From Henriciella sp. (GTDB lineage: Bacteria; Pseudomonadota; Alphaproteobacteria; Caulobacterales; Hyphomonadaceae): a stretch of 64,000 nucleotides of DNA. The notes beneath the pieces are model-generated. The model saw only the letters and a list, made by a program, of their open reading frames with translations. It ran no database searches and was not told the DNA's origin. The stretch lies in NCBI GenBank assembly GCA_030066975.1, contig JASJAO010000002.1, positions 372,001 to 436,000 of the forward strand, read 5' to 3'. Made by a program: the position numbers and the translations under genes. Positions 1 through 64,000 of the stretch are shown one piece after another; position 1 is the stretch's first letter; each line of letters opens with the position of its first letter.

Positions 1-1386
1 AGCCTCGTCGAGTTGAAACGCCTGACTGTCGAGCTCCAGATGGAAACTGTTGCCATCATTGAACATGACAAAGCCAGGGATGCCCTCCAGAGTCGGCACG
101 TCAGGCATGGGAGGCAAATCATCGAACGAGAACTCAAACGTCTCGCCATCAATATTGATCGACATGTTCATGCCTTCAAGCGCATGTGTATCGACATGAA
201 CATGGACGTCGTCGTCGATCTGGATATCCTCATCGAAATCGACGTCCGCTGTTTGAGACTGGCCAGGGCCTCCGGCAAGCTCTGCCTCTGGGGTCTGGGC
301 CGTTGAGGAACAGGATGCGGTCGTGAAGATGGCCGCGGCACCAAGAGCTCCGGCAAGCGCGGTGCCCATCAAACGGCGACGAAAATCAGGTGTAGGGTGC
401 TGCATCATTATCAGTCTTTCTTTTATCGGATGAGCAAGGGTCAAACTGGCAGCCGCCATGCGGCGATCAGAGGGCCTGGCGAGCTTGGCCGCCTTAACGA
501 GGGTCCGGCCATACGCCGCTGGTGAGAGTTTCGCCCGGTTCAGAACATCGGCGTCGCACGCCGCTTCCTGGTCGGTGCGGAAGGCTTTCAGGGCGATGTG
601 TGCAAAGGGGTTGAACCATTGGACCGCGGCGACAATCCGGGCAATCTGGAACGCCCACAGGTCGCGCCGTTTCAAGTGCATCAATTCGTGGATCAAGGCA
701 TCGCGTTGCTCAGATGGCGTATAGTCTTCTTCAAACCAGTAAGGCAGCAGCACAACCGGATCTTTGAGGCCCGTCACCAAGGGTCCGCTACACAACAGGC
801 TGGAGCGTACGTGCGGCACGTTCTTGAGCTTCAGCATCTTTGCAATCGCCGCTGTCTCTTCGAGGATAGTATCAGAGGCGGGATCGGAATCGTCCCAGAT
901 CAGGCGTTGGAACACATCCTGGCGGCGCAAGGACAGGCCGAGCCAGAGGAGCGCCCCGAGAACCCAGACAGCGGTCAGGATCATTGGAGCCTGGGCCAGA
1001 GCGCCCTCCAGCAAACCGTTCCAGAATGACGGCGCAGCGGGCGCGACCATATCATATATCGGAGGCACTTCAGCGACTACAGGCGGCGCTGGCGCAGCCA
1101 CGACGTTCACCTCAGGCGCCATGACGAAAACCTGCTCAGCCACGGCTTCAGGCTCGGCTGTCGTCGGCATCAGCATCGATATCCAGCCCGAGAGCGACCA
1201 GTTGGCGGGCAGCGGCGGCATCACGAACCGCGCGAGCGGCAGCAACCAGAGCGCGTACGCTGCCTTCGGCCCAAAATGGCGGGCGAAGGGTCTGCGGATG
1301 AGCAGAACGAAGGCGACAAGTATCCCCACGGCGAGCGTGGTCAGTCCAGCTTCCTGGATAAACGGGTGAAGATCAGTCCAGTTCAT
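1..1386 (-). CDS. M56-family (BlaR1/MecR1-like) membrane metalloprotease, 3' end cut by window
   Basis: Read directly from the complement; 462 codons are visible and the frame stays open at base 1. The N-terminus has two hydrophobic segments (about residues 15-32 and 43-60). A zinc-protease motif HELMH lies at residues 233-237 (bases 676-690), inside DALIHELMHLKRRD, as in M56 peptidases. A further membrane segment with FRRRLMGTALAGALGAA lies near residue 345. The visible periplasmic tail is not a penicillin-binding domain: it is acidic, with an alternating Asp/His stretch DDDVHVHVDTH (around bases 185-220). The start ATG overlaps the BlaI stop by 4 nt (ATGA), indicating coupled translation. 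In this family the protease is a sensor that leads to inactivation of the partner BlaI-type repressor. The ligand cannot be told; the tail suggests it is not a beta-lactam. Confidence 0.88.
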   Translation of the reverse strand, partial: MNWTDLHPFIQEAGLTTLAVGILVAFVLLIRRPFARHFGPKAAYALWLLPLARFVMPPLPANWSLSGWISMLMPTTAEPEAVAEQVFVMAPEVNVVAAPAPPVVAEVPPIYDMVAPAAPSFWNGLLEGALAQAPMILTAVWVLGALLWLGLSLRRQDVFQRLIWDDSDPASDTILEETAAIAKMLKLKNVPHVRSSLLCSGPLVTGLKDPVVLLPYWFEEDYTPSEQRDALIHELMHLKRRDLWAFQIARIVAAVQWFNPFAHIALKAFRTDQEAACDADVLNRAKLSPAAYGRTLVKAAKLARPSDRRMAAASLTLAHPIKERLIMMQHPTPDFRRRLMGTALAGALGAAAIFTTASCSSTAQTPEAELAGGPGQSQTADVDFDEDIQIDDDVHVHVDTHALEGMNMSINIDGETFEFSFDDLPPMPDVPTLEGIPGFVMFNDGNSFHLELDSQAFQLDEA

Positions 1387-1751
1387 CGCTTTAGTCTCCC
1401 CAACAAAGCTTCGAGGTCTTCAATATCCTGATCGCTAAGCCCGCGGGCATCGGCGAGTTGCGCAACAAGCGGCGCTGCACGACCGCCAAACAGGCGATCC
1501 ACAAGCTGGCCAGCAGCGTTCTTCTGATACGCCTTTTCGTCCACAAGCGGGCTGTAGAGATAACGGCGGCCTTCCTGTTCAATCGACAGCGCGCCTTTAT
1601 CAACCAGGCGGGACAAGAGCGTCTTGATTGTGCGGATGTTCCAATCCTGCTGGCCTTCAAGGGCTTCAGCGACTTCAGAGGCGCCAATGCCCGGCTTGCG
1701 CCAGATCACTTTCATGATTTCGAGTTCAGCCGTTGAAATTTGCAGGGTCAT
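1383..1751 (-). CDS. BlaI/MecI/CopY-family transcriptional repressor
   Basis: A 122-residue protein, the usual length for this family. It has an N-terminal winged helix (ISTAELEIMKVIWRKPGIGA, then IRTIKTLLSRLVDKGAL) and a C-terminal helical dimerisation part with LVAQLADARGLSDQDIEDL. These repressors bind DNA as dimers and are inactivated through a cognate M56 protease. That protease gene follows immediately with an ATGA overlap, so the two form one unit. Two near-identical inverted repeats lie 14 and 39 bases upstream of the start codon and are very probably its operators, giving autorepression. The target besides its own operon is not evident. Confidence 0.92.
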   Translation of the reverse strand: MTLQISTAELEIMKVIWRKPGIGASEVAEALEGQQDWNIRTIKTLLSRLVDKGALSIEQEGRRYLYSPLVDEKAYQKNAAGQLVDRLFGGRAAPLVAQLADARGLSDQDIEDLEALLGRLKR

Positions 1752-1764
1752 GATTCACTCGTAT

Positions 1765-1807
1765 TGACTACAAGTGTGGTCATTACCCTTGACTACAAAT
1801 GTGGTCA
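1765..1807 (-). promoter_or_regulatory. Twin BlaI-type operators upstream of the repressor gene
   Basis: Two 18-base imperfect palindromes occur in tandem: TGACTACAAGTGTGGTCA at 1765-1782 and TGACTACAAATGTGGTCA at 1790-1807. They differ at one base and their centres are 25 bp apart, so they lie on roughly the same face of the helix or slightly rotated. The TACA/TGTG core resembles the TACA/TGTA core known for BlaI/MecI operators. The position directly in front of the repressor gene supports autorepression. No convincing -35/-10 was separated from the repeats. Confidence 0.82.
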
Positions 1808-1828
1808 ATAGAAAAATTATGACAATTT

Positions 1829-2809
1829 CTAGGCAGTCTTGTTGACGCTCGGATAGGTCTGTGGGGCCCGGTCGACGGCTTCGTCAAACCCCACCGTTTC
1901 AGCCACAATATAGAGAGGACGGGCTTTCACCTCGGTGAAAATGCGTGCCATGTATTCGCCGAGCACGCCGATCCCGATCAACATAATCCCATTGAAGAAC
2001 AGCATCACACTCATCAGCGAGGCGTAGCCCGGCACGTCAATACCGAAAATCAGGGTCTTGGCCACCGTCCAGCCGCCAAACAGCATCGCCCCAAGGCTGA
2101 CGGCAAACCCGACATAGGACCAGACGCGAAGCGGCAACGACGAGAATGAGGTGATGCCCTCAAGCGCGAAGTTCCAAAGCTTCCAGTAATTCCACTTGGT
2201 CTCTCCGGCAGCACGCTCCTCTCGAACATATTCGACCACTTCGGTCTCATAGCCGACCCAGGCAAACAAGCCTTTCATGAACCGTGAGCGCTCCGGCAGG
2301 CGCTTGATCGCATCGACCACCACACGATCCATCAGGCGGAAGTCGCCAGCATTACGAGGGATACGCGGCTCGCTGAGGCGCGAAAAGATTGAGTAAGCGC
2401 CGTTCGCGGTAACCCGCTTCAGCCAGCTGTCCGATGAGCGATCAGCCCGGACCGCCAGCACGACTTTCGCACCGGCCCGCCATTTGGCGATCAATTGCGC
2501 AATCACTTCCGGTGGATCCTGCAGATCGGCATCCATCGGGATCACCGCATCTCCGCTGGCATAATCGAGACCTGCACTTAGCGCGGTTTCCTTACCGAAA
2601 TTGCGCGACAGATTGACGATCTTGATCCGCTCATCCTGCTGCGCGAAGAAGCGAAGACGGCCCAGCGTATCGTCTCGGCTGCCATCGTTCACACAGATGA
2701 TTTCATAAGACGGCGTGATCGTGCTGAGGACGGCGGACATGCGTTTGAAGAAGAGATGCAACATCGCCTCTTCATTGTACATCGGCACGACAATCGACAG
2801 AGTTGGCAT
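1829..2809 (-). CDS. Family 2 glycosyltransferase, polyprenyl-phosphate sugar synthase type (GtrB/DPM1-like)
   Basis: A 326-residue protein. The N-terminal GT-A domain starts with LSIVVPMYNEEAML and carries the metal/nucleotide motif DADLQDPPE near residue 95. Two C-terminal membrane segments follow (about residues 230-255 and 265-290). This is the architecture of enzymes that move a sugar from a nucleotide sugar to undecaprenyl or dolichyl phosphate at the inner face of the membrane. A GGGAGG Shine-Dalgarno lies 9 nt before the ATG. The gene is 38 nt downstream of a large membrane protein with GT-C-like layout, so the pair could make a lipid-linked sugar and transfer it outside the membrane. 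Which sugar is unknown. Confidence 0.88.
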   Translation of the reverse strand: MPTLSIVVPMYNEEAMLHLFFKRMSAVLSTITPSYEIICVNDGSRDDTLGRLRFFAQQDERIKIVNLSRNFGKETALSAGLDYASGDAVIPMDADLQDPPEVIAQLIAKWRAGAKVVLAVRADRSSDSWLKRVTANGAYSIFSRLSEPRIPRNAGDFRLMDRVVVDAIKRLPERSRFMKGLFAWVGYETEVVEYVREERAAGETKWNYWKLWNFALEGITSFSSLPLRVWSYVGFAVSLGAMLFGGWTVAKTLIFGIDVPGYASLMSVMLFFNGIMLIGIGVLGEYMARIFTEVKARPLYIVAETVGFDEAVDRAPQTYPSVNKTA

Positions 2810-2847
2810 GATTTCAGCCTCCCGACTCGCCTTTATTCATCACTAGA

Positions 2848-4599
2848 TCAGGGATTCGTTGCCAAAGCCTTGCCAAGGCTGAAGCGTGGTTTGAAGCGAA
2901 AGAAAACAAGCCCGATAAAGAACATTCCGCTGATGGCGCTGAGCCAGGTCCCGATCCGCTCAAACACGGTGGGCGGCAAGCTCAACTCAACCCGGTGCTC
3001 GCCGGCCGGCAAGTCGAACGTCATCAAACCGAAGCGCGGTCCGGGATAGAGCGCCAGCGGCTCATCCGAATCGACCAGACGGCCCTGCCAATAATCCCAA
3101 TGCGGAAAGACCAAGGTTACCGGACCCGGCTCAGACAAACTCACTTGCAGCATCAGCCGATCACTCGCCTCACTCAACACGCTGACCTCATAAGCCGCTT
3201 CGGCCTGCGCCGCCGCTTCTGAGGCCTGGATCTGCTCGATGACAGCGAAGAGACTATCGTATCCGCGCTGCACACCGTGGGTTTCACGTACGGCGCTCAT
3301 AAAGGGCTGCGGGAAGTATTCCGGCGCGCCGGCCATGGCGAAGGGCTGACCGCTGCGCATGGTTGCATCTTGCGCGGCCGGGATCAGCACACTGGTTGAG
3401 ACCAGCAAGGCAGCTCCCACAATCAAAGATGGCAGCCAGGCTTCAAGCAGCCGGCCCTTGTCGCGAAACTGTTTGACCGCTGCTACGAGCAAGGCGGTTG
3501 CCCCCAGTGCGAGGCTCACATCCACTAGGATCATCACCCGCCACGGGAACTGGACAGAGCTGATGATCCACTTTTCCCACATCAGCCAGGAGACCGGCGT
3601 CATCAGGACCGCTGCGAAGAAAACCGGTGCCAATGTCCAGGTCAGCAAACCGTCTTTCGACACCACATCGCGCACCTCATCGCGCTTCCACCACAGCAGC
3701 GCTGACAGAATCAGAGCGGCCATCATGATCGCCTTGATCATCAGCGCGGTGGCCGGGTTCGGTTCCGCCTGCCCGTCAAGGAACAGCCAGCGGGTCGGCA
3801 TCGAGTAGACATGGAACAATAGAGATGAAGACACATCCTCGAGCAGCATGAAGGCGGGCAGCCAGTAAATCGCGCTGAGCGCGGCCCCGAGCCCGCCCCA
3901 AAGTGCAAACGTCCCGACCAGTTTCGCGGTCGCTCCCAAATCGTCACGCAGATCCCAGGTTTTCCACAGGACGACGGCGGCCAGAAAGTGCGCGGTAATC
4001 AATGCTACCGGCAAATGACTGAGCACCAAGCCTGCGAAGGATAAAGACAGCATCCAACCGCATTTGCGCTCTTCCAACAGCTTGATCGCGGCGAGGATAA
4101 GCAAAGGAATGAAAATCGCAGCGGCAATCTCGCCCACCGCCTGGCGGATGATCCAATCCATCGCGTAGTGGTACGGCAGTACGCAGTACAAGACGGCGGC
4201 AAATGCGGCCCAGTTCACGCCGAAGAATCGCCGCGCCAGAACGAAGAAACTGACCCCCGACAGAATGATCATCCAGGCCCCGCCAATCGCAAACGCGGTT
4301 CCCGGCGCGCAGCCGCCGCCACAACTGATCTGCCCCACTGTTGAGGCGATCCAGAACGGCATTGGCGCATAGAAATAGAAGTCGAGCCCCCCAAGCCCGA
4401 ACCACAGGTCCGGCAAGTGACGCGGATACAGATCTCCAGACCAGAACGCCTCGTCAAAAGCCGTAAACCAGGGCAGATTATGCCGATAAGAATGGCCACC
4501 CGGCGTGCCGATAGCGGCATGATAAGCCAGCAGACCCACCGCCAGCGCCGTGACCATCAAAATCAAGCGCCAGTGGCGCGAAAAAGCGGCTTGCATCAT
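2848..4599 (-). CDS. Large polytopic membrane protein, 6-pyruvoyl-tetrahydropterin-synthase-related/GT-C-like
   Basis: A 583-residue protein with about ten or more hydrophobic segments covering residues 10-450. It then has a soluble beta-rich region (about 450-550) and a last membrane helix near 555-575. The first extracytoplasmic loop contains acidic and aromatic residues (FTAFDEAFWSGDLYPRHLP), typical of GT-C glycosyltransferases that use lipid-linked sugars. The family resemblance is to membrane proteins annotated as PTPS-related (Pfam PF10131), from memory and without a search. The next gene encodes a polyprenyl-phosphate glycosyltransferase, the expected donor partner. The biochemical function is unproven. 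Confidence 0.7.
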   Translation of the reverse strand: MMQAAFSRHWRLILMVTALAVGLLAYHAAIGTPGGHSYRHNLPWFTAFDEAFWSGDLYPRHLPDLWFGLGGLDFYFYAPMPFWIASTVGQISCGGGCAPGTAFAIGGAWMIILSGVSFFVLARRFFGVNWAAFAAVLYCVLPYHYAMDWIIRQAVGEIAAAIFIPLLILAAIKLLEERKCGWMLSLSFAGLVLSHLPVALITAHFLAAVVLWKTWDLRDDLGATAKLVGTFALWGGLGAALSAIYWLPAFMLLEDVSSSLLFHVYSMPTRWLFLDGQAEPNPATALMIKAIMMAALILSALLWWKRDEVRDVVSKDGLLTWTLAPVFFAAVLMTPVSWLMWEKWIISSVQFPWRVMILVDVSLALGATALLVAAVKQFRDKGRLLEAWLPSLIVGAALLVSTSVLIPAAQDATMRSGQPFAMAGAPEYFPQPFMSAVRETHGVQRGYDSLFAVIEQIQASEAAAQAEAAYEVSVLSEASDRLMLQVSLSEPGPVTLVFPHWDYWQGRLVDSDEPLALYPGPRFGLMTFDLPAGEHRVELSLPPTVFERIGTWLSAISGMFFIGLVFFRFKPRFSLGKALATNP

Positions 4600-4720
4600 C
4601 TACTCGTCTTCAATCCAAGCAGATGAATTAGCAGAGCGGCTTTAATACCGTGTTTCCTGCCGGTTCGATCTGGTTAATGCCGCTTAAACGAATCCAATGC
4701 GGCCATCGACGTCTTGTGCT

Positions 4721-6202
4721 CTAAACGTCTTCGGTTTCGCCGCTCTTGGCGCGTACCATTTCGACTTTCAGTGTGGATCCCGGCGTGATCAACACATCCT
4801 CATGGCGCAGAGGAATATCGATGCCTGCGTCCCGGAACTTGTCCCAGATATTGAGCATCACCTCGGATGAGACATTCGAGACCCCGTTCTGCGGATCATT
4901 GATCCAGAACCGCGCCTCAAGCTCGATGGCCTCATCGCCAAATTCCATGACGAGACATTTCGGAGCCGGTTTCGCCAGTACGCGATCTGTTATCACGGCG
5001 CCAGCGACGACCAAATCCACAGCCTGGCGCAGATCGGTTTCATACTCGACCCGAAGGCGGCGTTTCACGCGCACCTCCTTATTCGAGTACGACCAGTTCA
5101 CCACCTTGTCCGTGATCAACATCTCGTTCGGGATGAGATGCTCTTTGCCATCGCGTGTGATCACTGAGGCATAGCGCAGACCGAGTGACTTCACGACGCC
5201 ATAGGTCTCGTCCACTTCGATGACATCATCCGGTTTGATGGAACGATCCGTCAGCAGGATCACGCCTGAGATAAAGTTCGCAACGATCTGCTGCATCCCG
5301 AAGCCGAGGCCGACGCCGATTGCACCGCCGAGTACGGCCAATCCCGACAGGGGAATGCCGAGCCCCGCCATGGCGAGCATAGCGGCGGAAAAGAACAGGC
5401 CAATCTGGACCGCATTGCCCATCAGGATGCGCAGCGAGGAATCGACTTTTGGGAGCGTGTCGACACGCTTCTTCAGCTGTTTGGCGCCCCAATGGGCAGC
5501 AAACATAAAGATTGCAACGGTGATCACTGCCTGTACCAGGAAGACCGGACTGATCGTGCGCCCGGCAAATTGCGGCCCGACGCCGCTGAGCCAGGCATAA
5601 ACCTCCTCGAGGACGCCAAACGCATAGAAGGCAGCAAACAGCCAGATGAACCAGCCTGCTGGCTTGCGCATCCCTTCCGGCAGGAACGCCGTCACCACAC
5701 GGATCAGCAACCAGGCAAGCGCCAATGAAGAAGCGATCCGCACCAACGCGCTGTCCATGCCTGATCCCGCCAGGATCGCCTGTGCCAGATACAGACCGAG
5801 CGCCCAGAGCGCTGGTCGCACCAGAGTCGGCCCCGTCTCCTCGACCAAACGCCGCAACTGGTCCGGCAGCCTTTGGATGGACGCAAACACAAGCTGACGC
5901 CCGCGCGAGGAGAACATAATGCCGAGGATCAGCACCCCGAGGATCGCGGCGAGTTGATAGAGAATTGGCAGCAGGATTTCAAAATTCAGAAGATTGGCCT
6001 GCGCCCAACCGACGGGGTCTTCGATGATCGGGTCGGCCCAGGCAAACAGGTTAGGCGCCTCAGCTGCGCTTGCTTCCCCGCCATCTGAGGCCGCAACGGC
6101 ACCGTCCGCGCCCGCGTCGGTCACAGAGAGATTGTCGCCGCAAATTCTCTGCCCCTCTACGGTGACGCAGCCCTCAACCTGAATTTCGGTTTCGTCTTCC
6201 AT
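4721..6202 (-). CDS. MscS-family mechanosensitive ion channel
   Basis: A 493-residue protein. An acidic N-terminal stretch with two cysteines (residues 12 and 17) precedes several membrane helices (about residues 75-270). The MscS core follows: a glycine/alanine-rich pore helix LAVLGGAIGVGLGFGMQQIV around residue 290. After it comes the beta-domain (NFISGVILLTDRSIKPDDVI, then GVVKSLGLRYASVITRDGKE) and the C-terminal alpha/beta vestibule. These channels release osmolytes on hypo-osmotic shock from the inner membrane. It is larger than E. coli MscS (286 residues), as in the YbdG/MscM-type members. The gene stands 121 nt upstream of the GT-C-like gene on the same strand. Confidence 0.93.
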   Translation of the reverse strand: MEDETEIQVEGCVTVEGQRICGDNLSVTDAGADGAVAASDGGEASAAEAPNLFAWADPIIEDPVGWAQANLLNFEILLPILYQLAAILGVLILGIMFSSRGRQLVFASIQRLPDQLRRLVEETGPTLVRPALWALGLYLAQAILAGSGMDSALVRIASSLALAWLLIRVVTAFLPEGMRKPAGWFIWLFAAFYAFGVLEEVYAWLSGVGPQFAGRTISPVFLVQAVITVAIFMFAAHWGAKQLKKRVDTLPKVDSSLRILMGNAVQIGLFFSAAMLAMAGLGIPLSGLAVLGGAIGVGLGFGMQQIVANFISGVILLTDRSIKPDDVIEVDETYGVVKSLGLRYASVITRDGKEHLIPNEMLITDKVVNWSYSNKEVRVKRRLRVEYETDLRQAVDLVVAGAVITDRVLAKPAPKCLVMEFGDEAIELEARFWINDPQNGVSNVSSEVMLNIWDKFRDAGIDIPLRHEDVLITPGSTLKVEMVRAKSGETEDV

Positions 6203-6251
6203 GCAAGCCCATCCTGCAAATCATGCGCCGAAACGGTTCGATATCCCCCGT

Positions 6252-7169
6252 CTAAACAGGCGGATAAGGGAATACGCTGGTTGTGGCGCCAAGGTCTGTA
6301 AAGCTGCCTTCCATGGCCGAAAGCCCATGCTCGATCAAGGTCTCAGGTGTCCATCCTTCCAGACGTGACACCGATTTCACCGGACGCGGCTGGCTGAACA
6401 GAACGACTTCATTGCCGCGAACCGAGAAGATCTGTCCGTTCACGTGTTTCGCCCCGTCTGCGCAGAGCGTGACTGCAAGCTGGGCAACCTGATCGGCGCG
6501 CATACCGGTGCGCATCCGCTCAACGCGCTCAGCGCCCGCCTCATCTTTCACGGGAATGGACGCAATCATGCGCGTCCAGGCAAACGGCGCGATAATGTTG
6601 GAGCGGACATTCTTGCGCGCACCCTCCATGGCGATAATCCGGGAGAGCCCGGCAATGCCAAGTTTGGCGGCGGCATAGTTCGCCTGTCCGATATTCCCGA
6701 TCAAGCCACTGGTAGAAGTGAACAGAACCAGAGAGCCGTCTTCCTGATCGCGGAAATGTTCAATTGATGCGCGGGCAACGTTGAACGATCCGTGCAAGTG
6801 AACGTCAATGACCGCTTTCCAGTCGGCTTCAGACATTTTGTGAAACATGCCATCGCGCAGGATCCCGGCGGGATTGATGACCGCGTGCAAGCCTCCAAAC
6901 GCGTCTTTGGCCTGCTCAACCATCGCCGCGACCGCGTCATAATCGGTGACGCTGTCAGAGTTTGAGACCGCTTGGCCACCTGCAGCGCGGATGTCTGCGG
7001 CCACGGCCTCTGCAGGCCCGGCCCCGCCTTCGTCTGCCCCAGACAGGCTGCCACCGAGATCATTGACCACCACGTTCGCGCCATGCTGCGCGGCCATCAA
7101 GGCGCATTCCTTACCAATCCCGTTACCACCGCCGGTGACCAGCACCGTTTTGCCATCCAAAATACCCAT
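6252..7169 (-). CDS. SDR-family NAD(P)-dependent dehydrogenase, (3R)-hydroxyacyl-CoA dehydrogenase-like
   Basis: A 305-residue Rossmann protein. The cofactor motif TGGGNGIG is near residue 12. The segment after the second strand (NDLGGSLSGADEG) resembles the dehydrogenase part of peroxisomal multifunctional enzyme 2. Catalytic residues are visible as STSG (Ser) and YAAAK (Tyr, Lys). The usual NNAG is NPAG here. It probably oxidises or reduces a hydroxyacyl-CoA or a similar alcohol; the exact substrate cannot be read. The Shine-Dalgarno AGGAGG lies about 5 nt before the ATG. Confidence 0.85.
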   Translation of the reverse strand: MGILDGKTVLVTGGGNGIGKECALMAAQHGANVVVNDLGGSLSGADEGGAGPAEAVAADIRAAGGQAVSNSDSVTDYDAVAAMVEQAKDAFGGLHAVINPAGILRDGMFHKMSEADWKAVIDVHLHGSFNVARASIEHFRDQEDGSLVLFTSTSGLIGNIGQANYAAAKLGIAGLSRIIAMEGARKNVRSNIIAPFAWTRMIASIPVKDEAGAERVERMRTGMRADQVAQLAVTLCADGAKHVNGQIFSVRGNEVVLFSQPRPVKSVSRLEGWTPETLIEHGLSAMEGSFTDLGATTSVFPYPPV

Positions 7170-7358
7170 CCGAGCCTCCTGATACGTCGTTTTCTGAACA
7201 GGGAAACAGCACGGAACCTAAAGTCCGGCAAGCTGCCGCGGCGATACGTGATCGTCCGATGATCCACTTCACAACGCGCTGAATGATTGAGAGATCAATC
7301 AGGCGCATTCATCGATGTCTTAACCGAATGATAACGCCGCCTCGCATAATCTGATCAA

Positions 7359-7460
7359 ATGGCAAAACTGATGAACCACACTCATAGCATCTTCACGATG
7401 CATCGGCTGGCCGTCGTCACGATCGTGGTCTGCGTGCTGATCGACGAATTCCTGCGCTAG
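7359..7460 (+). CDS. Possible 33-residue membrane peptide (weak)
   Basis: A short ORF starting at an ATG encodes a peptide whose middle is hydrophobic (LAVVTIVVCVLIDEF) and ends in Arg. It converges on the sigma-factor gene with a 4-nt stop overlap. No clear Shine-Dalgarno is present, and the stretch may simply be non-coding. The rest of the gap 7170-7456 holds no other recognisable feature. Confidence 0.2.
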   Translation: MAKLMNHTHSIFTMHRLAVVTIVVCVLIDEFLR

Positions 7461-8716
7461 GCCTTGGTGTCGGCGATCGCGTTGAGCTTGCGTTCCAGAA
7501 ACACCCGCTCCATCCGATTCTCCGCCAGCGCCAAGGCTTCTTCGATCAACGTTCGAGCGCTTTCAGTTTCACCACTGCGCTGCAAGATATCGGCCCGGGC
7601 CAGATAGAACGCCTTGTAACCTGTCTTATCGAAAGCGTCCTGAACCGCTTCGATCATGGCAAGCGCGCGCTCGGTCTCTCCCATATTCGAGATCGCCACA
7701 GCCTGATTGATCCGCACCACAGGCGAGGGCTGGATCCGATGCAGCAGATCGTACAAGGCGGCAATCTGTGGCCAGTCGGTTTCGGCCCAGCTCACCGCTT
7801 CGACATGCAGCGCACTGATCGCAGCCTGAATCTGGTAAGGTCCAACCCGGCCCTTCTTTAAAGCGGTTTTCAAACGCTGCGTGCCTTCGTCAATTTTGGC
7901 CGAACTCCAAAGCGTGCGATCCTGATCTTCCAGCGAGATCATCACACCCTCGCGATCTGTTCTCGCCGCACGCCGCGCATCATGCAGCAGCATCAGGGCA
8001 AGCAGGCCTTCCACTTCGGTTTCGTCAGGCATCAACCGCGCGACGATCCGCGCTAGCCGGATGGCCTCATTGATCAGATCCACGCGGGTCAGTTCGGGGC
8101 CAGACGAGGCCGCATAGCCTTCATTGAAGATCAGATAGATCGTGGCCAAGACACCGCGTAAGCGCTCCGGCAGGTCCTCTTCCGATGGCACTTGATACGG
8201 AATCCCGGCGAGACGAATTTTCTTCTTCGCCCGCGACAGGCGCTGCGCCATCGTGCTCGGCTTGTCGAGAAAGGCCCGGGCAATCTCTTCGGTCGTTAAG
8301 CCTCCAATCGTGCGCAATGTCAGCGCAACACGGGTCTTTTCCTCCAGAGCCGGATGACAGCAGGTGAAGATCAACTCCAGCTGCTTGTCATCAATCGCAG
8401 CCGGGTCCTCCAAATCGATCTCTGATTGATCAAGCGCGATGAGATAGGCGAGTTCCTTGGCCTTCTCCTCAAATCGGTTCGCGCGGCGAATACGATCAAT
8501 CGCCTTGCGCCGCGCCGTGGCAATCAACCAGGCGGCTGGCGAGCGCGGCAAGCCTTTGTCTGGCCAGGTTCGCAGCGCCGCCTCCGCAGCGTCCTGAAGG
8601 CAATCTTCGGCCAGTTGTAGCTCACCAAGATTGCGGATCAGGCTCGACAGGATACGGCCCCACTCTTCGCGGATAATCCGTTCAACAGATTGAGCCGGTG
8701 AAGAGAGGGGCAGCAT
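7457..8716 (-). CDS. ECF42-type RNA polymerase sigma factor with TPR-like C-terminal extension
   Basis: A 419-residue protein. The N-terminal sigma-2 region (about residues 10-85) contains LAEDCLQDAAEAAL and AWLIATARRKAIDRIRR. The sigma-4 region has a helix-turn-helix (GGLTTEEIARAFLDKPSTMA, about 135-170). A long extension follows, first a DUF6596-like helical part (NEGYAAS, near residue 205) and then helical repeats resembling TPRs (about 290-415). This long form without an anti-sigma partner matches group ECF42. Members of that group are commonly encoded next to a DGPF/YciI protein, exactly as here, 9 nt upstream. The C-terminal extension is thought to be needed for activity in this group. 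Confidence 0.92.
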   Translation of the reverse strand: MLPLSSPAQSVERIIREEWGRILSSLIRNLGELQLAEDCLQDAAEAALRTWPDKGLPRSPAAWLIATARRKAIDRIRRANRFEEKAKELAYLIALDQSEIDLEDPAAIDDKQLELIFTCCHPALEEKTRVALTLRTIGGLTTEEIARAFLDKPSTMAQRLSRAKKKIRLAGIPYQVPSEEDLPERLRGVLATIYLIFNEGYAASSGPELTRVDLINEAIRLARIVARLMPDETEVEGLLALMLLHDARRAARTDREGVMISLEDQDRTLWSSAKIDEGTQRLKTALKKGRVGPYQIQAAISALHVEAVSWAETDWPQIAALYDLLHRIQPSPVVRINQAVAISNMGETERALAMIEAVQDAFDKTGYKAFYLARADILQRSGETESARTLIEEALALAENRMERVFLERKLNAIADTKA

Positions 8717-8725
8717 CGCCGCGGC

Positions 8726-9076
8726 CTAGTCGTAGACCATGACCGGACGCACCTCGATCCGGCCATGCGTGGCGGTCGGGATCTGCGCGGCATATTTCAA
8801 GGCCGTGTCGAGATCTGGACAATCGAGCAGATAGAACCCGCCGAGTTGTTCCTTGGTTTCCGCAAAGGGCCCGTCCGTGATCTCGGGCTGGCCATTCTCC
8901 ATCGTTACGGTACTGGCCGTCATAACCGGCTGCAGACCTTCGCCTGCAACAAAAACACCGTCTTCCTGAACCTTGGCTGTGAACTCCATATAGGACTGCA
9001 TATACGGTCCAAACTCAGGCGTCCCGTGTTGGGGCCCGGACGATTCGGCAGAGTAAATCAAACAGAGGTATTGCAT
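8726..9076 (-). CDS. YciI/DGPF-domain protein paired with ECF42 sigma factor
   Basis: A 116-residue protein starting MQYLCLIYSAE, with the signature ITDGPFAETKEQLGG near residue 70 and a ferredoxin-like fold expected. An upstream in-frame ATG would add 15 residues. The start at 9076 is preferred because GGAG lies 7 nt before it and the family begins with this beta strand. DGPF proteins are the usual target gene of ECF42 sigma factors; their biochemical role is not known. A matching promoter lies upstream. Confidence 0.9.
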   Translation of the reverse strand: MQYLCLIYSAESSGPQHGTPEFGPYMQSYMEFTAKVQEDGVFVAGEGLQPVMTASTVTMENGQPEITDGPFAETKEQLGGFYLLDCPDLDTALKYAAQIPTATHGRIEVRPVMVYD

Positions 9077-9096
9077 ATCAGGTCTCCAAAAAGTTG

Positions 9097-9120
9097 TGCG
9101 AGCCAACATGAATGCTCGCA
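9097..9120 (-). promoter_or_regulatory. Inverted repeat in the leader of the YciI gene
   Basis: A perfect 7-bp inverted repeat, TGCGAGC and GCTCGCA with a 10-base spacer, lies between the predicted promoter and the ribosome-binding site of the YciI/sigma operon. It could form a hairpin in the mRNA leader or bind a dimeric regulator. Neither is shown. Confidence 0.4.
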
Positions 9121-9127
9121 CAGACCT

Positions 9128-9154
9128 GACGAATGGGCATTACCGAAATCGACA
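9128..9154 (-). promoter_or_regulatory. Candidate ECF42-dependent promoter of the YciI-sigma operon
   Basis: On the minus strand TGTCGA (bases 9154-9149) is followed after about 17 bases by CGTC (9131-9128). TGTCGA is the -35 motif I recall for ECF42 sigma factors, with a CG-containing -10. The distance to the YciI start (about 50 nt) is suitable. If right, the sigma factor activates its own operon. Confidence 0.5.
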
Positions 9155-9194
9155 TCGCCCGTAAAAAAGTTTCAGTTTCGAATATTCAGGGTGT

Positions 9195-11306
9195 CTAGGC
9201 CGGAACCGATTCCGCCTGCATCAGCAGGCCCAGATCGTCCGGTTCACCAATAATCGCGAGCAAATCATCGGCGCGGACATCCTCAGTCGGCTTGGCAATT
9301 ACCAGATCCCCTTCCCGCTCGATCATCACGATGAGACAAGAGGCTGGCAATTCGATCTCATGAATCGGACGTCCGATCTGTCGTGCAATCAATGGCAGGT
9401 CTTTGACCGGCGCATGGATGAAGTGATCATCCCGCATCAGGATCTCGTTGAGTTCTTTTTCGTCTTCCGCCGCCAGCCAGCGCTGCGCAAAGCCTTCGCC
9501 CTGCGCGACCTCTGCCAGGTGTCCGACGATCCGCAGATCCAGTCCCACCGGTTCTTTCGGCGTTAGTAGAAAGACCAGTGTATGCTCGTCCGACAGGCCC
9601 TCGATATCCAGAACCGCGCGATCGCTAAACCGGAATACAAACAGCGCCGGTTCCTCCAACCGCTCATCTGAGCGATAGGCGATCGCAAACCCTTCCTGAA
9701 GCAATTGGAACCGGGGCGGGCGTTGGCCAAACCGCTCGTCCAGAACACCGGGATCAAGATTGAACCGGCTTTCGGCGCGGTCGCCCATGAACTTGATCAG
9801 GTCGACCAGTGTATACTTTCCGATCTTGAGATCGGTCATCGCAGAGCGCGCCACCACAGTTTCATAGGAGAGGTTCTGTGCTTGGGTGCGATCATGGATG
9901 ATCGTCATCAGCTCATGCTCAATCCCCTCATAACGCTGGCGCCCAAGGCGTTCATGCACGTGAAAAATCGCGCCGCGTCTTGGGGTCACTTTCGAGGCAT
10001 AGAACTGGTACCAAAGCACACACCCGATCACCATCATACCGGTAAATCCAATGGCCAGTATGCCCATCTCAATGATCAGCCAGAACGCGATAAGCACGCC
10101 TGCCACCGGCATCCACGGATAGAGAGGCACTCTGAAACCCGGTTTGTAGCTGTCAATCCTCGCCTCGCGCATCACGATCACCGCAATGCAAATCAGTCCG
10201 AACAGGAGCAACTGGAAAGCACTGGCAAGCTTGGCCACAGAGGCCACGTCAAAGATGACCAGCACGACAATCATCGCCAGGGTCGTGACGATAATCGCAT
10301 TGGCCGGGGTGCCAAACCGCCCGACTTGACTGAAACTCGCGGGGAGTAATTTGTCCTTGCCCATTGCGAAAGGATAGCGCGACGCGGACATGATCCCGGC
10401 ATTTCCGGTCGACGCAAACGCCGCGATCGCTGAAATCACAATCAGAACCACGCCGAGGTCATACGGGAGCCAGGACAGAAACTTGCCGCCTGCATCGGCA
10501 ACCGGTGTGAGACTGTTGAACAATTCCTGCGGCTCCAGAACTGTCACCAGGATCAATGTGCCCAGCGTATAGATCGCCGTCGCTGTTAAGAGCGACAAGG
10601 TCATGCCGAGGGGGATGTTCCGCTCCGGGTTCTCGATCTCTTCGGCAACGCTCGCCACTTTGGTGAGACCGGCATAGGAGACAAATACAAGTCCGATGGT
10701 CGAGATGAAGCCAATCAGCCCGCTCGAAAAGTATGGTCCATAATCCGGATCGGGACGCACAATCTGCTCCGGCCCGACACTGATCAATCCAATCAGGACG
10801 AAAGCCGACAGAATCACCACCAGAACGGTGACCAGCACCCGTTGGAGCAAGGATGTCTCCTTCGCCCCAACCAGATTGATCAATCCGAACACGAGTGTGA
10901 GAACAATCGCCGTTACAGTGAATGGCAGATCAAGATACAATCCGAGGTATGCGCCCATCCCGACAAGCGCAAAGGCGCTTTTGAACACCACAGCAACCCA
11001 GGACCCGAGACCGCCAATTGTGCCCATCATCGGCCCGAGTGCCCGGTCGAGGAAAAAATAGGTGCCGCCGGACTTCGGCATCGCGGTCGACAGCTCAGCC
11101 ATGCAGAACATGGCGGGCAGGATCAGAAAACCGGCAAAGAAATAGGCAAGATAAACTGAGTTCCCGGTATAGGACGCCGCAATCCCTGGCAGCAGGAACA
11201 GGCCCGATGAAAACATCGCCCCCGTCGCCATCGCATAGACGTCGAACAGCTTCATCGACTTTTGCAGTTTTTTCGGCGCGCTTTCGGCGTCTGTTGTACC
11301 GGTCAT
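9195..11306 (-). CDS. APC-superfamily amino acid permease with soluble EIIA-like and TrkA-C-like tail
   Basis: A 703-residue protein. Residues about 20-440 form a 12-helix permease with the APC motif GAMFSSGLFLLPGIAA in helix 1, followed by SGGTYFFLDRALGP. The remaining 260 residues are soluble. A middle part (about 490-620) resembles PTS EIIA-type folds (VGLDLRIVGHLAEVAQGEG). The end (about 640-700) resembles a TrkA-C/RCK-C domain (SCLIVMIEREGDLVIAKP, then DDLLAIIGEPDDL). The tail suggests regulation by a nucleotide or phosphorylation. Substrate is not predictable beyond an amino acid or amine. Transcribed alone from about 11.35 kb. Confidence 0.85.
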   Translation of the reverse strand: MTGTTDAESAPKKLQKSMKLFDVYAMATGAMFSSGLFLLPGIAASYTGNSVYLAYFFAGFLILPAMFCMAELSTAMPKSGGTYFFLDRALGPMMGTIGGLGSWVAVVFKSAFALVGMGAYLGLYLDLPFTVTAIVLTLVFGLINLVGAKETSLLQRVLVTVLVVILSAFVLIGLISVGPEQIVRPDPDYGPYFSSGLIGFISTIGLVFVSYAGLTKVASVAEEIENPERNIPLGMTLSLLTATAIYTLGTLILVTVLEPQELFNSLTPVADAGGKFLSWLPYDLGVVLIVISAIAAFASTGNAGIMSASRYPFAMGKDKLLPASFSQVGRFGTPANAIIVTTLAMIVVLVIFDVASVAKLASAFQLLLFGLICIAVIVMREARIDSYKPGFRVPLYPWMPVAGVLIAFWLIIEMGILAIGFTGMMVIGCVLWYQFYASKVTPRRGAIFHVHERLGRQRYEGIEHELMTIIHDRTQAQNLSYETVVARSAMTDLKIGKYTLVDLIKFMGDRAESRFNLDPGVLDERFGQRPPRFQLLQEGFAIAYRSDERLEEPALFVFRFSDRAVLDIEGLSDEHTLVFLLTPKEPVGLDLRIVGHLAEVAQGEGFAQRWLAAEDEKELNEILMRDDHFIHAPVKDLPLIARQIGRPIHEIELPASCLIVMIEREGDLVIAKPTEDVRADDLLAIIGEPDDLGLLMQAESVPA

Positions 11307-11422
11307 AAATCCCCCGAATCAGCTGCGCTGTCCTCGTCCGCATGACTGCGTGCAAGACATAGTCTGACTTGCAAGCCTGGCGACTTATTTAACGCCGCGC
11401 ATTTTCACAAAATTATAACGCA

Positions 11423-11995
11423 CTAACGCGGTGCCCGCTTGGCCAGAATACGTTGGAGGGTTCGGCGGTGCATGTTGAGCCGACGCGCGGTTTCTGAAAC
11501 ATTATGTCCACACAGCTCATACACTCGCTGAATATGCTCCCAACGCACCCGATCCGCAGACATCGGATTTTCCGGAGGTTCCGGCAGGCCGTCGCCCTGA
11601 TTGACCAGCGCACGCACGATGTCCTCGACATCAGCTGGCTTGGCGAGATAATCGACCGCACCGGCTTTGACCGCCGCAACCGCAGTAGCGATCGCGCCAT
11701 ATCCGGTCAGGATGACCGCGCGCGCGTCCGGGCGGTAGCGATGCAGCACTTCCACGACATCCAGCCCCGATCCATCTTCCAATCGCAAATCAAAGACGCC
11801 AAAGGCCGGTGGATTAAGACGGGCAATGTCGCGAGCTTCTGATACTTTTGACGTGGCAGATACCTGAAACCCGCGCTGGGTGAGCGCGCGGGCCAGACGT
11901 TGCAGGAAGGGGCCATCATCATCCAGGACAAGGCAGGTCTTGTCCTCAACATCCTTGAGGCTTTCGTGCATTTTGACTGTGACGGGCGGTTCCAT
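11423..11995 (-). CDS. regA: RegA/PrrA/ActR-family response regulator
   Basis: A 190-residue regulator. The receiver domain (about residues 20-130) has LVLDDDGPFLQRL, the phospho-acceptor Asp in FDLRLEDGSGL, and Lys in YLAKPADV. A short linker leads to a Fis-type helix-turn-helix (NVSETARRLNMHRRTLQRIL) at the C-terminus, the hallmark of RegA. A longer frame begins at 12142, but the start at 11995 has an ideal AAGGAG 6 nt upstream and lies outside the kinase gene. It is the output of the RegB/RegA redox system controlling respiratory and other energy genes in alphaproteobacteria. The kinase gene ends 19 nt upstream. Confidence 0.93.
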   Translation of the reverse strand: MEPPVTVKMHESLKDVEDKTCLVLDDDGPFLQRLARALTQRGFQVSATSKVSEARDIARLNPPAFGVFDLRLEDGSGLDVVEVLHRYRPDARAVILTGYGAIATAVAAVKAGAVDYLAKPADVEDIVRALVNQGDGLPEPPENPMSADRVRWEHIQRVYELCGHNVSETARRLNMHRRTLQRILAKRAPR

Positions 11996-12014
11996 AGTCT
12001 CTCCTTCAGCCCCG

Positions 12015-13394
12015 TTATATGGGGTGTTCGTCAATATTGTCCAAAGGTTGCAACACCTCTCGCGGCCAGACCGCCTGGACGATTGCACCGTGACGCGGAG
12101 CCATGCGATTGCGCGTCGCAATTCGACCACCGGTCCGCTCAATCAGGGTTTTCGCAATGAAGAATCCCAGTCCCATATCCCCGCCGCCGAGTTGATCTTC
12201 GCCGCGCTGAGACACGTAAGGCTCCCCAAGCTTTGGCATCACTTCAGACGCAAATCCCGGGCCATCATCGCGAATGGTCACCATGATCTGTTTGTCAGTC
12301 CAGCTCGCCACGGCGCGGACCTCGGTTTCAGCAAAGCTCACCGCGTTTTCGATAAACGCGCCGATCGCGTGCAGGATTTCCGGGCTGCGACGGATCACGG
12401 GCACCTTGTCCTCTCCGCCTTCACCAGGTTCATAGGTCACCCGCAAAGCCACGCCCAGGCCCTTATGCGGGGCGGCAGCTTCCTCGATCAGTGCGCTCAA
12501 CGGCATCCGTGCATGCACGATGTCGCTCGCTTCACGCGCGGCGCCCAGTTTGCGCAGGATCTGACGACAACGCTCGGCCTGTTCGGTCAGCAATTGCACA
12601 TCGTCTTTGTGCGGCGTGCCGTCCGGCAATTCGTTAAGCAGCTCTTTTGACACGAGATGAATGGTCGCGAGCGGTGTGCCGAGCTCATGCGCCGTCATCG
12701 CCGACATCGCGCCGAGCGCTGAGAGGCGCTGCTCGCGAGACATGACCACACTTGCGGCATCCAAAGCTTGAACCAGTTTGGCCTCATCCTCATTCACGCG
12801 CTGCGCCGAGATCGCAAAGAAGATAATGCCAATACAGAGCGCTGCAAAATGCCCTCCTTCAAACAGAACCGGTAGCGACAGCTGTTCCCCCTCCCGCCAG
12901 GGCAAGTCAGCGGCGAACCAGGGCATGGTTGCGGCCATCGCAATCGCCAGCACCGCAATCGTCGCCGTATAGGGCGCTTTCAAGCTCGACGCGGCCACGG
13001 TGACCGGGGCGATCAGAAACAGAAGAAACGGGTTCGACAAGCCCCCGGTCAAACTGATCAACAATGCCAGTTGCGCGACATCAAAAGACAATTGCCAAGC
13101 CGCTTCCCAGCCGCGCAGCAATTGCGGCCCAACCGATACAAAGGACAGAAATACATTGAGCCAGGCGGACGCTGCGATCACAGCGAGGCAGAGCCCGATA
13201 GGCAGCTCAAACCCAAGCCCAAAATAGACGAACAGAACGGCCCCCGTCTGGCCCATGACGGCCAACCAGCGCAACGTCATCAGCGTCGCCAAGCGCGTTC
13301 GCCCCCGGGCCGATCCCACACCGGACAGACCTTCCGGCAGCAGGCTGAACAAGGCTTCGTCCGTCCCGTCTCGATGTTGCGAAAGGTCGTCCAT
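12015..13394 (-). CDS. regB: RegB/PrrB/ActS-family redox sensor histidine kinase
   Basis: A 459-residue protein with six predicted membrane helices (about residues 40-200). The conserved GGLSNPF (117-123) is the quinone-sensing motif of RegB. The H-box is AHELGTPLATIHLVSKEL with His236. A cysteine at residue 276 (ERCRQIL) matches the redox-active Cys known from Rhodobacter RegB. The ATPase lobe shows FIENAVSFAE, DDGPGF and GLGFFIAK. AGGAG sits 6 nt before the ATG. The kinase responds to the respiratory redox state and phosphorylates RegA, whose gene follows. The SenC gene is divergent from it, 62 nt away, the classical arrangement. Confidence 0.94.
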   Translation of the reverse strand: MDDLSQHRDGTDEALFSLLPEGLSGVGSARGRTRLATLMTLRWLAVMGQTGAVLFVYFGLGFELPIGLCLAVIAASAWLNVFLSFVSVGPQLLRGWEAAWQLSFDVAQLALLISLTGGLSNPFLLFLIAPVTVAASSLKAPYTATIAVLAIAMAATMPWFAADLPWREGEQLSLPVLFEGGHFAALCIGIIFFAISAQRVNEDEAKLVQALDAASVVMSREQRLSALGAMSAMTAHELGTPLATIHLVSKELLNELPDGTPHKDDVQLLTEQAERCRQILRKLGAAREASDIVHARMPLSALIEEAAAPHKGLGVALRVTYEPGEGGEDKVPVIRRSPEILHAIGAFIENAVSFAETEVRAVASWTDKQIMVTIRDDGPGFASEVMPKLGEPYVSQRGEDQLGGGDMGLGFFIAKTLIERTGGRIATRNRMAPRHGAIVQAVWPREVLQPLDNIDEHPI

Positions 13395-13456
13395 CCGCGC
13401 TCCTGTGCGGCACTGCGCCGCTTGCCTGCATCAACCGCACAGGCGATACAACCTGA

Positions 13457-14074
13457 ATGATCAAGACACAATTCTTCGCTGCGGCAACCGCTGCCCTTTT
13501 ACTCGGGTCCTGCGGCGCAACAGAATCGTCCGCGCCAACCGCCGGCGGCAGCATGGCGAGTTGCTCGACCCGGGCCTATGACAATATTGGCGGCCCGTTC
13601 AGTCTGACCGATCACATGGGCCAGACCGTGACCGAGGCCGACTTCAAAGGCGCGCCCACTCTGATCTATTTTGGCTTTACCTACTGCCCGGACATTTGCC
13701 CTGGCACGCTGGTGGCGATCAATAATGCCTATGAGCTTCTACCCGAGGATGTCACACCGCCTCAGACCCTGTTGATCACGGTCGACCCTGAGCGCGACAC
13801 GCCGGAAGCCCTGGCAGCCTATGTCGCAACCGCCGCTTTCCCGGACAATCTCGTCGGCCTGACCGGAACGCCGGATCAGATTGCCAGTGCCGCCGATGCC
13901 TTTGTCGCAAGCTATGAGCGGATCGAGACGCCGGACAGCCTCAGCGAGTACACGATGGATCATACGTCCATTCTCTATCTGATGGACGAGAACTGGACGC
14001 TGAGAACATTCTTTGCCGAAAGCGATGCAAATCCGGCTGATATGGCCAAATGCCTGACGGAGCACCTAAGCTAG
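13457..14074 (+). CDS. senC: SCO1/SenC/PrrC copper chaperone lipoprotein
   Basis: A 205-residue protein. An N-terminal lipoprotein signal ends in LLGSC (Cys19). The thioredoxin-like domain carries the copper-binding CxxxC (YCPDICPG, Cys77 and Cys81) and the distant His169 in TMDHTSIL. SCO proteins deliver copper to the CuA centre of cytochrome c oxidase. In the reg cluster they also influence RegB signalling. Divergently transcribed from regB across a 62-bp gap that must hold both promoters. Confidence 0.93.
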   Translation: MIKTQFFAAATAALLLGSCGATESSAPTAGGSMASCSTRAYDNIGGPFSLTDHMGQTVTEADFKGAPTLIYFGFTYCPDICPGTLVAINNAYELLPEDVTPPQTLLITVDPERDTPEALAAYVATAAFPDNLVGLTGTPDQIASAADAFVASYERIETPDSLSEYTMDHTSILYLMDENWTLRTFFAESDANPADMAKCLTEHLS

Positions 14075-14084
14075 GGTGGTTATA

Positions 14085-14399
14085 TCACGCACTGTCATTC
14101 GATGGCTCAGGTGCCAGATTGGACCCCGACAGATAAGCCATAAGGATCGCAATCGCACTGCCAGAGGAGTGGACGCCAAGCTTGGCATAGGCGCGGCGTC
14201 TGAACGTATCGATGGTGGCATCGGAAATCCCAAGCGTCTTTGAGATGGACGCACTGTTTTCGCCGCGCGCAAGCAAGCAAAGTATCTCCAACTCGCGCGG
14301 CGAAAGCCCTAGACCACGGCGAGCCTGTTCGTAAGAGCGTACACCGTGAAACACATATTTTCCGACGCGAAACGCACTGTCTATCGTTGCGGGTTTCAT
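14085..14399 (-). CDS. Small LuxR/GerE-type helix-turn-helix regulator
   Basis: A 104-residue protein that is little more than a GerE DNA-binding domain. The recognition region reads LGLSPRELEILCLLARGENS then KTLGISDATIDTFRRRAYAK (about residues 30-75). There is no receiver or autoinducer-binding domain, only about 28 residues before the helix-turn-helix. It converges on senC with a 10-nt gap. The target is unknown; it could act on the divergent region 14400-14651 in front of the PHA depolymerase gene. Confidence 0.8.
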   Translation of the reverse strand: MKPATIDSAFRVGKYVFHGVRSYEQARRGLGLSPRELEILCLLARGENSASISKTLGISDATIDTFRRRAYAKLGVHSSGSAIAILMAYLSGSNLAPEPSNDSA

Positions 14400-14651
14400 G
14401 TCTAATCCTCATTTGAGCGTTGGGGCCTAACTAAGAAGGCAAGATCAAATGAAAACCGTATGGATGCAGTAACAACTGTGTTTCATCCGACGATTACGAT
14501 GTATTGCGCCCATGAATGACTGGGTTTTGAGACCGAAACCTGGACCAGTCCCCGGAGAGCATTGAATTTTTTCTTGAGAGTGCTGCTTGTGCCTTTCCCC
14601 TCGCACTAAAAGCGACTATGCTGCAGCGCAACACGAACAGAGGTTGATTGA

Positions 14652-15881
14652 ATGCTCTATTCCTTGGTCGAGATGAACCGGGCGGCGATGGCCCCCATGC
14701 GACTTATGGCAAAGAGCACACGCGCCATTCTGGAGATGACGGCCAATCCAATGCGCCACACCGCGTTTGGTCGCTCAACCCTGGCTGCAACCAGTGTCTT
14801 TGAGCGCGCCACCCGATACTATGGCAAACCGGAATGGCAGATCCCATCGACCACAATCGATGGCAAGGTTCTGCCTGTCCAGCCGACAGCCACCTGGACC
14901 TCGCCCTGGTGCAAACTGATCCATTTCGAGACTCTCGGCGCACCGGCCGGGCGACCTCGACTGTTGATCGTCGCGCCCTTGTCCGGTCACTTCGCGACCT
15001 TGCTGCGCGGAACCGTCGAAGCCTTTCTGCCAACGCATGAGGTCTTCATCACCGACTGGACCGACGCCAAAATGGCGCCGGTCTGGCTCGGCCGGTTCGA
15101 TCTCGATGACTATATCGATCATATTCGCAAGGCCTTCACCCATATCGGGCCGGACGCGCATGTTGTGGCCGTCTGCCAACCCGGCCCCGCGGTTCTGGCG
15201 GCGGTTTCCCTGATGGCCGAAGACGGCGACCCGGCACTGCCCTGCACAATGACGTTCATGGGCAGCCCGATTGATGCGCGGAAATCGCCCACCGTGCCGA
15301 ACCTGCTCGCCGAAGAACGGTCATTTGAGTGGTTTCGGGAGAAAATGATCTACACTGTACCGGCACCGTGGCCGGGCATGATGCGGCGGGTCTATCCGGG
15401 CTTTGTGCAGCTCACCAGTTTCATGCATATGAATTGGGATCGCCATGTTGATGCTCAGGCGCGCTTTTTCGATCATCTCGTCGAAGGCGATGAAGACAGC
15501 GCCGACAAACACCGCGCCTTCTATGATGAGTATCTCGCCGTGCTGGATCTGACAGAAGAGTTTTACCTGCAAACCATCCGCCGGGTGTTTCGCGAGCATC
15601 GACTTGCGCGTGGCATCTTCCGATATCGCGGCGAACGCCCTGTCGACCCCGGCGCGATTGAAACCGTCGGCTTGATGACGGTTGAGGGCGAACGCGACGA
15701 TATTTCAGGCATTGGCCAGACGCAGGCCGCGCATGAGCTTTGCCGCAACATTCCAGACCATATGCAGACCGACTATATCCAGCCCGGTGTAGGCCATTAC
15801 GGCGTGTTTAACGGTCGCCGGTTCGAACAGGAAATTGTGCCGCGCATCAATGCCTTCCAGGAGCACATTGCGGGGCTCTAA
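14652..15881 (+). CDS. phaZ: Intracellular polyhydroxyalkanoate depolymerase
   Basis: A 409-residue protein of the PhaZ (intracellular, short-chain-length) family, beginning MLYSLVEMNRAAMAPMRLMA. The nucleophile elbow is AVCQPGPAVLAAV with Cys175, matching the catalytic cysteine known for Ralstonia PhaZ1. It has the helical cap and the motifs TDWTDAKMAPV and GHYGVFNGRR near the C-terminus, the latter carrying the catalytic His. It mobilises stored polyhydroxybutyrate to hydroxyacids. AGAGG is 7 nt before the start. No PHA synthase is in the window. The stop overlaps the convergent amidohydrolase stop by 4 nt. Confidence 0.92.
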   Translation: MLYSLVEMNRAAMAPMRLMAKSTRAILEMTANPMRHTAFGRSTLAATSVFERATRYYGKPEWQIPSTTIDGKVLPVQPTATWTSPWCKLIHFETLGAPAGRPRLLIVAPLSGHFATLLRGTVEAFLPTHEVFITDWTDAKMAPVWLGRFDLDDYIDHIRKAFTHIGPDAHVVAVCQPGPAVLAAVSLMAEDGDPALPCTMTFMGSPIDARKSPTVPNLLAEERSFEWFREKMIYTVPAPWPGMMRRVYPGFVQLTSFMHMNWDRHVDAQARFFDHLVEGDEDSADKHRAFYDEYLAVLDLTEEFYLQTIRRVFREHRLARGIFRYRGERPVDPGAIETVGLMTVEGERDDISGIGQTQAAHELCRNIPDHMQTDYIQPGVGHYGVFNGRRFEQEIVPRINAFQEHIAGL

Positions 15882-17551
15882 TCCTTGCGGTGAACAATCT
15901 CTCCCTGGACAACGGTCATCACCGTTTGCGCGTTCAGAATGTCAGCCTCATCCACCGTCATCAGGTCCCGGTCGAACACGGTGAAGTCGGCGATCTTGCC
16001 AGTTTCGATTGTGCCGAGATCCTCTTCCATAAACGCCGCATAAGCAGGTGCAGAGGTAAACAAGGCGAGCGCCTGTTCCCGCGTAAGCGCCTCTTCGAGA
16101 TGCCAGCCCTCTGCGCTGAACCCTTCCAGATCCTTACGCGCAACTGCGGCATAGAATTCGATCAGCGGTGAACCGACCTCAACCGGCGCATCCGAGCCGC
16201 CAACCACGAGCGCCCCCGCCTCCAACAGACTGTTCCAGGCGTAAGCGCCGCGCAGGCGCCGCATGCCGAGTCTCGCCGGGGCGAACTTCAAGTCGCCAAT
16301 CGCATGGCTCGGCTGCATGGAGGCGAGCAGACCCAGATGAGCGACCCGGTCGATATCATCGGGATGCAGGATCTGGGTGTGTTCAATACGCCAACGCTGA
16401 TCTGCGCCAAAGGCACCGGCTTCAAACACATCCAGAATCCGGCGATTAGCCAGATCCCCGATGGCATGAATGGCAAGCTGAATATCACGCTCATCGGCAA
16501 GCTGCATGAATGCCCCAAGCGCGTCCGGATCCATCAGAGACAGGCCGCTCGTGCCAGGACGGTCAGCATAAGGCTCGATCAGTAAGGCACCACGAGACCC
16601 CAAGGCACCGTCCATATAGAGCTTCACGCTGCGATTGGTGATCGTATCGGTCTCGTGCAATCGGTCGGCCGCAATGTGGGCACCGGCCTGATCGAAATTG
16701 TTGTGCAGGCGAAGCGGCAGACGGCCTTCGACATCCAGGCGTTCCAAAAGAGCTGCATGTTCCGGACTGACGCTCATATTATGCCCGCCCGTCCAGCCGC
16801 GCGACACATACTCCGCCGCGCCGACTGCGTAGGCCGCGATCAGGTCACTCTCTGTCGGGGCCGCGATCAACGCCGTCACCGCAGCCATGGAATTATCGAT
16901 CAGGATGCCTGTGGCGCGGCCATTGGCGTCGCGCTCGATCTTGCCGCCCTCGACATCTGGTGTGGTGTCATCAATACCGGCTGCTTCCAGTGCGGCGCTG
17001 TTGGCAACCAGCGCATGCCCATCGGCGCGGATCAGGATCACCGGATTGTCAGGCGCGACCGTGTCGAGATCGCTTGCCAGCGGCATCCGACCCTCCGGCC
17101 AGCCGGTTTCAATCCAACCCCGACCAAAAATTACTGCACCTGGCCCGGCATCTGCGACTTCAGCCTCGATTCGGTCGACCAAATCTGCAACTGATCCGAC
17201 ATCGGCGAGATCCAGAGAAAGCTCACGCTGGCCAATCCCCAACAGATGAATATGGGCATCGGTGAAGCCCGGATACATGAACGCGTCATCCAAAGCCTCA
17301 AAGACCGCATTGCTGACATCGATCTCAGCCTCAAGATCAGCACTCGATCCCGTCCAGAGGATCCGCCCCTCTGCACCCACCGCAACAGCATCGACGGTCT
17401 GTGCGCCATTGCCGGTATATATGGTTCCACCTGAGAAGACGGTGGCCGCTACAGGTCGTGAGTCCGCGCCTGACGGCGTGGGGGCCTCATCACCCGATTG
17501 CACACAGGCCGACACGGCCAATCCACACAAAGCCACCAAACTCCGCCGCAT
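15878..17551 (-). CDS. YtcJ-like metal-dependent amidohydrolase, lipoprotein
   Basis: About 557 residues from the preferred start at 17551 (GGGAG 6 nt upstream); ATGs at 17557, 17572 and 17653 are alternatives. The preferred start gives a short lipoprotein signal MRRSLVALCGLAVSAC. The TIM-barrel amidohydrolase domain has the metal-binding GFTDAHIHLLG. Later it has IHAIGDLANRRI and RIEHTQILHPDD, then GGSDAPVE near the end. YtcJ/Amidohydro_3 enzymes cleave amides of diverse substrates; here it would act in the periplasm on the membrane. Substrate unknown. Confidence 0.85.
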   Translation of the reverse strand: MRRSLVALCGLAVSACVQSGDEAPTPSGADSRPVAATVFSGGTIYTGNGAQTVDAVAVGAEGRILWTGSSADLEAEIDVSNAVFEALDDAFMYPGFTDAHIHLLGIGQRELSLDLADVGSVADLVDRIEAEVADAGPGAVIFGRGWIETGWPEGRMPLASDLDTVAPDNPVILIRADGHALVANSAALEAAGIDDTTPDVEGGKIERDANGRATGILIDNSMAAVTALIAAPTESDLIAAYAVGAAEYVSRGWTGGHNMSVSPEHAALLERLDVEGRLPLRLHNNFDQAGAHIAADRLHETDTITNRSVKLYMDGALGSRGALLIEPYADRPGTSGLSLMDPDALGAFMQLADERDIQLAIHAIGDLANRRILDVFEAGAFGADQRWRIEHTQILHPDDIDRVAHLGLLASMQPSHAIGDLKFAPARLGMRRLRGAYAWNSLLEAGALVVGGSDAPVEVGSPLIEFYAAVARKDLEGFSAEGWHLEEALTREQALALFTSAPAYAAFMEEDLGTIETGKIADFTVFDRDLMTVDEADILNAQTVMTVVQGEIVHRKD

Positions 17552-17619
17552 CAACATCTCCCGCTTTCTCATCAGCCTCAGAGATACAGAAATGCGACGC
17601 GCTGGCAATTCAAGCCAAG

Positions 17620-17647
17620 GAAAACGCGCCCGGTTTCCCGAGCGCGT
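17620..17647 (-). terminator. Intrinsic terminator of rpmB
   Basis: On the minus strand, downstream of the L28 gene, a GC-rich stem (ACGCGC pairing with GCGCGT, a T-G wobble, then CGG with CCG) closes a GAAA tetraloop and is followed by TTTT. It overlaps the 5' leader of the amidohydrolase gene, which must therefore have its own promoter further downstream or be read through at low level. Confidence 0.72.
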
Positions 17648-17676
17648 CGACATTGTTTACCTTAAACGCGCGTCGC

Positions 17677-17964
17677 TTACGCTTCAGCTTGTTTCTTGGC
17701 GATGTTTTTTTTGATTTTCAGGGCTTTTTCTGACAGGGCCTCGTCTTTGGCCTTGGCGAGATACGCATCAAGGCCGCCCAGTTTGTCGACCGTGCGCAGG
17801 GCCTTGGCCGCAATACGCATGGAAAATTTCTGCTCCAGCGTTTCAGAGTGCAAAGACACTTTGACCAGGTTCGGCAGAAACCGGCGCTTGGTGTGAACGC
17901 GGGAGTGGCTGACATTGTTTCCCGTAATCGGACGGGTGCCAGTAAGTTCGCAGACGCGGGACAT
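17677..17964 (-). CDS. rpmB: 50S ribosomal protein L28
   Basis: A 95-residue protein starting MSRVCELTGTRPITGNNVSH, the canonical L28 N-terminus. It is rich in Lys/Arg and ends in a helix AKDEALSEKALKIKKNIAKK. A longer in-frame ATG at 18036 would add 24 residues foreign to the family and is rejected. The gene is monocistronic with a good terminator. The 258 bp before it contain the divergent start of the DUF3108 gene. Confidence 0.96.
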   Translation of the reverse strand: MSRVCELTGTRPITGNNVSHSRVHTKRRFLPNLVKVSLHSETLEQKFSMRIAAKALRTVDKLGGLDAYLAKAKDEALSEKALKIKKNIAKKQAEA

Positions 17965-18221
17965 GGGTCGCTCGCTTGTGTTAAGAGTGATAAATTCAGA
18001 AGCGCGGCTATTACGATCCACAGACGGCGGCGTCAAGCAGAGTCCTCACTTGAACACGCGCGATCACCCAACACCTGGAAGACTCCAGATCGACTTAAGG
18101 CTAAGACATTGTGACATTAGGAAGATTTAATTTGGGCAGGACAGAGGCGGGGCTGTTCAGCTTGCCTTTTGCGACGCACATATAAGACAATCTCGGTTTG
18201 GAGTGATCAGGAGACCATCCG

Positions 18222-19091
18222 ATGAGAAAATCGATCGCCATGACGTCGCTTGCCGCGCTTGTTGCTGCCGGGTTTGCAGGCCTTTCAGGTGCTGATACTG
18301 CATCGCCGGGCCTGTCCCCGGCGATTCTTGCAAATATCGAGGCTGGGCAACCGATGCGCATGGAATACCAGATCAAGGCCAGCGCGTGGCTCCTCTTCCT
18401 GCCGATCACAGGCAAAGCGAATTTCGCTGTCGACATGAACCAGGACACCTATTCGATCAAATCCAAGGTCAAGACAACGGGACTGGCCGACATTCTGGTG
18501 AATTATGATCTTGATGTTGCCGCCTCCGGCTACACCACACCGGATGGCCTCAACACCTATGCTTATGTGTCGCAGAACAAGGACGGGAAGAAAAACAGGC
18601 GGGTCGATGTCAAATTGCTGAAAGACGAGTTTCAGATGACAGCAACACCCAAGTTCGGCAATTTGGGCGATCCGGCAGCCACCACTGAACAAGTCCTTGA
18701 CGCAAAAGACCCCGTGACGGCCCTGATTTCGTTCGCCCTTGAGCCGCGTGAGGCTGGCGCAGACCCTTGCGGCGGCCCGCTTAAAATCTTTGACGGGCGT
18801 CAGCTCACCCATCTTCATCTCACCAATGAGGGCAAGAAAAACGTGAAATCCGAAGCCTGGTCCGGTGAAGCCTGGGAGTGCCACATCACCATGGACAAGG
18901 TCGCCGGTTATAAGCCGGGCGAGGTCAACAAGGATACGCTGACCGGAATTGAAGGACCGCTGCGCATGTGGCTCGCCCCCTTGCCGAATGGCGCCTCCGT
19001 ACCGGTTCGGATTGAAGCTGACACCGAAGATATCGGCAAAGTCACTTTGCAGGCAGCCAAGCTGACCTTCACTCCGATCGAGACGGACTGA
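18222..19091 (+). CDS. DUF3108-domain exported protein
   Basis: A 289-residue protein with a signal peptide (about residues 1-24). A beta-rich domain follows with YQIKASAWLLFLPITGKANF, then DGKKNRRVDVKLLKD, and DPVTALISFALEP near the middle. These are features of DUF3108 periplasmic proteins. Members are often found near L28 in alphaproteobacteria and their function is not established. GGAG lies about 10 nt before the ATG. Confidence 0.78.
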   Translation: MRKSIAMTSLAALVAAGFAGLSGADTASPGLSPAILANIEAGQPMRMEYQIKASAWLLFLPITGKANFAVDMNQDTYSIKSKVKTTGLADILVNYDLDVAASGYTTPDGLNTYAYVSQNKDGKKNRRVDVKLLKDEFQMTATPKFGNLGDPAATTEQVLDAKDPVTALISFALEPREAGADPCGGPLKIFDGRQLTHLHLTNEGKKNVKSEAWSGEAWECHITMDKVAGYKPGEVNKDTLTGIEGPLRMWLAPLPNGASVPVRIEADTEDIGKVTLQAAKLTFTPIETD

Positions 19092-19187
19092 ACCGGAACC
19101 GGCAATTCCCACAGATATTTGTGGGCGAACGGCACCCCGTCCCGCACGGTGCGTTGACCTTGCTGGCGGGCGTGCCTAAGCGACAGC

Positions 19188-20003
19188 ATGACCAAAGACA
19201 CACTCCGCCTCGTCAGCTGGAACATCAATTCCATCCGTCTGCGCCTGCCCAATGTCGAGGCTTTTGTTGCCGCCGAAGCGCCGGACATTCTCTGCTTTCA
19301 GGAAATCAAATGTCAGACGGCAGAGTTTCCGGAAAAAGCCTTCAAGGATATGGGATTGCCGCATCTCGCGGTGTTTGGTCAGAAGGGTGGACATCACGGT
19401 GTCGCGATCGCCTCGCGTGAACCGCTGGATGTGCTGGACCCTGCCCCGCTCTGTCGTGAGGGGCACGCCCGGGTCAACTCGGTCAAAGTCGCCGGGCTTG
19501 AATTGCACAATATCTATCTACCGGCAGGCGGCGACGTGCCGGACCCGGACGAGAACCCAAAGTTCGCACACAAGCTCGATTTCGTCGGTCGGCTCGGCAA
19601 ACATTTCAAGACATCCGCAAAAGACGGACAGCCGCGCGTCCTGGTCGGGGATTTGAACATCGCACCCCACCCGAGCGATGTCTGGTCACACAAGCAGCTC
19701 CTGAAGATCGTATCGCATACGCCCGTGGAAACCGAAGCGCTGGAAAAGGCCCGTCAATCCGGCGGCTTTACAGACCTTGCCCGTCACATCCACGATGACG
19801 ATCAGCGCCTCTATTCCTGGTGGAGCTACCGCGCCCGCGATTGGGCCGCGAGCAATAAAGGCCGCAGGCTGGACCATATCTGGACCAATCAGGCGGCAAC
19901 GCCCCTCACCGACATGGACAGCTATCGCATTCATCTTGGCTGGCGCGGAGGCTGGAAGCCGAGCGATCATGCTCCGATCAGCATTGCGATCAAACCCGCC
20001 TGA
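19188..20003 (+). CDS. xth: Exodeoxyribonuclease III (AP endonuclease)
   Basis: A 271-residue ExoIII-family protein. It has RLVSWNINSIRLR at the N-terminus and the metal-binding Glu in FQEIKCQ. GDLNIAPHPSDVW is in the middle and the catalytic pair is PSDHAPI at the end. It repairs abasic sites and 3' blocks in DNA. Transcribed on the plus strand 96 nt after the DUF3108 gene, possibly with it. Family length is typical. Confidence 0.94.
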   Translation: MTKDTLRLVSWNINSIRLRLPNVEAFVAAEAPDILCFQEIKCQTAEFPEKAFKDMGLPHLAVFGQKGGHHGVAIASREPLDVLDPAPLCREGHARVNSVKVAGLELHNIYLPAGGDVPDPDENPKFAHKLDFVGRLGKHFKTSAKDGQPRVLVGDLNIAPHPSDVWSHKQLLKIVSHTPVETEALEKARQSGGFTDLARHIHDDDQRLYSWWSYRARDWAASNKGRRLDHIWTNQAATPLTDMDSYRIHLGWRGGWKPSDHAPISIAIKPA

Positions 20004-20012
20004 TCCACAGGA

Positions 20013-20777
20013 TCACGGCGCTGGCCGCAGCTTGGCCACCATATCTGCCACTGTGACCACCGCCGCGCCGCTTTGCACGACGGCTTCAAGCAAAGTCTCA
20101 AAATCGTCAGGGGTCACACCCCAGGGGCTATGCCCCTCTCGCACATCATGGGTGAAGATGATCAGCCAGCTATGATCATCCGGCATCGCGCGCAGATCGC
20201 TTAAAGCCCGTGCAATACCACCTTGATCTTCCTGCAGCGCTGTCGCTTTGAGCATTTTCAGATCCAGCTCACCGACATGGACCCCAGGCCGTACGCTGCG
20301 CAGGGCCGGGAAAGATCGGGCCAGAGCAGCTTTTGCCCCCAACTGGGTCGCCCCAAACGGAAACGCAAAGCTCGAGAGCTGAGACACGCCGAACGTGTCG
20401 AGGAAATCGGCGTTCTTTTGGCAGTCCGCAAGCAGGTCCGCTTCGGACAGTCGTCTGACACTTGTATGTGAAAACGTGTGGCACCCGATATCGTGTCCGG
20501 CATCAATCAGCTTACGTAAGTCCTCCCGCGTATACATCGCGCCATATTCCGGGGTCACCTGCTCTATAAGCTCACCGCACACATACCAGGTCGCACGCCA
20601 GCCTTTGGCCTCAAGCATGGGCGCGGCTGCGCGCACCGCCGATTGCGGAAAATCGTCGAAGTTGAAACTGACAAACTTGCCCTTGGGCAGATCCACCTTG
20701 TCCTGCCCAAACGTCCTCGCGCTTAAATTCTCAAGCGTTTCAGAGAGATTCCGAGAAATGTAACGAAGATCTGGCAT
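20013..20777 (-). CDS. Polysaccharide deacetylase family (CE4-like) protein
   Basis: A 254-residue protein with the NodB fold. The first motif FNFDDFP carries the acidic pair. The zinc motif is CHTFSHTSVRRL (His-x3-His), and later come SSFAFPFG and WLIIFTHDV. No signal peptide is evident, so it may act in the cytoplasm, or on lipid-linked intermediates. It is divergent (44 bp) from a CelD/BcsL-type acyltransferase, which suggests both modify one surface glycan. Confidence 0.85.
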   Translation of the reverse strand: MPDLRYISRNLSETLENLSARTFGQDKVDLPKGKFVSFNFDDFPQSAVRAAAPMLEAKGWRATWYVCGELIEQVTPEYGAMYTREDLRKLIDAGHDIGCHTFSHTSVRRLSEADLLADCQKNADFLDTFGVSQLSSFAFPFGATQLGAKAALARSFPALRSVRPGVHVGELDLKMLKATALQEDQGGIARALSDLRAMPDDHSWLIIFTHDVREGHSPWGVTPDDFETLLEAVVQSGAAVVTVADMVAKLRPAP

Positions 20778-20821
20778 GGGTGGCTAAGGGCTAGAGGAAT
20801 TCCGGAAAAAGGTCTTACACC

Positions 20822-21892
20822 GTGAAGGTTTCGTCTCTCCTACTCAAGACGCTTTCGGACGCAGACCGGACTGCCTGGGCCGATTTCCGGCAACAAGACC
20901 CATTGCTCGCCAGTCCGTACTTTTCGCTTGCCTATCTCGAAGCGGTCGAAAAAGCCCGCCCGGGAATCGACATTCTAAGATTTACTGAGGGCGACACCGT
21001 CATCGGGTTCCTGCCGATCCGAAAGGGTTGGTTCGGGACCACCCGCCCGGTTGCCGGCCCCATGGACGATTTGCACGGTGTGATTGCCGCGCCGTCTGCC
21101 GTGATCGATCTCCACGCGCCAGACATTGCCCCTCATCTTTCCGGCTATACTTTCTCAGCAGTGCCGTTCAATCAACGCCGCCATGGCCTGCACGGCAGCG
21201 CCAGCGAAGGCAATCAGGTGCTCGATCTCTCAAACGGATTCGACGCCTATATTGACGCGCGCGCGGCTTTCAGCAGCAACTTCCGGCGCACCTGGCGCAA
21301 AGTCGGTCGACTTCTGCAGGACAAGCGCACCGTCACCCGTCACCAGATCAACGATCCGGCCAGCTTTACCCGCTTAATCGATCTGAAACGAACCGCTTTT
21401 GAAACCGCGGGCTATTTCGACCTTTTCACCCTCGATTGGCCGCTCGATCTGCTTGAGACACTCGCCGCCTCGTCCAATCCTGACGCCCAGGGCATCCTGT
21501 CCAAGCTTGAAATAGATGGCGAACTGGCCGCGGTTTGCTTCTGCATGCGTTCAGAGCATGTATTGCACTATTGGTTCCCGGCCTATGAGGCGAAGTTTCA
21601 ATCCCATAAGGCGGGGCTCGCCTTATTGTTCAGTTTGGCTGATTGGGCCGCCTCTCAGGGTTTGCAAGAGATGCATCTCGGCCTTGGTAACACCCAGTAC
21701 AAACGCCTTATGGCAAGTTATCGTGTGCCGGTCCGCCAGGGCGCGTTGGCAATCGGTCCCGCTCAAAAAGTCGGAACCCGATTCACGCGTTGGGGCGCCG
21801 GGATTGAGCCGAAGGGTGGCCTGCGCAGCCTGCCATCAAAACTTGCCCGAAAGTATGAGCGGGTCGCGCTCGCGGGTAAACTCTCAGCCTGA
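20822..21892 (+). CDS. CelD/BcsL-type (FemAB-like) GNAT acyltransferase
   Basis: A 356-residue protein starting at a GTG. It consists of two GNAT-like halves as in the CelD/BcsL and FemAB families. The C-terminal half has FCMRSEHVLHYWFPAYEAKF, then GLALLFSLADWAASQGLQ and HLGLGNTQYKRLMASY, typical of this group. Such proteins acylate sugars or transfer amino acids during polysaccharide or peptidoglycan modification. The neighbouring deacetylase could free amino groups that this enzyme modifies; this link is inference. Confidence 0.78.
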   Translation: MKVSSLLLKTLSDADRTAWADFRQQDPLLASPYFSLAYLEAVEKARPGIDILRFTEGDTVIGFLPIRKGWFGTTRPVAGPMDDLHGVIAAPSAVIDLHAPDIAPHLSGYTFSAVPFNQRRHGLHGSASEGNQVLDLSNGFDAYIDARAAFSSNFRRTWRKVGRLLQDKRTVTRHQINDPASFTRLIDLKRTAFETAGYFDLFTLDWPLDLLETLAASSNPDAQGILSKLEIDGELAAVCFCMRSEHVLHYWFPAYEAKFQSHKAGLALLFSLADWAASQGLQEMHLGLGNTQYKRLMASYRVPVRQGALAIGPAQKVGTRFTRWGAGIEPKGGLRSLPSKLARKYERVALAGKLSA

Positions 21893-21894
21893 CC

Positions 21895-22764
21895 CTAGCC
21901 CCAGATCGCACGCGCCTGGGCCAGCAATTTCTTGCGATCTGCAAGCCCGTTATACCCGCCATTGATCCGCTTGGTGATGCCGCGCAGATCGTCCTTGTCC
22001 GCCAACCGGTTAAGTTGCCGGGAATCCCAAAAGTCCGCCGCCACACGTAGCGTCGTTTCGATATCGGAGGCGACGAGGTCCGGGTTTTCAACCAGATCAA
22101 GTCCCAGCCGCCGCCCAATCTGGCGATAATTATCTTTGCCCGTCAGCTGGATAAAGCCACGCCCACGATAGCGATAGCCGTCACCCGACGCCTCATCCCC
22201 ATTGCCCATACGGTTGGCATAGACGCGGTTGGCAATCTCTTGCGGACGTCCAGCGAAGGTTGCGGCATGGTCGGGACTGTCAAAATACTTGCGGAACACG
22301 TTCCAAAGGCCCGTGGCGCTATAGTTCAGGTTCTCTTCTGTATAACGAAAATGACCGGATTCATGGGCGAGCTGGGCCATGAAATGCGTAAACCGCCGCG
22401 GCGAGCGGTTGATCTTGTACTCGGTCAGAACCTCATTGAGTTTGGGCAACATCTCCTCACCGTACTGCTCGGCCACCGTGCCGACAAAGCGATGCACGCG
22501 ATCGAAAGAGGCTTCCAGACTGCTGAAAAACGGCACGCGGAACTTCGGACGGGGGTTCAGTTCCATCAGAAAATGCGCTGACGCGTACCCGGTTTCGATG
22601 TTCTTGCCGGCAGTGGTCTGGACTTTCCACCAGCCGTCCAGCTCTGATTTCTCCAGGAGCTCGACCTGCGTCCCATGCGGCATCACGGTGATCACATTGC
22701 CGTTCGGCGCCGACTCGCGAAGGCGCAACCCGTTTGCGGCTGTGACTTCATACACTTTTTCCAT
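21895..22764 (-). CDS. GH19 chitinase/lysozyme-type endolysin with N-terminal SH3 domain
   Basis: A 289-residue protein. Residues 1-68 form a bacterial SH3 domain (ANGLRLRESAPNGNVITVMP, then DGWWKVQT). Residues about 85-289 form a GH19 domain. Its catalytic Glu lies in QLAHESGHFRYTEENLNYSA (Glu135 and Glu143/144). The substrate groove shows RGRGFIQLTGKDNYRQIG and the end shows ITKRINGGYNG. No signal peptide is seen. Similar proteins are phage endolysins, but no phage genes surround this one. It probably cleaves peptidoglycan or chitin-like chains. Confidence 0.88.
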   Translation of the reverse strand: MEKVYEVTAANGLRLRESAPNGNVITVMPHGTQVELLEKSELDGWWKVQTTAGKNIETGYASAHFLMELNPRPKFRVPFFSSLEASFDRVHRFVGTVAEQYGEEMLPKLNEVLTEYKINRSPRRFTHFMAQLAHESGHFRYTEENLNYSATGLWNVFRKYFDSPDHAATFAGRPQEIANRVYANRMGNGDEASGDGYRYRGRGFIQLTGKDNYRQIGRRLGLDLVENPDLVASDIETTLRVAADFWDSRQLNRLADKDDLRGITKRINGGYNGLADRKKLLAQARAIWG

Positions 22765-22854
22765 AACGGTTCCCCAGCTTGGTAACGTCGCGGCAGTTTA
22801 ACCGCAAATCACGAGGGGAGGACAGACTTTTGAAGAAGCGCGATTTGAGAAGGC

Positions 22855-23634
22855 CTAAACGACCCGCTCGACCATCATATGCTTGATCTTAGCGATTGCC
22901 TTGGCGGGATTCAGACCTTTCGGACAGACCTGCGCGCAGTTCATAATTGTATGACAGCGATACAGTTTGAACGGGTCTTCCAGATCATCGAGCCGCTCGC
23001 CTGTGGCCTCGTCCCGGCTGTCGATCAGCCAGCGATAGGCCTGGAGCAGCGCAGCAGGTCCAAGATACTTGTCACCATTCCACCAGTAGGATGGGCATGA
23101 CGTTGAGCAGGACGCGCAGAGAATACATTCATACAGCCCGTCCAACTCCTCGCGGTCTTCCTCACTTTGCGTCCACTCGGTTTCAGGTTCCGGTGTATCG
23201 GTCTTCAGAAAGGGCTGCACATAAGCATGCTGGGCGTAAAAGTTGGTCAGGTCCGGGATCAGGTCTTTGATCACAGGCTGGCTTGGCAGCGGGGCAATCG
23301 TAATCGTATTGCCTGCGACTTCATCCCAGCCTTTTGTGCATGCAATTGTGTTCTGCCCGCCAATACTCATCGCACAGGATCCACACACACCCTCGCGGCA
23401 CGAGCGGCGGAAGGCCAGCGTCGAGTCGATATTGTTCTTGATGTAGATCAGGATGTCGAGCACCATTGGCCCACACTTTGTTGTATCTACAAAGAATGTA
23501 TCCCAGCGCGGATTGCCGCCCTCTTCGGGGCTGTAGCGATAGATTTTGAACGCCTTGACCGATTTGCCTTCCGGCTTCGGCCAGACCTTGCCTTTTTTCG
23601 GAGCAGACCCTTTCGGGAGTGTAAGCTGTACCAT
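22855..23634 (-). CDS. sdhB: Succinate dehydrogenase iron-sulfur subunit
   Basis: A 259-residue protein with the [2Fe-2S] motif [16 protein letters not shown] and distal Cys. The [4Fe-4S] motif is [16 protein letters not shown] and the [3Fe-4S] motif is [17 protein letters not shown]. It carries electrons from SdhA to the quinone site. It is the last gene of sdhCDAB, 19 nt after sdhA. The C-terminus KHMMVERVV is typical of alphaproteobacteria. Confidence 0.97.
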
Positions 23635-23653
23635 ATTCGTTTCCCGCTAACCC

Positions 23654-25444
23654 TTAATAGACCCGCTTCTTCGGCTTGATATAGGCCATGTCGTTCGACA
23701 TCGTGTAATCGTGGACCGGACGATAATCGATCCGCACCTCGCCGCCATCATCGACCCAGGCGAGCGTGTGCTTCATCCAGTTCTCGTCGTCACGCTCGGC
23801 AAAGTCCTCGCGCGCGTGGGCGCCGCGGCTTTCCTTGCGATTGGCGCCGGAATTCACCGTCACCGCGGCCTGTCCGATCAGATTGTCGAACTCCAGGGCT
23901 TCCATCAGATCTGTGTTCCAGACCAGCGAGCGGTCTTCGACCTTCATGTCTTCAGCCTTCTTGTAGACTGAAGCGATTTTCTCGACCCCTTCGTCGAGGA
24001 CATCGCCTTCACGGAACACCGCGCAGTTGGTCTGCATCGCCGTCTGCATCTCAAGGCGCAGGTCTGCCACGTTTGTCGCCCCATCGGCGTTGCGGATGCG
24101 GTCAAAGCGCGCAAGATGCTGAGACGTCAGCTCGTCCTTCATCGCCGGCTGCGCAGCGCCCGCTTCCAGGGTCGCACCACAGCGCAGACCGGCTGCCCGG
24201 CCAAACACAACCAGATCGATCAGCGAGTTAGAGCCGAGCCGGTTCGCGCCGTGAACCGACACACAGGCCGCTTCCCCAACCGCCATCAGGCCGGGCACGA
24301 CCGCATCCGGGTCATTGCCCTTCTTGGTCAGCACTTCACCATGATAATTGGTCGGGATGCCGCCCATATTATAGTGAACCGTCGGCAGCACAGGGATCGG
24401 CTCCCGCGTCACATCAACGCCAGAGAAGACGCGCGCCGTCTCTGAAATGCCCGGCAGGCGGGCGGCCAGCGTTTCCGGTGGCAAATGCTCCAGATGCAGG
24501 AAGATGTGATCCTTGTTTGGGCCAACGCCGCGCCCTTCGCGAATCTCAATCGTCATCGCGCGGGACACCATATCGCGGGGGGCGAGGTCTTTCACGCTTG
24601 GCGCATAGCGTTCCATGAACCGCTCGCCTTCGGAATTGGTGAGATACCCACCTTCGCCGCGCGCGCCTTCGGTAATCAGGCAGCCCGCGCCATAAATCCC
24701 GGTTGGGTGGAACTGAACAAACTCCATATCCTGCAGCGGCAGTCCAGCCCGCAATACCATCGCATTGCCGTCGCCGGTACAAGTGTGAGCCGACGTACAG
24801 CTGAAATAGGCCCGGCCATAACCGCCGGTCGCCAGTACAACCTTCTGCGCACGGAAACGGTGCAGCGTCCCGTCATCCAGCTTCCAGGCCGTCACACCGC
24901 GACAGACACCTTCCTCATCCATGATCAGGTCGAGGGCAAAATACTCGATAAAGAACTCGGTATCATTCTTCACACACTGCCCATACAGCGTGTGCAGCAT
25001 GGCGTGGCCGGTGCGGTCAGCCGCAGCACAGGTGCGTTGGACTGGCGGGCCTTCGCCAAACTCTGTTGTGTGGCCACCGAACGGGCGCTGATAGATCTTG
25101 CCTTCCTCGGTACGCGAGAAGGGCATGCCCCAATGTTCCAGCTCATAAACCGCAGCTGGCGCCTCGCGGCAGAGATATTCGATCGAATCCTGATCGCCGA
25201 GCCAGTCTGACCCTTTGACCGTGTCATACATGTGCCAGCGCCAGTCATCCGGGCCCATATTGCTCAAGGACGCCGCGATACCGCCTTGCGCTGCCACGGT
25301 GTGAGACCGGGTTGGAAAGACTTTGGTGATACAGGCCGTTTTGAGGCCCGCCTGCGCAGCCCCAAGGGCGGCGCGCAATCCTGATCCACCCGCGCCGACA
25401 ACAACGACGTCATAGGTGTGATCGACAAATTCGTAATCGCTCAT
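23654..25444 (-). CDS. sdhA: Succinate dehydrogenase flavoprotein subunit
   Basis: A 596-residue protein. It has the FAD-binding [20 protein letters not shown] and the covalent-FAD histidine in [14 protein letters not shown]. Substrate motifs include [20 protein letters not shown] and the second FAD loop [15 protein letters not shown]. It ends with the C-terminal [17 protein letters not shown]. It oxidises succinate to fumarate in the TCA cycle. The gene lies 28 nt downstream of sdhD. Confidence 0.97.
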
Positions 25445-25472
25445 CTTAATTCCTCCGATCAGCGGCGCCGCA

Positions 25473-25853
25473 TCAAGCGCCTGCTGAGAACCAAATCTTT
25501 AAAACCGACAGCATGGTCGTGGCGGCCAGCGCGATCACGACAAACGTGTTTAGGATCAGCAACGCTTGCTTGGACGCGGTCCTATGGATGTAGTCTTCAA
25601 TGACAACTTGAAGCCCCAGACGCATGTGATAAAGCGCCGCACCAAGGGTCAAAATCAGCAAAATCGCATTCACCGGTTGCGCAACCCAGGTCAGCGCACC
25701 CTCATAGCCTGCTTTACCCGCGTGAATGATCGAATAAACGAACCACGGCACGAGGAAGAGCAGCGCAATGGCTGTCACGCGCTGATGGATGTAATGGCCT
25801 GTGCCGCTGCCTGCAGCACCAAGACCGCGAACTTTGCGAAGATCAGTCGACAT
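25473..25853 (-). CDS. sdhD: Succinate dehydrogenase membrane anchor subunit D
   Basis: A 126-residue protein with three membrane helices. The N-terminus has [20 protein letters not shown]. The second helix has the heme-ligand region [18 protein letters not shown], as in SdhD. It anchors SdhAB and helps form the heme b and quinone site. It sits between sdhC (12 nt) and sdhA. Confidence 0.94.
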
Positions 25854-25865
25854 GTCTGCGCCTCC

Positions 25866-26264
25866 CTAACTCAATGAGGCGAGCGACCAGATGGCCGCTG
25901 CGCCCAGGATCGCAAACGCGAAATTGAAGATTGACCAGCGACTGGCCACTTTCGGGTCAAACCCGACCCCCGGCCCGTCCCAGATCAAGTGCCGCAATCC
26001 GTTAGCAAGATGATACAGAACCGCCATGGCCCAAAGGAACAGCAGAAGCTGACCGGGCAGCGAGAAGGCAATGCTCTCAACCAGGGCGTAAGCTTCCGGC
26101 CCCGTGGCCAGGGCGACAAGCCAGGCCGCAATCAGAAACGCGCCCCCATATAGTCCAGCCCCCGTGACCCGGTGAAAAATCGAGCCATACATAGTGGCAT
26201 GCCAGTTCCAATTCTGCAGATGTGGTGAAAGAGGACGAGGGTCCGTTTGACCTGATCCAGCCAT
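25866..26264 (-). CDS. sdhC: Succinate dehydrogenase cytochrome b556 subunit
   Basis: A 132-residue protein from the ATG at 26264. A TTG 12 nt upstream would extend it, but GGAG lies exactly between the two, 6 nt before the ATG. The SdhC signature is visible as PHLQNWNWHATMYGSIFHRV, followed by TGAGLYGG. The heme ligand region is AVLYHLANGLRHLIWD. Three membrane helices. First gene of the operon; the promoter must lie in 26265-26476, a gap shared with the divergent small membrane gene. Confidence 0.94.
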   Translation of the reverse strand: MAGSGQTDPRPLSPHLQNWNWHATMYGSIFHRVTGAGLYGGAFLIAAWLVALATGPEAYALVESIAFSLPGQLLLFLWAMAVLYHLANGLRHLIWDGPGVGFDPKVASRWSIFNFAFAILGAAAIWSLASLS

Positions 26265-26476
26265 AGAGTACTCCAACCCAATTTTGTTCCTGCCCGCGTT
26301 CTAAGCACCGCTTTTGGCCTGTCAACGCGTCAGAGGAGACATGGGTCCAAAACCGGAGAAGGCGAGAAATTCTTCCACGAGCTGCCTTCACACTGCGCAT
26401 ATACACCCCGCTTGATTGGCTGAAACAGCGAATGCTAGGTTGGCAGTACGCCTGTGACGCGAATTGAGGCCGAGCC

Positions 26477-26743
26477 ATGGATCCGTTTGGAGCAATCTTC
26501 TACCTGATCGGGGGACCTCTTGTACTGGCTATCGGCTGGTTTGGACGTCTGACCCGCAACTGGCTCATTCTCTGGTTTATCGTCGGCGGCCTGACGTGCG
26601 GTGCCCTTGTCATGATGGGGCTAAGCGCCCCGTCTATGGATTGGGGGTATACCATTGCGATTGCCGGGGTCTGGACCTTCTTCTGGTGCGTTGGCGGTGC
26701 CATTCAAGTCTACAGACTGCTGACTCAGGCTTCGAACCCATGA
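26477..26743 (+). CDS. Small membrane protein of unknown function, coupled to an amidotransferase
   Basis: An 88-residue protein with three hydrophobic helices (about residues 8-24, 30-47 and 57-75) and no recognisable domain. It starts MDPFGAIFYLIGGPLVLAIG. The next gene begins inside its stop (ATGA overlap), so the two are translated together. I do not recognise the family. Confidence 0.7.
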   Translation: MDPFGAIFYLIGGPLVLAIGWFGRLTRNWLILWFIVGGLTCGALVMMGLSAPSMDWGYTIAIAGVWTFFWCVGGAIQVYRLLTQASNP

Positions 26744-27465
26744 AGCTAACAGTGCTCGAAACCGGTCTGCCGCCGGAAAGCCTGCGCGCGGACTGGCCGG
26801 ATTATCCTGAGATGTTCGAAGCCTTACTCGGCCCAAAACTACCCGGTTGGAGTTTTGAAACCCTATCGGTCGCGAAGGGCGAGCCGCTGGTCGACCCGGC
26901 CAGCCTGGATGCCATCCTTGTCACGGGCGCTGCAGTTGGCGTCTACGATGATGAACCCTGGATGGACCCTCTCATGGATTTCATTCGCTGGGCTGCCGCC
27001 AGTCAAACCCCACAGGTCGGGATCTGTTTCGGCCATCAGGCGATTGCTCAGGCGCTCGGGGCTGAGGTGCGCAAGTCTGACAAGGGCTGGGGTATCGGTC
27101 GTCATGTCTATGACATTGAAACGCGTCCGGCCTGGATGAACGGCTATGAGCAGCAGACATTCGCGCTGGGCGTCAGTCATCAGGATCAGGTTGAAACGCT
27201 ACCGCCGGGGGCTGAGAAGGTGGCCGGAAACAGCTTCTGCCCCTTCGCGGCGTTGAACTATCCCGCCGCCAGCGCCATCAGTTTCCAGGGCCACCCGGAA
27301 TACAGCGCCGCGTTTTCCTGCGACCTTTATGGGGTACGCAAAGGCACGCGGATCGCAAGCGATCTGGTCGACGCGGCAGAGGCGAGTTTCGCTGACCCGA
27401 TCGATAACGATCTGGTCGGCGATTGGATCGGCACTTTCCTGGGAAGCGCAATCAAGACCCGTTGA
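26740..27465 (+). CDS. Class I glutamine amidotransferase-like protein
   Basis: A 241-residue protein. The nucleophile elbow is GICFGHQAIAQALG (Cys96) and the His-Glu pair is in FQGHPEYS near residue 187, so the triad is complete. It resembles stand-alone GMP-synthase-type amidotransferases such as YfeJ-like proteins. These may act in gamma-glutamyl hydrolysis or as glutaminases for an unknown partner. A longer frame begins at 26464 but is out of place; the ATG at 26740 overlaps the stop of the preceding small gene by 4 nt. Confidence 0.86.
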   Translation: MKLTVLETGLPPESLRADWPDYPEMFEALLGPKLPGWSFETLSVAKGEPLVDPASLDAILVTGAAVGVYDDEPWMDPLMDFIRWAAASQTPQVGICFGHQAIAQALGAEVRKSDKGWGIGRHVYDIETRPAWMNGYEQQTFALGVSHQDQVETLPPGAEKVAGNSFCPFAALNYPAASAISFQGHPEYSAAFSCDLYGVRKGTRIASDLVDAAEASFADPIDNDLVGDWIGTFLGSAIKTR

Positions 27466-27511
27466 TCCCGCCGCTGGCGCAGCGCCGATGCGGTATCGGT
27501 CAGTAGGTCAA

Positions 27512-28285
27512 TCAGCCACCAAACTTGTAGCGCGCACCGATTGAGAACACGTTCTGCTGGTTTTCGATCTCAAGGCTGCCTGGGAAGAGATCGTTTGCAA
27601 CCTCGATATCGTCCGTCGCCCGATAGGCATACTCGCCGAACAGTTCCCACTGGTTCTGCAGATCGAAGGTCGCACCGGCCTTGATCTGATAGGCCAGCTT
27701 GGTTTCGCCATCATCGATAATCCCAACCCCTGACGGGATAAACTCGACGTTCACGTCGGAAATGCCCAGACCCGCGCCGATATAGGGCTTGAACGTGCGG
27801 TCTTCTCCGAAATGATAGTAGACGTTCGCAAAGATCGCGACTTGCGACATGTCGCCCTGACCATCCGAAACCAGTTCGCCGACGCTAACCCCTAATGGGT
27901 CAGCTGCGCCAGCCAGAGCAGCAGCGTCCAGCCCATCAATGCTGCCTCCGCCGAGCGTTACATTGGTGTGCGTGTCGACATCCGAGTTACTGAGCGCCAT
28001 CTCGGCACCGACCCGGAAGCCATTGCCGAAGTCGCGCCCGACCTCGCCGGCAAACACCGCGCCGCCGTCAAACTCAGTGTCCCAGCCATAGTCTGTCCCG
28101 GCAGCCACATCCAACGTGGTTCCATCTCCCAGATTGCCGGTCGTGAACGCTCCCGTCTCACCGCTATTGCTGGAATCGTTTTGCTGAACATATCCAATTG
28201 AGCCACTGACATACCAACCTTCGGCCTGTGCAGACAGACCCGTCAGCGCGAACGCCGCAACAGCGGCAACAGTTTTCAAAAGCAT
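27512..28285 (-). CDS. Outer-membrane beta-barrel protein
   Basis: A 257-residue protein with a cleavable signal (about residues 1-21, ending SAQAEG). Alternating strands follow, such as GWYVSGSIGYVQQNDSS, FGNGFRVGAEMALSNS and KPYIGAGLGISDVNVEFIPS. It ends in a C-terminal strand FSIGARYKFGG with an almost terminal aromatic, the usual barrel-assembly signal. It resembles OmpA-like eight-stranded barrels (OmpW/porin-type). Transport or structural role unknown. Confidence 0.83.
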   Translation of the reverse strand: MLLKTVAAVAAFALTGLSAQAEGWYVSGSIGYVQQNDSSNSGETGAFTTGNLGDGTTLDVAAGTDYGWDTEFDGGAVFAGEVGRDFGNGFRVGAEMALSNSDVDTHTNVTLGGGSIDGLDAAALAGAADPLGVSVGELVSDGQGDMSQVAIFANVYYHFGEDRTFKPYIGAGLGISDVNVEFIPSGVGIIDDGETKLAYQIKAGATFDLQNQWELFGEYAYRATDDIEVANDLFPGSLEIENQQNVFSIGARYKFGG

Positions 28286-28450
28286 TTTTTATCTCTCCCA
28301 TTGGAAGTCGTGATGGCGAGCTTGCCCCGTCTTGTCCGGAACTATGATTCTCTATTCGAAAGGCAATATTAAATCCGGGTAGGGTTGCCAATTGCGTCCT
28401 GATCTGCTCAACCGCCAGCTCTGGGGACCTTATTGCATCAGGACGGAAAA

Positions 28451-29968
28451 ATGCTGCCATCGCCTCGCGCAGATATCGCTGCCAACACGCTGGATTTTGA
28501 GATTCTACCGCTCGTAAAACCGACCGGTTTTCGCGAATACGACGCCCGCTGGTGGTTCAATGGCATCGGTCATGAGAAAGCACCGGAATTGAACCTGACC
28601 GGTGTCCAGGCGCTTGGTCTGGGCATGGCCACCCTGTTTCATGAGCTCGGCGTGGAGCCCAAAGTTGTCACCGGTCACGACTTCCGCTCAATCAGCCAGC
28701 CAATCAAGAACGCGCTGATCCTCGGCTTGGTTCAAGGCGGCTGCGAGGTCCTTGACGTCGGGCTTGCTTTGTCTCCCATGGTCTATTGGTCACAGTTCGA
28801 GCTTGATGCCGCCTGCTGCGCGATGGTCACGGCCTCGCACAATGAGAATGGCTGGACCGGTGTCAAAATGGGCGCCAACAAGCCACTGACCTTCGGTCCG
28901 GACGAAATGGGCAAACTCAAGAATATCGTCCTGTCCGGTGCGTTCCAGCCGCGCGCTGGCGGCGGCCATTACCGAGTCGACGGCATCCGTGACAAATACA
29001 TTGCGAGCGTCGCAGAAGGTGTAAGCATCATACGCCCGCTCAAAGTCATCGCCGCCTGCGGCAACGGCACCGCCGGGGCGTTTGCACCAGATGCCCTGCG
29101 CGCCATGGGGGTCGAGGTGATCGAGATGGATTGTAATCTCGACAACACCTTCCCGAAATACAATCCCAATCCCGAAGACGCGAAAATGCTGCACGCCATG
29201 GCCGATGCCGTGAAAGAGCTCGGCGCCGATGTCGCGCTCGGCTTTGACGGTGACGGCGATCGCTGCGGCGTGGTCGACAATACAGGCGAAGAGATTTTCG
29301 CTGACAAGATCGGCCTCATGCTCGCCCGCGATTTATCGAAAGAGTATCCGGGTGCGAAATTCGTTGTCGATGTGAAGTCGACCGGCCTCTACAAGACCGA
29401 CCCGGTTCTGGAACAGAACGGCTCCACCGTCGACTATTACAAGACCGGCCACTCCTATATCAAACGCCGCACCACCGATCTTGATGCGCTGGCCGGGTTC
29501 GAGAAGTCAGGCCACTTCTTCTTCCGCCCGCCCATCGGACTTGGCTATGATGACGGCCTGATCGCCGCCAAGGCCATTCTGGAAATGCTCGACCGCAATC
29601 CGGACAAATCCATGGCGGACCTCAAGGGTGAACTTGGCACCGCGTTCACCTCACTCACCATGTCCCCGCACTGCGATGATGAGGTCAAATACGACGTCAT
29701 TGAGAAGATTGTTGAAGAGTATGAAGGCCTGCTCGGCACCGAAATTCTTGGCCGCAAAGTCGTCGATGTGAACACCGTCAACGGCGCGCGCGTCACGCTG
29801 GAAGACGGCTCCTGGGTGCTCGCCCGCGCCTCTTCCAACAAGCCGGAATTCGCCGTCGTGGTCGAGAGCATGCGCTCTGAAGAAGACATGATCGCGCTCT
29901 TCCGCGAAGAGGTGAAACCCCGCCTTGCCAAATACCCGGAGATCGGCGCGTACAATCAGGAGATCTGA
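28451..29968 (+). CDS. Phosphomannomutase/phosphoglucomutase
   Basis: A 505-residue alpha-D-phosphohexomutase. The phosphoserine loop is MVTASHNENGWTGVKMG and the metal loop is FDGDGDRCGVVDN. Sugar specificity and phosphate loops are visible as GFEKSGHFFFRPPIG and RASSNKPEFAVVVES. It interconverts hexose 6- and 1-phosphates for nucleotide-sugar synthesis, feeding surface glycans. A TTG at 28433 could extend it by six residues. The ATG at 28451 is preferred, with AGGACGGAAAA just before it. Confidence 0.92.
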   Translation: MLPSPRADIAANTLDFEILPLVKPTGFREYDARWWFNGIGHEKAPELNLTGVQALGLGMATLFHELGVEPKVVTGHDFRSISQPIKNALILGLVQGGCEVLDVGLALSPMVYWSQFELDAACCAMVTASHNENGWTGVKMGANKPLTFGPDEMGKLKNIVLSGAFQPRAGGGHYRVDGIRDKYIASVAEGVSIIRPLKVIAACGNGTAGAFAPDALRAMGVEVIEMDCNLDNTFPKYNPNPEDAKMLHAMADAVKELGADVALGFDGDGDRCGVVDNTGEEIFADKIGLMLARDLSKEYPGAKFVVDVKSTGLYKTDPVLEQNGSTVDYYKTGHSYIKRRTTDLDALAGFEKSGHFFFRPPIGLGYDDGLIAAKAILEMLDRNPDKSMADLKGELGTAFTSLTMSPHCDDEVKYDVIEKIVEEYEGLLGTEILGRKVVDVNTVNGARVTLEDGSWVLARASSNKPEFAVVVESMRSEEDMIALFREEVKPRLAKYPEIGAYNQEI

Positions 29969-30047
29969 TCGAGCTCGGCCTCGCCGACGTCCATGATCCT
30001 GTGGACCGGCGATAGGCTCAGATTGCTCCGGCTGGAGCCCACGCGGC

Positions 30048-30551
30048 CTAAAGTGGGTTCTCCTGTAACCAATCGTACGCCTCGTTGACCTCACGCATTT
30101 TTGCGCTGGCTTCGGCGCGCTCAGCATCGCTATGACGCTTGGAGGCAAAGCGGTCAGGGTGGTAGGTTTTCGCCAGCTTGCGATACGCTTTCTTGATCTG
30201 TGAGCGGCTTGCGCCTTTTTGCAAGCCAAGCAAGCTCATATGAGCGTGGCGCGGCGTGAGCGGCTCAGCCGGTGGCGGCGGGGGAGAGGTTTGGCGATAG
30301 GTTCGTTGCCTGAACCGCGCCTGCTCCGACCGCTTTCGATATGCCTGCTCCTCATAGGCTCGCCACTTACCTTGAAACGCGCCAGCCTCCTCTTTATCTC
30401 CACCATAGGCAATATTTTCATCGTCGCCATACTTGCGGCGAATCCAGTCCGCGAGTCTCAGCAGTAAGGGCTGAAGCTTGGGCCATATGATATAAGCAAA
30501 CACCATTACCGCCTGTGCAATGAAGATATGCCCCATCGACTTCCAAAGCAC
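30048..30551 (-). CDS. Membrane-anchored J-domain (DnaJ-like) protein
   Basis: A 167-residue protein starting at a GTG with GGAG 10 nt upstream; the ATG at 30536 is an alternative. A single N-terminal membrane helix (about residues 7-30) is followed by a basic, proline-rich linker. A C-terminal J-domain (about 105-165) carries AYRKLAKTYHPDRF with the HPD motif. It would recruit DnaK to the inner membrane. The layout is the reverse of DnaJ itself and recalls DjlA-type co-chaperones. It follows the glycosyltransferase gene after 111 nt. Confidence 0.85.
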   Translation of the reverse strand: MLWKSMGHIFIAQAVMVFAYIIWPKLQPLLLRLADWIRRKYGDDENIAYGGDKEEAGAFQGKWRAYEEQAYRKRSEQARFRQRTYRQTSPPPPPAEPLTPRHAHMSLLGLQKGASRSQIKKAYRKLAKTYHPDRFASKRHSDAERAEASAKMREVNEAYDWLQENPL

Positions 30552-30662
30552 GGCGTTTGGTCTCCTTCACAAGCAGGTTGTGTTCCGAACCCCCAGTCTC
30601 CACGGGAAGGGCTGAAAACGCGCCAACAGATTCGATGAAATTCACCAGATCCTCGCGGTTTT

Positions 30663-31397
30663 TCACCGCACATCCTCATAATGCTGAGACAGCCGCTTGG
30701 GCCCGGCGCCAAGCCCCCACATCATACCGACATAAAGATAAGTCGCATTGGCTTTCCAAAAGCCCCACTCGGCGACCCGGCGATCCGAGGACCAGACTTT
30801 GCGGTTTACCTGGCGCACACGTCCGCGGCCTTCGCGCACCATGCGCAGACAGAGATCGGCTTCTTCCATGATGGTCTGATCCGGATCAAAGCCGCCAATC
30901 GCATCAAAGTCCTCGCGCCGACAAATCATCACTTGATCTCCGAACACAAGACGGCACCCCCGAACAAAGGAGAGCGGTCGAAACAGCAAAGGCGCGTACC
31001 AGGTTTTGAGAAAGTTATGCGCCGTGGTGATCCGCCTTACGCCGCGCGCGCCCCGCATGATCGATACAAAGGCTGCCAGTGCCGTACCCCGATCTGCGAG
31101 CACACGCTCTGTCAGCGAGACAAAATCGGGCGGGACATTTGTATCTGCATGCAAGAAGCAAAGCTGATCGCCGCGCGCCGCGGCAGCCCCGGCATTCATT
31201 TGTCCCGCGCGTCCCTTCGGTAGATTGGCCAGGACCTGCACGCCCGCCTCCAAAGCAAGGTCTACCGTGGCATCTTCGCTTCCTGCATCGACAACAATCA
31301 CCTCCAGAGGTTGCGGCGACAATGCAGCCACGTTTTCAAGTGTTGCCGGCAGCGCAGCCGCTTCATTCAGGGTCGGAATGATGATGGAAAGGGTCAT
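30663..31397 (-). CDS. TIGR04283-type family 2 glycosyltransferase
   Basis: A 244-residue GT-A protein without membrane helices. It starts MTLSIIIPTLNEAAALPATL, with VVDAGSEDATVDLA, the PKGRAGQMNAGAAAARGD segment and DTNVPPDF. These features match the TIGR04283 group, whose members are annotated as arsenosugar-biosynthesis-associated glycosyltransferases. No arsenic methylation or radical-SAM partner is in the window, so that role is uncertain here. The donor is presumably a nucleotide sugar. Confidence 0.83.
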   Translation of the reverse strand: MTLSIIIPTLNEAAALPATLENVAALSPQPLEVIVVDAGSEDATVDLALEAGVQVLANLPKGRAGQMNAGAAAARGDQLCFLHADTNVPPDFVSLTERVLADRGTALAAFVSIMRGARGVRRITTAHNFLKTWYAPLLFRPLSFVRGCRLVFGDQVMICRREDFDAIGGFDPDQTIMEEADLCLRMVREGRGRVRQVNRKVWSSDRRVAEWGFWKANATYLYVGMMWGLGAGPKRLSQHYEDVR

Positions 31398-31435
31398 CGG
31401 TGAGCCAGACTATGCCAAGCCCGCCAGCCAGCAAC

Positions 31436-32176
31436 TCACGAATACGTCACCCGCTCCAAATATAGCCCATCAGCCGCAGCGACCGGCCCACAGGCCTTTC
31501 GGTCCCGCGCGTCCAGAATCTCGCTGATCCAGTCGGCATCGCGCGCCCCGCGGCCAACCTCGATCAAGCTACCAACCATGGAGCGTACCTGGCGATGCAG
31601 AAAACTGATCGCCTCAACCGTCACTTCAATCTGATCACCGAACCGCATCACACTGATCTTATCGAGCGACTTGATCGGACTTTTCGCCTGGCATTCCGCA
31701 TCCCGGAAGGTGGAGAAATCGTGCTCCCCGACAAATATCTGCGCGGCCTCATGCATGGCTTGCGCATTGAGGTGCGGGGCAACGCGAAGCGCGCGCCCCT
31801 TGTCCAGGGTCAAATCCGCCCGCCGATTGACGATGATATAACGATAGGCCCGCCCGGTGGCGCTGAACCGGGCATGGAAATCCTCATCCACCTCTTCGGC
31901 GTTCAAAATCGCGACCGGTTCTGGACGTAAATGATAGTTCAGCGCGTCGGCAATCTTACGGATCGGGCGCGGCGTGGTCAGATCCATATGCGCCACTTGT
32001 CCGGTCGCGTGGACACCGGCATCGGTCCGCCCCGCGCCCTGGACTAAAACGGGGCCCCTGTTCAGTTTCTCCGCCGCAGCCTCAAGCACGCCTTGCACGC
32101 TTTTATGCTCCAGCTGACGTTGCCAGCCGACATAGGGCCGCCCATCATATTCCAACGTCAGTTTTATCCGTTGCAT
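31436..32176 (-). CDS. truA: tRNA pseudouridine(38-40) synthase TruA
   Basis: A 246-residue protein starting MQRIKLTLEYDGRPYVGWQR. The catalytic Asp lies in GAGRTDAGVHATGQVAH. It also has FHARFSATGRAYRYIIVNR and the C-terminal FLHRQVRSMVGSLIEVGRG. It modifies uridines 38-40 in tRNA anticodon arms. The longer frame to 32239 overlaps the upstream GNAT gene and is rejected. It lies 4 nt after that gene in a def-fmt-GNAT-truA run. Confidence 0.96.
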   Translation of the reverse strand: MQRIKLTLEYDGRPYVGWQRQLEHKSVQGVLEAAAEKLNRGPVLVQGAGRTDAGVHATGQVAHMDLTTPRPIRKIADALNYHLRPEPVAILNAEEVDEDFHARFSATGRAYRYIIVNRRADLTLDKGRALRVAPHLNAQAMHEAAQIFVGEHDFSTFRDAECQAKSPIKSLDKISVMRFGDQIEVTVEAISFLHRQVRSMVGSLIEVGRGARDADWISEILDARDRKACGPVAAADGLYLERVTYS

Positions 32177-32180
32177 CACT

Positions 32181-32672
32181 CTACTCTTCGAACGCTCTTG
32201 GATAGGCGAGATCTCCGGCCGATGGCCCGTCCTCGCCAAATCTGAGTGCCATAAAGGCCGGTCCGGACCATGGCGCGGTGAACGGCGCTGCGGAGGCCGC
32301 GTCGAAGCCGAATTTGGGATAATAGTCCGGATGCCCCAGCACGAACACCAACGGGCGACCAGACCCCTCGATCAGGCGCAGGCCGAACCGGATCAAACCG
32401 CCGCCAATCCCCTGCTTCTGGCGATCGGGCGTCACCGACATTGGGCCGAGACCCGCTGCGATATCCTGGCCGTCAATCGCGATCTTGAAAAATTGAATAT
32501 GGCCCAGAATCTCCTGGTCATTGTGGGCCACCAGCGAGTAGAGACTGTCGCCATCATCCGCCAACTGTCGGACAATCTGCGCCTCCTCTGCCCCACCGAA
32601 AGCCGCTGTGTTGAGGGCCGCGACCGCGTCGGCGTCTTCCTCGCGCGCTTGCCGGATCCAGATATCGCTCAT
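32181..32672 (-). CDS. GNAT-family N-acetyltransferase
   Basis: A 163-residue protein from the ATG at 32672, which overlaps the fmt stop by 4 nt (ATGA). The acetyl-CoA pyrophosphate loop is [17 protein letters not shown] and the fold is completed by [18 protein letters not shown]. This matches the YhbS-like group of GNAT proteins. The substrate is unknown. Insertion between fmt and truA suggests co-expression with translation genes but not necessarily a translation role. Confidence 0.88.
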
Positions 32673-33628
32673 TCGAACCGGCTCCCCGCAGGAACAGGCA
32701 GGCCACGCAACAGCATATCGGCATCCATCGCTTTCGAACCGGGTTTCTGGGCACGCAACAGGCGAACACACTGGCCGTCGCCGCAGCTCACCAAAAGCGA
32801 CCCGTCGACCAGCTCTCCGGGCCGAGCTTTGCTTTCGGCAGGGGCCAATTCAACGCGGCTCATCAGCACCTTCATGCGCAGCGGGTCCGTCTCGCCCTCT
32901 GGTGTGAAGTAAAACCAGGCCCCGGGAAAGGGCGACAGGCCCCGGATCTGACGATCAATCTCAGCCGCGGGTCGACTCCAATCAATCCGCTGATCTGCCG
33001 CTGAGACTTTATGTGCATATACAATTCCGTCTTCGGATTGAGGCTCTGGCGGAAGGCTGCCATCCGCCAATCCCGCGAGCGCGCGAACCGCGAGATCCGC
33101 CGCCAGACCCGCCAGCCGGTCATGCACGGTCCCAGTCGTATCAAAGCTGAAAATGCGGGTCTTCTCCGTCGCCAGAACAGGACCGGTATCAAGCCCCGCC
33201 TCCATCATCATGGCCTGCACACCGGTGACCTCATCACCCGCCATGACAGCACGTTGGATCGGAGCTGCGCCCCGCCAGCGCGGCAAGAGCGAGGCATGCA
33301 TGTTCATACAGCCGAGCCTTGGTGCATCCAGCACCGCCTGCGGGAGGATCAGCCCGTAGGCCACAACCACGGCGGCATCGAGGTCGAGCGCCGCAAACGC
33401 ATCTTGCTCCTCCGCCTTTTTCAGTGACCGGGGCGTGCGCACCTCCAGCCCCTGCGCCTCGGCCCATTGATGGACCGGCGTCGGGCGCAGCTTCTTGCCG
33501 CGACCCGCTGGGCGCGGCGGCTGTGAATAGACACAAGCAATCTCATGGCCTGCCTCCACCAAAGCCGCCAGGACCGGCACGGAGAACTCAGGACTGCCCA
33601 TAAAGGCGATGCGCAACGGTTGGGTCAT
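32669..33628 (-). CDS. fmt: Methionyl-tRNA formyltransferase
   Basis: A 319-residue protein with the formyl-binding core [15 protein letters not shown] and [15 protein letters not shown]. The catalytic segment is [20 protein letters not shown], with Asn, His and a following Asp in LDTGPVL. The C-terminal domain binds tRNA. It formylates initiator Met-tRNA; the deformylase gene lies upstream in the same run. Stop overlaps the GNAT start. Confidence 0.96.
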
Positions 33629-33667
33629 CGAAACGCCTCTATCTCCGGTAACTTTGAAATGAAAGAG

Positions 33668-33835
33668 CTATCGTCCCCAACCGACGAAACCGCCGCCGCC
33701 CCGCGCGCCTGCCGGGCCGAGGTAAAGCGCAATCGCAGCTGCAAGCACGATGGCAATCGTCCACCCGAACCAGCGTGTGCGATAGAAAGGGCGTTTGGGT
33801 CGCTCAGGCTCAGGCAGCGTCCCGGGCCTTCGCAC
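33668..33835 (-). CDS. Putative 55-residue single-pass membrane protein between def and fmt
   Basis: Not in any standard-length ORF list. A GTG at 33835 (inside the 3' end of def, 26-nt overlap) opens a frame ending in TAG at 33668. The peptide has a proline/arginine-rich start ([16 protein letters not shown]). A clear membrane helix follows ([17 protein letters not shown]) and then a glycine-rich end [10 protein letters not shown]. The charge pattern (basic side before the helix) predicts the N-terminus inside. No strong Shine-Dalgarno is visible, so coupling to def is assumed. Function unknown. Confidence 0.45.
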
Positions 33836-34337
33836 GTTGCGCTTTCTTGACCTTGTCGACCGCGCGTTGACGTTTCAGGCGCGAGAGATAGTCGATGAAC
33901 AGCGTGCCTTCCAGGTGATCCATCTCATGCTGGATACAGACGGCAAACAGGTCAGTCGCGACCTCTTCAACTTCCTTGCCATCATAATCGAGATACCGGA
34001 TCCGGCATTCGGTCGGGCGCTCGACCTCGTCATAGACTTCCGGCACAGACAGACAGCCCTCTTCATAGGGCGCGGTGTCTTCCGTCAGTGGGAGGATTTC
34101 CGGGTTCACGAAATAGCGCGGGGCCGGCTCTTCATCTTCCTTGGCGAGATCCATGACGATCACCCGCAGCGGCACACCGATCTGGATCGCAGCCAAGCCG
34201 ATGCCCGGCGCGGCATACATGGTCTCGAGCATATCATCCATCAGCGCACGGATCTCGTCCGTCACGCCGCCTTCAACCGGCTTGGAGACCTCTTTCAGGC
34301 GAGGATCAGGTACAGTCAGAATGTCACGAATGGCCAT
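33810..34337 (-). CDS. def: Peptide deformylase
   Basis: A 175-residue protein with all three metal/active-site motifs: [19 protein letters not shown] and QHEMDHLEG. It removes the formyl group from nascent proteins using Fe or Zn. The C-terminal tail is basic ([20 protein letters not shown]), which may help ribosome binding. It heads the def-(small ORF)-fmt-GNAT-truA run. Confidence 0.97.
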
Positions 34338-34391
34338 GGCCTTTAGTTATGAACCGCGGGCCTGATCGTCAATATGCAAGGCTGTGTCAGC

Positions 34392-35699
34392 CTATTTCGC
34401 AAAATCCAGTTCCGGCGCACGATCAGACACATCGGCTGAGGCCTCGATCTTCTTTGGCTCCGGCATGGACTTGTCCGGCGGGGCAATCGCCAGCTGCTCA
34501 AACTTGCGCATGGTCGGCATGACGCGCTTGTCGAGCGACGAGTTCATCTTGTTATAGTGGTCAACCGCGCCGTTCAGAGACTTACCGAGCTTCTCAATAT
34601 GGCCCGCCATGGTGGCGATACGCTCATAGAGTTGCTCGCCCAGCTTCGCCGCTTCACGCGCATTCTCGGTCATCTTTTCCTGCCGCCAGACATAGGACAC
34701 GGTTTTGGCCAAACCGATCAGGGTCGACGGCGTGGTGACAATCACATTCTTTGAATAGGCCCGCTCCAAGAGGTCAGGCGCATGTTCGAGTGCTGCGGCA
34801 AAGAAATTCTCTCCCGGAATAAACATGGCGACAAAGTCGACCCGCTCATCCAGATTGTCTTGATAGGCCTTCCGCGACAGCGTTTCGACATGGCGCTGAA
34901 CATTGGTCGCGTGCGCTTTCAGATGCACCGCCCGCTGATTTTGATCTTCAGCCGCCGCGGCTGCCATATAAGCTTCCAGTGAGACCTTGCTGTCGACCAC
35001 AATCTGGCGCCCGCCGGGCAGATGGATCACCGCATCAGGGCGTTGCATACCGTTCTCGGTCTGATCGTTGACCTGTTCATCAAAGTCGCAATGAGCCGAC
35101 AATCCGGCCTGTTCCATCACATTGCGCAAAGTCATCTCGCCCCATCGCCCGCCGCCTTTCGGGGCCGTCAGCGCGTTGACCAGCTTTCCCGTCTCCGCTG
35201 TATTGCGGTGCAGACTTTCCCCAATCGCGCGAACCTGTTGTTGGATCGCCGATTTGTCTTCTGCCCGCACTTTCTCAATCCGCTCGACCCGTTTCTTGAA
35301 CTCATCGAAATTCTGGCCGATCGGTTCCATCAGCTTTTGCAGGTCGCCCCTGGCACCGGCCTTGTGCTTCTCAAACGTCTCATTCGCGAGGTCCATGAAG
35401 TGTTTCTGTGCCTGCGCCATGACACCGCGCGCAATCTCGCCAAATTGTTCCTTGTCCTTGGCGCTTTGGCCTTTCAGTTCCGCCAGTTCCAGGCGCGCGT
35501 CTTCCGCCCGCGCCCGCTGGGTCTCCAATTGCTGCAGTGTATGGGCAAGATCGGCTTCGGTGTCGCGCTGTGCCTCTTCGGCCAGCGAGCGCTTCGACAT
35601 TAAGTGATACAAGCCCCCGGCCAGGATCAGACTGATGCCAACCGCGATCAGGTGGATAAGATCAAGGCCAATATCACCAATTTGAATGAGTGGGTCCAT
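34392..35699 (-). CDS. rmuC: RmuC-family DNA recombination protein
   Basis: A 435-residue protein. An N-terminal membrane helix (about residues 10-30) leads into a long coiled coil (about 35-150), followed by the RmuC nuclease-like domain. That domain has GRWGEMTLRNVMEQAGL, then VHLPGGRQIVVDSKVSLEAY and FIPGENFFAAAL. RmuC limits inversion of short repeats in E. coli. The gene is 54 nt upstream of... in transcriptional order before def on the same strand. Confidence 0.92.
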   Translation of the reverse strand: MDPLIQIGDIGLDLIHLIAVGISLILAGGLYHLMSKRSLAEEAQRDTEADLAHTLQQLETQRARAEDARLELAELKGQSAKDKEQFGEIARGVMAQAQKHFMDLANETFEKHKAGARGDLQKLMEPIGQNFDEFKKRVERIEKVRAEDKSAIQQQVRAIGESLHRNTAETGKLVNALTAPKGGGRWGEMTLRNVMEQAGLSAHCDFDEQVNDQTENGMQRPDAVIHLPGGRQIVVDSKVSLEAYMAAAAAEDQNQRAVHLKAHATNVQRHVETLSRKAYQDNLDERVDFVAMFIPGENFFAAALEHAPDLLERAYSKNVIVTTPSTLIGLAKTVSYVWRQEKMTENAREAAKLGEQLYERIATMAGHIEKLGKSLNGAVDHYNKMNSSLDKRVMPTMRKFEQLAIAPPDKSMPEPKKIEASADVSDRAPELDFAK

Positions 35700-35891
35700 G
35701 CTGCGACTCCTTACACGATTCGCATTGGAACATATACAGAACTATGGCAAAACCAAGAAGCTTTGGCCAACCCTGCGCGGTGGTTCCAGTCGCAATGCAC
35801 AAGAAACAGCGCTCAGGTTGACGCTGGGGCCGGACTTGCTGACCTCCAAGGTTACGGCAAAATCGCCAAAACAGATCGGGAGGATCAGGCT

Positions 35892-37250
35892 GTGAAGCAA
35901 ACACTCAAATCACACGTAGCGATCGCTGGTATCATCGCGGCGTTCAGCCTCGCAGGCTGCGTCGGAACCCTTGAGACAGAAACACCGGCACCTGCACAGC
36001 CCGAAGCGGCAGTCGTCGACGCTGCGCCTGAACCCGTGGCTGAACCGGTCGCCGCCTTCAGCGAAGACGGTATCGCCGCGCTGGAAGCCCGCATGTCTCA
36101 ATTTGTGCTCGACGGTGAGGTCTACGGCCTCGCCACCCGTCTCGTCCACGACGGGGAGATTGTCAGCGACCACCGGTTTGGCATCAAGGCACTCGAGGCT
36201 CAGACGCCAATCGCAGAGGACACGATCTACCGCATCTATTCCATGACCAAGCCGGTCACCGGCGTCGCGATGATGATGCTGTGGGAAGAAGGCGCCTTCG
36301 CGCTTGACGATCCGATCACCAAATTCATTCCCGAATTCGAAGGCTTGCAGGTGCTGAACGGGGTCAATGAGGATGGATCTGCGATTGTCGTCCCGATGGA
36401 GCGAGCGCCAACCATGCAGGAGCTGATGAGCCACACCGCGGGCTTTGCATATGGTCTGACGACCGCAGACCCGGCCAATGCCGCGTTCAATGATCAGGAC
36501 GTGCTCGCCTCACCTGACTTGCCGACCTTTATCGGCAAGGTTGCTGATATTCCCCTCGTGCATCAGCCCGGTGAGGCCTGGGCTTACAGCGCGGCGGTCG
36601 ATATCCAGGGTCACATTATCGAGCAGATCTCCGGCCAGACGCTCGGAGCCTTTTTTGAAGAGCGGATCTTCACACCGCTCGGCATGGCCGATACCGGGTT
36701 TTACGTCCCCGACGCGGATTATGACCGCCTCAGCGAGGTCTACGGGTTCAGCCCTGAACACGAAGCCTGGGTGCCCGTGCCGAGCCCGGATGTGGCCTAT
36801 ACAAAGTCGACCATTGCCATGGAATCCGGCGGCGGGGGGCTGGTGTCCACCATGGATGATTATACCAGCTTCGCCGCGATGTTGCTCAACGGCGGTGAAC
36901 TCAACGGTACCCGCCTGTTGAAGGAAGACACGGTCGACCTGATGACTACCAATCTGCTCGCGGACGGGATGAAGATCGCGTTTGACGGCACAAGCGGCAG
37001 CGATGTTCTGGAAGGCCACGGCTTCGGCCTGAACTTTGGCGTGATTGTCGATGCTGACGTCGCTGAAACCTCGGTTCCGAATGGATCATACTATTGGGGC
37101 GGTGCGGCTGGCACCTGGTTCTGGATCGATCCGACCAATGACCTCTTCTTTATCGGCATGGTACAGTATTTCGCATGGACCAACCCCGGACAGGAGACCG
37201 ATTTGCGCGGGGCCTCATCCGAACTCGTTTACGAGGCGCTCAACAACTAG
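35892..37250 (+). CDS. Beta-lactamase/esterase family serine hydrolase lipoprotein
   Basis: About 452 residues from a GTG at 35892 with GGGAGG 8 nt upstream; the open frame extends back to 35604 but overlaps rmuC. A lipoprotein signal ends in FSLAGC (Cys23). An Ala/Pro-rich linker precedes the hydrolase. The nucleophile motif is YSMTKPVTG (Ser117, Lys120) and the Tyr motif is WAYSAAVD, with Ala where class C beta-lactamases have Asn (YSN). [18 protein letters not shown] segment supplies the third motif. It is more likely an esterase or D-aminopeptidase-type enzyme than a true beta-lactamase. Its stop overlaps the convergent ychF stop by 4 nt. Confidence 0.86.
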
Positions 37251-38344
37251 ACATTAAAGCGGAAGTGCATGACGTCGCCATCCTGGACGATATAATCTTT
37301 GCCTTCCGCACGCATCTTGCCAGCGTCTTTCGCGCCGGCCTCACCGCCGCAGGCAACATAGTCCTCATAGGCGATGGTTTCGGCGCGGATGAAGCCTTTC
37401 TCAAAATCGCCATGGATGACACCGGCCGCCTGCGGTGCGGTAAAGCCTTCACGAATGGTCCAGGCGCGCGACTCTTTCGGACCTGCCGTGAAATAGGTTT
37501 GCAGGCCGAGCAATTTGTAACCGGAATGGATCAGCCGGTTGAGGCCCGGTTCCTCCAGCCCAAGCGTTTCGAGAAACTCTGCCCGCTCTTCATCCTCCAG
37601 CTGCGAAATCTCCGCTTCAATTTGCGCTGAGATCACAACCGCTTGCGCGCCCTCGTCGGCAGCGTAGGCGAGTACCTGCTCTGAATAGGTGTTGCCCTCC
37701 GCGGCACTGGCCTCATCGACATTTGCAACATAGAGGACGGGCTTGGCGGTCAGCAGCTGCAACATGTCCCAGGCTTTGCGATCATCGTCTGAGACCTCGG
37801 CCCGGCGCGCTGGACGCCCGTCATTCAACTCGTTCAACGCAAGATCGATCAGTGCGACTTTCGCTTTCGCCTCTTTTTCCCCGGAATTGGCTTTCTTCAC
37901 CCAATTTGCGCGGCGTTTCTCAAGGCTTTCGAGATCCGCCAGCATCAATTCGGTTTCAACCACAGCGAGGTCCGCCAGCGGGTCAATCTTGCCGGAGACG
38001 TGCGTGATGTCTTCGTCCTCAAAACCGCGCAGCACATAGATAATGGCATCGGTTTCCCGGATATTGGCCAGAAACTGATTGCCCAAACCCTCGCCTTTGG
38101 AGGCGCCTTCAACGAGACCGGCAATATCGACGAAATTCATCTTGGCGGGGAGAATCTCTTTTGATCCGGCAATTTCAGCGAGCGTCTGCAGGCGCGGTTC
38201 CGGCACAGCCACCTCCCCGACATTCGGCTCGATTGTACAGAACGGATAGTTCGCCGCCTGCGCCGCTGCGGTCTGTGTCAGCGCATTGAACAGCGTGGAC
38301 TTGCCGACATTTGGCAGCCCGACAATCCCGCACTTGAAACCCAT
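37247..38344 (-). CDS. ychF: YchF/Ola1-family ribosome-associated ATPase
   Basis: A 365-residue protein with the P-loop [15 protein letters not shown], switch region [20 protein letters not shown] and the non-canonical NVDE base motif of Ola1/YchF. The C-terminal TGS domain ends [17 protein letters not shown]. It binds ribosomes and prefers ATP. Transcribed away from the TIR-like gene across a 145-bp gap. Confidence 0.96.
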
Positions 38345-38489
38345 CTTGCCATCCTCACGATTGTTTCCCGGCGCCGATTAGCTCATTTCGACGCGAAAAA
38401 CAGGCACTTTTATCGGCTTTGCGACGAATTCACTGGCCTGTCAGACCTGATTTGGTACACTAGTCCTTGAAATAAAAGGGGTTTGAGTG

Positions 38490-39377
38490 ATGAAGTACGA
38501 TGTGTTCCTCGTCAACGCGCTGGCAGATAGCGCCAAGGCGGATATGCTGGTCAAGCGCCTGCGCGCACTGAAATTCAAAGTGCGCCATGATAAGAAACGC
38601 GAACATACGACCCCCACGCCCCGCGACTATCGCGACGCAGACAATGCGCGCACCATTCTGGTGCTCTGGTCAAAGGCCGCCTGCGATTCTACCAAGCGCG
38701 ACAGCGATTGGGTGCACGCCATCGCTCACCATGCCCGCTCCAAACAGAGTGTCCTGGTGCAATCGGTCCTCGATACGACCGTGCCGGACGAACCGTTCAA
38801 TGAAGATGACAGATATGCCCTGAAAGGCCTCACCGAAAAGACGACCGTCGCGCCCTATTACAAGCTGGTGGATGACCTCGGCGGACGGGCAGAGCGCAGC
38901 GGCCTGTCAGAATGGCTGAAAATCAAACCGCGCGACAAGGCTGCCAAAGACGCCTGGAAAGCCGCGCACGCCGAAGATCCGATTGCGCTCGTCGGCAAGC
39001 CAAAGCCAAAACCCGCCGCCAAGCCAGTAGACAAACCGCTTGCCGAGACCCGTGCCGCGGCAGCACCTGCTGCTGCCACCGCGACAACAAAGCCGGTCCA
39101 ACCTAAAGCGCCTCCGATGCGCCCCGTCGTGCAGCCCGCCGCCTCTCCTTATCAATCTGCCGAAGACAAAGGTGTTGGGCACCTGATGGTTGGCGGTATC
39201 GCCGCGGGCATCGCACTGATGTTCCTGTTTGGCTATCTCGTCAGATCACAGCCGCTGAATGCCGGGATCGCCAATGCTGGACCAAATTTCGCACTTCAGT
39301 GCCCGCCCGGGCAGGTGCCCTCTTCCCTTCTTGACGTGCTTGAGCCATCAGGACCGATTGTCGACGATACCGAATAA
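38490..39377 (+). CDS. TIR-like domain protein with C-terminal transmembrane helix
   Basis: About 295 residues from the ATG at 38490. The N-terminal domain (1-130) has the TIR layout. The first strand/helix is KYDVFLVNALADSAKADMLV, the middle strand is ARTILVLWSKAACDS, and an SDWVHAIAHHAR segment followed by SVLVQSVLD matches the Trp-containing helix of TIR domains. The glutamate that NADase TIRs carry after this Trp is not at the expected place (WVHAI). A Lys/Pro/Ala-rich linker (about 155-225) leads to one membrane helix (MVGGIAAGIALMFLFGYLV) and a 45-residue tail. Function unknown; could be scaffolding or signalling. Confidence 0.6.
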   Translation: MKYDVFLVNALADSAKADMLVKRLRALKFKVRHDKKREHTTPTPRDYRDADNARTILVLWSKAACDSTKRDSDWVHAIAHHARSKQSVLVQSVLDTTVPDEPFNEDDRYALKGLTEKTTVAPYYKLVDDLGGRAERSGLSEWLKIKPRDKAAKDAWKAAHAEDPIALVGKPKPKPAAKPVDKPLAETRAAAAPAAATATTKPVQPKAPPMRPVVQPAASPYQSAEDKGVGHLMVGGIAAGIALMFLFGYLVRSQPLNAGIANAGPNFALQCPPGQVPSSLLDVLEPSGPIVDDTE

Positions 39378-39389
39378 TCGGAACCCAAT

Positions 39390-40283
39390 ATGAAGATGAT
39401 ATCTCTTGGCCAGAGCGGCCTGAAAATCGGGCGCATTGCCTATGGCTGCTGGCGCCTGGACGGGGACGCGGTCGAGACCGCGAGCCGAAACGTTGAAGCC
39501 GCACTGGAACATGGGCTCAACCTGATCGATACCGCAGACATTTACGGCTATGGCACCGAGGCTGGCTTTGGCAGCGCTGAAGCCGTGCTCGGCCAGGTCT
39601 TGCAGGACGGGCCGGGCCTTCGCGACCAAATGGTCCTCGCCACCAAAGGCGGCATCATCCCGCCTCGCCCCTATGATTCCAGCTATGACTATCTGATCGG
39701 CGCGATGGATGCGTCACTCAAGCGGTTGCGTGTTGACCATGTCGATCTCTATCAGATCCATCGCCCGGATCTGACCGCGCCATTCGAAGACACCGCCCGC
39801 GCGCTGAACGACATCGTCAGGCAGGGGAAGGTCAGATACATTGGCGTCTCGAATTTTACCCCGTCACAGACTCGCGCGCTCCAGGCGCATCTCGACGCGC
39901 CACTGGTCTCGACCCAACCTGAATTCTCAGCTCTTCGGCAAGACCCGATCACAGACGGCACACTCGACTGGTGTTCAGAAACGGGCGCGGCCTGCCTGGC
40001 CTGGTCGCCTCTGGCGGGCGGCGGGCTCGCAACGGGAACTGGAGCGCACAAGAGATTGCCAGTTGTACTTGGTGTCATCGACCGGCTCGCCGAAACCCAT
40101 TCGGCTACACGTACACAGATCGCGCTCGCCTTCACGCTGAAACATCAGGCCAATATCGTGCCAATCATCGGCACCCAGAAACCGGATCGGATCAAAGATG
40201 CCGCGGGCGCGGTTCAAATCGACCTCTCCGCCCGCGATTTCTACGACATTATCGAAGCCTATCGCGGCGAACCTATGCCCTAG
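39390..40283 (+). CDS. Aldo/keto reductase family oxidoreductase
   Basis: A 297-residue TIM-barrel protein resembling E. coli YdhF. The catalytic residues are visible: Asp and Tyr in NLIDTADIYGYG, Lys in VLATKGG and His in LYQIHRPD. NADPH-binding VPIIGTQKPDRI is near the C-terminus. Reduces carbonyl compounds of unknown identity. It starts 13 nt after the TIR-like gene and may be in one operon with it. Its stop overlaps the convergent transglycosylase stop. Confidence 0.9.
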   Translation: MKMISLGQSGLKIGRIAYGCWRLDGDAVETASRNVEAALEHGLNLIDTADIYGYGTEAGFGSAEAVLGQVLQDGPGLRDQMVLATKGGIIPPRPYDSSYDYLIGAMDASLKRLRVDHVDLYQIHRPDLTAPFEDTARALNDIVRQGKVRYIGVSNFTPSQTRALQAHLDAPLVSTQPEFSALRQDPITDGTLDWCSETGAACLAWSPLAGGGLATGTGAHKRLPVVLGVIDRLAETHSATRTQIALAFTLKHQANIVPIIGTQKPDRIKDAAGAVQIDLSARDFYDIIEAYRGEPMP

Positions 40284-41674
40284 CTCGCTGCCGCCAGCAC
40301 GTAGTCCAGCGCCTGGCGCGTCGGATATCCATCTGCGATCAACCCGTTCGCACTCTGGAAGCTGCGCAACGCCGCTTTGGTGCCGCGACCGGCAATTCCA
40401 TCCACCGGTCCGGCATCGAAGCCAAGCTGGTTGAGCGTATCCTGCAGCAGCATGACATCGCGCCGGTTCAATTGCCCCAGATGTGTCGGCCAGGCGGCGA
40501 TAGGGCCATGGCGTCCCGCCACGCCGTCGGTCAACAGGCCGACAGCCAGCGCGTAGCTGTCGGATCGATTGTACGTCTTGTAGGCATCAAAGTTCTTGAA
40601 CAGCAGGAATTTCGGCCCCGTCGCACCCGTCGGCAGCCAGAGTTCAGCAAACTGGCCGTCACCGACGCTGAACTCCGGCGCCGCAATCGGCGACAAGCCT
40701 GCCTGTTTCCAGGTGCTGATGCGCCGGTCCTGGCCATCGGCCAACGCCCAGTTGAAATTCTCCGGCGCCAGCACTTCGATCCCCCAGGGCTGATCATTCT
40801 GATAGCCGGAGGCTGAGAGATAGTTCGCCGCAGACGCCAGGGCATCGGCCTCGCTTTGCCATAGGTCTTTGACCCCATCGCCATCAAAATCAACGGCATA
40901 GGCCAGGAAGGTCGACGGCATGAACTGAGTCTGCCCCATCGCCCCGGCCCAGCCCGAAATCAGCTGATCGCGGCGCACTTCCCCGCGCTCCTGCATCTGC
41001 ATCAGTGCGGTCAATTCACGCTCAGCAAAGCTCCGGCGACGGCCTTCAACCGCCATGTTGGACAGCGTATTGGCCGCATCGAACGTGCCGATATAAGCGC
41101 CAAGATTGGTCTCCATCGCCCAGATTGCGGTAATCGCTTCGCGGTCGACGCCATAGGCGGCCTCAATCGCGGCGAAGGTAGACTCAAATTCCGCCAGCTT
41201 ACCTGCGCCGCGGGTCTTCCGGCTTTCGGTGACGGCGTCTTCAACATATTCCCAGATCGGCTTGGCAAACTCGGCCTGGTCAGCAATCCCCGTGCTGGCC
41301 GCGTTCAACTCATCACCGAGATACAGCGTCAGCGGCCGAATGTCCTTCAGGGTCGCGTACACCACATCAACATCCCGCCCTGACGCAATCGCGCGACCCG
41401 CAAAATCAAGCCGCCAGGCATCCATGGCCACGTTGCCAGACGGCGAAAAGCTCGGCAGGTCAGCCATCGGGGGTTCCGGATCGGGTTCGGGTGTCGGGGT
41501 CGGCGCTGGCGCCGCCTCACCACCTCCGGCTTCTGACCCTGTTTCATCTGTCGGTGCTTCGGCGACCGGCACCGGTGCAGGCGGCGGAGGCGGGCTTGCG
41601 GGGGTCGCCGCACAAGCTCCAAGCAAGCCGGCGAAGGCTACAAGCGCGAGCCAGGGTCGCGGGGTGCCATTCAT
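40280..41674 (-). CDS. MltB-type lytic murein transglycosylase lipoprotein with peptidoglycan-binding domain
   Basis: About 464 residues from the ATG at 41674; a longer frame to 41821 would overlap the rpmJ start region and lacks a signal. The preferred start gives a lipoprotein signal ending LLGAC. It is followed by a Pro/Ala/Glu-rich linker. The catalytic domain carries the Glu in [16 protein letters not shown] and the segment [18 protein letters not shown]. The C-terminus has a PG-binding domain ([20 protein letters not shown]). It cleaves glycan strands to 1,6-anhydro ends. Confidence 0.92.
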
Positions 41675-41819
41675 TGGCTTCAGGATCCAACCGTCCCTTT
41701 TCTCTCTCAAAACCCCGACTTCTGTAGCGAATGATCTGTTGCTCATCGTTGACTCTCTAGATCGGCGTGTGTATGTCCCGCGCTTTCGTGAAAACAACTC
41801 TAATGCTCGGGCCACTGCC

Positions 41820-41945
41820 ATGAAAGTGAAATCCTCGATTAAAGCACTCCGGGAACGTCACCGTGACTGTAAAGTCGTTCGCCGTCGTGGCCGCACCTAT
41901 GTGATCAACAAGACTGATCCTCGGTTTAAAGCCAAACAAGGCTGA
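41820..41945 (+). CDS. rpmJ: 50S ribosomal protein L36 (zinc-free type)
   Basis: A 41-residue protein reading [17 protein letters not shown] at the start and [12 protein letters not shown] at the end, the alphaproteobacterial L36 pattern. Only one cysteine remains of the CxxC...C...H zinc site, so this is the zinc-independent form. It is hidden at the end of a longer unrelated open frame. Divergent from the transglycosylase gene across 145 bp. Confidence 0.93.
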
Positions 41946-41977
41946 GCTGGACATGAATATTTGAGCCTCAATTGACG

Positions 41978-42586
41978 ATGGGCGCTCAAACCGTTCTTTT
42001 TGACCTCGGTCATGTGGTTGTCGATTGGCAACCGATCAGACTTTACCGCCAGATCTTTGACACCGAAGCCGAAGCGCAACGCTTCTGCGACGAGATCTGC
42101 ACGCTCGACTGGCATATGGAACATGATCGCGGTGTACCGATGCCGGAAAACGCCGCCCGCCTGATCGCACAATATCCTCACTATGAAGCCCCAATTAAGG
42201 CCTGGCAGGCGCGCTGGCTCGACATGTTTCCCGGCTATATGCCCGGCGTGCCGCCTCTGATTGCCGCGCTTGAGGAGCGCCGGGTACCGCTTTACGGCCT
42301 GTCCAACCTGCCAGCCGATATCGCGCAGGAAACCTTCGACGCTTATCCGATCATCAAATTGCTACGCGATGTGGTGGTCTCAGGCGAAGAGAAAGTGATC
42401 AAACCCGATCCACGCATCTATGAGATTACCCTGGCGCGGATGGGGCATCCTGATCCGGCAACAGTTCTGTTTATCGACAATTCGCTGGCCAATGTCGAAG
42501 CGGCTGAGGCGCTCGGCATTCGCGGACACCATTTCACCGGCGCAGACGGCTTGAAAAAACGGCTCGAGACCGAAGGCCTGCTATAA
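41978..42586 (+). CDS. HAD-superfamily hydrolase (subfamily IA)
   Basis: A 202-residue protein. Motif I is TVLFDLGHVVVDW (nucleophile Asp), motif II is LYGLSNLP, motif III uses the Lys in EEKVIKPDPRIYEI, and motif IV is VLFIDNSLANVEAA. The helical cap sits between motifs I and II. It resembles YihX-like sugar-phosphate phosphatases. ATG at 41978 is chosen over a TTG at 41972. It follows rpmJ by 32 nt. Confidence 0.9.
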   Translation: MGAQTVLFDLGHVVVDWQPIRLYRQIFDTEAEAQRFCDEICTLDWHMEHDRGVPMPENAARLIAQYPHYEAPIKAWQARWLDMFPGYMPGVPPLIAALEERRVPLYGLSNLPADIAQETFDAYPIIKLLRDVVVSGEEKVIKPDPRIYEITLARMGHPDPATVLFIDNSLANVEAAEALGIRGHHFTGADGLKKRLETEGLL

Positions 42587-42688
42587 TCCAGGCGACGACC
42601 TGCGTGTGGGAACTGGCGAAGTGCGCCCAAATGCGGCACAACACTTGAAAACAGCAGGCGAACGGCCTGAAACAGGGAGGAGCGGAAC

Positions 42689-43318
42689 ATGCCAAGACCG
42701 GCAGGCGTGCGAAATCATGATTTCGAAGCCAAGCGCACCGCGCTCCTCGACACGCTGACAGAATTCGCGCTGAAAGACGATCTGCGCCGTCCGTCGCTGC
42801 GCCAGTTTGCCATCGCGGTTGGCGCTTCAGAGCCGACCTTGCGCCACTATTTCGGAGACCGGCAAGGTGTGGTGATCGCAATTCTTGGCCATATCCACGA
42901 ACGCGCCATCCCGCTCTGGGATATCGTCGCAACTCCGTCAGAGGCGCCCGGCACGGCCGTGGAGGAATACTACCGGGTCTCGCGCGCCGGGATGACCCAT
43001 GGCGGATTTGCCAAAGCGCATGCTTTCGGTCTGGTCGAAGGCATGGCCGACGAAACGGTGGGCCGTGCCTATCTGGAGCTGTTGCTCGACCCGGCGCTGG
43101 ACGCTGTCTCGCGCAAGCTATCAGCCACAAAGGGCGGTCCTTCAACGCCAGCCGAAGTCAAAGCGTCGGCTTTTCTGATGCTCGCGCCAATCCTCGTCAT
43201 GACCCTGCATCAGGAATTGCTGGGCGGCGCTGAAGTCTCGCCGCTCGATTCAGACGAACTTCTCGGACAGATGCAAGGCTGGCTCGCGTCAGGGATTGCT
43301 GGCGACGGCAGCGCGTAA
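42689..43318 (+). CDS. TetR-family transcriptional regulator
   Basis: A 209-residue protein with an N-terminal helix-turn-helix (RPSLRQFAIAVGASEPTLRH then YFGDRQGVV). The ligand-binding helical domain contains GFAKAHAFGLVEGMADE. AGGGAGGAG is 8-9 nt before the ATG. The target is unknown; it is adjacent to a HAD gene (same strand) and convergent with threonine aldolase, whose 3' end it overlaps by 30 nt. Confidence 0.88.
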   Translation: MPRPAGVRNHDFEAKRTALLDTLTEFALKDDLRRPSLRQFAIAVGASEPTLRHYFGDRQGVVIAILGHIHERAIPLWDIVATPSEAPGTAVEEYYRVSRAGMTHGGFAKAHAFGLVEGMADETVGRAYLELLLDPALDAVSRKLSATKGGPSTPAEVKASAFLMLAPILVMTLHQELLGGAEVSPLDSDELLGQMQGWLASGIAGDGSA

Positions 43319-44320
43319 GGCCTCGATTTCAGCTTCGCTGGTGACCCAGCTGCAGACCAGGCGATACGACCCATCCGGCCAGGGATAGAATTTTGCCCCT
43401 GCCGCGAGCAGTCGATCAGCCAGCGCATCCGGCAGGGTCACAAACACTTCGTTGCCGTCAACCGGCTGCGCGAGGCTGACGCCGTCCACCGCGCACAGGA
43501 CATTCGCGACCTGACGCGCTGACCGGTTAGCCGCGCGGGCGAGCTCCAGCCACAAGCCATCCTGAAGCAAAGCTGTGGCTTGGGCCGCCAGAAACCGCAT
43601 TTTCGGCGGCATGTGGCCGGAGCGTTTCGCGCGCGCCTTCAGCTCAGCGAGTTTTGCGCGGGCCCGCCCAAACAGGAGGATGATTTCACAGCCGATCGCG
43701 CCGGTCTTGGTCAGGCCAAAAGTCAGCACATCCACCCCGGCGCGCCAGCTCATCTCGGCCGGGCTTGCCCCGGTGGAGACCAAAGCATTCGCCAGCCGGG
43801 CACCGTCCAGATGCACCGTCAAATCATGCTCATGCGCAAGCGCCGCGAAATGGGCAATCTCCTCGCTGCGATAGGCACAGCCACTTTCAGTCAGATTGGT
43901 CAGCGACAGAACGTGCGCGGGGGTCTCATGGACGAAGTCATGATTGATCCGCGCCAAGGCCCCCCGCAAGGCGGTTTCGTCGATTTTACCCTGTGACCCC
44001 GGCAACAGCTGCAGCTTGCCCCCGCCGGAAAAGAATTCCGGTGCGCCGCGCTCATCGACGGCAATATGCGCGCCTTCATGGCACAGCACGGCCCCCGTCG
44101 GCGGACAGAAGCAAGACAAAGCCAGAGCATTGGATGCGGTCCCACTCGCGCACATCCACAGATCGAAATCATCGGTTTCAAACACCTCAGCCAGCGCAGC
44201 CCGCGCGGCCGCTGTCACCGCATCATCGCCATAGCTCGGCGCGTTGCCTGCATTGGCGGCGGCCAAAGCCTCAAGCACGGCAGGATGGGTCGGCGCGGAC
44301 GTATCAGACGAAAAGTCCAT
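43289..44320 (-). CDS. Low-specificity L-threonine aldolase (beta-eliminating lyase fold)
   Basis: A 343-residue PLP enzyme. The start MDFSSDTSAPTHPAVLEAL is typical. CASGTASNALALSCF binds the cofactor phosphate, HLDGARLANAL stacks and pairs with PLP, and LTFGLTKTGAIGCEII carries the Schiff-base Lys. It cleaves threonine or allo-threonine to glycine and acetaldehyde. The ATG overlaps the upstream SDR stop (TAATG), so the two are co-translated. Confidence 0.92.
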   Translation of the reverse strand: MDFSSDTSAPTHPAVLEALAAANAGNAPSYGDDAVTAAARAALAEVFETDDFDLWMCASGTASNALALSCFCPPTGAVLCHEGAHIAVDERGAPEFFSGGGKLQLLPGSQGKIDETALRGALARINHDFVHETPAHVLSLTNLTESGCAYRSEEIAHFAALAHEHDLTVHLDGARLANALVSTGASPAEMSWRAGVDVLTFGLTKTGAIGCEIILLFGRARAKLAELKARAKRSGHMPPKMRFLAAQATALLQDGLWLELARAANRSARQVANVLCAVDGVSLAQPVDGNEVFVTLPDALADRLLAAGAKFYPWPDGSYRLVCSWVTSEAEIEALRAAVASNP

Positions 44321-45090
44321 TACAGCATGACATCCGGGGTTTGCCACATCAGGTGCTGCCCGCCATCGCTCGCAATCATCTGCCCGGTAATGCTGTCGGC
44401 TTCGATCAGATAGCGCAGCGCTTTGACGATCTCATCCGGGTTGGACCCTTTTTGCGTCAGTGTCGCTGCCATCTCAGCTTCAAACTCGCCCGGCTTTTGA
44501 TGAATGTTCTCAAGCGTCGGGCCCGGGCCAATCGCATTAACGCGAATGTTCGGCGCAAAGGCCTGCGCCATCGTGCGGGTCGCCGTCCACAGCGCCGATT
44601 TCGATAGCGTATAGGTAAAGAAAAGCGGGTTCAGCTTCAGCACCCGCATATCCACCATGTTCACAATCAGACCGGCCTCATCGCCCGGCAAGGCGCGCGC
44701 AAAGTGCTGCCCCAGCAGAACCGGCGCGCGCAGGTTCGGACCCATATGCGCATCCCAGTTCGCCTTGCTGTGATCCAGCGCAGTATCGTCCTGAAAGACC
44801 GACGCGGAATTGACCAGAAGGGTCAGCGGCCCGCCCAGCACTTCCTGTGCAACCCGTTCCAGAGTCGCGGTCGATTCCTCATCTGAGAGGTCAGCTTGCA
44901 CGATCTCGGCTTTCGAGCCGGCGGCGCGGATATTGGCAGCAGTGGCCGCAGCCCCTTCCTTGGAGCCGCGATAGTGGACCGCCACCGACCAGCCATCCTG
45001 CCCCAGGGCCTCCGCCATGGCTTTGCCGAGCCGTGCCCCGGCACCCGTCACCAGCGCTCTGCGCGGTCCGTCTGCGACCCGTTCAGCCAT
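44320..45090 (-). CDS. SDR-family oxidoreductase, pteridine reductase/FolM-like
   Basis: A 256-residue protein from ATG 45090. The cofactor motif TGAGARLGKAMAEAL has Arg in place of the middle Gly, as in pteridine reductases. Tyr and Lys are in YTLSKSALW and the segment NPLFFTY precedes them. The C-terminus has ITGQMIASDGGQHL. Such enzymes reduce dihydropterins or dihydromonapterin. Its start overlaps the exchanger stop by 8 nt, linking exchanger, SDR and threonine aldolase in one operon. Confidence 0.88.
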   Translation of the reverse strand: MAERVADGPRRALVTGAGARLGKAMAEALGQDGWSVAVHYRGSKEGAAATAANIRAAGSKAEIVQADLSDEESTATLERVAQEVLGGPLTLLVNSASVFQDDTALDHSKANWDAHMGPNLRAPVLLGQHFARALPGDEAGLIVNMVDMRVLKLNPLFFTYTLSKSALWTATRTMAQAFAPNIRVNAIGPGPTLENIHQKPGEFEAEMAATLTQKGSNPDEIVKALRYLIEADSITGQMIASDGGQHLMWQTPDVML

Positions 45091-46066
45091 AGAGGCCTCC
45101 AAACAGGGAGAGAATATTCCACCCGCTGACCAGGCCATACAAATAGACGCTATAGATCAGCAATAAGGTCAGCCCGGCCAATCGGCTGATCCTCGACCGC
45201 GGCACAATAAACAGCGCCAGGGTCAGCGCAGCGACCCCCAACGCCCAATAATCATAGTTTGGAAAGCCCGAGGCGATCTCGACCGGCCCGAACAGGGAGA
45301 CCAGCCCCCCAGCCCCCAGAATGTTGAACACGTTTGAGCCGAGCACATTGCCGATCACCACATCCGCGCGTTTGCGCAGCGCAGCGGCAATCCCGGCCCC
45401 AAGCTCCGGCAGGCTGGTCCCAACCGCCAGCAGGGTCAGGCCAATCAGCTCTTCAGAGATATCAAACTTGCGCGCAATCCCAACCCCGCCCTCGACAATC
45501 AGATGCGCCCCGAGCGGCAGCCCGACAATTCCGACCAGCAGATAAGCCCAGAGCTTGACCCCCGTGACACCCCCTTCGTCATCAATCCCGACATCAACGC
45601 CTTTCTCGGCCGCAGACAGGGTCTGCGTCACCGTGATCACCGCATAGACGATCAGACCAAGCAGAAAGGCGACGCCAATTATGGGGGTCAGCGGCATAAC
45701 CGAGGTGACACCGACCCAGGCTGCCGTTGCCAGCAAGACAAATAATAAGGCCCGGAACTGACCAAACCCGCCCGTCGCAATGGGCGCAATCAGCGCCGGA
45801 ACCGCCAGAACCAGCCAGACATTTGCGATATTGGACCCAACAATATTCCCGAGCGCGAGCGCCGGACTGCCACTCAGAGCCGCGTCCAGCGAGACCACCA
45901 TTTCCGGCGCCGAAGTGCCAAACCCGACAATCAGAATGCCCGCCACAAGCGGCGAGACCCCAAACTTCCGCGCCAGAGAAACCGCCCCGGTGACCAGATA
46001 ATCGCCGGCAATGGCGAGCAGCACTAGCCCGCCAATCAGAGCGGCATGAAGGCTGAGATCGCTCAT
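45083..46066 (-). CDS. Sodium/calcium exchanger family (YrbG/CaCA) antiporter
   Basis: A 327-residue protein with about ten membrane helices and two inverted alpha repeats. The first is VGFGTSAPEMVVSLDAAL with ALGNIVGSNIANV; the second is AVGTSLPELGAGIAAAL with VIGNVLGSNVFNI. These hold the ion-binding Glu residues. It exchanges Na+ (or H+) for Ca2+ across the inner membrane. First main gene of a three-gene overlapping operon, with a 27-residue ORF just upstream. Confidence 0.95.
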   Translation of the reverse strand: MSDLSLHAALIGGLVLLAIAGDYLVTGAVSLARKFGVSPLVAGILIVGFGTSAPEMVVSLDAALSGSPALALGNIVGSNIANVWLVLAVPALIAPIATGGFGQFRALLFVLLATAAWVGVTSVMPLTPIIGVAFLLGLIVYAVITVTQTLSAAEKGVDVGIDDEGGVTGVKLWAYLLVGIVGLPLGAHLIVEGGVGIARKFDISEELIGLTLLAVGTSLPELGAGIAAALRKRADVVIGNVLGSNVFNILGAGGLVSLFGPVEIASGFPNYDYWALGVAALTLALFIVPRSRISRLAGLTLLLIYSVYLYGLVSGWNILSLFGGLYG

Positions 46067-46084
46067 GCGGGCTTGCCCGGCACT

Positions 46085-46168
46085 CTAGTCGAGACGACGA
46101 AACTCGATCAGATTGAGAAGACCGAACAAACCGACCGTAACCAGAATAGCCCAAACAGATGCATGCAT
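46085..46168 (-). CDS. Putative 27-residue membrane microprotein upstream of the exchanger
   Basis: Too short for routine gene calling. ATG at 46168 and TAG at 46085 enclose a peptide with a single hydrophobic helix (VWAILVTVGLFGLLNLI). It closes with the charged end EFRRLD, giving a short N-out or N-in single-pass topology. It lies 18 nt before the exchanger start on the same strand and so could be its regulatory subunit or leader. The Shine-Dalgarno is weak (GGGG 9 nt upstream). Confidence 0.45.
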   Translation of the reverse strand: MHASVWAILVTVGLFGLLNLIEFRRLD

Positions 46169-46258
46169 AGCTTTAACCCCGATAAGAGACTTGCGCGCCT
46201 TGTTAGACTGTGTTTGCGCATTTGGCGAGAGGCGTTTGCCAGATAGGAGGCGATGGGC

Positions 46259-46717
46259 ATGCCAAATCTGCGAACACAGCTATTCTATACTTGGTTCCGC
46301 TGGTCCCGGCCGATGACCCTTGGGGTCCGCGCGGCGGTCGAAAACAGCGACGGCGCCATCCTCATCGTCCGCCATACCTACACGCCCGGCTGGTATCTGC
46401 CCGGCGGCGGCGTCGAACATGGCGAACCCGTGCTCGATGCGCTCGCCCGTGAGCTGCGCGAAGAAGGCGGCGTTGACCTCATCGGCGCCCCTGCCCTCTA
46501 CGGGGTCTATTCCAATCACCGCATCATGCGCAATGACCATGTCATCTTCTATCGCGTTAAAGCCGATCAGTGGCAGCTCTGCACCCCAGACCATGGCGGC
46601 GAAATCGCGGAGGTCGCCTGGGTCCAGCCGGGCGACGTGCCGGACGACATCACACCCGGCAATGGAAGGCGGTTTGCGGAGCTGTTTGAAGGCGCGCCGG
46701 TCAGCCGATACTGGTGA
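46259..46717 (+). CDS. NUDIX hydrolase
   Basis: A 152-residue protein (start at the second ATG, 46259, which has AGGAGG 8 nt upstream; the first, 46253, is only 2 nt from it). The Nudix box is GGGVEHGEPVLDALARELRE followed by EGG, with the key Glu residues intact. The box is followed by YGVYSNHRIMRNDHVIFYRV. It hydrolyses a nucleoside-diphosphate-linked compound; substrate unknown. Its 3' end overlaps a small ORF on the other strand. Confidence 0.9.
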   Translation: MPNLRTQLFYTWFRWSRPMTLGVRAAVENSDGAILIVRHTYTPGWYLPGGGVEHGEPVLDALARELREEGGVDLIGAPALYGVYSNHRIMRNDHVIFYRVKADQWQLCTPDHGGEIAEVAWVQPGDVPDDITPGNGRRFAELFEGAPVSRYW

Positions 46718-46823
46718 GCCAGCGCACAATCAGAACCACGCCGACCGGACCGATCACAAAGATCAGAGCCGATAGAAGAAGCGCCTTCGGGTTAGGGCGC
46801 GAGACGGTATCCTGGCGTTTCAT
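46701..46823 (-). CDS. Putative 40-residue membrane microprotein
   Basis: ATG at 46823 and TGA at 46701 define a peptide with a polar start (MKRQDTVSRPNPKA) and one hydrophobic helix (LLLSALIFVIGPVGVVLIV), ending RWLTSIG. Positive charges on both sides of the helix are typical of single-pass microproteins. The 3' end overlaps the NUDIX gene by 17 nt, convergent. The Shine-Dalgarno is only AGAAG. No homologue is recognised. Confidence 0.45.
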   Translation of the reverse strand: MKRQDTVSRPNPKALLLSALIFVIGPVGVVLIVRWLTSIG

Positions 46824-46903
46824 ACCGCTTCTATCGCAGCGCAATAAGGCACGAATGCGGACCCAAGATTGACCGAATTTGGGCGTTCCGATTCAAACCT
46901 TCT

Positions 46904-47048
46904 TAAGAGACGACGCGTACTTTGGCCGTCCCTGGCAGAGCCCCCCTCTCTGTTTCAGGTCCCACCGGTCCGACCGCCGCCTCTTCCCCTTAGGCGCGCG
47001 ACGACCAGAGTAGAGCGGCCGCGCTTAGCCCCCTAAGCGCGGCCTTTT
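46904..47048 (+). ncRNA. Candidate structured small RNA with intrinsic terminator
   Basis: A 145-nt stretch with no ORF folds on paper into a closed multibranch structure. The closing stem pairs TACTTTGGCCGTC (46918-46930) with GACGACCAGAGTA (47000-47012), with one C-A mismatch and one wobble. Inside are three hairpins: CCTG/CAGG extended by CAGAG/CTCTG with a CCCCCCT loop, CGGT/ACCG, and GCCT/AGGC with a CTTCCCCTT loop. A 12-bp perfect terminator stem follows directly. The C-rich loops could pair with Shine-Dalgarno sequences, as in several alphaproteobacterial sRNAs. A -35-like TTGACC is at 46869-46874; the -10 is poor. The family is not recognised (not 6S, 4.5S or tmRNA by eye). Confidence 0.5.
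47017..47048 (+). terminator. Strong intrinsic terminator closing the candidate sRNA
   Basis: A perfect 12-bp stem, GGCCGCGCTTAG (47017-47028) and CTAAGCGCGGCC (47033-47044), encloses a CCCC loop and is followed by TTTT on the plus strand only. There is no protein gene ending just upstream on this strand (the NUDIX stop is 300 nt away with an opposing ORF between). This is the main reason to look for a non-coding transcript here. Confidence 0.85.
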
Positions 47049-47793
47049 ACTGTTTTGAACGCGGTGAAAAAGCCGCCCGCGCATAGAGCCAGCCCGTATA
47101 GGCCGAGAGCAGCGCGGCGAGCCAGATTAAGGCGTAGCCCAGTAAACTTAGACCACTGATCAGGAAACCCAGACCACTATTGAGTGCCAGAACCGGGCGC
47201 GGATCAAACAGTATCATACCGTGCACCAAACCAGGTACACCGCCAAGAGCCAACCCCAACAGAACACCCCCAATACCAACCATCTCCACTGCGGTCTTCC
47301 ACTTCGCCAGAACAGTCACCGGCAAAGCACGATTACTCATCCACCGCAGCAAAGTGACAGCGGCATCCCGAATGACAATCAAAAGGACTGGGATGAGAAA
47401 CGGGAACGACCAGTTTGTCATGTCTGCAAGCGCGAGCAGGCAGATAGCCACGAGCAGCTTGTCTGCAATGGGATCCAGGACCGACCCGAACCGGCTTATC
47501 GCATTCAAACGGCGCGCGGCAAGACCGTCAAAGAAATCCGTCAGCGCAGCGAGTACAAACCACACAAACGGTTGAACGATGTGAAGTGAATAAACTCGGA
47601 GTGCTTCACGTCTTGCTTGGTGCGCTTCCAAGCGTTCCTCAGACGTAGATGTTGACACGTCCAGTTGCCAAGCTGTGAACTCATCCACGAACTCAACTGC
47701 TGCAGGCTCCAACTCCAAAATCGACCACCCCACCACGAAGGCGAGCAGACATCGGAGGATCGTCAATGCGTTGGGAAGCCATTTCCAGGACAT
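47047..47793 (-). CDS. CDP-alcohol phosphatidyltransferase (PgsA-like)
   Basis: About 248 residues from the ATG at 47793 (an upstream ATG at 47829 adds 12 residues). It is a polytopic membrane protein with the family motif reading DFFDGLAARRLNAISRFGSV followed by LDPIADK, which supplies all metal-binding Asp residues. It would condense CDP-diacylglycerol with an alcohol, most likely glycerol-3-phosphate. Unlike typical PgsA, about 60 mostly polar residues (VEFVDEFTAWQLDVSTSTSE and on) separate helix 1 from the next helix, so the exact alcohol is uncertain. Its start is just downstream of the pckA terminator. Confidence 0.85.
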   Translation of the reverse strand: MSWKWLPNALTILRCLLAFVVGWSILELEPAAVEFVDEFTAWQLDVSTSTSEERLEAHQARREALRVYSLHIVQPFVWFVLAALTDFFDGLAARRLNAISRFGSVLDPIADKLLVAICLLALADMTNWSFPFLIPVLLIVIRDAAVTLLRWMSNRALPVTVLAKWKTAVEMVGIGGVLLGLALGGVPGLVHGMILFDPRPVLALNSGLGFLISGLSLLGYALIWLAALLSAYTGWLYARAAFSPRSKQ

Positions 47794-47834
47794 GGGATCA
47801 GCCTTCGCAGCTATTCCCGCTTCGAACAAGCAAC

Positions 47835-47859
47835 AAAAAATGGGCCCGAAGGCCCATTT
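47835..47859 (-). terminator. Intrinsic terminator of pckA
   Basis: On the minus strand AAATGGGCC pairs with GGCCCATTT around a TTCG tetraloop (9-bp perfect stem, 47838-47846 with 47851-47859), followed by a run of six T. It lies 40 nt after the pckA stop. It separates pckA from the phosphatidyltransferase gene. Confidence 0.9.
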
Positions 47860-47898
47860 CCGTAGAATGTTATGGGGTTCGCGCGGATGCGCTGAGCC

Positions 47899-49491
47899 TT
47901 AAGCCAGTGCCCTTGCCCGAGGCGCCGCCGCGCGGACGTCCGCCTCAACATGCGCCTCATAGACTTTGAAATTCTGCACGAACATGTCGGCAAGCTTGGC
48001 CGCCTGGACGTCATAAGCCTCGCCGTTCGACCAGGTTGAGCGCGGGTTGAGAATACTTGGATCAACCCCGTCCAACGCGGTTGGCACCTCAAATCCGAAC
48101 GTCTCGTCGGTGCGATACTGGGCGTTAAGCAGCGATCCATCCAGAGCCGCATTCAGCAGCGCCCGCGTCGCCTTGATCGGCATCCGGTTGCCGGTGCCAT
48201 ACGGTCCGCCGGTCCACCCCGTCGAGACGAGCCAGCAATTCACATTATACTTGTCGATCAACTGCCCGAGCAGTTTGCCATATTCGCTTGGATGGCGCGG
48301 CATGAACGGCCCGCCAAAACAGGTTGAGAAGGTCGCCGTTGGCTCGGTCACGCCTTTTTCAGTGCCCGCCACTTTCGCGGTGTAGCCTGACAGGAAGTGA
48401 TACATCGCCTGCGCCGGGGTCAGCTTTGCAATCGGCGGCAGCACGCCAAATGCATCGGCGGTCAGCATGATCAGGTTTTTCGGCTGGCCACAGCGACCAC
48501 TGAGAGACGCATTCTCGATCGCAGAGATCGGATAGGCGCCGCGCGAATTCTCTGCCAGCGAATTGTCAAAGAAATCGAGCTCACGGGTCTCCGGATCCAT
48601 CACCACGTTTTCAAGCACCGTGCCCCACATGCTTGTGGTCGCGTAGATTTCCGGCTCGGCCTCTTTCGAGAGGTTGATCATCTTGGCATAGCAACCGCCT
48701 TCAAAGTTGAAGAGGCCATTCTCTGACCAGCCATGCTCATCGTCACCGATTAGCTCGCGGCTCGCATCGGCTGAGAGTGTGGTCTTGCCTGTACCGGAAA
48801 GGCCGAAAAAGATCGCCGCATCATTATTGCCGCCATCATTGACCGAGCAATGCATCGGCATAACGCCTTTGGTCGGCAGCAGGTAATTCAGGATCGTAAA
48901 GACAGACTTCTTCGTCTCGCCGGCATAAGACGTGCCCCCGATCAGCACGAGCTTCTTGGTGAAATTCACCGCGATCACTGTCTCTGACACCGTCCCATGC
49001 TTGGCCGGATCGGCTCGGAAGGACGGCGAGTTGATGATCGTGAAGTCGTGCTCAAAGCCGTGATATTCTGCTTTGGTCGGGATCCGCAGCAAGTGGCGAA
49101 TAAAGAGGGAGTGCCAGGCGTATTCATTGACCACGCGCACCGGCAGGCGGTGGTCCAGATCCGCGCCGCCGAACAACTGCTGCATGAACAGGTCCTTGCC
49201 CTCAAGATGGGCCTGGAAATCTTCCCACAGGGCATCAAAATGCGCTGGCGTCATGGACGCATTATTGTCCCACCAGACCGTGTCCTCCGTGGTCGCATCG
49301 CGCACCGTGAACTTGTCCTTCGCCGAACGGCCTGTGTGCAACCCGGTTTCGACCACCAGAGCGCCGCCCTTGGCCACGCGGGATTCCCCGGTTGAGACCG
49401 AACGCTCATACAATTGCGCTTCGTTCCAGTTCTTCATAACCGATCCAGCTTTGATGTTCAGGTCGGCTAACTCTACGGCTGTTTTGGACAC
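47899..49491 (-). CDS. pckA: Phosphoenolpyruvate carboxykinase (ATP)
   Basis: About 530 residues from a GTG at 49491, with AGGGGA 6 nt upstream; a TTG at 49521 would add ten residues. The kinase P-loop is [20 protein letters not shown], the metal site is [20 protein letters not shown], and substrate-binding residues are in [17 protein letters not shown] and [20 protein letters not shown]. It converts oxaloacetate to PEP, the first step of gluconeogenesis from TCA intermediates and PHB-derived acetyl units. Monocistronic with a strong terminator. Confidence 0.97.
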
Positions 49492-49893
49492 GGATATTCC
49501 CCTAATTAATGCAGATTTCAAACTCGGATGAGAGCCTGAGTTTCTTCTGCTGTCCCAATCAATGACGTGGATAAGACCCTGACATTTTCAGCTTGGCCAG
49601 CCGCAAAAACAGAATTTGCCGAGGTAAACGCTGTCAATTTTAAAATTGGCACAAATGGGCGCACCCAGCATAGTTAACGGTCTGAGGCCTGCCTAAAACG
49701 CAGACTCGGGCCACTCTTTAAGCGAGCGTTTAACGCAAGTGATTCTACTTTCTAGGGTACGGGACTCGGGTCGCGAAACACGATTTGCTCAGAAAACCGC
49801 GCTAAATTGACCCTAACGTCAACGGAAGCCTTGCGGAGTCGCGTTCAGGGCGCTAGCTGCAACGCAAACAATCGCTCAAACTGGGAGTCGCCG
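49492..49893. promoter_or_regulatory. Divergent pckA/etfB control region with AT-rich palindrome
   Basis: A 402-bp gap between divergent pckA and etfB, the longest without a gene in the window. It must contain both promoters. The clearest feature is a perfect 14-bp palindrome CAATTTTAAAATTG (49635-49648), extended imperfectly to 20 bp (TGT and GGCA flanks), an AT island in GC-rich DNA and a likely operator. TTGACC at 49807-49812 lacks a matching -10. The leader of etfB has GGGAG 6 nt before its ATG. No ORF of note. Confidence 0.45.
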
Positions 49894-50640
49894 ATGAAGG
49901 TCCTCGTGCCTGTGAAACGAGTCATCGACTATAACGTAAAGGTCCGCGTGAAATCGGATCAGACCGGGGTCGATCTCGCCAATGTCAAAATGTCCATGAA
50001 CCCGTTCGACGAAATTTCGGTCGAAGAGGCGGTGCGCATGAAGGAAGCCGGCACGGCCACTGAAATCGTCGCGGTGTCGATTGGACCACAACAGGCTCAG
50101 GAAACTATCCGCACCGCGCTCGCCATGGGCGCTGATCGCGGCATCCTGATCAAAACCGACGAGAATGTAGAGCCGCTCGGCGTTGCCAAACTGCTAGCCA
50201 AAGTGGTCGCGGAAGAAAGCCCCGACATGGTCATTCTCGGCAAGCAGGCGATTGATGATGACAGCAACCAGACCGGTCAGATGCTCGGCGCGCTGCTCGG
50301 ATGGCCACAAGGCACGTTCGCGTCTGAAGTGAAAGCCGAAGACGGCAAGATCCACGTCACCCGCGAAGTGGATGGCGGTCTGCAGACCGTCGCGCTGGAA
50401 GGCCCCTCCATCGTCACGGTGGACCTGCGCCTCAACGAGCCGCGCTACGCGTCTCTGCCCAATATCATGAAGGCCAAGAAAAAGCCGATCGATATGAAAG
50501 CGCCGGAAGATTATGGCGTCGATATCGCACCGCGCCTCAGCGTTGTGAAAGTGACCGAGCCGCCGGTGCGCGAAGCCGGTGAAAAGGTCGAAGACGTGCC
50601 AACTCTGGTTGAAAAACTCAAAACTGCGGGAGCGATTTAA
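49894..50640 (+). CDS. etfB: Electron transfer flavoprotein beta subunit
   Basis: A 248-residue protein beginning [20 protein letters not shown], with the AMP-binding stretch [20 protein letters not shown] and the ETF-beta signature [20 protein letters not shown]. It also has [17 protein letters not shown]. It receives electrons from acyl-CoA dehydrogenases with EtfA. The upstream extension to 49807 is not family-like. Its TAA overlaps the etfA ATG by one base (TAATG), so both are translationally coupled. Confidence 0.97.
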
Positions 50641-51569
50641 TGGCTGTTCTTGTAATTGCTGATCATGACAATGCGGCGCTGTCTGACGCGACCGCAAAAA
50701 CCGTAACCGCAGCCAAAGCCTTTGGCGGCGATGTCGATATCCTCGTCGCTGGTGAGGGCGCAGGCGATGTTGCTGCGGCCGCCGCGCAGATCGACGGCGT
50801 TCGCAAAGTGCTTCACGCCGATGGCGCGGCTTACAAAAAGCAGCTCGCCGAAGCGATGGAAGCGCTGATCCTGCCCCTGATGAACGGCTATGACGCCCTG
50901 TTTGCGCCGGCCACCACAATGGGCAAAAACGTTACCCCACGTATCGCGGCCAAGCTCGATGTGATGCAGCTGTCTGACATTGTCGGTATTGAAGGTCAGG
51001 ACACGTTCGTGCGGCCAATCTATGCCGGTAACGCGATCATGACCGTGACCAGCTCTGACGCCAAGAAAGTCGTCACCGTACGCGGCACCGCGTTCGATGC
51101 GGCGGGCAGCGGCGGCTCAGCTGCGGTTGAAACCGTCGATGCGCCCGGCGGCCCGTTCAAGTCTGAATTCGTCTCAGAGGAAGTCGTCAAATCTGACCGC
51201 CCGGAACTCACCGCTGCGAAGTCTGTCGTCTCCGGCGGACGCGCGCTCGGCTCAGAGGAAGAGTTCAACCGTCTGATCATCCCACTGGCTGACAAGCTCG
51301 GCGCAGCTGTCGGTGCCTCACGCGCGGCTGTGGATGCAGGCTACGCGCCGAACGACTATCAGGTCGGCCAGACCGGTAAGATCGTCGCGCCAGAGCTTTA
51401 TGTCGCGGTCGGTATTTCCGGCGCGATCCAGCACTTGGCCGGTATGAAAGACAGCAAGATCATCGTCGCCATCAACAAGGACGAAGAAGCCCCGATCTTC
51501 CAGGTCGCCGATTATGGTCTCGTCGCAGACCTGTTCAACGCCGTCCCGGAGCTGACCGACGCGCTCTAG
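50640..51569 (+). CDS. etfA: Electron transfer flavoprotein alpha subunit
   Basis: A 309-residue protein. It has the N-terminal domain [20 protein letters not shown] and the FAD-binding C-terminal half. That half carries [40 protein letters not shown] and [20 protein letters not shown], plus the end [18 protein letters not shown]. Together with EtfB it passes electrons to ETF-quinone oxidoreductase. Followed at 25 nt by a strong terminator. Confidence 0.97.
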
Positions 51570-51593
51570 TCTTCGGGTCAAAACCTTCTCGAG

Positions 51594-51620
51594 AACCCCG
51601 GTCGCAGGATCGGGGTTTTT
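51594..51620 (+). terminator. Intrinsic terminator of etfBA
   Basis: AACCCCGGTC (51594-51603) pairs with GATCGGGGTT (51608-51617), with one G-T wobble, around a GCAG loop. It is followed by a T-rich tail (TTTTTCTTT overlapping the stem end). It lies just after etfA. Confidence 0.88.
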
Positions 51621-51668
51621 CTTTGCGCCGATCTCGTCCATCCTGCGCCAAGCAAAAAGGGGTAAACC

Positions 51669-52415
51669 ATGCGGGCGGCGATCGCCAGACACCTGGACCA
51701 TGATCCCGAGTTCGAGTGGCGCGGGCAATACGTCACGCGGATCGAGAACCTGTCCGACATCGTCTTCGCGCTCGCCTTCGGCATGCTCGTCTCCGCCACC
51801 ACACCGCCCGGCACCTATCAGGAGCTGCTGCCGCACCTCATGAGCATTGTGCCGGTCACCGTCGGCTTCCTGTTCATGGTCCTGCTCTGGAATGACCATT
51901 TCATTTTCTTCCGGCGCTATGGCATTGCCGATCAGAAGATTATCTGGCTGAACGGCATTCTGCTCCTGCTCATCCTGTTCTTGGCCTACCCGCTGCGGTT
52001 CGCATTTGAGAGCCTGTTTGCCTACATCCTCTCACAGTTCGGGTCGGATCAACGCATGGACCAATTGGGCATTTCCACCTACCGACAAGCCGGTAACATC
52101 ATCGCGCTCTTCTATGTCGGCTATGGGCTCGCCAATCTGATTTACCAGTCCATGTATGCCTATGCGCGGCAACAGGCAGAGACGCTGGAGCTAACCTATC
52201 GCGAGCTTCAGCTCACCCGACGGTCCATCTGGCGCTATCGCGGCGAAGTCCTGATCGCCCTGATCATCGCCCCACTTGCCGCCTTCTCCCTCATCGGTCC
52301 CTTTGCCGGCGCCCTCGGCCTGCTGAGCTGGCCAAGCGCGCTGCTGGTGGATCGATGGATCAGATTGGACTCGCCCACCGGTGCCGAGCCTGAAACAGAT
52401 GCGGACGAAAGCTGA
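51669..52415 (+). CDS. TMEM175-family (DUF1211) membrane protein, probable K+ channel
   Basis: A 248-residue protein with about six membrane helices. The pore-lining motif of the family, RxxxFSD followed by VFAIA, is seen here as RIENLSDIVFALAFGMLV, with Leu in place of the usual Phe. The next helices have LFMVLLWNDHFIFFRRYG. Bacterial TMEM175 proteins conduct K+ weakly selectively. The N-terminal 20 residues (ARHLDHDPEFEWRGQYVTR) are an extra polar lead. The C-terminus overlaps a pseudogene on the other strand. Confidence 0.8.
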   Translation: MRAAIARHLDHDPEFEWRGQYVTRIENLSDIVFALAFGMLVSATTPPGTYQELLPHLMSIVPVTVGFLFMVLLWNDHFIFFRRYGIADQKIIWLNGILLLLILFLAYPLRFAFESLFAYILSQFGSDQRMDQLGISTYRQAGNIIALFYVGYGLANLIYQSMYAYARQQAETLELTYRELQLTRRSIWRYRGEVLIALIIAPLAAFSLIGPFAGALGLLSWPSALLVDRWIRLDSPTGAEPETDADES

Positions 52416-52947
52416 ACACTTTATCTAGGGCGGTTCTAGGACGCTGCCTTATTCGCCGTTGTCTGATTTCCGCCAACCGGTCCCATAGATCTGTTGTCTC
52501 GGTATTTGCGATCATGCCTCCGACCATCTTTACGAACTCAGGAATGAAATAGACAGAACAGATTTCCCACAATGCACGCGCTCGTTCCGTTCCTAGTACA
52601 AAGTAGATCAAATCGCGGTACGTTTCCCAGGAACTCTGCTCCATTACCCCGCTCTTTTATTGCAGCCATTCGTATTCTCTCGCGCGCATCTGACCGATCA
52701 TCCAAAAAAGCAACTGCGTTTTCTCGGGAAAAGTAGGTGTTTCCTTTTGCGAGAAGACACGTACTAGTTCGGGAAACTCGACGAATTCATAGACATCCGT
52801 TTGGTCATTTTCGAGTTGTGTTTGACGGGTGTCAGAACGGAGCTGGGCTGTACCCTGTTTAACTTGAATCGTTAGATATATGAGGGTTATGGCAACCATA
52901 ATGACGCCGATAATTTGCGCGATCTGTGCTATTTGATCGAGTGTCAT
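52360..52947 (-). pseudogene. Broken gene for a single-pass membrane protein, internal TAA
   Basis: The first part (52657-52947) starts MTLDQIAQIAQIIGVIMVAI with a good GGGGAT upstream and ends EYEWLQ then TAA. The same frame continues after the stop as KSGVMEQSSWETYRDLIYFV and on to 52360. In the family I recall, an N-terminal helix protein of about 150-190 residues, the segment runs EFEWLQY followed by a helix with WxSYR and F-L-x-T-x-R-x-W, which matches here if TAA replaced a Tyr codon. So one point change broke the gene. The tail after about residue 155 looks arbitrary and overlaps the TMEM175 gene. Confidence 0.75.
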
Positions 52948-52984
52948 TTTATCCCCTATGGCTCGGATCTAAAAGAAACGTCTC

Positions 52985-53446
52985 TTACGATCCCGACGCT
53001 GCCTCGATGCGATCTATGCGAAGCTGTGCCTCGTCCTGGATGCGTTCGAGTGAGTCGCGATGGAGCGTGGCCAACTCCGCAGTCGTTCGAATGCCGCCCT
53101 GCATCTCTGGATCGAGACCAACGATCTCAACCAAGGACTCTGCATCGGTCTCCGCAAACGGGCTCAGACCACGTTTCTAGCCCACAAAAACGGTGCGATC
53201 CTTATGCGGCCGATATGTGCTGTCGTGACTACTCGTGATGGTGGTCCAAAACGTCCTGTAGCGCTGTAAGTCCCTCACAAATTGACGATCCTTGACGATT
53301 GAAAAATCGCCTACTGCGATCGGCGCATTCAACGCAGCATCATGTTGAGATGGAAATTGTCGCATCGTGATGTGGGCCCAGTATTCTGAAGATTGATCGC
53401 TTTGGACGTCTTCGGACGGAACAGTTTGTATTTCGGTGTTCGTCAT
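52985..53446 (-). pseudogene. Unknown ORF interrupted by in-frame TAG
   Basis: From the ATG at 53446 (MTNTEIQTVPSEDVQSDQ) the frame reads 89 codons to a TAG at 53177-53179. It then continues open for 63 codons (KRGLSPFAETDAESLVEIVG, then RTTAELATLHRDSLERIQDE) to a TAA at 52985. The second part has the composition of a normal amphipathic helix and no good start of its own, so the two halves look like one protein of about 153 residues broken by an amber mutation. The start overlaps the end of the fragment upstream (ATGA). No family recognised. Confidence 0.55.
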
Positions 53447-53616
53447 GGGATTCGGCACTGCAAGAGACACCTGACTGACAGGGTCCGGTCGAATATTGCG
53501 GCATGCAACGCTTCAAGACGTGACGCTTCGCCGTGAATGTCACCGATTGCGTAGATGACTTCCAATTGTGGTTCTCCAGAAGCGTCTGTCGAGACTGGGT
53601 TTGATGCTCCCGGCAC
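53443..53616 (-). pseudogene. N-terminal remnant of a metallophosphoesterase
   Basis: A GTG at 53616 opens a 57-residue frame. Its middle reads LEVIYAIGDIHGEASRLEAL, the first metal-binding motif (GDxHG) of calcineurin-like phosphoesterases in the right N-terminal place. After HAAIFDRTLS the family sequence (next expected motif GDYVDRG) is absent and the frame closes at 53443. Thus only about 45 codons of a roughly 230-residue gene remain; the rest was deleted or replaced. Confidence 0.6.
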
Positions 53617-53646
53617 GCGGCGGCGGCCTAGGCCTCGAACACCTGC

Positions 53647-54006
53647 CTATGCGTATGCTGCGATGCTGAGATATACCCGCTGATCGGGATCAAACACACA
53701 CGTCTCCGCAACCTCTTGATTCCGTTCATTGCGGTAGAGGATGGTGAGGGCATCTGAACCAACCCGCACATCCTGCAACTCAAAGTGCAGATCCGGGAGA
53801 CGCAAAAGCGCGGCGGACCAATAGTTGCGTAAGGCGACTTTGCCGCGAACGGACGGTACATCGTCGCCAAGTATGCGGGAAATCCCAGGTGAGTGAAACA
53901 CGATGTCGTCGCTATAGTGCGCCAATATCGCGTCGAGATCGCGCGAATTCCACGTCTGAATCCAGTCATCCGCAAATGACTCCGCCAGAGCTTTGGACAG
54001 GCGCAC
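53647..54006 (-). CDS. SnoaL/NTF2-like domain protein
   Basis: A 119-residue protein starting at GTG (MRLSKALAESFADDWIQTWN). The NTF2-like cone fold is indicated by WIQTWNSRDLDAILAHYSDD, VRGKVALRNYWSAALLRLPD and the strands LHFELQDVRVGSDALTILYR. Family length is typical. These proteins are often isomerases, hydrolases or ligand binders, with role unknown here. It begins 3 nt after hisB and may be carried along with its transcript. Confidence 0.78.
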   Translation of the reverse strand: MRLSKALAESFADDWIQTWNSRDLDAILAHYSDDIVFHSPGISRILGDDVPSVRGKVALRNYWSAALLRLPDLHFELQDVRVGSDALTILYRNERNQEVAETCVFDPDQRVYLSIAAYA

Positions 54007-54009
54007 GAC

Positions 54010-54603
54010 CTATAAACTGCCCTTTGTACTGGCTGGCGCGCCGCCGAGGCGGGGCTCCGGCGCGACGGCCATTTTCAGGGCGCGGGCGACGGCCTTGAAA
54101 CAGCTCTCGGCAATATGGTGGCAGTTTTCGCCATAGAGGTTCTCAATGTGCAGGCACATGCCGCCATTGCCCGCGAAAGCCTGAAAGAACTCCTTGAAGA
54201 GTTCAGTGTCCATTTCGCCGATCTTGTCGCGGTTGAAATCGACCTTCCAGATAAAGTAAGGCCGCTTGCAGAGATCGACTGCGGCGCGGCTGAGGGTTTC
54301 ATCCATTGGCAGATAGGCATGTCCATAGCGCGTAATCCCAGCAAAATCGCCGAGCGCCTCTTTAATTGCCTGCCCGATCACAATGCCGGTATCTTCGACC
54401 GTGTGGTGACCATCAATGTGAAGGTCTCCTATGGTGCGCACTCTCAAATCGATAAAGGAATGGCGCCCCAAAGCGTCCAGCATGTGGTCAAAAAAACCGA
54501 TCCCGGTTTCAATATCGGTTTGGCCCGATCCATCGAGATTCACCTCGACTGTGATGTCGGTTTCCTTGGTCTTGCGACTGACGGTTGCGGTTCTTGCGGT
54601 CAT
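54010..54603 (-). CDS. hisB: Imidazoleglycerol-phosphate dehydratase
   Basis: A 197-residue protein from ATG 54603 ([20 protein letters not shown]); the longer frame to 54711 is rejected. Metal and active-site motifs are [24 protein letters not shown] and [13 protein letters not shown]. It catalyses the sixth step of histidine synthesis. In many alphaproteobacteria hisB is followed by hisH-hisA-hisF; here a SnoaL-like gene and decayed genes follow instead. Confidence 0.95.
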
Positions 54604-54722
54604 AGGGGTTCCAGATAGTGCTGAAATTTCAACAGTGCTAGCGCTGTTTTGTTCATCACTCTCTAAACAATCCACGTCAATAACCTCTAAAGAGGCGGCA
54701 GAGTGCGTCAAAGGGCTAGAGT

Positions 54723-56705
54723 TTGAGACCTTTTAAATCGATACGTCGTGCCTGGGCGCGCGCCAGTTTTGCGGTATTGATGCCGCAGCTCGCCTTCGTG
54801 ATCGCGGCGATCACGTCTGCGGTGCTCACAACGGTGTTCTTTGTCAAAGCCTATTCTGCGCACCTGAATGCCAATGCCGTACACTATCAGTCCATGTCCA
54901 CGTTGGTTGCCGAAGATATCGCTGCCGGTAATTTTGCCCGTGTCGATGAGGCCCTGGATCGTATTGCGCCTGGCAGAGCGGCAGTTCTGAATGACGCCAA
55001 TCAAAAGGTCGCCGGCACGTTGACCGTCAAGGCGGGCAAGTCGGCAGAAGTCTATCCGGTTAAGTTTGAGGGACGACAGGTCGGTCAGCTGGTTGCAGCG
55101 CCAGTCTCTTCTTTCACACCGCCGATCCCTTACCTGCTCGCCATCGCGATTGTCCTCACATATGGATTGATCGGAGCTTTTTTTGCGCGCGTCTATGCCG
55201 GACTGGTGGCAACCTATTTGGCCCAGATTACCAACATCGTGAAAAACTTCTCGGTTCAAGGCCCCGTCGACTATCGCCACGAGAATCTCGATTTCGCGGA
55301 GTTTCGCACGCTGAATGTCGCGGCGATCCGGGCGACGCGGCGGGTTGCGAGAGAAATCCACGAGCTGCGCACCAGCGCCCAGTATGACAGTCGTACGGGC
55401 CTGCTGAATGAGCATGCCCTGAACGCCCGGCTGGAAGATGTGCTGCCGCAAGTCGATTATGCAAAGCCTGCTGCTCTGATTGTTCTTGAGCTGAGTGGTT
55501 ATGCGACGGGCACCCAGTGGGACACCACAAGTCCAGCCCATGCCGGAGACAAGATTATCGCCGTCCTGAAGGAAGCGATTGAGAAAACCGAGGCGCAGCG
55601 CGGACTGCCCCAGGGCACCTGGTCGATCGCTTCATTGTTTACCGATCAGTTTGCGATCCTGTTGCATGATTTTGGGCAAAGAGACGAGATCGCCTCCATC
55701 GCGCGGGAAGTTCAGAACGCGTTCCGAAATCCGATCAAGATTGAGGAACGGCAAGTCAGCATTACGGTGTTCGGCAGTATCGTCCTGATCCCGGAAGACG
55801 GCGACTCGGTGACCCAGATCCGCCAGCGCGCGGAGGCGACGATCCTGGACCTCAAGCGGCAAGGGAAAACCGGCTTTTCCTTCTATTCTCCAAAACTTGA
55901 GCGCCAGCGTGACGCGATGCGGAAACTGGAAGCTGAACTCCGACAAGCTGTCGAACAGGACCGGTTTGTCCCGCTGTTCCAGCCAAAGGTGGACCTGCGT
56001 ACCGGGCGGATCTTCGGGTCCGAGGCGCTGGCGCGTTGGGAACTGGACAGCGGCCGGCTCGCTTCTCCGTCAGTGTTTATTGACCTTGCTGAAGAGACCG
56101 GCCTGATCAATGCAATCGGCGAACAGATCATGCGAAAGGCTTGTACCGAAACAGCCGAGCTGAATCTGCACGGCCATCGTGTCTCCGTTGCCGTGAACGT
56201 ATCGCCCAAGCAGTTTGAACGCGAGGGTCTGTCGCAGATGATCCTTGATGCGCTGGCCAAGTCCGGTCTGTCACCACGCCAGCTGGAGATCGAGATCACC
56301 GAAAGTCTGGCCATTCAGCATCCGGAACGGGTGCGGTCTGTGCTGAAACCTCTGCGTAAACTCGGGATCAAGCTGGCGGTCGATGATTTCGGCACCGGTC
56401 ATTCCAACCTGGCGACGCTGACCCGGCTTGATTTCGATGTGTTCAAGATTGATCGGCAATTTGTGGCCGGAACCCCGCATGATCGTCAGGCCAACGCCAT
56501 TGTCGATATGATCCTGTCCATGGCCAAAACGCTGGAAATGCAGATTGTCGGCGAAGGGATCGAAACCGAGAAACAGGCCGCCTTCCTAAAGGCGCAAGGC
56601 TGTGATGTCGGACAAGGCTATCTGTTCAGCCCGCCGGTGACTGCAGAAGCCTATCGCAAGCTTGTCGAAGACCAGCCTTTCCTGATTGAGCGCCTGCGCG
56701 CTTAA
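54723..56705 (+). CDS. EAL-domain c-di-GMP phosphodiesterase with degenerate GGDEF and membrane sensor
   Basis: A 660-residue protein. Two membrane helices (about residues 18-42 and 137-160) flank an 95-residue periplasmic sensor. A degenerate GGDEF domain (about 215-390) has [10 protein letters not shown] where GGDEF is expected, so no cyclase activity is likely. The EAL domain (about 405-645) is complete: [54 protein letters not shown] and QGYLFSPP. It should hydrolyse c-di-GMP and promote motility or detachment. Divergent from hisB. Confidence 0.92.
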
Positions 56706-56772
56706 TCCTATCGACTGAGAAAGCCGTGCAAAGGGTCTTGCTAAGCGAGTTCAGTTTGGCCACATCTGATAT

Positions 56773-57333
56773 GTGACTGATACTTCATCTCATTCGCCAC
56801 CTGTCTGGCACGGCACCACAATCCTTGCGGTGCGTACCGGCAAAAAGGTGGCCATGCTCAGCGACGGTCAGGTCTCCATGGGCCAGACCGTTATGAAAGG
56901 GAATGCCCGGAAAGTGCGCCGCCTCGTTGGCGGCGATATTCTGGCCGGATTTGCTGGTGCAACAGCGGACGCGTTCACCCTGTTCGAACGCCTGGAACAG
57001 AAGCTGGAACGGTTTCCAGGTCAGCTGCAGCGTGCTGCGGTGGAGCTCGCCAAGGACTGGCGGACCGAGAAATACCTGCAGAAACTGGAAGCGATGCTGA
57101 TCGTGGCGGACAAGGATGTCACACTCGTAATCACCGGAATGGGCGATGTCTTGCAGCCTGAACACGCTGTCGTGGCAGTGGGATCAGGCGGAAATTACGC
57201 CCTGTCCGCGGCACGTGCCCTGCTTGATTATGAAAGCGATGCGGAAACCCTCGCGCGCAAGGCCATGGAGATCGCGGCCGACATTTGCGTGTACACAAAT
57301 GACAATTTCACCGTCGAGGTCCTGGATGTTTGA
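56773..57333 (+). CDS. hslV: ATP-dependent protease peptidase subunit HslV
   Basis: A 186-residue protein starting at GTG. A 14-residue leader ([14 protein letters not shown]) precedes the catalytic Thr15 in [20 protein letters not shown], so the mature enzyme begins with Thr after processing. Further typical motifs are [17 protein letters not shown] and [17 protein letters not shown]. With HslU it forms a two-component proteasome-like protease. Its stop overlaps the next gene by 8 nt. Confidence 0.96.
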
Positions 57334-58447
57334 CCGCGACGATCTGCGTGCCGCGGTTGCGGCTAATCTTCTGAGCGCAGATCAGGCCTCGCGGCTGGAA
57401 GCTTTTCTGGTTTCACGCAAGGGCGGCGGCGACCCGGACGTGGAGATGGGTCAGGAAAACCTGCGCTTTCTGTCCAATTTCAACGACATCTTCATCACGA
57501 TGGGCCTGATCATCCTGTTCATCGGGATTACGACGCTGGTGAGCACGATTTCTACACCCGCCATGGCCTCAGGGAATCTCCTCGCAGGACTGATGGTCGC
57601 CATTCCGGTTGCCGCGCTTGCCTGGGCACTGATGGAGTATTTCTGTGCGAGACGCCGCCTGCTTTTGCCAAGCATGGCGCTGTCAGTGATCTTCGTCATG
57701 TTTTGTACGATCGGGGCGATGTCTGTCGCCGCCTCAATATTGGGGTCAGATATCGAGAATCTGGATTTCATGGACATGTGGGGCACGACGGGCACGCTGG
57801 GCGTAATGGTGTTTTTGTCGGCGCTCGCGGCATCGCTTGCGATTTTCTTCCGTTTTCGGCTGCCATTCTCACTGGCTCTCAGTGCCCTGTCCGCCGCAGG
57901 TGCAGTCTATGTAGCGGCGGGCTTTTTTGGCAGCATACAGAATGTCGTTGGCGGACCTTTGCTGCTTCTGATGGGGGCGGCGACCCTGGCAGTGGCCATC
58001 CTGTTCGACATGCGGGACCCGGAACGGATCCGCAAAGCCTCAGATCATGCCTTCTGGCTGCATCTGGCCGCTGCACCGCAACTGATCTGGGGGGTGAGCG
58101 CTTTGGTGACTGGATCGAATATTGTCGGCGGGTCGACCAGTGGCGCGGACAATGCGGCGCAAGGGATTACGCTTCTGGTCGTGCTTCTAGCTATTGGTAT
58201 CGGATCGCTGGCCTTGAACCGCCGCGCCCTGATCGCAGCAAGTCTGCTGACCTTTATTGTGACCTTGAGCTTCGTTCTCAGCCGTGTCGGCTTCGGTGGC
58301 TTCAATATCTTCATGATTGTCACAATCATTATCGGCTCTGGCGTTGTATTGTTGGGGGCGGGTTGGAAAACCGCGCGGCGTCTTGTGCTAAACTTCTTCC
58401 CGAGAGGCGGTGTCTGGAGCCGCCTCTTTCCCCCAGAACCGCTTTAG
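57326..58447 (+). CDS. Polytopic membrane protein of unknown function inserted between hslV and hslU
   Basis: A 373-residue protein from ATG 57326, out of frame inside the hslV end. The N-terminal 45 residues are soluble and helical ([20 protein letters not shown]), resembling the start of DUF2157-type proteins. About ten hydrophobic helices follow (about residues 50-345), then a short basic tail ending [10 protein letters not shown]. No transporter signature is recognised. The overlap with hslV and the short gap (9 nt) before hslU put it in one transcript with the protease. Confidence 0.75.
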
Positions 58448-58456
58448 GACCCTTTG

Positions 58457-59761
58457 ATGACCACGCTTACCCCATCCGAGATCGTCTCGGAGCTCGACCG
58501 TCATATTGTCGGACAGAATGATGCGAAACGTGCCGTGGCGCTAGCGCTTAGAAATCGCTGGCGTCGTAAACAGGCCCCGGAAGAGCTGCGGGATGAGATC
58601 ACGCCGAAGAATATCCTGATGATCGGGCCGACGGGCGTCGGCAAGACTGAAGTCTCACGTCGCCTTGCCAAACTGGCCAATGCGCCCTTCCTCAAGGTTG
58701 AGGCGACCAAGTTCACCGAAGTTGGCTATATCGGGCGTGACGTCGAGCAGATCGTTCGTGATCTGGTCGAAGCGGCGATCTCGATGATTCGCGAAAACAA
58801 ACGGACATCGGTTGAAGAGCAGGCCCGCGACACGGCAGAGGAACGCCTGCTGGATGCGCTGGTTGGGGAAGACGCGCAATCGTCAACGCGCGAAGTGTTC
58901 CGACGCAAACTGCGTGAGGGCGAGCTGGACGACAAGGCGGTCGATCTGGATCTGGCCGATACAGGCGGCGGGATGCCGATGATGGATATCCCCGGCAGCG
59001 GCGGCTCCATGGGGATGATCAATCTGTCGGACATGTTGGGCAAAGCCATGGGCGGGCGCACAAAGCGCGTGCGCACCACTGTGAAGGACGCCTACCAGCC
59101 ATTGATCAATGAGGAAGCTGACAAGCTGGTCGATGACGAAGTGATAGCGCGTGAAGCCATCACGGCGGTGGAGGAAGACGGGATTGTCTTCCTCGACGAG
59201 ATTGACAAGGTCGCCGGCAATTCCGGGCGAGGCGGGGCCGATGTCAGCCGCGAAGGCGTGCAGCGCGATCTGCTGCCGCTGATCGAGGGGACAACTGTCT
59301 CGACCAAGCGCGGACCGGTGAAAACCGACCACGTTCTGTTCATCGCGTCCGGCGCGTTTCATATTGCCAAGCCCGCCGATCTGTTGCCAGAGCTGCAGGG
59401 CCGTTTGCCGATCCGGGTCGAACTCAGCCCGCTTAGCCGGGACGATATGCGCCGTATTCTGGTCGAACCGGAAGCCAGCCTGATCAAGCAGCATCAAGCC
59501 CTGCTTGCTGCGGAAGATGTTACGCTGAATTTTGATGAGGCCGCGATCGACGCGCTGGCCGATCTCGCTGTAAAAGTGAACGACACGGTCGAGAATATCG
59601 GCGCGCGCCGCCTTCAGACCGTGCTTGAGCGCCTGCTCGAGGAGATCAGTTTCACAGCGACTGAACGTCAAGGCGAGACGGTTGAGATCACCGCAGACTA
59701 TGTCTCGGCGCAGCTGTCAGATCTGGTCGGCAATACCGATCTATCGAAATTTATTCTGTAG
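58457..59761 (+). CDS. hslU: ATP-dependent protease ATPase subunit HslU
   Basis: A 434-residue AAA+ protein. Walker A is [20 protein letters not shown], Walker B is [15 protein letters not shown], and an inserted I-domain lies between (about residues 105-235). The sensor-2 end has [20 protein letters not shown] and the C-terminus is LSKFIL, the HslV-activating tail. It unfolds substrates for HslV. ATG 58457 is chosen over a TTG three bases upstream. The 3' end overlaps the convergent phosphatase-like gene by 11 nt. Confidence 0.96.
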
Positions 59762-61100
59762 ACGCCGGTCGCGGGATCGCGAGCAGGCCACTGGCATAGC
59801 CCATGACGTGGAAAATCTCGTTCTGGTCCATCACGCCGCGAACCAGCTCGGCCCCTGGGCCGGACGCAAAGATGGCGACGTCTGACACTGCCGCATCAGC
59901 CGCGTGATCAAGGATAGGCGCGTTGCGGCGTGGCGCCACTGTGCCTGGTGCGGTCTCGCTATGGTTGGCGGTTACGATGATCAGGGTCTCGCTTGGATCG
60001 GTCATTTCAACGGCTCTGGCGACAGCCATGTCGAACGCATCGATATCTTCGAGGACGTACGCAGTGTCTGCGGCATGGCGGGCGTGATCAAACCGACCGC
60101 CTTCGATCATCAGGACAAAGCCATCACCATCCTGAGACAGTCGCGTAATCGCGGCCTCGGTCATTTCAGCGATTGAGGGTTCATTGCCCGGCGCCTGTGC
60201 GCGGTCTCGCTCGTACTGCATATCGCTTGGCTCAAATAGACCGAGTACGCGCGCATCGCTCGTGAAGTCTAGCGCGTCAAAACCATCGCCATCAAACACG
60301 ACCTGATGAGCATCCGACTTGGCCGCCCAAGCCGCGATCAGATCCTTTCCATCGCCGCGTTGCCCCGCCCGGTCATCATGCTCTGGGTCGGGCGTTTCAT
60401 CGGTCAGGAAATGCTCGCGCCCACCGCCGAGCACGATCTCGAAACCATCGCCCCGAGGCCAATCGATCAGTTGACGGGCCATGTCCGTACAGGAGGCCGG
60501 GTCGGCACTCTCAGCATAGGCCGAGGCGAGTGTGGCGTCAGTGACCCGCGCGGTTGAGATGATCCCGGTTGCGAGGTCACGGCGCTCGGCCATTTCGAAC
60601 AGCGACTCTGTGCCTTGCGCGGCTTGGCTTGCGCAATCGCCGGGCACAATGCCGGAGCGAACGCCGATCACGCCGGAGCGCGTCTTTACGCCAGAGAGCA
60701 TCGCCGTGGCCGCCGCTGCACCGTCAGTCACCTGATGATCGTGGCTATAGGTTCGAGACAGCGCTGAGTGCGGCAGCTTTTCCATGTGGAGCAGATAGCT
60801 TTCGCCGTCTGCGCCCCGTTTCTGTCCAGCATAGATGCGGGCTGCTGTTATGGTAGAAATGCCCATACCATTTCCAACGAACAGGATCACATTCTTGGCC
60901 TGCGGAATAAAATCATCTGCGAGTCTCGACCGGACAGCCGTATCGGCCCGGCGAAAATAGGGATCAGAGACCTGTTCCACGGTTTGGGCCCGGTTCTTGG
61001 CTTCAAAGGTCGGTCCTGGCGCAACCGCGGTCCCACTCGTCAGTGTTGTGCAGGCGGAAAGTGCAAAAAAGCTGGCAGAGAGACAAAGAGGGGCTCGCAT
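59751..61100 (-). CDS. Alkaline-phosphatase-superfamily lipoprotein lacking catalytic residues
   Basis: A 449-residue protein with a lipoprotein signal ending ALSAC. The fold is that of Pho[39 protein letters not shown] and [11 protein letters not shown] align with its four core motifs. Compared with E. coli PhoA, the Asp51 position is Asn77, the Ser102 nucleophile is Gly127, and the Asp369 position is Asn379. The His412 motif is missing too ([11 protein letters not shown] instead of HTGEDVAIY). Glu333, Asp338, His342 and His380 are kept. All changes were confirmed from the codons. It is therefore probably not a phosphatase; a binding or structural role is more likely. Confidence 0.88.
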
Positions 61101-61120
61101 TCGACACTCCGAAACGGGAA

Positions 61121-62059
61121 CTAGCTTTCGGGTGCCTTAACCATGTCCGGGGACGATTTTGAAGCGGTTCCCTGCTTTCCAGTCTGTGCCAGGACGATCC
61201 CGATCAGGATTAAAACAGCGCCGGCCCCCTGCAAGCCGGACAGGGGCTCACCAAATAGTCGCCAGGCGAGCGCGGCCGCGACGACTGGCTGCACAACGAT
61301 TAAGACACCCGCAATGGCGGCGGACGTATGCCCCAACCCGATGATAATCAGGGCTTGCCCGGCCACCTGAACGATCAGAGCGAGCGCGAGCGGAGCGATG
61401 AAGCCTTGCGCGGTCTCTGGCAGGAAGCTTTCACCGGTCGCGATCACGAAGGCGGCGGCAACAAAAACTTCCACTGCGGTCAACCAGAAAATGGCTTCAA
61501 TCCCAGTCAGGCCCTGGCCCCGGGCCAACTTGGAGAACACCATATAGAAAGAGACCAGGATCGCTGCGCCGAGCGCCAGGAGATCGCCGCGCCAGTTTGA
61601 AAGGGCACTCTCCGCCCCACCAAAAGACAAAGCCGCAGCGCCTAGGATCGCAATCGTCGCCGCAATGCCCCAGGTCGCACCGGGCCGTTGGCCGATCACA
61701 GCCCAGGCGGTTAGGCCAACACATAGATTCCCAAGTCCGACAATGAAGGTTGAATTGGCAACCGATGTCAGGGTCAACGCCATGTGCCAAAGCGCGATTT
61801 CAACCCCGAAACAAATCCCGGCAATGATGATGAACTTGTTCGGTCGTGACGGTAATCGGCGCTGCGCGAGCAGGGCCAAGCCGAACAGAATGGGCGCGGC
61901 AAAAGCAAAGCGCCAGAACGCGATCGCATGCGGCCCGAGATCGCTGTAAGCAAAGCGCATCCCGATTGGAGCAAAGCCTATACAGATTCCACCTGCCAGA
62001 ACAATCAGCGCGCCAGCCCAGGCCGGAAGCCGGTCCGAAGCAGACTTGTGTGTGCTCAC
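61121..62059 (-). CDS. DMT-superfamily transporter (EamA type)
   Basis: About 312 residues from a GTG at 62059. It has ten membrane helices in two EamA repeats (the first starts ALIVLAGGICIGFAPIGMRF, the second GDLLALGAAILVSFYMVFSK). It would export or import a small metabolite. The GTG overlaps the gluQ stop by 4 nt (GTGA). A TTG upstream at 62080 is less likely. Substrate unknown. Confidence 0.88.
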   Translation of the reverse strand: MSTHKSASDRLPAWAGALIVLAGGICIGFAPIGMRFAYSDLGPHAIAFWRFAFAAPILFGLALLAQRRLPSRPNKFIIIAGICFGVEIALWHMALTLTSVANSTFIVGLGNLCVGLTAWAVIGQRPGATWGIAATIAILGAAALSFGGAESALSNWRGDLLALGAAILVSFYMVFSKLARGQGLTGIEAIFWLTAVEVFVAAAFVIATGESFLPETAQGFIAPLALALIVQVAGQALIIIGLGHTSAAIAGVLIVVQPVVAAALAWRLFGEPLSGLQGAGAVLILIGIVLAQTGKQGTASKSSPDMVKAPES

Positions 62060-62871
62060 GCGACGCCCAGCCGCTTCCAAAGATCGTCCGGGGTCAGCCC
62101 TGCCGCTCTCAGCTCGTGCAAGGCAATACTGCGATCACGCTTTGAGAAGCGTTTGCCTTCATGGTCGACGATCAGTTTGTGATGACTATAGACCGGCCGT
62201 CGCCATCCCATTAGGGCCTGCAAGACCGTTTGAACATGGGGGGCGTCGATCAGGTCTTCGCCGCGTATGATATGGGTGATGCCTTGCAATTGATCATCCT
62301 GAGTGGCGGCGAGGTGGTAAGCACTGGGGCTGTCTTTGCGTGCGATGATAAAATCATCAAGCTTGTCCTCGCGGACAGGCGTTACGATTTCGTGGCCACC
62401 GTTATCGACTGTAAACGATAGCTGACTGAACGCCTCACCGAGCGCTTGTCTTGCCGCATCCATTGACAGGCGCCAGGCAAAGGGAAGGCCTGCGTCGAGA
62501 TTCCGCGTTTCTTCGTGCTTTGGCAATGGCCCGAGCCGGGCCCCTGCGACCTGCAAGTCAGACCGGCTGCGAAAACAGCGATACGCCAGGCCGCGCTCCG
62601 CGAGGTCCGCAACCGTCTCGGCATAAGTGTCAAAATGCTGCGACTGAATGCGGACCGGTTCCGGCCATTCGAATCCCAGCCAGGCGAGATCCTCCAAAAT
62701 GTTTTGTGTAAATTCGGGACGGCAGCGTGTGGTATCGATGTCTTCAATCCGGAGCAAAACCAAGCCACCCGCCCGCTCTGCCGCCTGCCAGACCTGCCAG
62801 GCCGAATAGGCATGTCCGAGATGCAATCTGCCTGTAGGTGAAGGGGCAAAGCGCGTCACAAATTCGGTCAT
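62056..62871 (-). CDS. gluQ: Glutamyl-Q tRNA(Asp) synthetase
   Basis: A 271-residue protein related to the catalytic half of glutamyl-tRNA synthetase. It has the HIGH-like FAPSPTGRLHLGHAYSAWQV, IEDIDTTRCRPEF, and the KMSKS-like EGKRFSKRDRS. It lacks the anticodon-binding domain, the hallmark of GluQRS, which loads Glu on queuosine in tRNA(Asp). The zinc cysteines of the E. coli enzyme are not kept (YRCFRSRSD, no second Cys), so it is a zinc-free form. Coupled to a DMT transporter. Confidence 0.9.
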   Translation of the reverse strand: MTEFVTRFAPSPTGRLHLGHAYSAWQVWQAAERAGGLVLLRIEDIDTTRCRPEFTQNILEDLAWLGFEWPEPVRIQSQHFDTYAETVADLAERGLAYRCFRSRSDLQVAGARLGPLPKHEETRNLDAGLPFAWRLSMDAARQALGEAFSQLSFTVDNGGHEIVTPVREDKLDDFIIARKDSPSAYHLAATQDDQLQGITHIIRGEDLIDAPHVQTVLQALMGWRRPVYSHHKLIVDHEGKRFSKRDRSIALHELRAAGLTPDDLWKRLGVA

Positions 62872-62999
62872 TTCGGAGAAACACTCACTCCCGTGTGTGG
62901 AAACTCAGCGCTGAAATGCCAGTCGGCACAGAGATTGCCCATTGCAGCGTAAGCCCTCTCTGGGCTATCGCAAGAACTCGAACGCAGGATTGCCCTGGA

Positions 63000-64000
63000 A
63001 TGCCCACAGACGTGTCCCTCTCCAGTCTCTCTGACTGGTATACCCAATCTATTGCTGGGTCTGCCCTCTGGTCAGCCATCGGCTTTGGGGTGTGCGCGCT
63101 TGTGATTCTGATCGTGCTGGCGATGATTCTGCGTCAGGTGTTTAAGGCTTTCCGAGCGGTGTCGCGCCTGATGGCCAAGCGACGGCGACGGGATGCGCAA
63201 GGCTATGGCCTGAGTCTCGCCCCGCTGGCAGGGGCGAAAAGCGGCAAGACCACAGCCGCTTTAGTCAAATCGATCGAAACGGATCTTGCTGAGTTTTGTT
63301 TCGGTGCGCCATATGAGATCGTAAGCGCACCGGCACCGAAAGTTCGCGGCAAGCTCGGCCTGCGGGATGTCGCGCGTCGCTGGCTTGAGAACTCTGCGAC
63401 AGATCTGGTCGTTTGGGGGCATCGCGACAGCGGCAAGGCCGCGCCGTTCAAACTCGACATCCTGTCGCGGGAAGGATCCCTGTCCGCCGAAGAAGCGGTA
63501 TATAGCCGGGTCCAGCTGCCCGCCGATTACGCCAAGGCGTCGCCAGCGATCCGCACCTGCGGCGCGTATCTGGTGGCCCGCGCCCTGTTGCCAGGGCTCG
63601 CACAAGCCACAACATTTCGGGCCGAGAAGCTGGCCCCTGTCGCGGCGCATCTTGCTACCTTCCTTGAAGAAGCTGAGGCCTTGCCAGCCGAAACCGCGCT
63701 TCTGATTGAGCGCGATTATTGCGCCATGGCGCTGCATATCGGCACCGAAGCGCATTTGCAGTCAGTTGTTTCCCTGCGGACCGCGAGGCTGTCAGCGCCC
63801 GGCCATCTTGCCACGTCTGAACAGATCTCCGCCCGTATCGATCTTGGTCGGGCCCTGCTCGCCATTTCGGAGATCAAGTTCGATCCGAAACGGATCCGTT
63901 CCGCCATGGATCATTTGAAGATCGCGGTCGAATTGCTCCGCGGTGATCCGTCAATTCGCCTAGCGACTGAAACCACAGCTGCGGTCCAGAAGGGTCAGGC
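63000..64000 (+). CDS. Membrane-anchored protein with TPR-like C-terminal part, cut by window end
   Basis: From an ATG at 63000 the frame is open to the end of the window (333 codons). A membrane helix (about residues 25-46, IGFGVCALVILIVLAMILRQ) is followed by a basic patch (KRRRRDAQGYGLSLAPLAGA). A cytoplasmic domain follows, with KSIETDLAEFCFG and WLENSATDLVVWGHRDSGKA. It ends in helices suggestive of TPRs (ISARIDLGRALLAISEIKFD, then LKIAVELLRGD). I do not recognise the family. Confidence 0.75.
   Translation, partial: MPTDVSLSSLSDWYTQSIAGSALWSAIGFGVCALVILIVLAMILRQVFKAFRAVSRLMAKRRRRDAQGYGLSLAPLAGAKSGKTTAALVKSIETDLAEFCFGAPYEIVSAPAPKVRGKLGLRDVARRWLENSATDLVVWGHRDSGKAAPFKLDILSREGSLSAEEAVYSRVQLPADYAKASPAIRTCGAYLVARALLPGLAQATTFRAEKLAPVAAHLATFLEEAEALPAETALLIERDYCAMALHIGTEAHLQSVVSLRTARLSAPGHLATSEQISARIDLGRALLAISEIKFDPKRIRSAMDHLKIAVELLRGDPSIRLATETTAAVQKGQ

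Follow-up and report, generated by a model that had tools for sequence, protein, structure and literature searches.

A conserved candidate small RNA with C-rich loops and an upstream CtrA-like box at the pgsA 3' flank of Hyphomonadaceae

Introduction

In Caulobacter crescentus, the small RNA CcnA (CCNA_R0094) pairs by a CCCC loop with GGGG in the leaders of ctrA and gcrA, and its gene carries a CtrA box 23 bp from the start (-23) (PMC8959179). GsrN of the Caulobacteraceae uses an exposed 5' C-rich loop to bind G-rich mRNA leaders such as katG, is controlled by SigT/EcfG and has homologs usually located near the general stress response locus (PMC5869019). In Sinorhizobium, the trans-acting sRNAs EcpR1 and GspR are reported to repress cell-cycle mRNAs via conserved loops, the targets being gcrA and dnaA for EcpR1 and ctrA for GspR (PMC4414408, PMC5928217).

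Here we analyse a 64,000-nucleotide stretch of a Henriciella genome (the window), in which an sRNA gene is predicted beside a pgsA-like gene. Like CcnA, the window RNA would be non-coding and structured, would start closely behind a CtrA box to which CtrA would bind, and would have a CCCC loop matching GGGG at ribosome-binding sites. The ccnA gene, by contrast, is 182 nt long and sits in the replication origin, and a single CCCC loop (Loop A) has been described for its RNA (PMC8959179); the window RNA is about 120 nt long, lies next to pgsA and belongs to a family with putative targets and usually two or three C-rich loops, counting the terminator loop. Its neighbours (NUDIX, micro-ORF, pgsA, pckA) mark a locus other than that of ccnA, and no homology between the two RNAs is evident. 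Exposed C-rich loops are shared with GsrN as well, whereas the SigT/EcfG-type promoter and the stress-locus setting are not. With EcpR1 and GspR the likeness lies in the predicted trans-acting mode; EcpR1 differs in its loop, UCCGCCGCAUCU rather than C runs, and in its position downstream of divK-pleD (PMC4414408), and GspR in targeting ctrA at -59 to -68 and in having no known promoter signature (PMC5928217). The family is new, while its kind, the regulated trans-acting C-loop sRNA, is already known.

Results

The locus and the structure of the predicted RNA

The features of the locus are as follows.

46253-46717, plus strand: NUDIX hydrolase gene, upstream neighbour
46701-46823, minus strand: micro-protein ORF of 40 aa, hydrophobic, divergent from the sRNA, a conserved neighbour
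46892-46906, plus strand: CtrA-like box TTCA-N7-TTAA, which departs from TTAA-N7-TTAA at one position; 34 relatives have the perfect box at this offset
46927-47048, plus strand: predicted sRNA transcript, whose start was placed to within about 10 nt from the box and the beginning of hairpin 1
46931-46959, plus strand: hairpin 1, loop CCCCCCU (46941-46947), from the minimum free energy (MFE) fold; syntenic hairpin in relatives
46976-46999, plus strand: hairpin 2, loop CUUCCCCUU (46983-46991), from the MFE fold; syntenic hairpin in relatives
47017-47048, plus strand: intrinsic terminator with a perfect 12-bp stem (47017-47044), loop CCCC and TTTT at 47045-47048
47047-47829, minus strand: pgsA-like CDP-alcohol phosphatidyltransferase gene, convergent, the syntenic anchor

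The original prediction was of a structured sRNA, so far unannotated, that has C-rich loops and ends in a terminator of its own, and synteny, covariation and loop conservation now support it strongly. The perfect 12-bp terminator is present as described and is the sole terminator-like site on the plus strand between 46000 and 48000. All three proposed hairpins are found and conserved in relatives, and the two C-rich loops, CCCCCCU and CUUCCCCUU, are both unpaired in the MFE fold of the window RNA. The region 46904-47048 folds at -63.5 kcal/mol, against -47.0 (sd 3.6) for dinucleotide shuffles (z = -4.56), and none of 200 shuffles was as stable. The claim that the ends pair over 12 bp has to be corrected: the pairing amounts to 10 pairs with a bulge, formed by 46915-46925 with the segment just before the terminator. 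Conservation of this closing stem had been proposed as a test, and the stem occurs in the MFE fold of the window RNA only, being absent from the MFE folds of the relatives. It probably lies partly upstream of the transcript, because hairpin 1 begins 24 nt after the end of the CtrA-like box (46906), a spacing shared with relatives.

Several features of the neighbouring genes can be recorded here. Beyond the pgsA-like gene lies pckA. In the pgsA-like protein the first membrane segment is followed by an inserted stretch of about 50 aa, which gives it a resemblance to the g5 proteins and is absent from the sRNA-bearing relatives of the genus; in family f4, three genomes have a tandem pair of pgsA-like genes (L126, L127 and L128 with L150, L151 and L152). 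Relatives have the micro-ORF in a conserved form of 32-33 aa such as MKRIWQRYSLHLLLLAAIVFMTMPALFAFAGA, which seems to be leaderless and gives no Pfam match. Some version of it is also present in genus g5 and in G013, a genome lacking the sRNA.

Conservation in relatives

The Rfam 15 covariance models (6S RNA and others) gave no match in the window at the gathering threshold, nor, relaxed to E = 1, any match over the RNA in eight loci. BLASTN of the window RNA against 60 relatives was likewise without a match, and we therefore examined the syntenic place, locating pgsA and taking its 3' flank. In 10 genomes of the same genus this flank holds an RNA of the same plan, two hairpins and then a strong terminator, with a UCCCCUUU-type loop in hairpin 1 and a CCUCCCCC-type loop in hairpin 2 in most of them. 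The terminator stem core CGGCCGCGCT/AGCGCGG is common to the window and these relatives, and the gene order NUDIX, micro-ORF, box, RNA, pgsA is conserved. A covariance model (R1) built from seven of the 10 genus relatives found the three copies left out as a test with E values of 4e-15 to 4e-13. The window copy scored 20.7 bits against the relatives' model (E = 7e-4 in the loci searched), mainly through the terminator, and was missed in a whole-genome search with R1, the match not being significant genome-wide. Weak matches of R1 in other genera were mostly ordinary GC-rich terminators; only L052 (g5) proved to be a true syntenic RNA. The window copy is thus a diverged member of the family, whose assignment as an ortholog draws on gene order, spacing and the terminator core, not on overall sequence.

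The paired positions of the RNA covary. In the 10-sequence genus alignment, which was fitted to the structure so that the pairing test is somewhat favoured, 95.7% of the cells pair, compared with 88.7% after shuffling and 33-43% when the partner was slid. Changes on both sides affect 12 pairs (4.7 when shuffled); hairpin 1 accounts for six of these and hairpin 2 for four. When the RNAs of two other genera were aligned and folded separately, two hairpins plus terminator came out again, and 11 and 8 pairs had changed on both sides.

To describe the spread of the family we read the pgsA flank in 105 Hyphomonadaceae genomes and recognised the RNA by eye in about 60, with the RNAs of A3, A5 and A6 (33 sequences) measured by alignment and the remaining carriers judged visually. 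Carriers comprise genus clade A, most of g5, g4, and one or two genomes each of g6, g7, g8 and g22. Among the family genomes read, the RNA is absent from the pgsA flank in g3, in genus clade B, where NUDIX abuts pgsA, and in G013. No such RNA was present at the pgsA flank in 24 genomes from other families of the order (f2-f5). We found no paper on sRNAs and CtrA in Hyphomonas, and the conserved sRNA family is apparently undescribed.

The CtrA-like box and the presumed promoter

CtrA binds the motif TTAA-N7-TTAA. All 10 genus relatives have a perfect copy ahead of the RNA, as do 24 genomes from other genera, with differing spacers, and the distance from the box to hairpin 1 is 24 nt in the window and about 22-25 nt in relatives. 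Perfect sites number 7-18 in each of seven whole genomes, where a control pattern is commoner (10-31); calculated from these counts, the chance of a perfect box in a given 50 bp is about 2 in 10,000 per genome, related genomes not being independent. The original prediction had compared the RNA with stress-induced alphaproteobacterial sRNAs. This parallel did not hold: no EcfG/SigT site (GGAAC-N17-CGTT, up to one mismatch) lies near 46850-46930, and in relatives the CtrA box occupies the promoter position.

A rather unlikely alternative is that the sRNA is real and conserved, and pairs with mRNAs through the same C loops, but that its main regulator in the window genome is not CtrA, the box having decayed and expression being constitutive or driven by another factor. 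The mismatch in the window box fits this alternative, as does the g5 subclade L073-L080, which has kept the RNA with a degenerate box, and no consensus sigma-70 promoter for the sRNA was found either. Yet the window retains the half-sites, the spacing and the 24-nt offset, and in g4 the second half of the box is usually TTCA (TTAA-N7-TTCA), and a -10 element resembling TATTAG lies at a suitable distance. One-mismatch CtrA-like sites number eight in the window, against 4.3 expected.

Other observations concern CtrA and its sites. Two further one-mismatch boxes lie at 49506-49520 and 49718-49732, at the pckA start and in the intergenic region upstream of pckA. In genus relatives (L007-L018) a conserved block GCGGCACAATTTAGGCGGGAA directly adjoins the CtrA box on its upstream side and is not kept in the window genome. 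A second protein resembling CtrA is encoded in G013 (L294) and shares 79% identity with the window genome's CtrA.

C-rich loops and possible targets

The C-rich loops are conserved beyond what composition gives. Unpaired runs of four or more C average 1.8 (g1), 1.5 (g5) and 1.9 (g4) per RNA, compared with 0.35, 0.39 and 0.77 in dinucleotide shuffles, a 2.5- to 5-fold excess of open C-runs, and no unpaired G4 run occurs in the RNAs of these three genera. Each g1 and g4 copy tested retains at least one open loop of four or more C; in one g5 subclade hairpin 1 is G-rich, not C-rich. That the loops pair with Shine-Dalgarno sequences, as originally proposed, is a plausible mechanism and the one we favour. 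Their character is anti-Shine-Dalgarno, and CcnA offers the nearest model of how they would work.

Whether the RNA acts as an equivalent of CcnA, with the ctrA and gcrA mRNAs as key targets that close a feedback loop on CtrA, can be judged from the leaders of these genes. The mechanism has a published precedent in CcnA (PMC8959179), and the ctrA Shine-Dalgarno GGGGAG is found in all ten sRNA-positive genus genomes read, the window genome having GATTCGGGGAGTTGATAATG. Similarly, gcrA has GGGG at about -12 in eight sampled RNA-positive relatives and in none of three negatives. However, GGGG also precedes ctrA in G013, G007 and G023, genus members where the search did not find the RNA (in G023 pgsA itself was not found), other RNA-bearing genera have merely GGG at ctrA, and in the window genome the GGGG of gcrA lies only at -27. 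Neither ctrA nor gcrA stands out from the window genes in pairing energy; GGGG lies near the start in seven of 58 window genes (12%), and ctrA surpasses 51 of the 58 at best. Genome-wide counts of GGGGAG-N4-8-ATG are alike in genomes with the RNA (83, 84, 61) and without it (81). We therefore regard an outright CcnA equivalent as unlikely and favour pairing with G-rich ribosome-binding sites in general. ctrA was rejected as a proven target, the correlation between GGGG and the RNA in the first sample having broken once more RNA-less relatives were read.

A probable separate gene on the plus strand

The region has the features of an independent intergenic sRNA gene, namely its own terminator, a promoter-proximal element next to a presumed promoter, a conserved structure and no ORF. 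It was argued from the start that no plus-strand protein gene explains the terminator, and this stands: 46904-47048 has no plus-strand ORF of at least 60 aa, NUDIX ends at 46717 and the pgsA-like gene is convergent. It is improbable that the region is no sRNA gene but either the end of the NUDIX mRNA, with its 3' UTR and terminator, or a pgsA terminator region working in both directions. The NUDIX gene does lie upstream on the same strand, and the terminator directly adjoins the pgsA stop codon, which its T-tract overlaps. Against this, the intervening gap of 200 nt holds the divergent micro-ORF and the CtrA box, hairpins 1 and 2 show covariation and retain C-rich loops, for which a terminator has no need, and the RNA is kept at the same place in g5 and g4. 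Still less credible is a functional minus-strand RNA, a pgsA 3' UTR whose G-rich loops could bind a CsrA-like protein as a sponge: the minus-strand fold is equal or better in 12 of 33 copies, the window included, but the plus-strand fold is more stable in the other 21, the CtrA box stands on the hairpin 1 side, and the plus strand is favoured because the T-tract lies on it in the genus and G-U pairs outnumber unpaired cells in the pair counts.

Discussion

We consider it probable that the locus is a stand-alone gene for a CtrA-activated, trans-acting sRNA of about 120 nt that pairs with G-rich Shine-Dalgarno regions. The gene would occupy approximately plus-strand positions 46927-47048 and belong to a family that is conserved across Hyphomonadaceae at the 3' flank of pgsA. 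Phosphorylated CtrA at the upstream box, which has one mismatch in the window, would turn on the sRNA during the part of the cell cycle in which CtrA is active. The transcript is predicted to fold into two hairpins and the terminator hairpin, a conserved arrangement that leaves the C-runs in open loops, and these may base-pair with several mRNAs at G-rich Shine-Dalgarno regions, in most cases keeping ribosomes from binding. With ribosome binding blocked under CtrA control, the sRNA would be a post-transcriptional arm of the CtrA programme. The conserved structure and loops, the preference for the plus strand and the box in relatives are results of the computation, whereas transcription, CtrA control, the targets and the sign of regulation are inferred. 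Several observations count against this reading: the window copy has diverged, its box has a mismatch and one-mismatch sites exceed expectation in the window, several relatives are without the RNA (genus clade B, g3 and G013), and ctrA and gcrA do not stand out as partners in the window genome, GGGG at ctrA being found in RNA-less relatives too.

More tentatively, CtrA activation may extend to the family as a whole, which would then be a cell-cycle-timed anti-Shine-Dalgarno regulator, usually with two or three C-rich loops and of separate origin from CcnA. CtrA-driven C-loop sRNAs would then recur as a layer of cell-cycle control in alphaproteobacteria and would be no peculiarity of Caulobacter; we consider this a possibility somewhat short of even.

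The locus provides an example of sRNA discovery by synteny where sequence search fails. It also offers, in relatives of Caulobacter, a conserved and concrete sRNA family that Rfam does not cover, together with a hypothesis of CtrA activation and of C-rich loops blocking G-rich ribosome-binding sites. Whether the use of C-loop sRNAs by CtrA, described once so far for ccnA, is general can now be tested.
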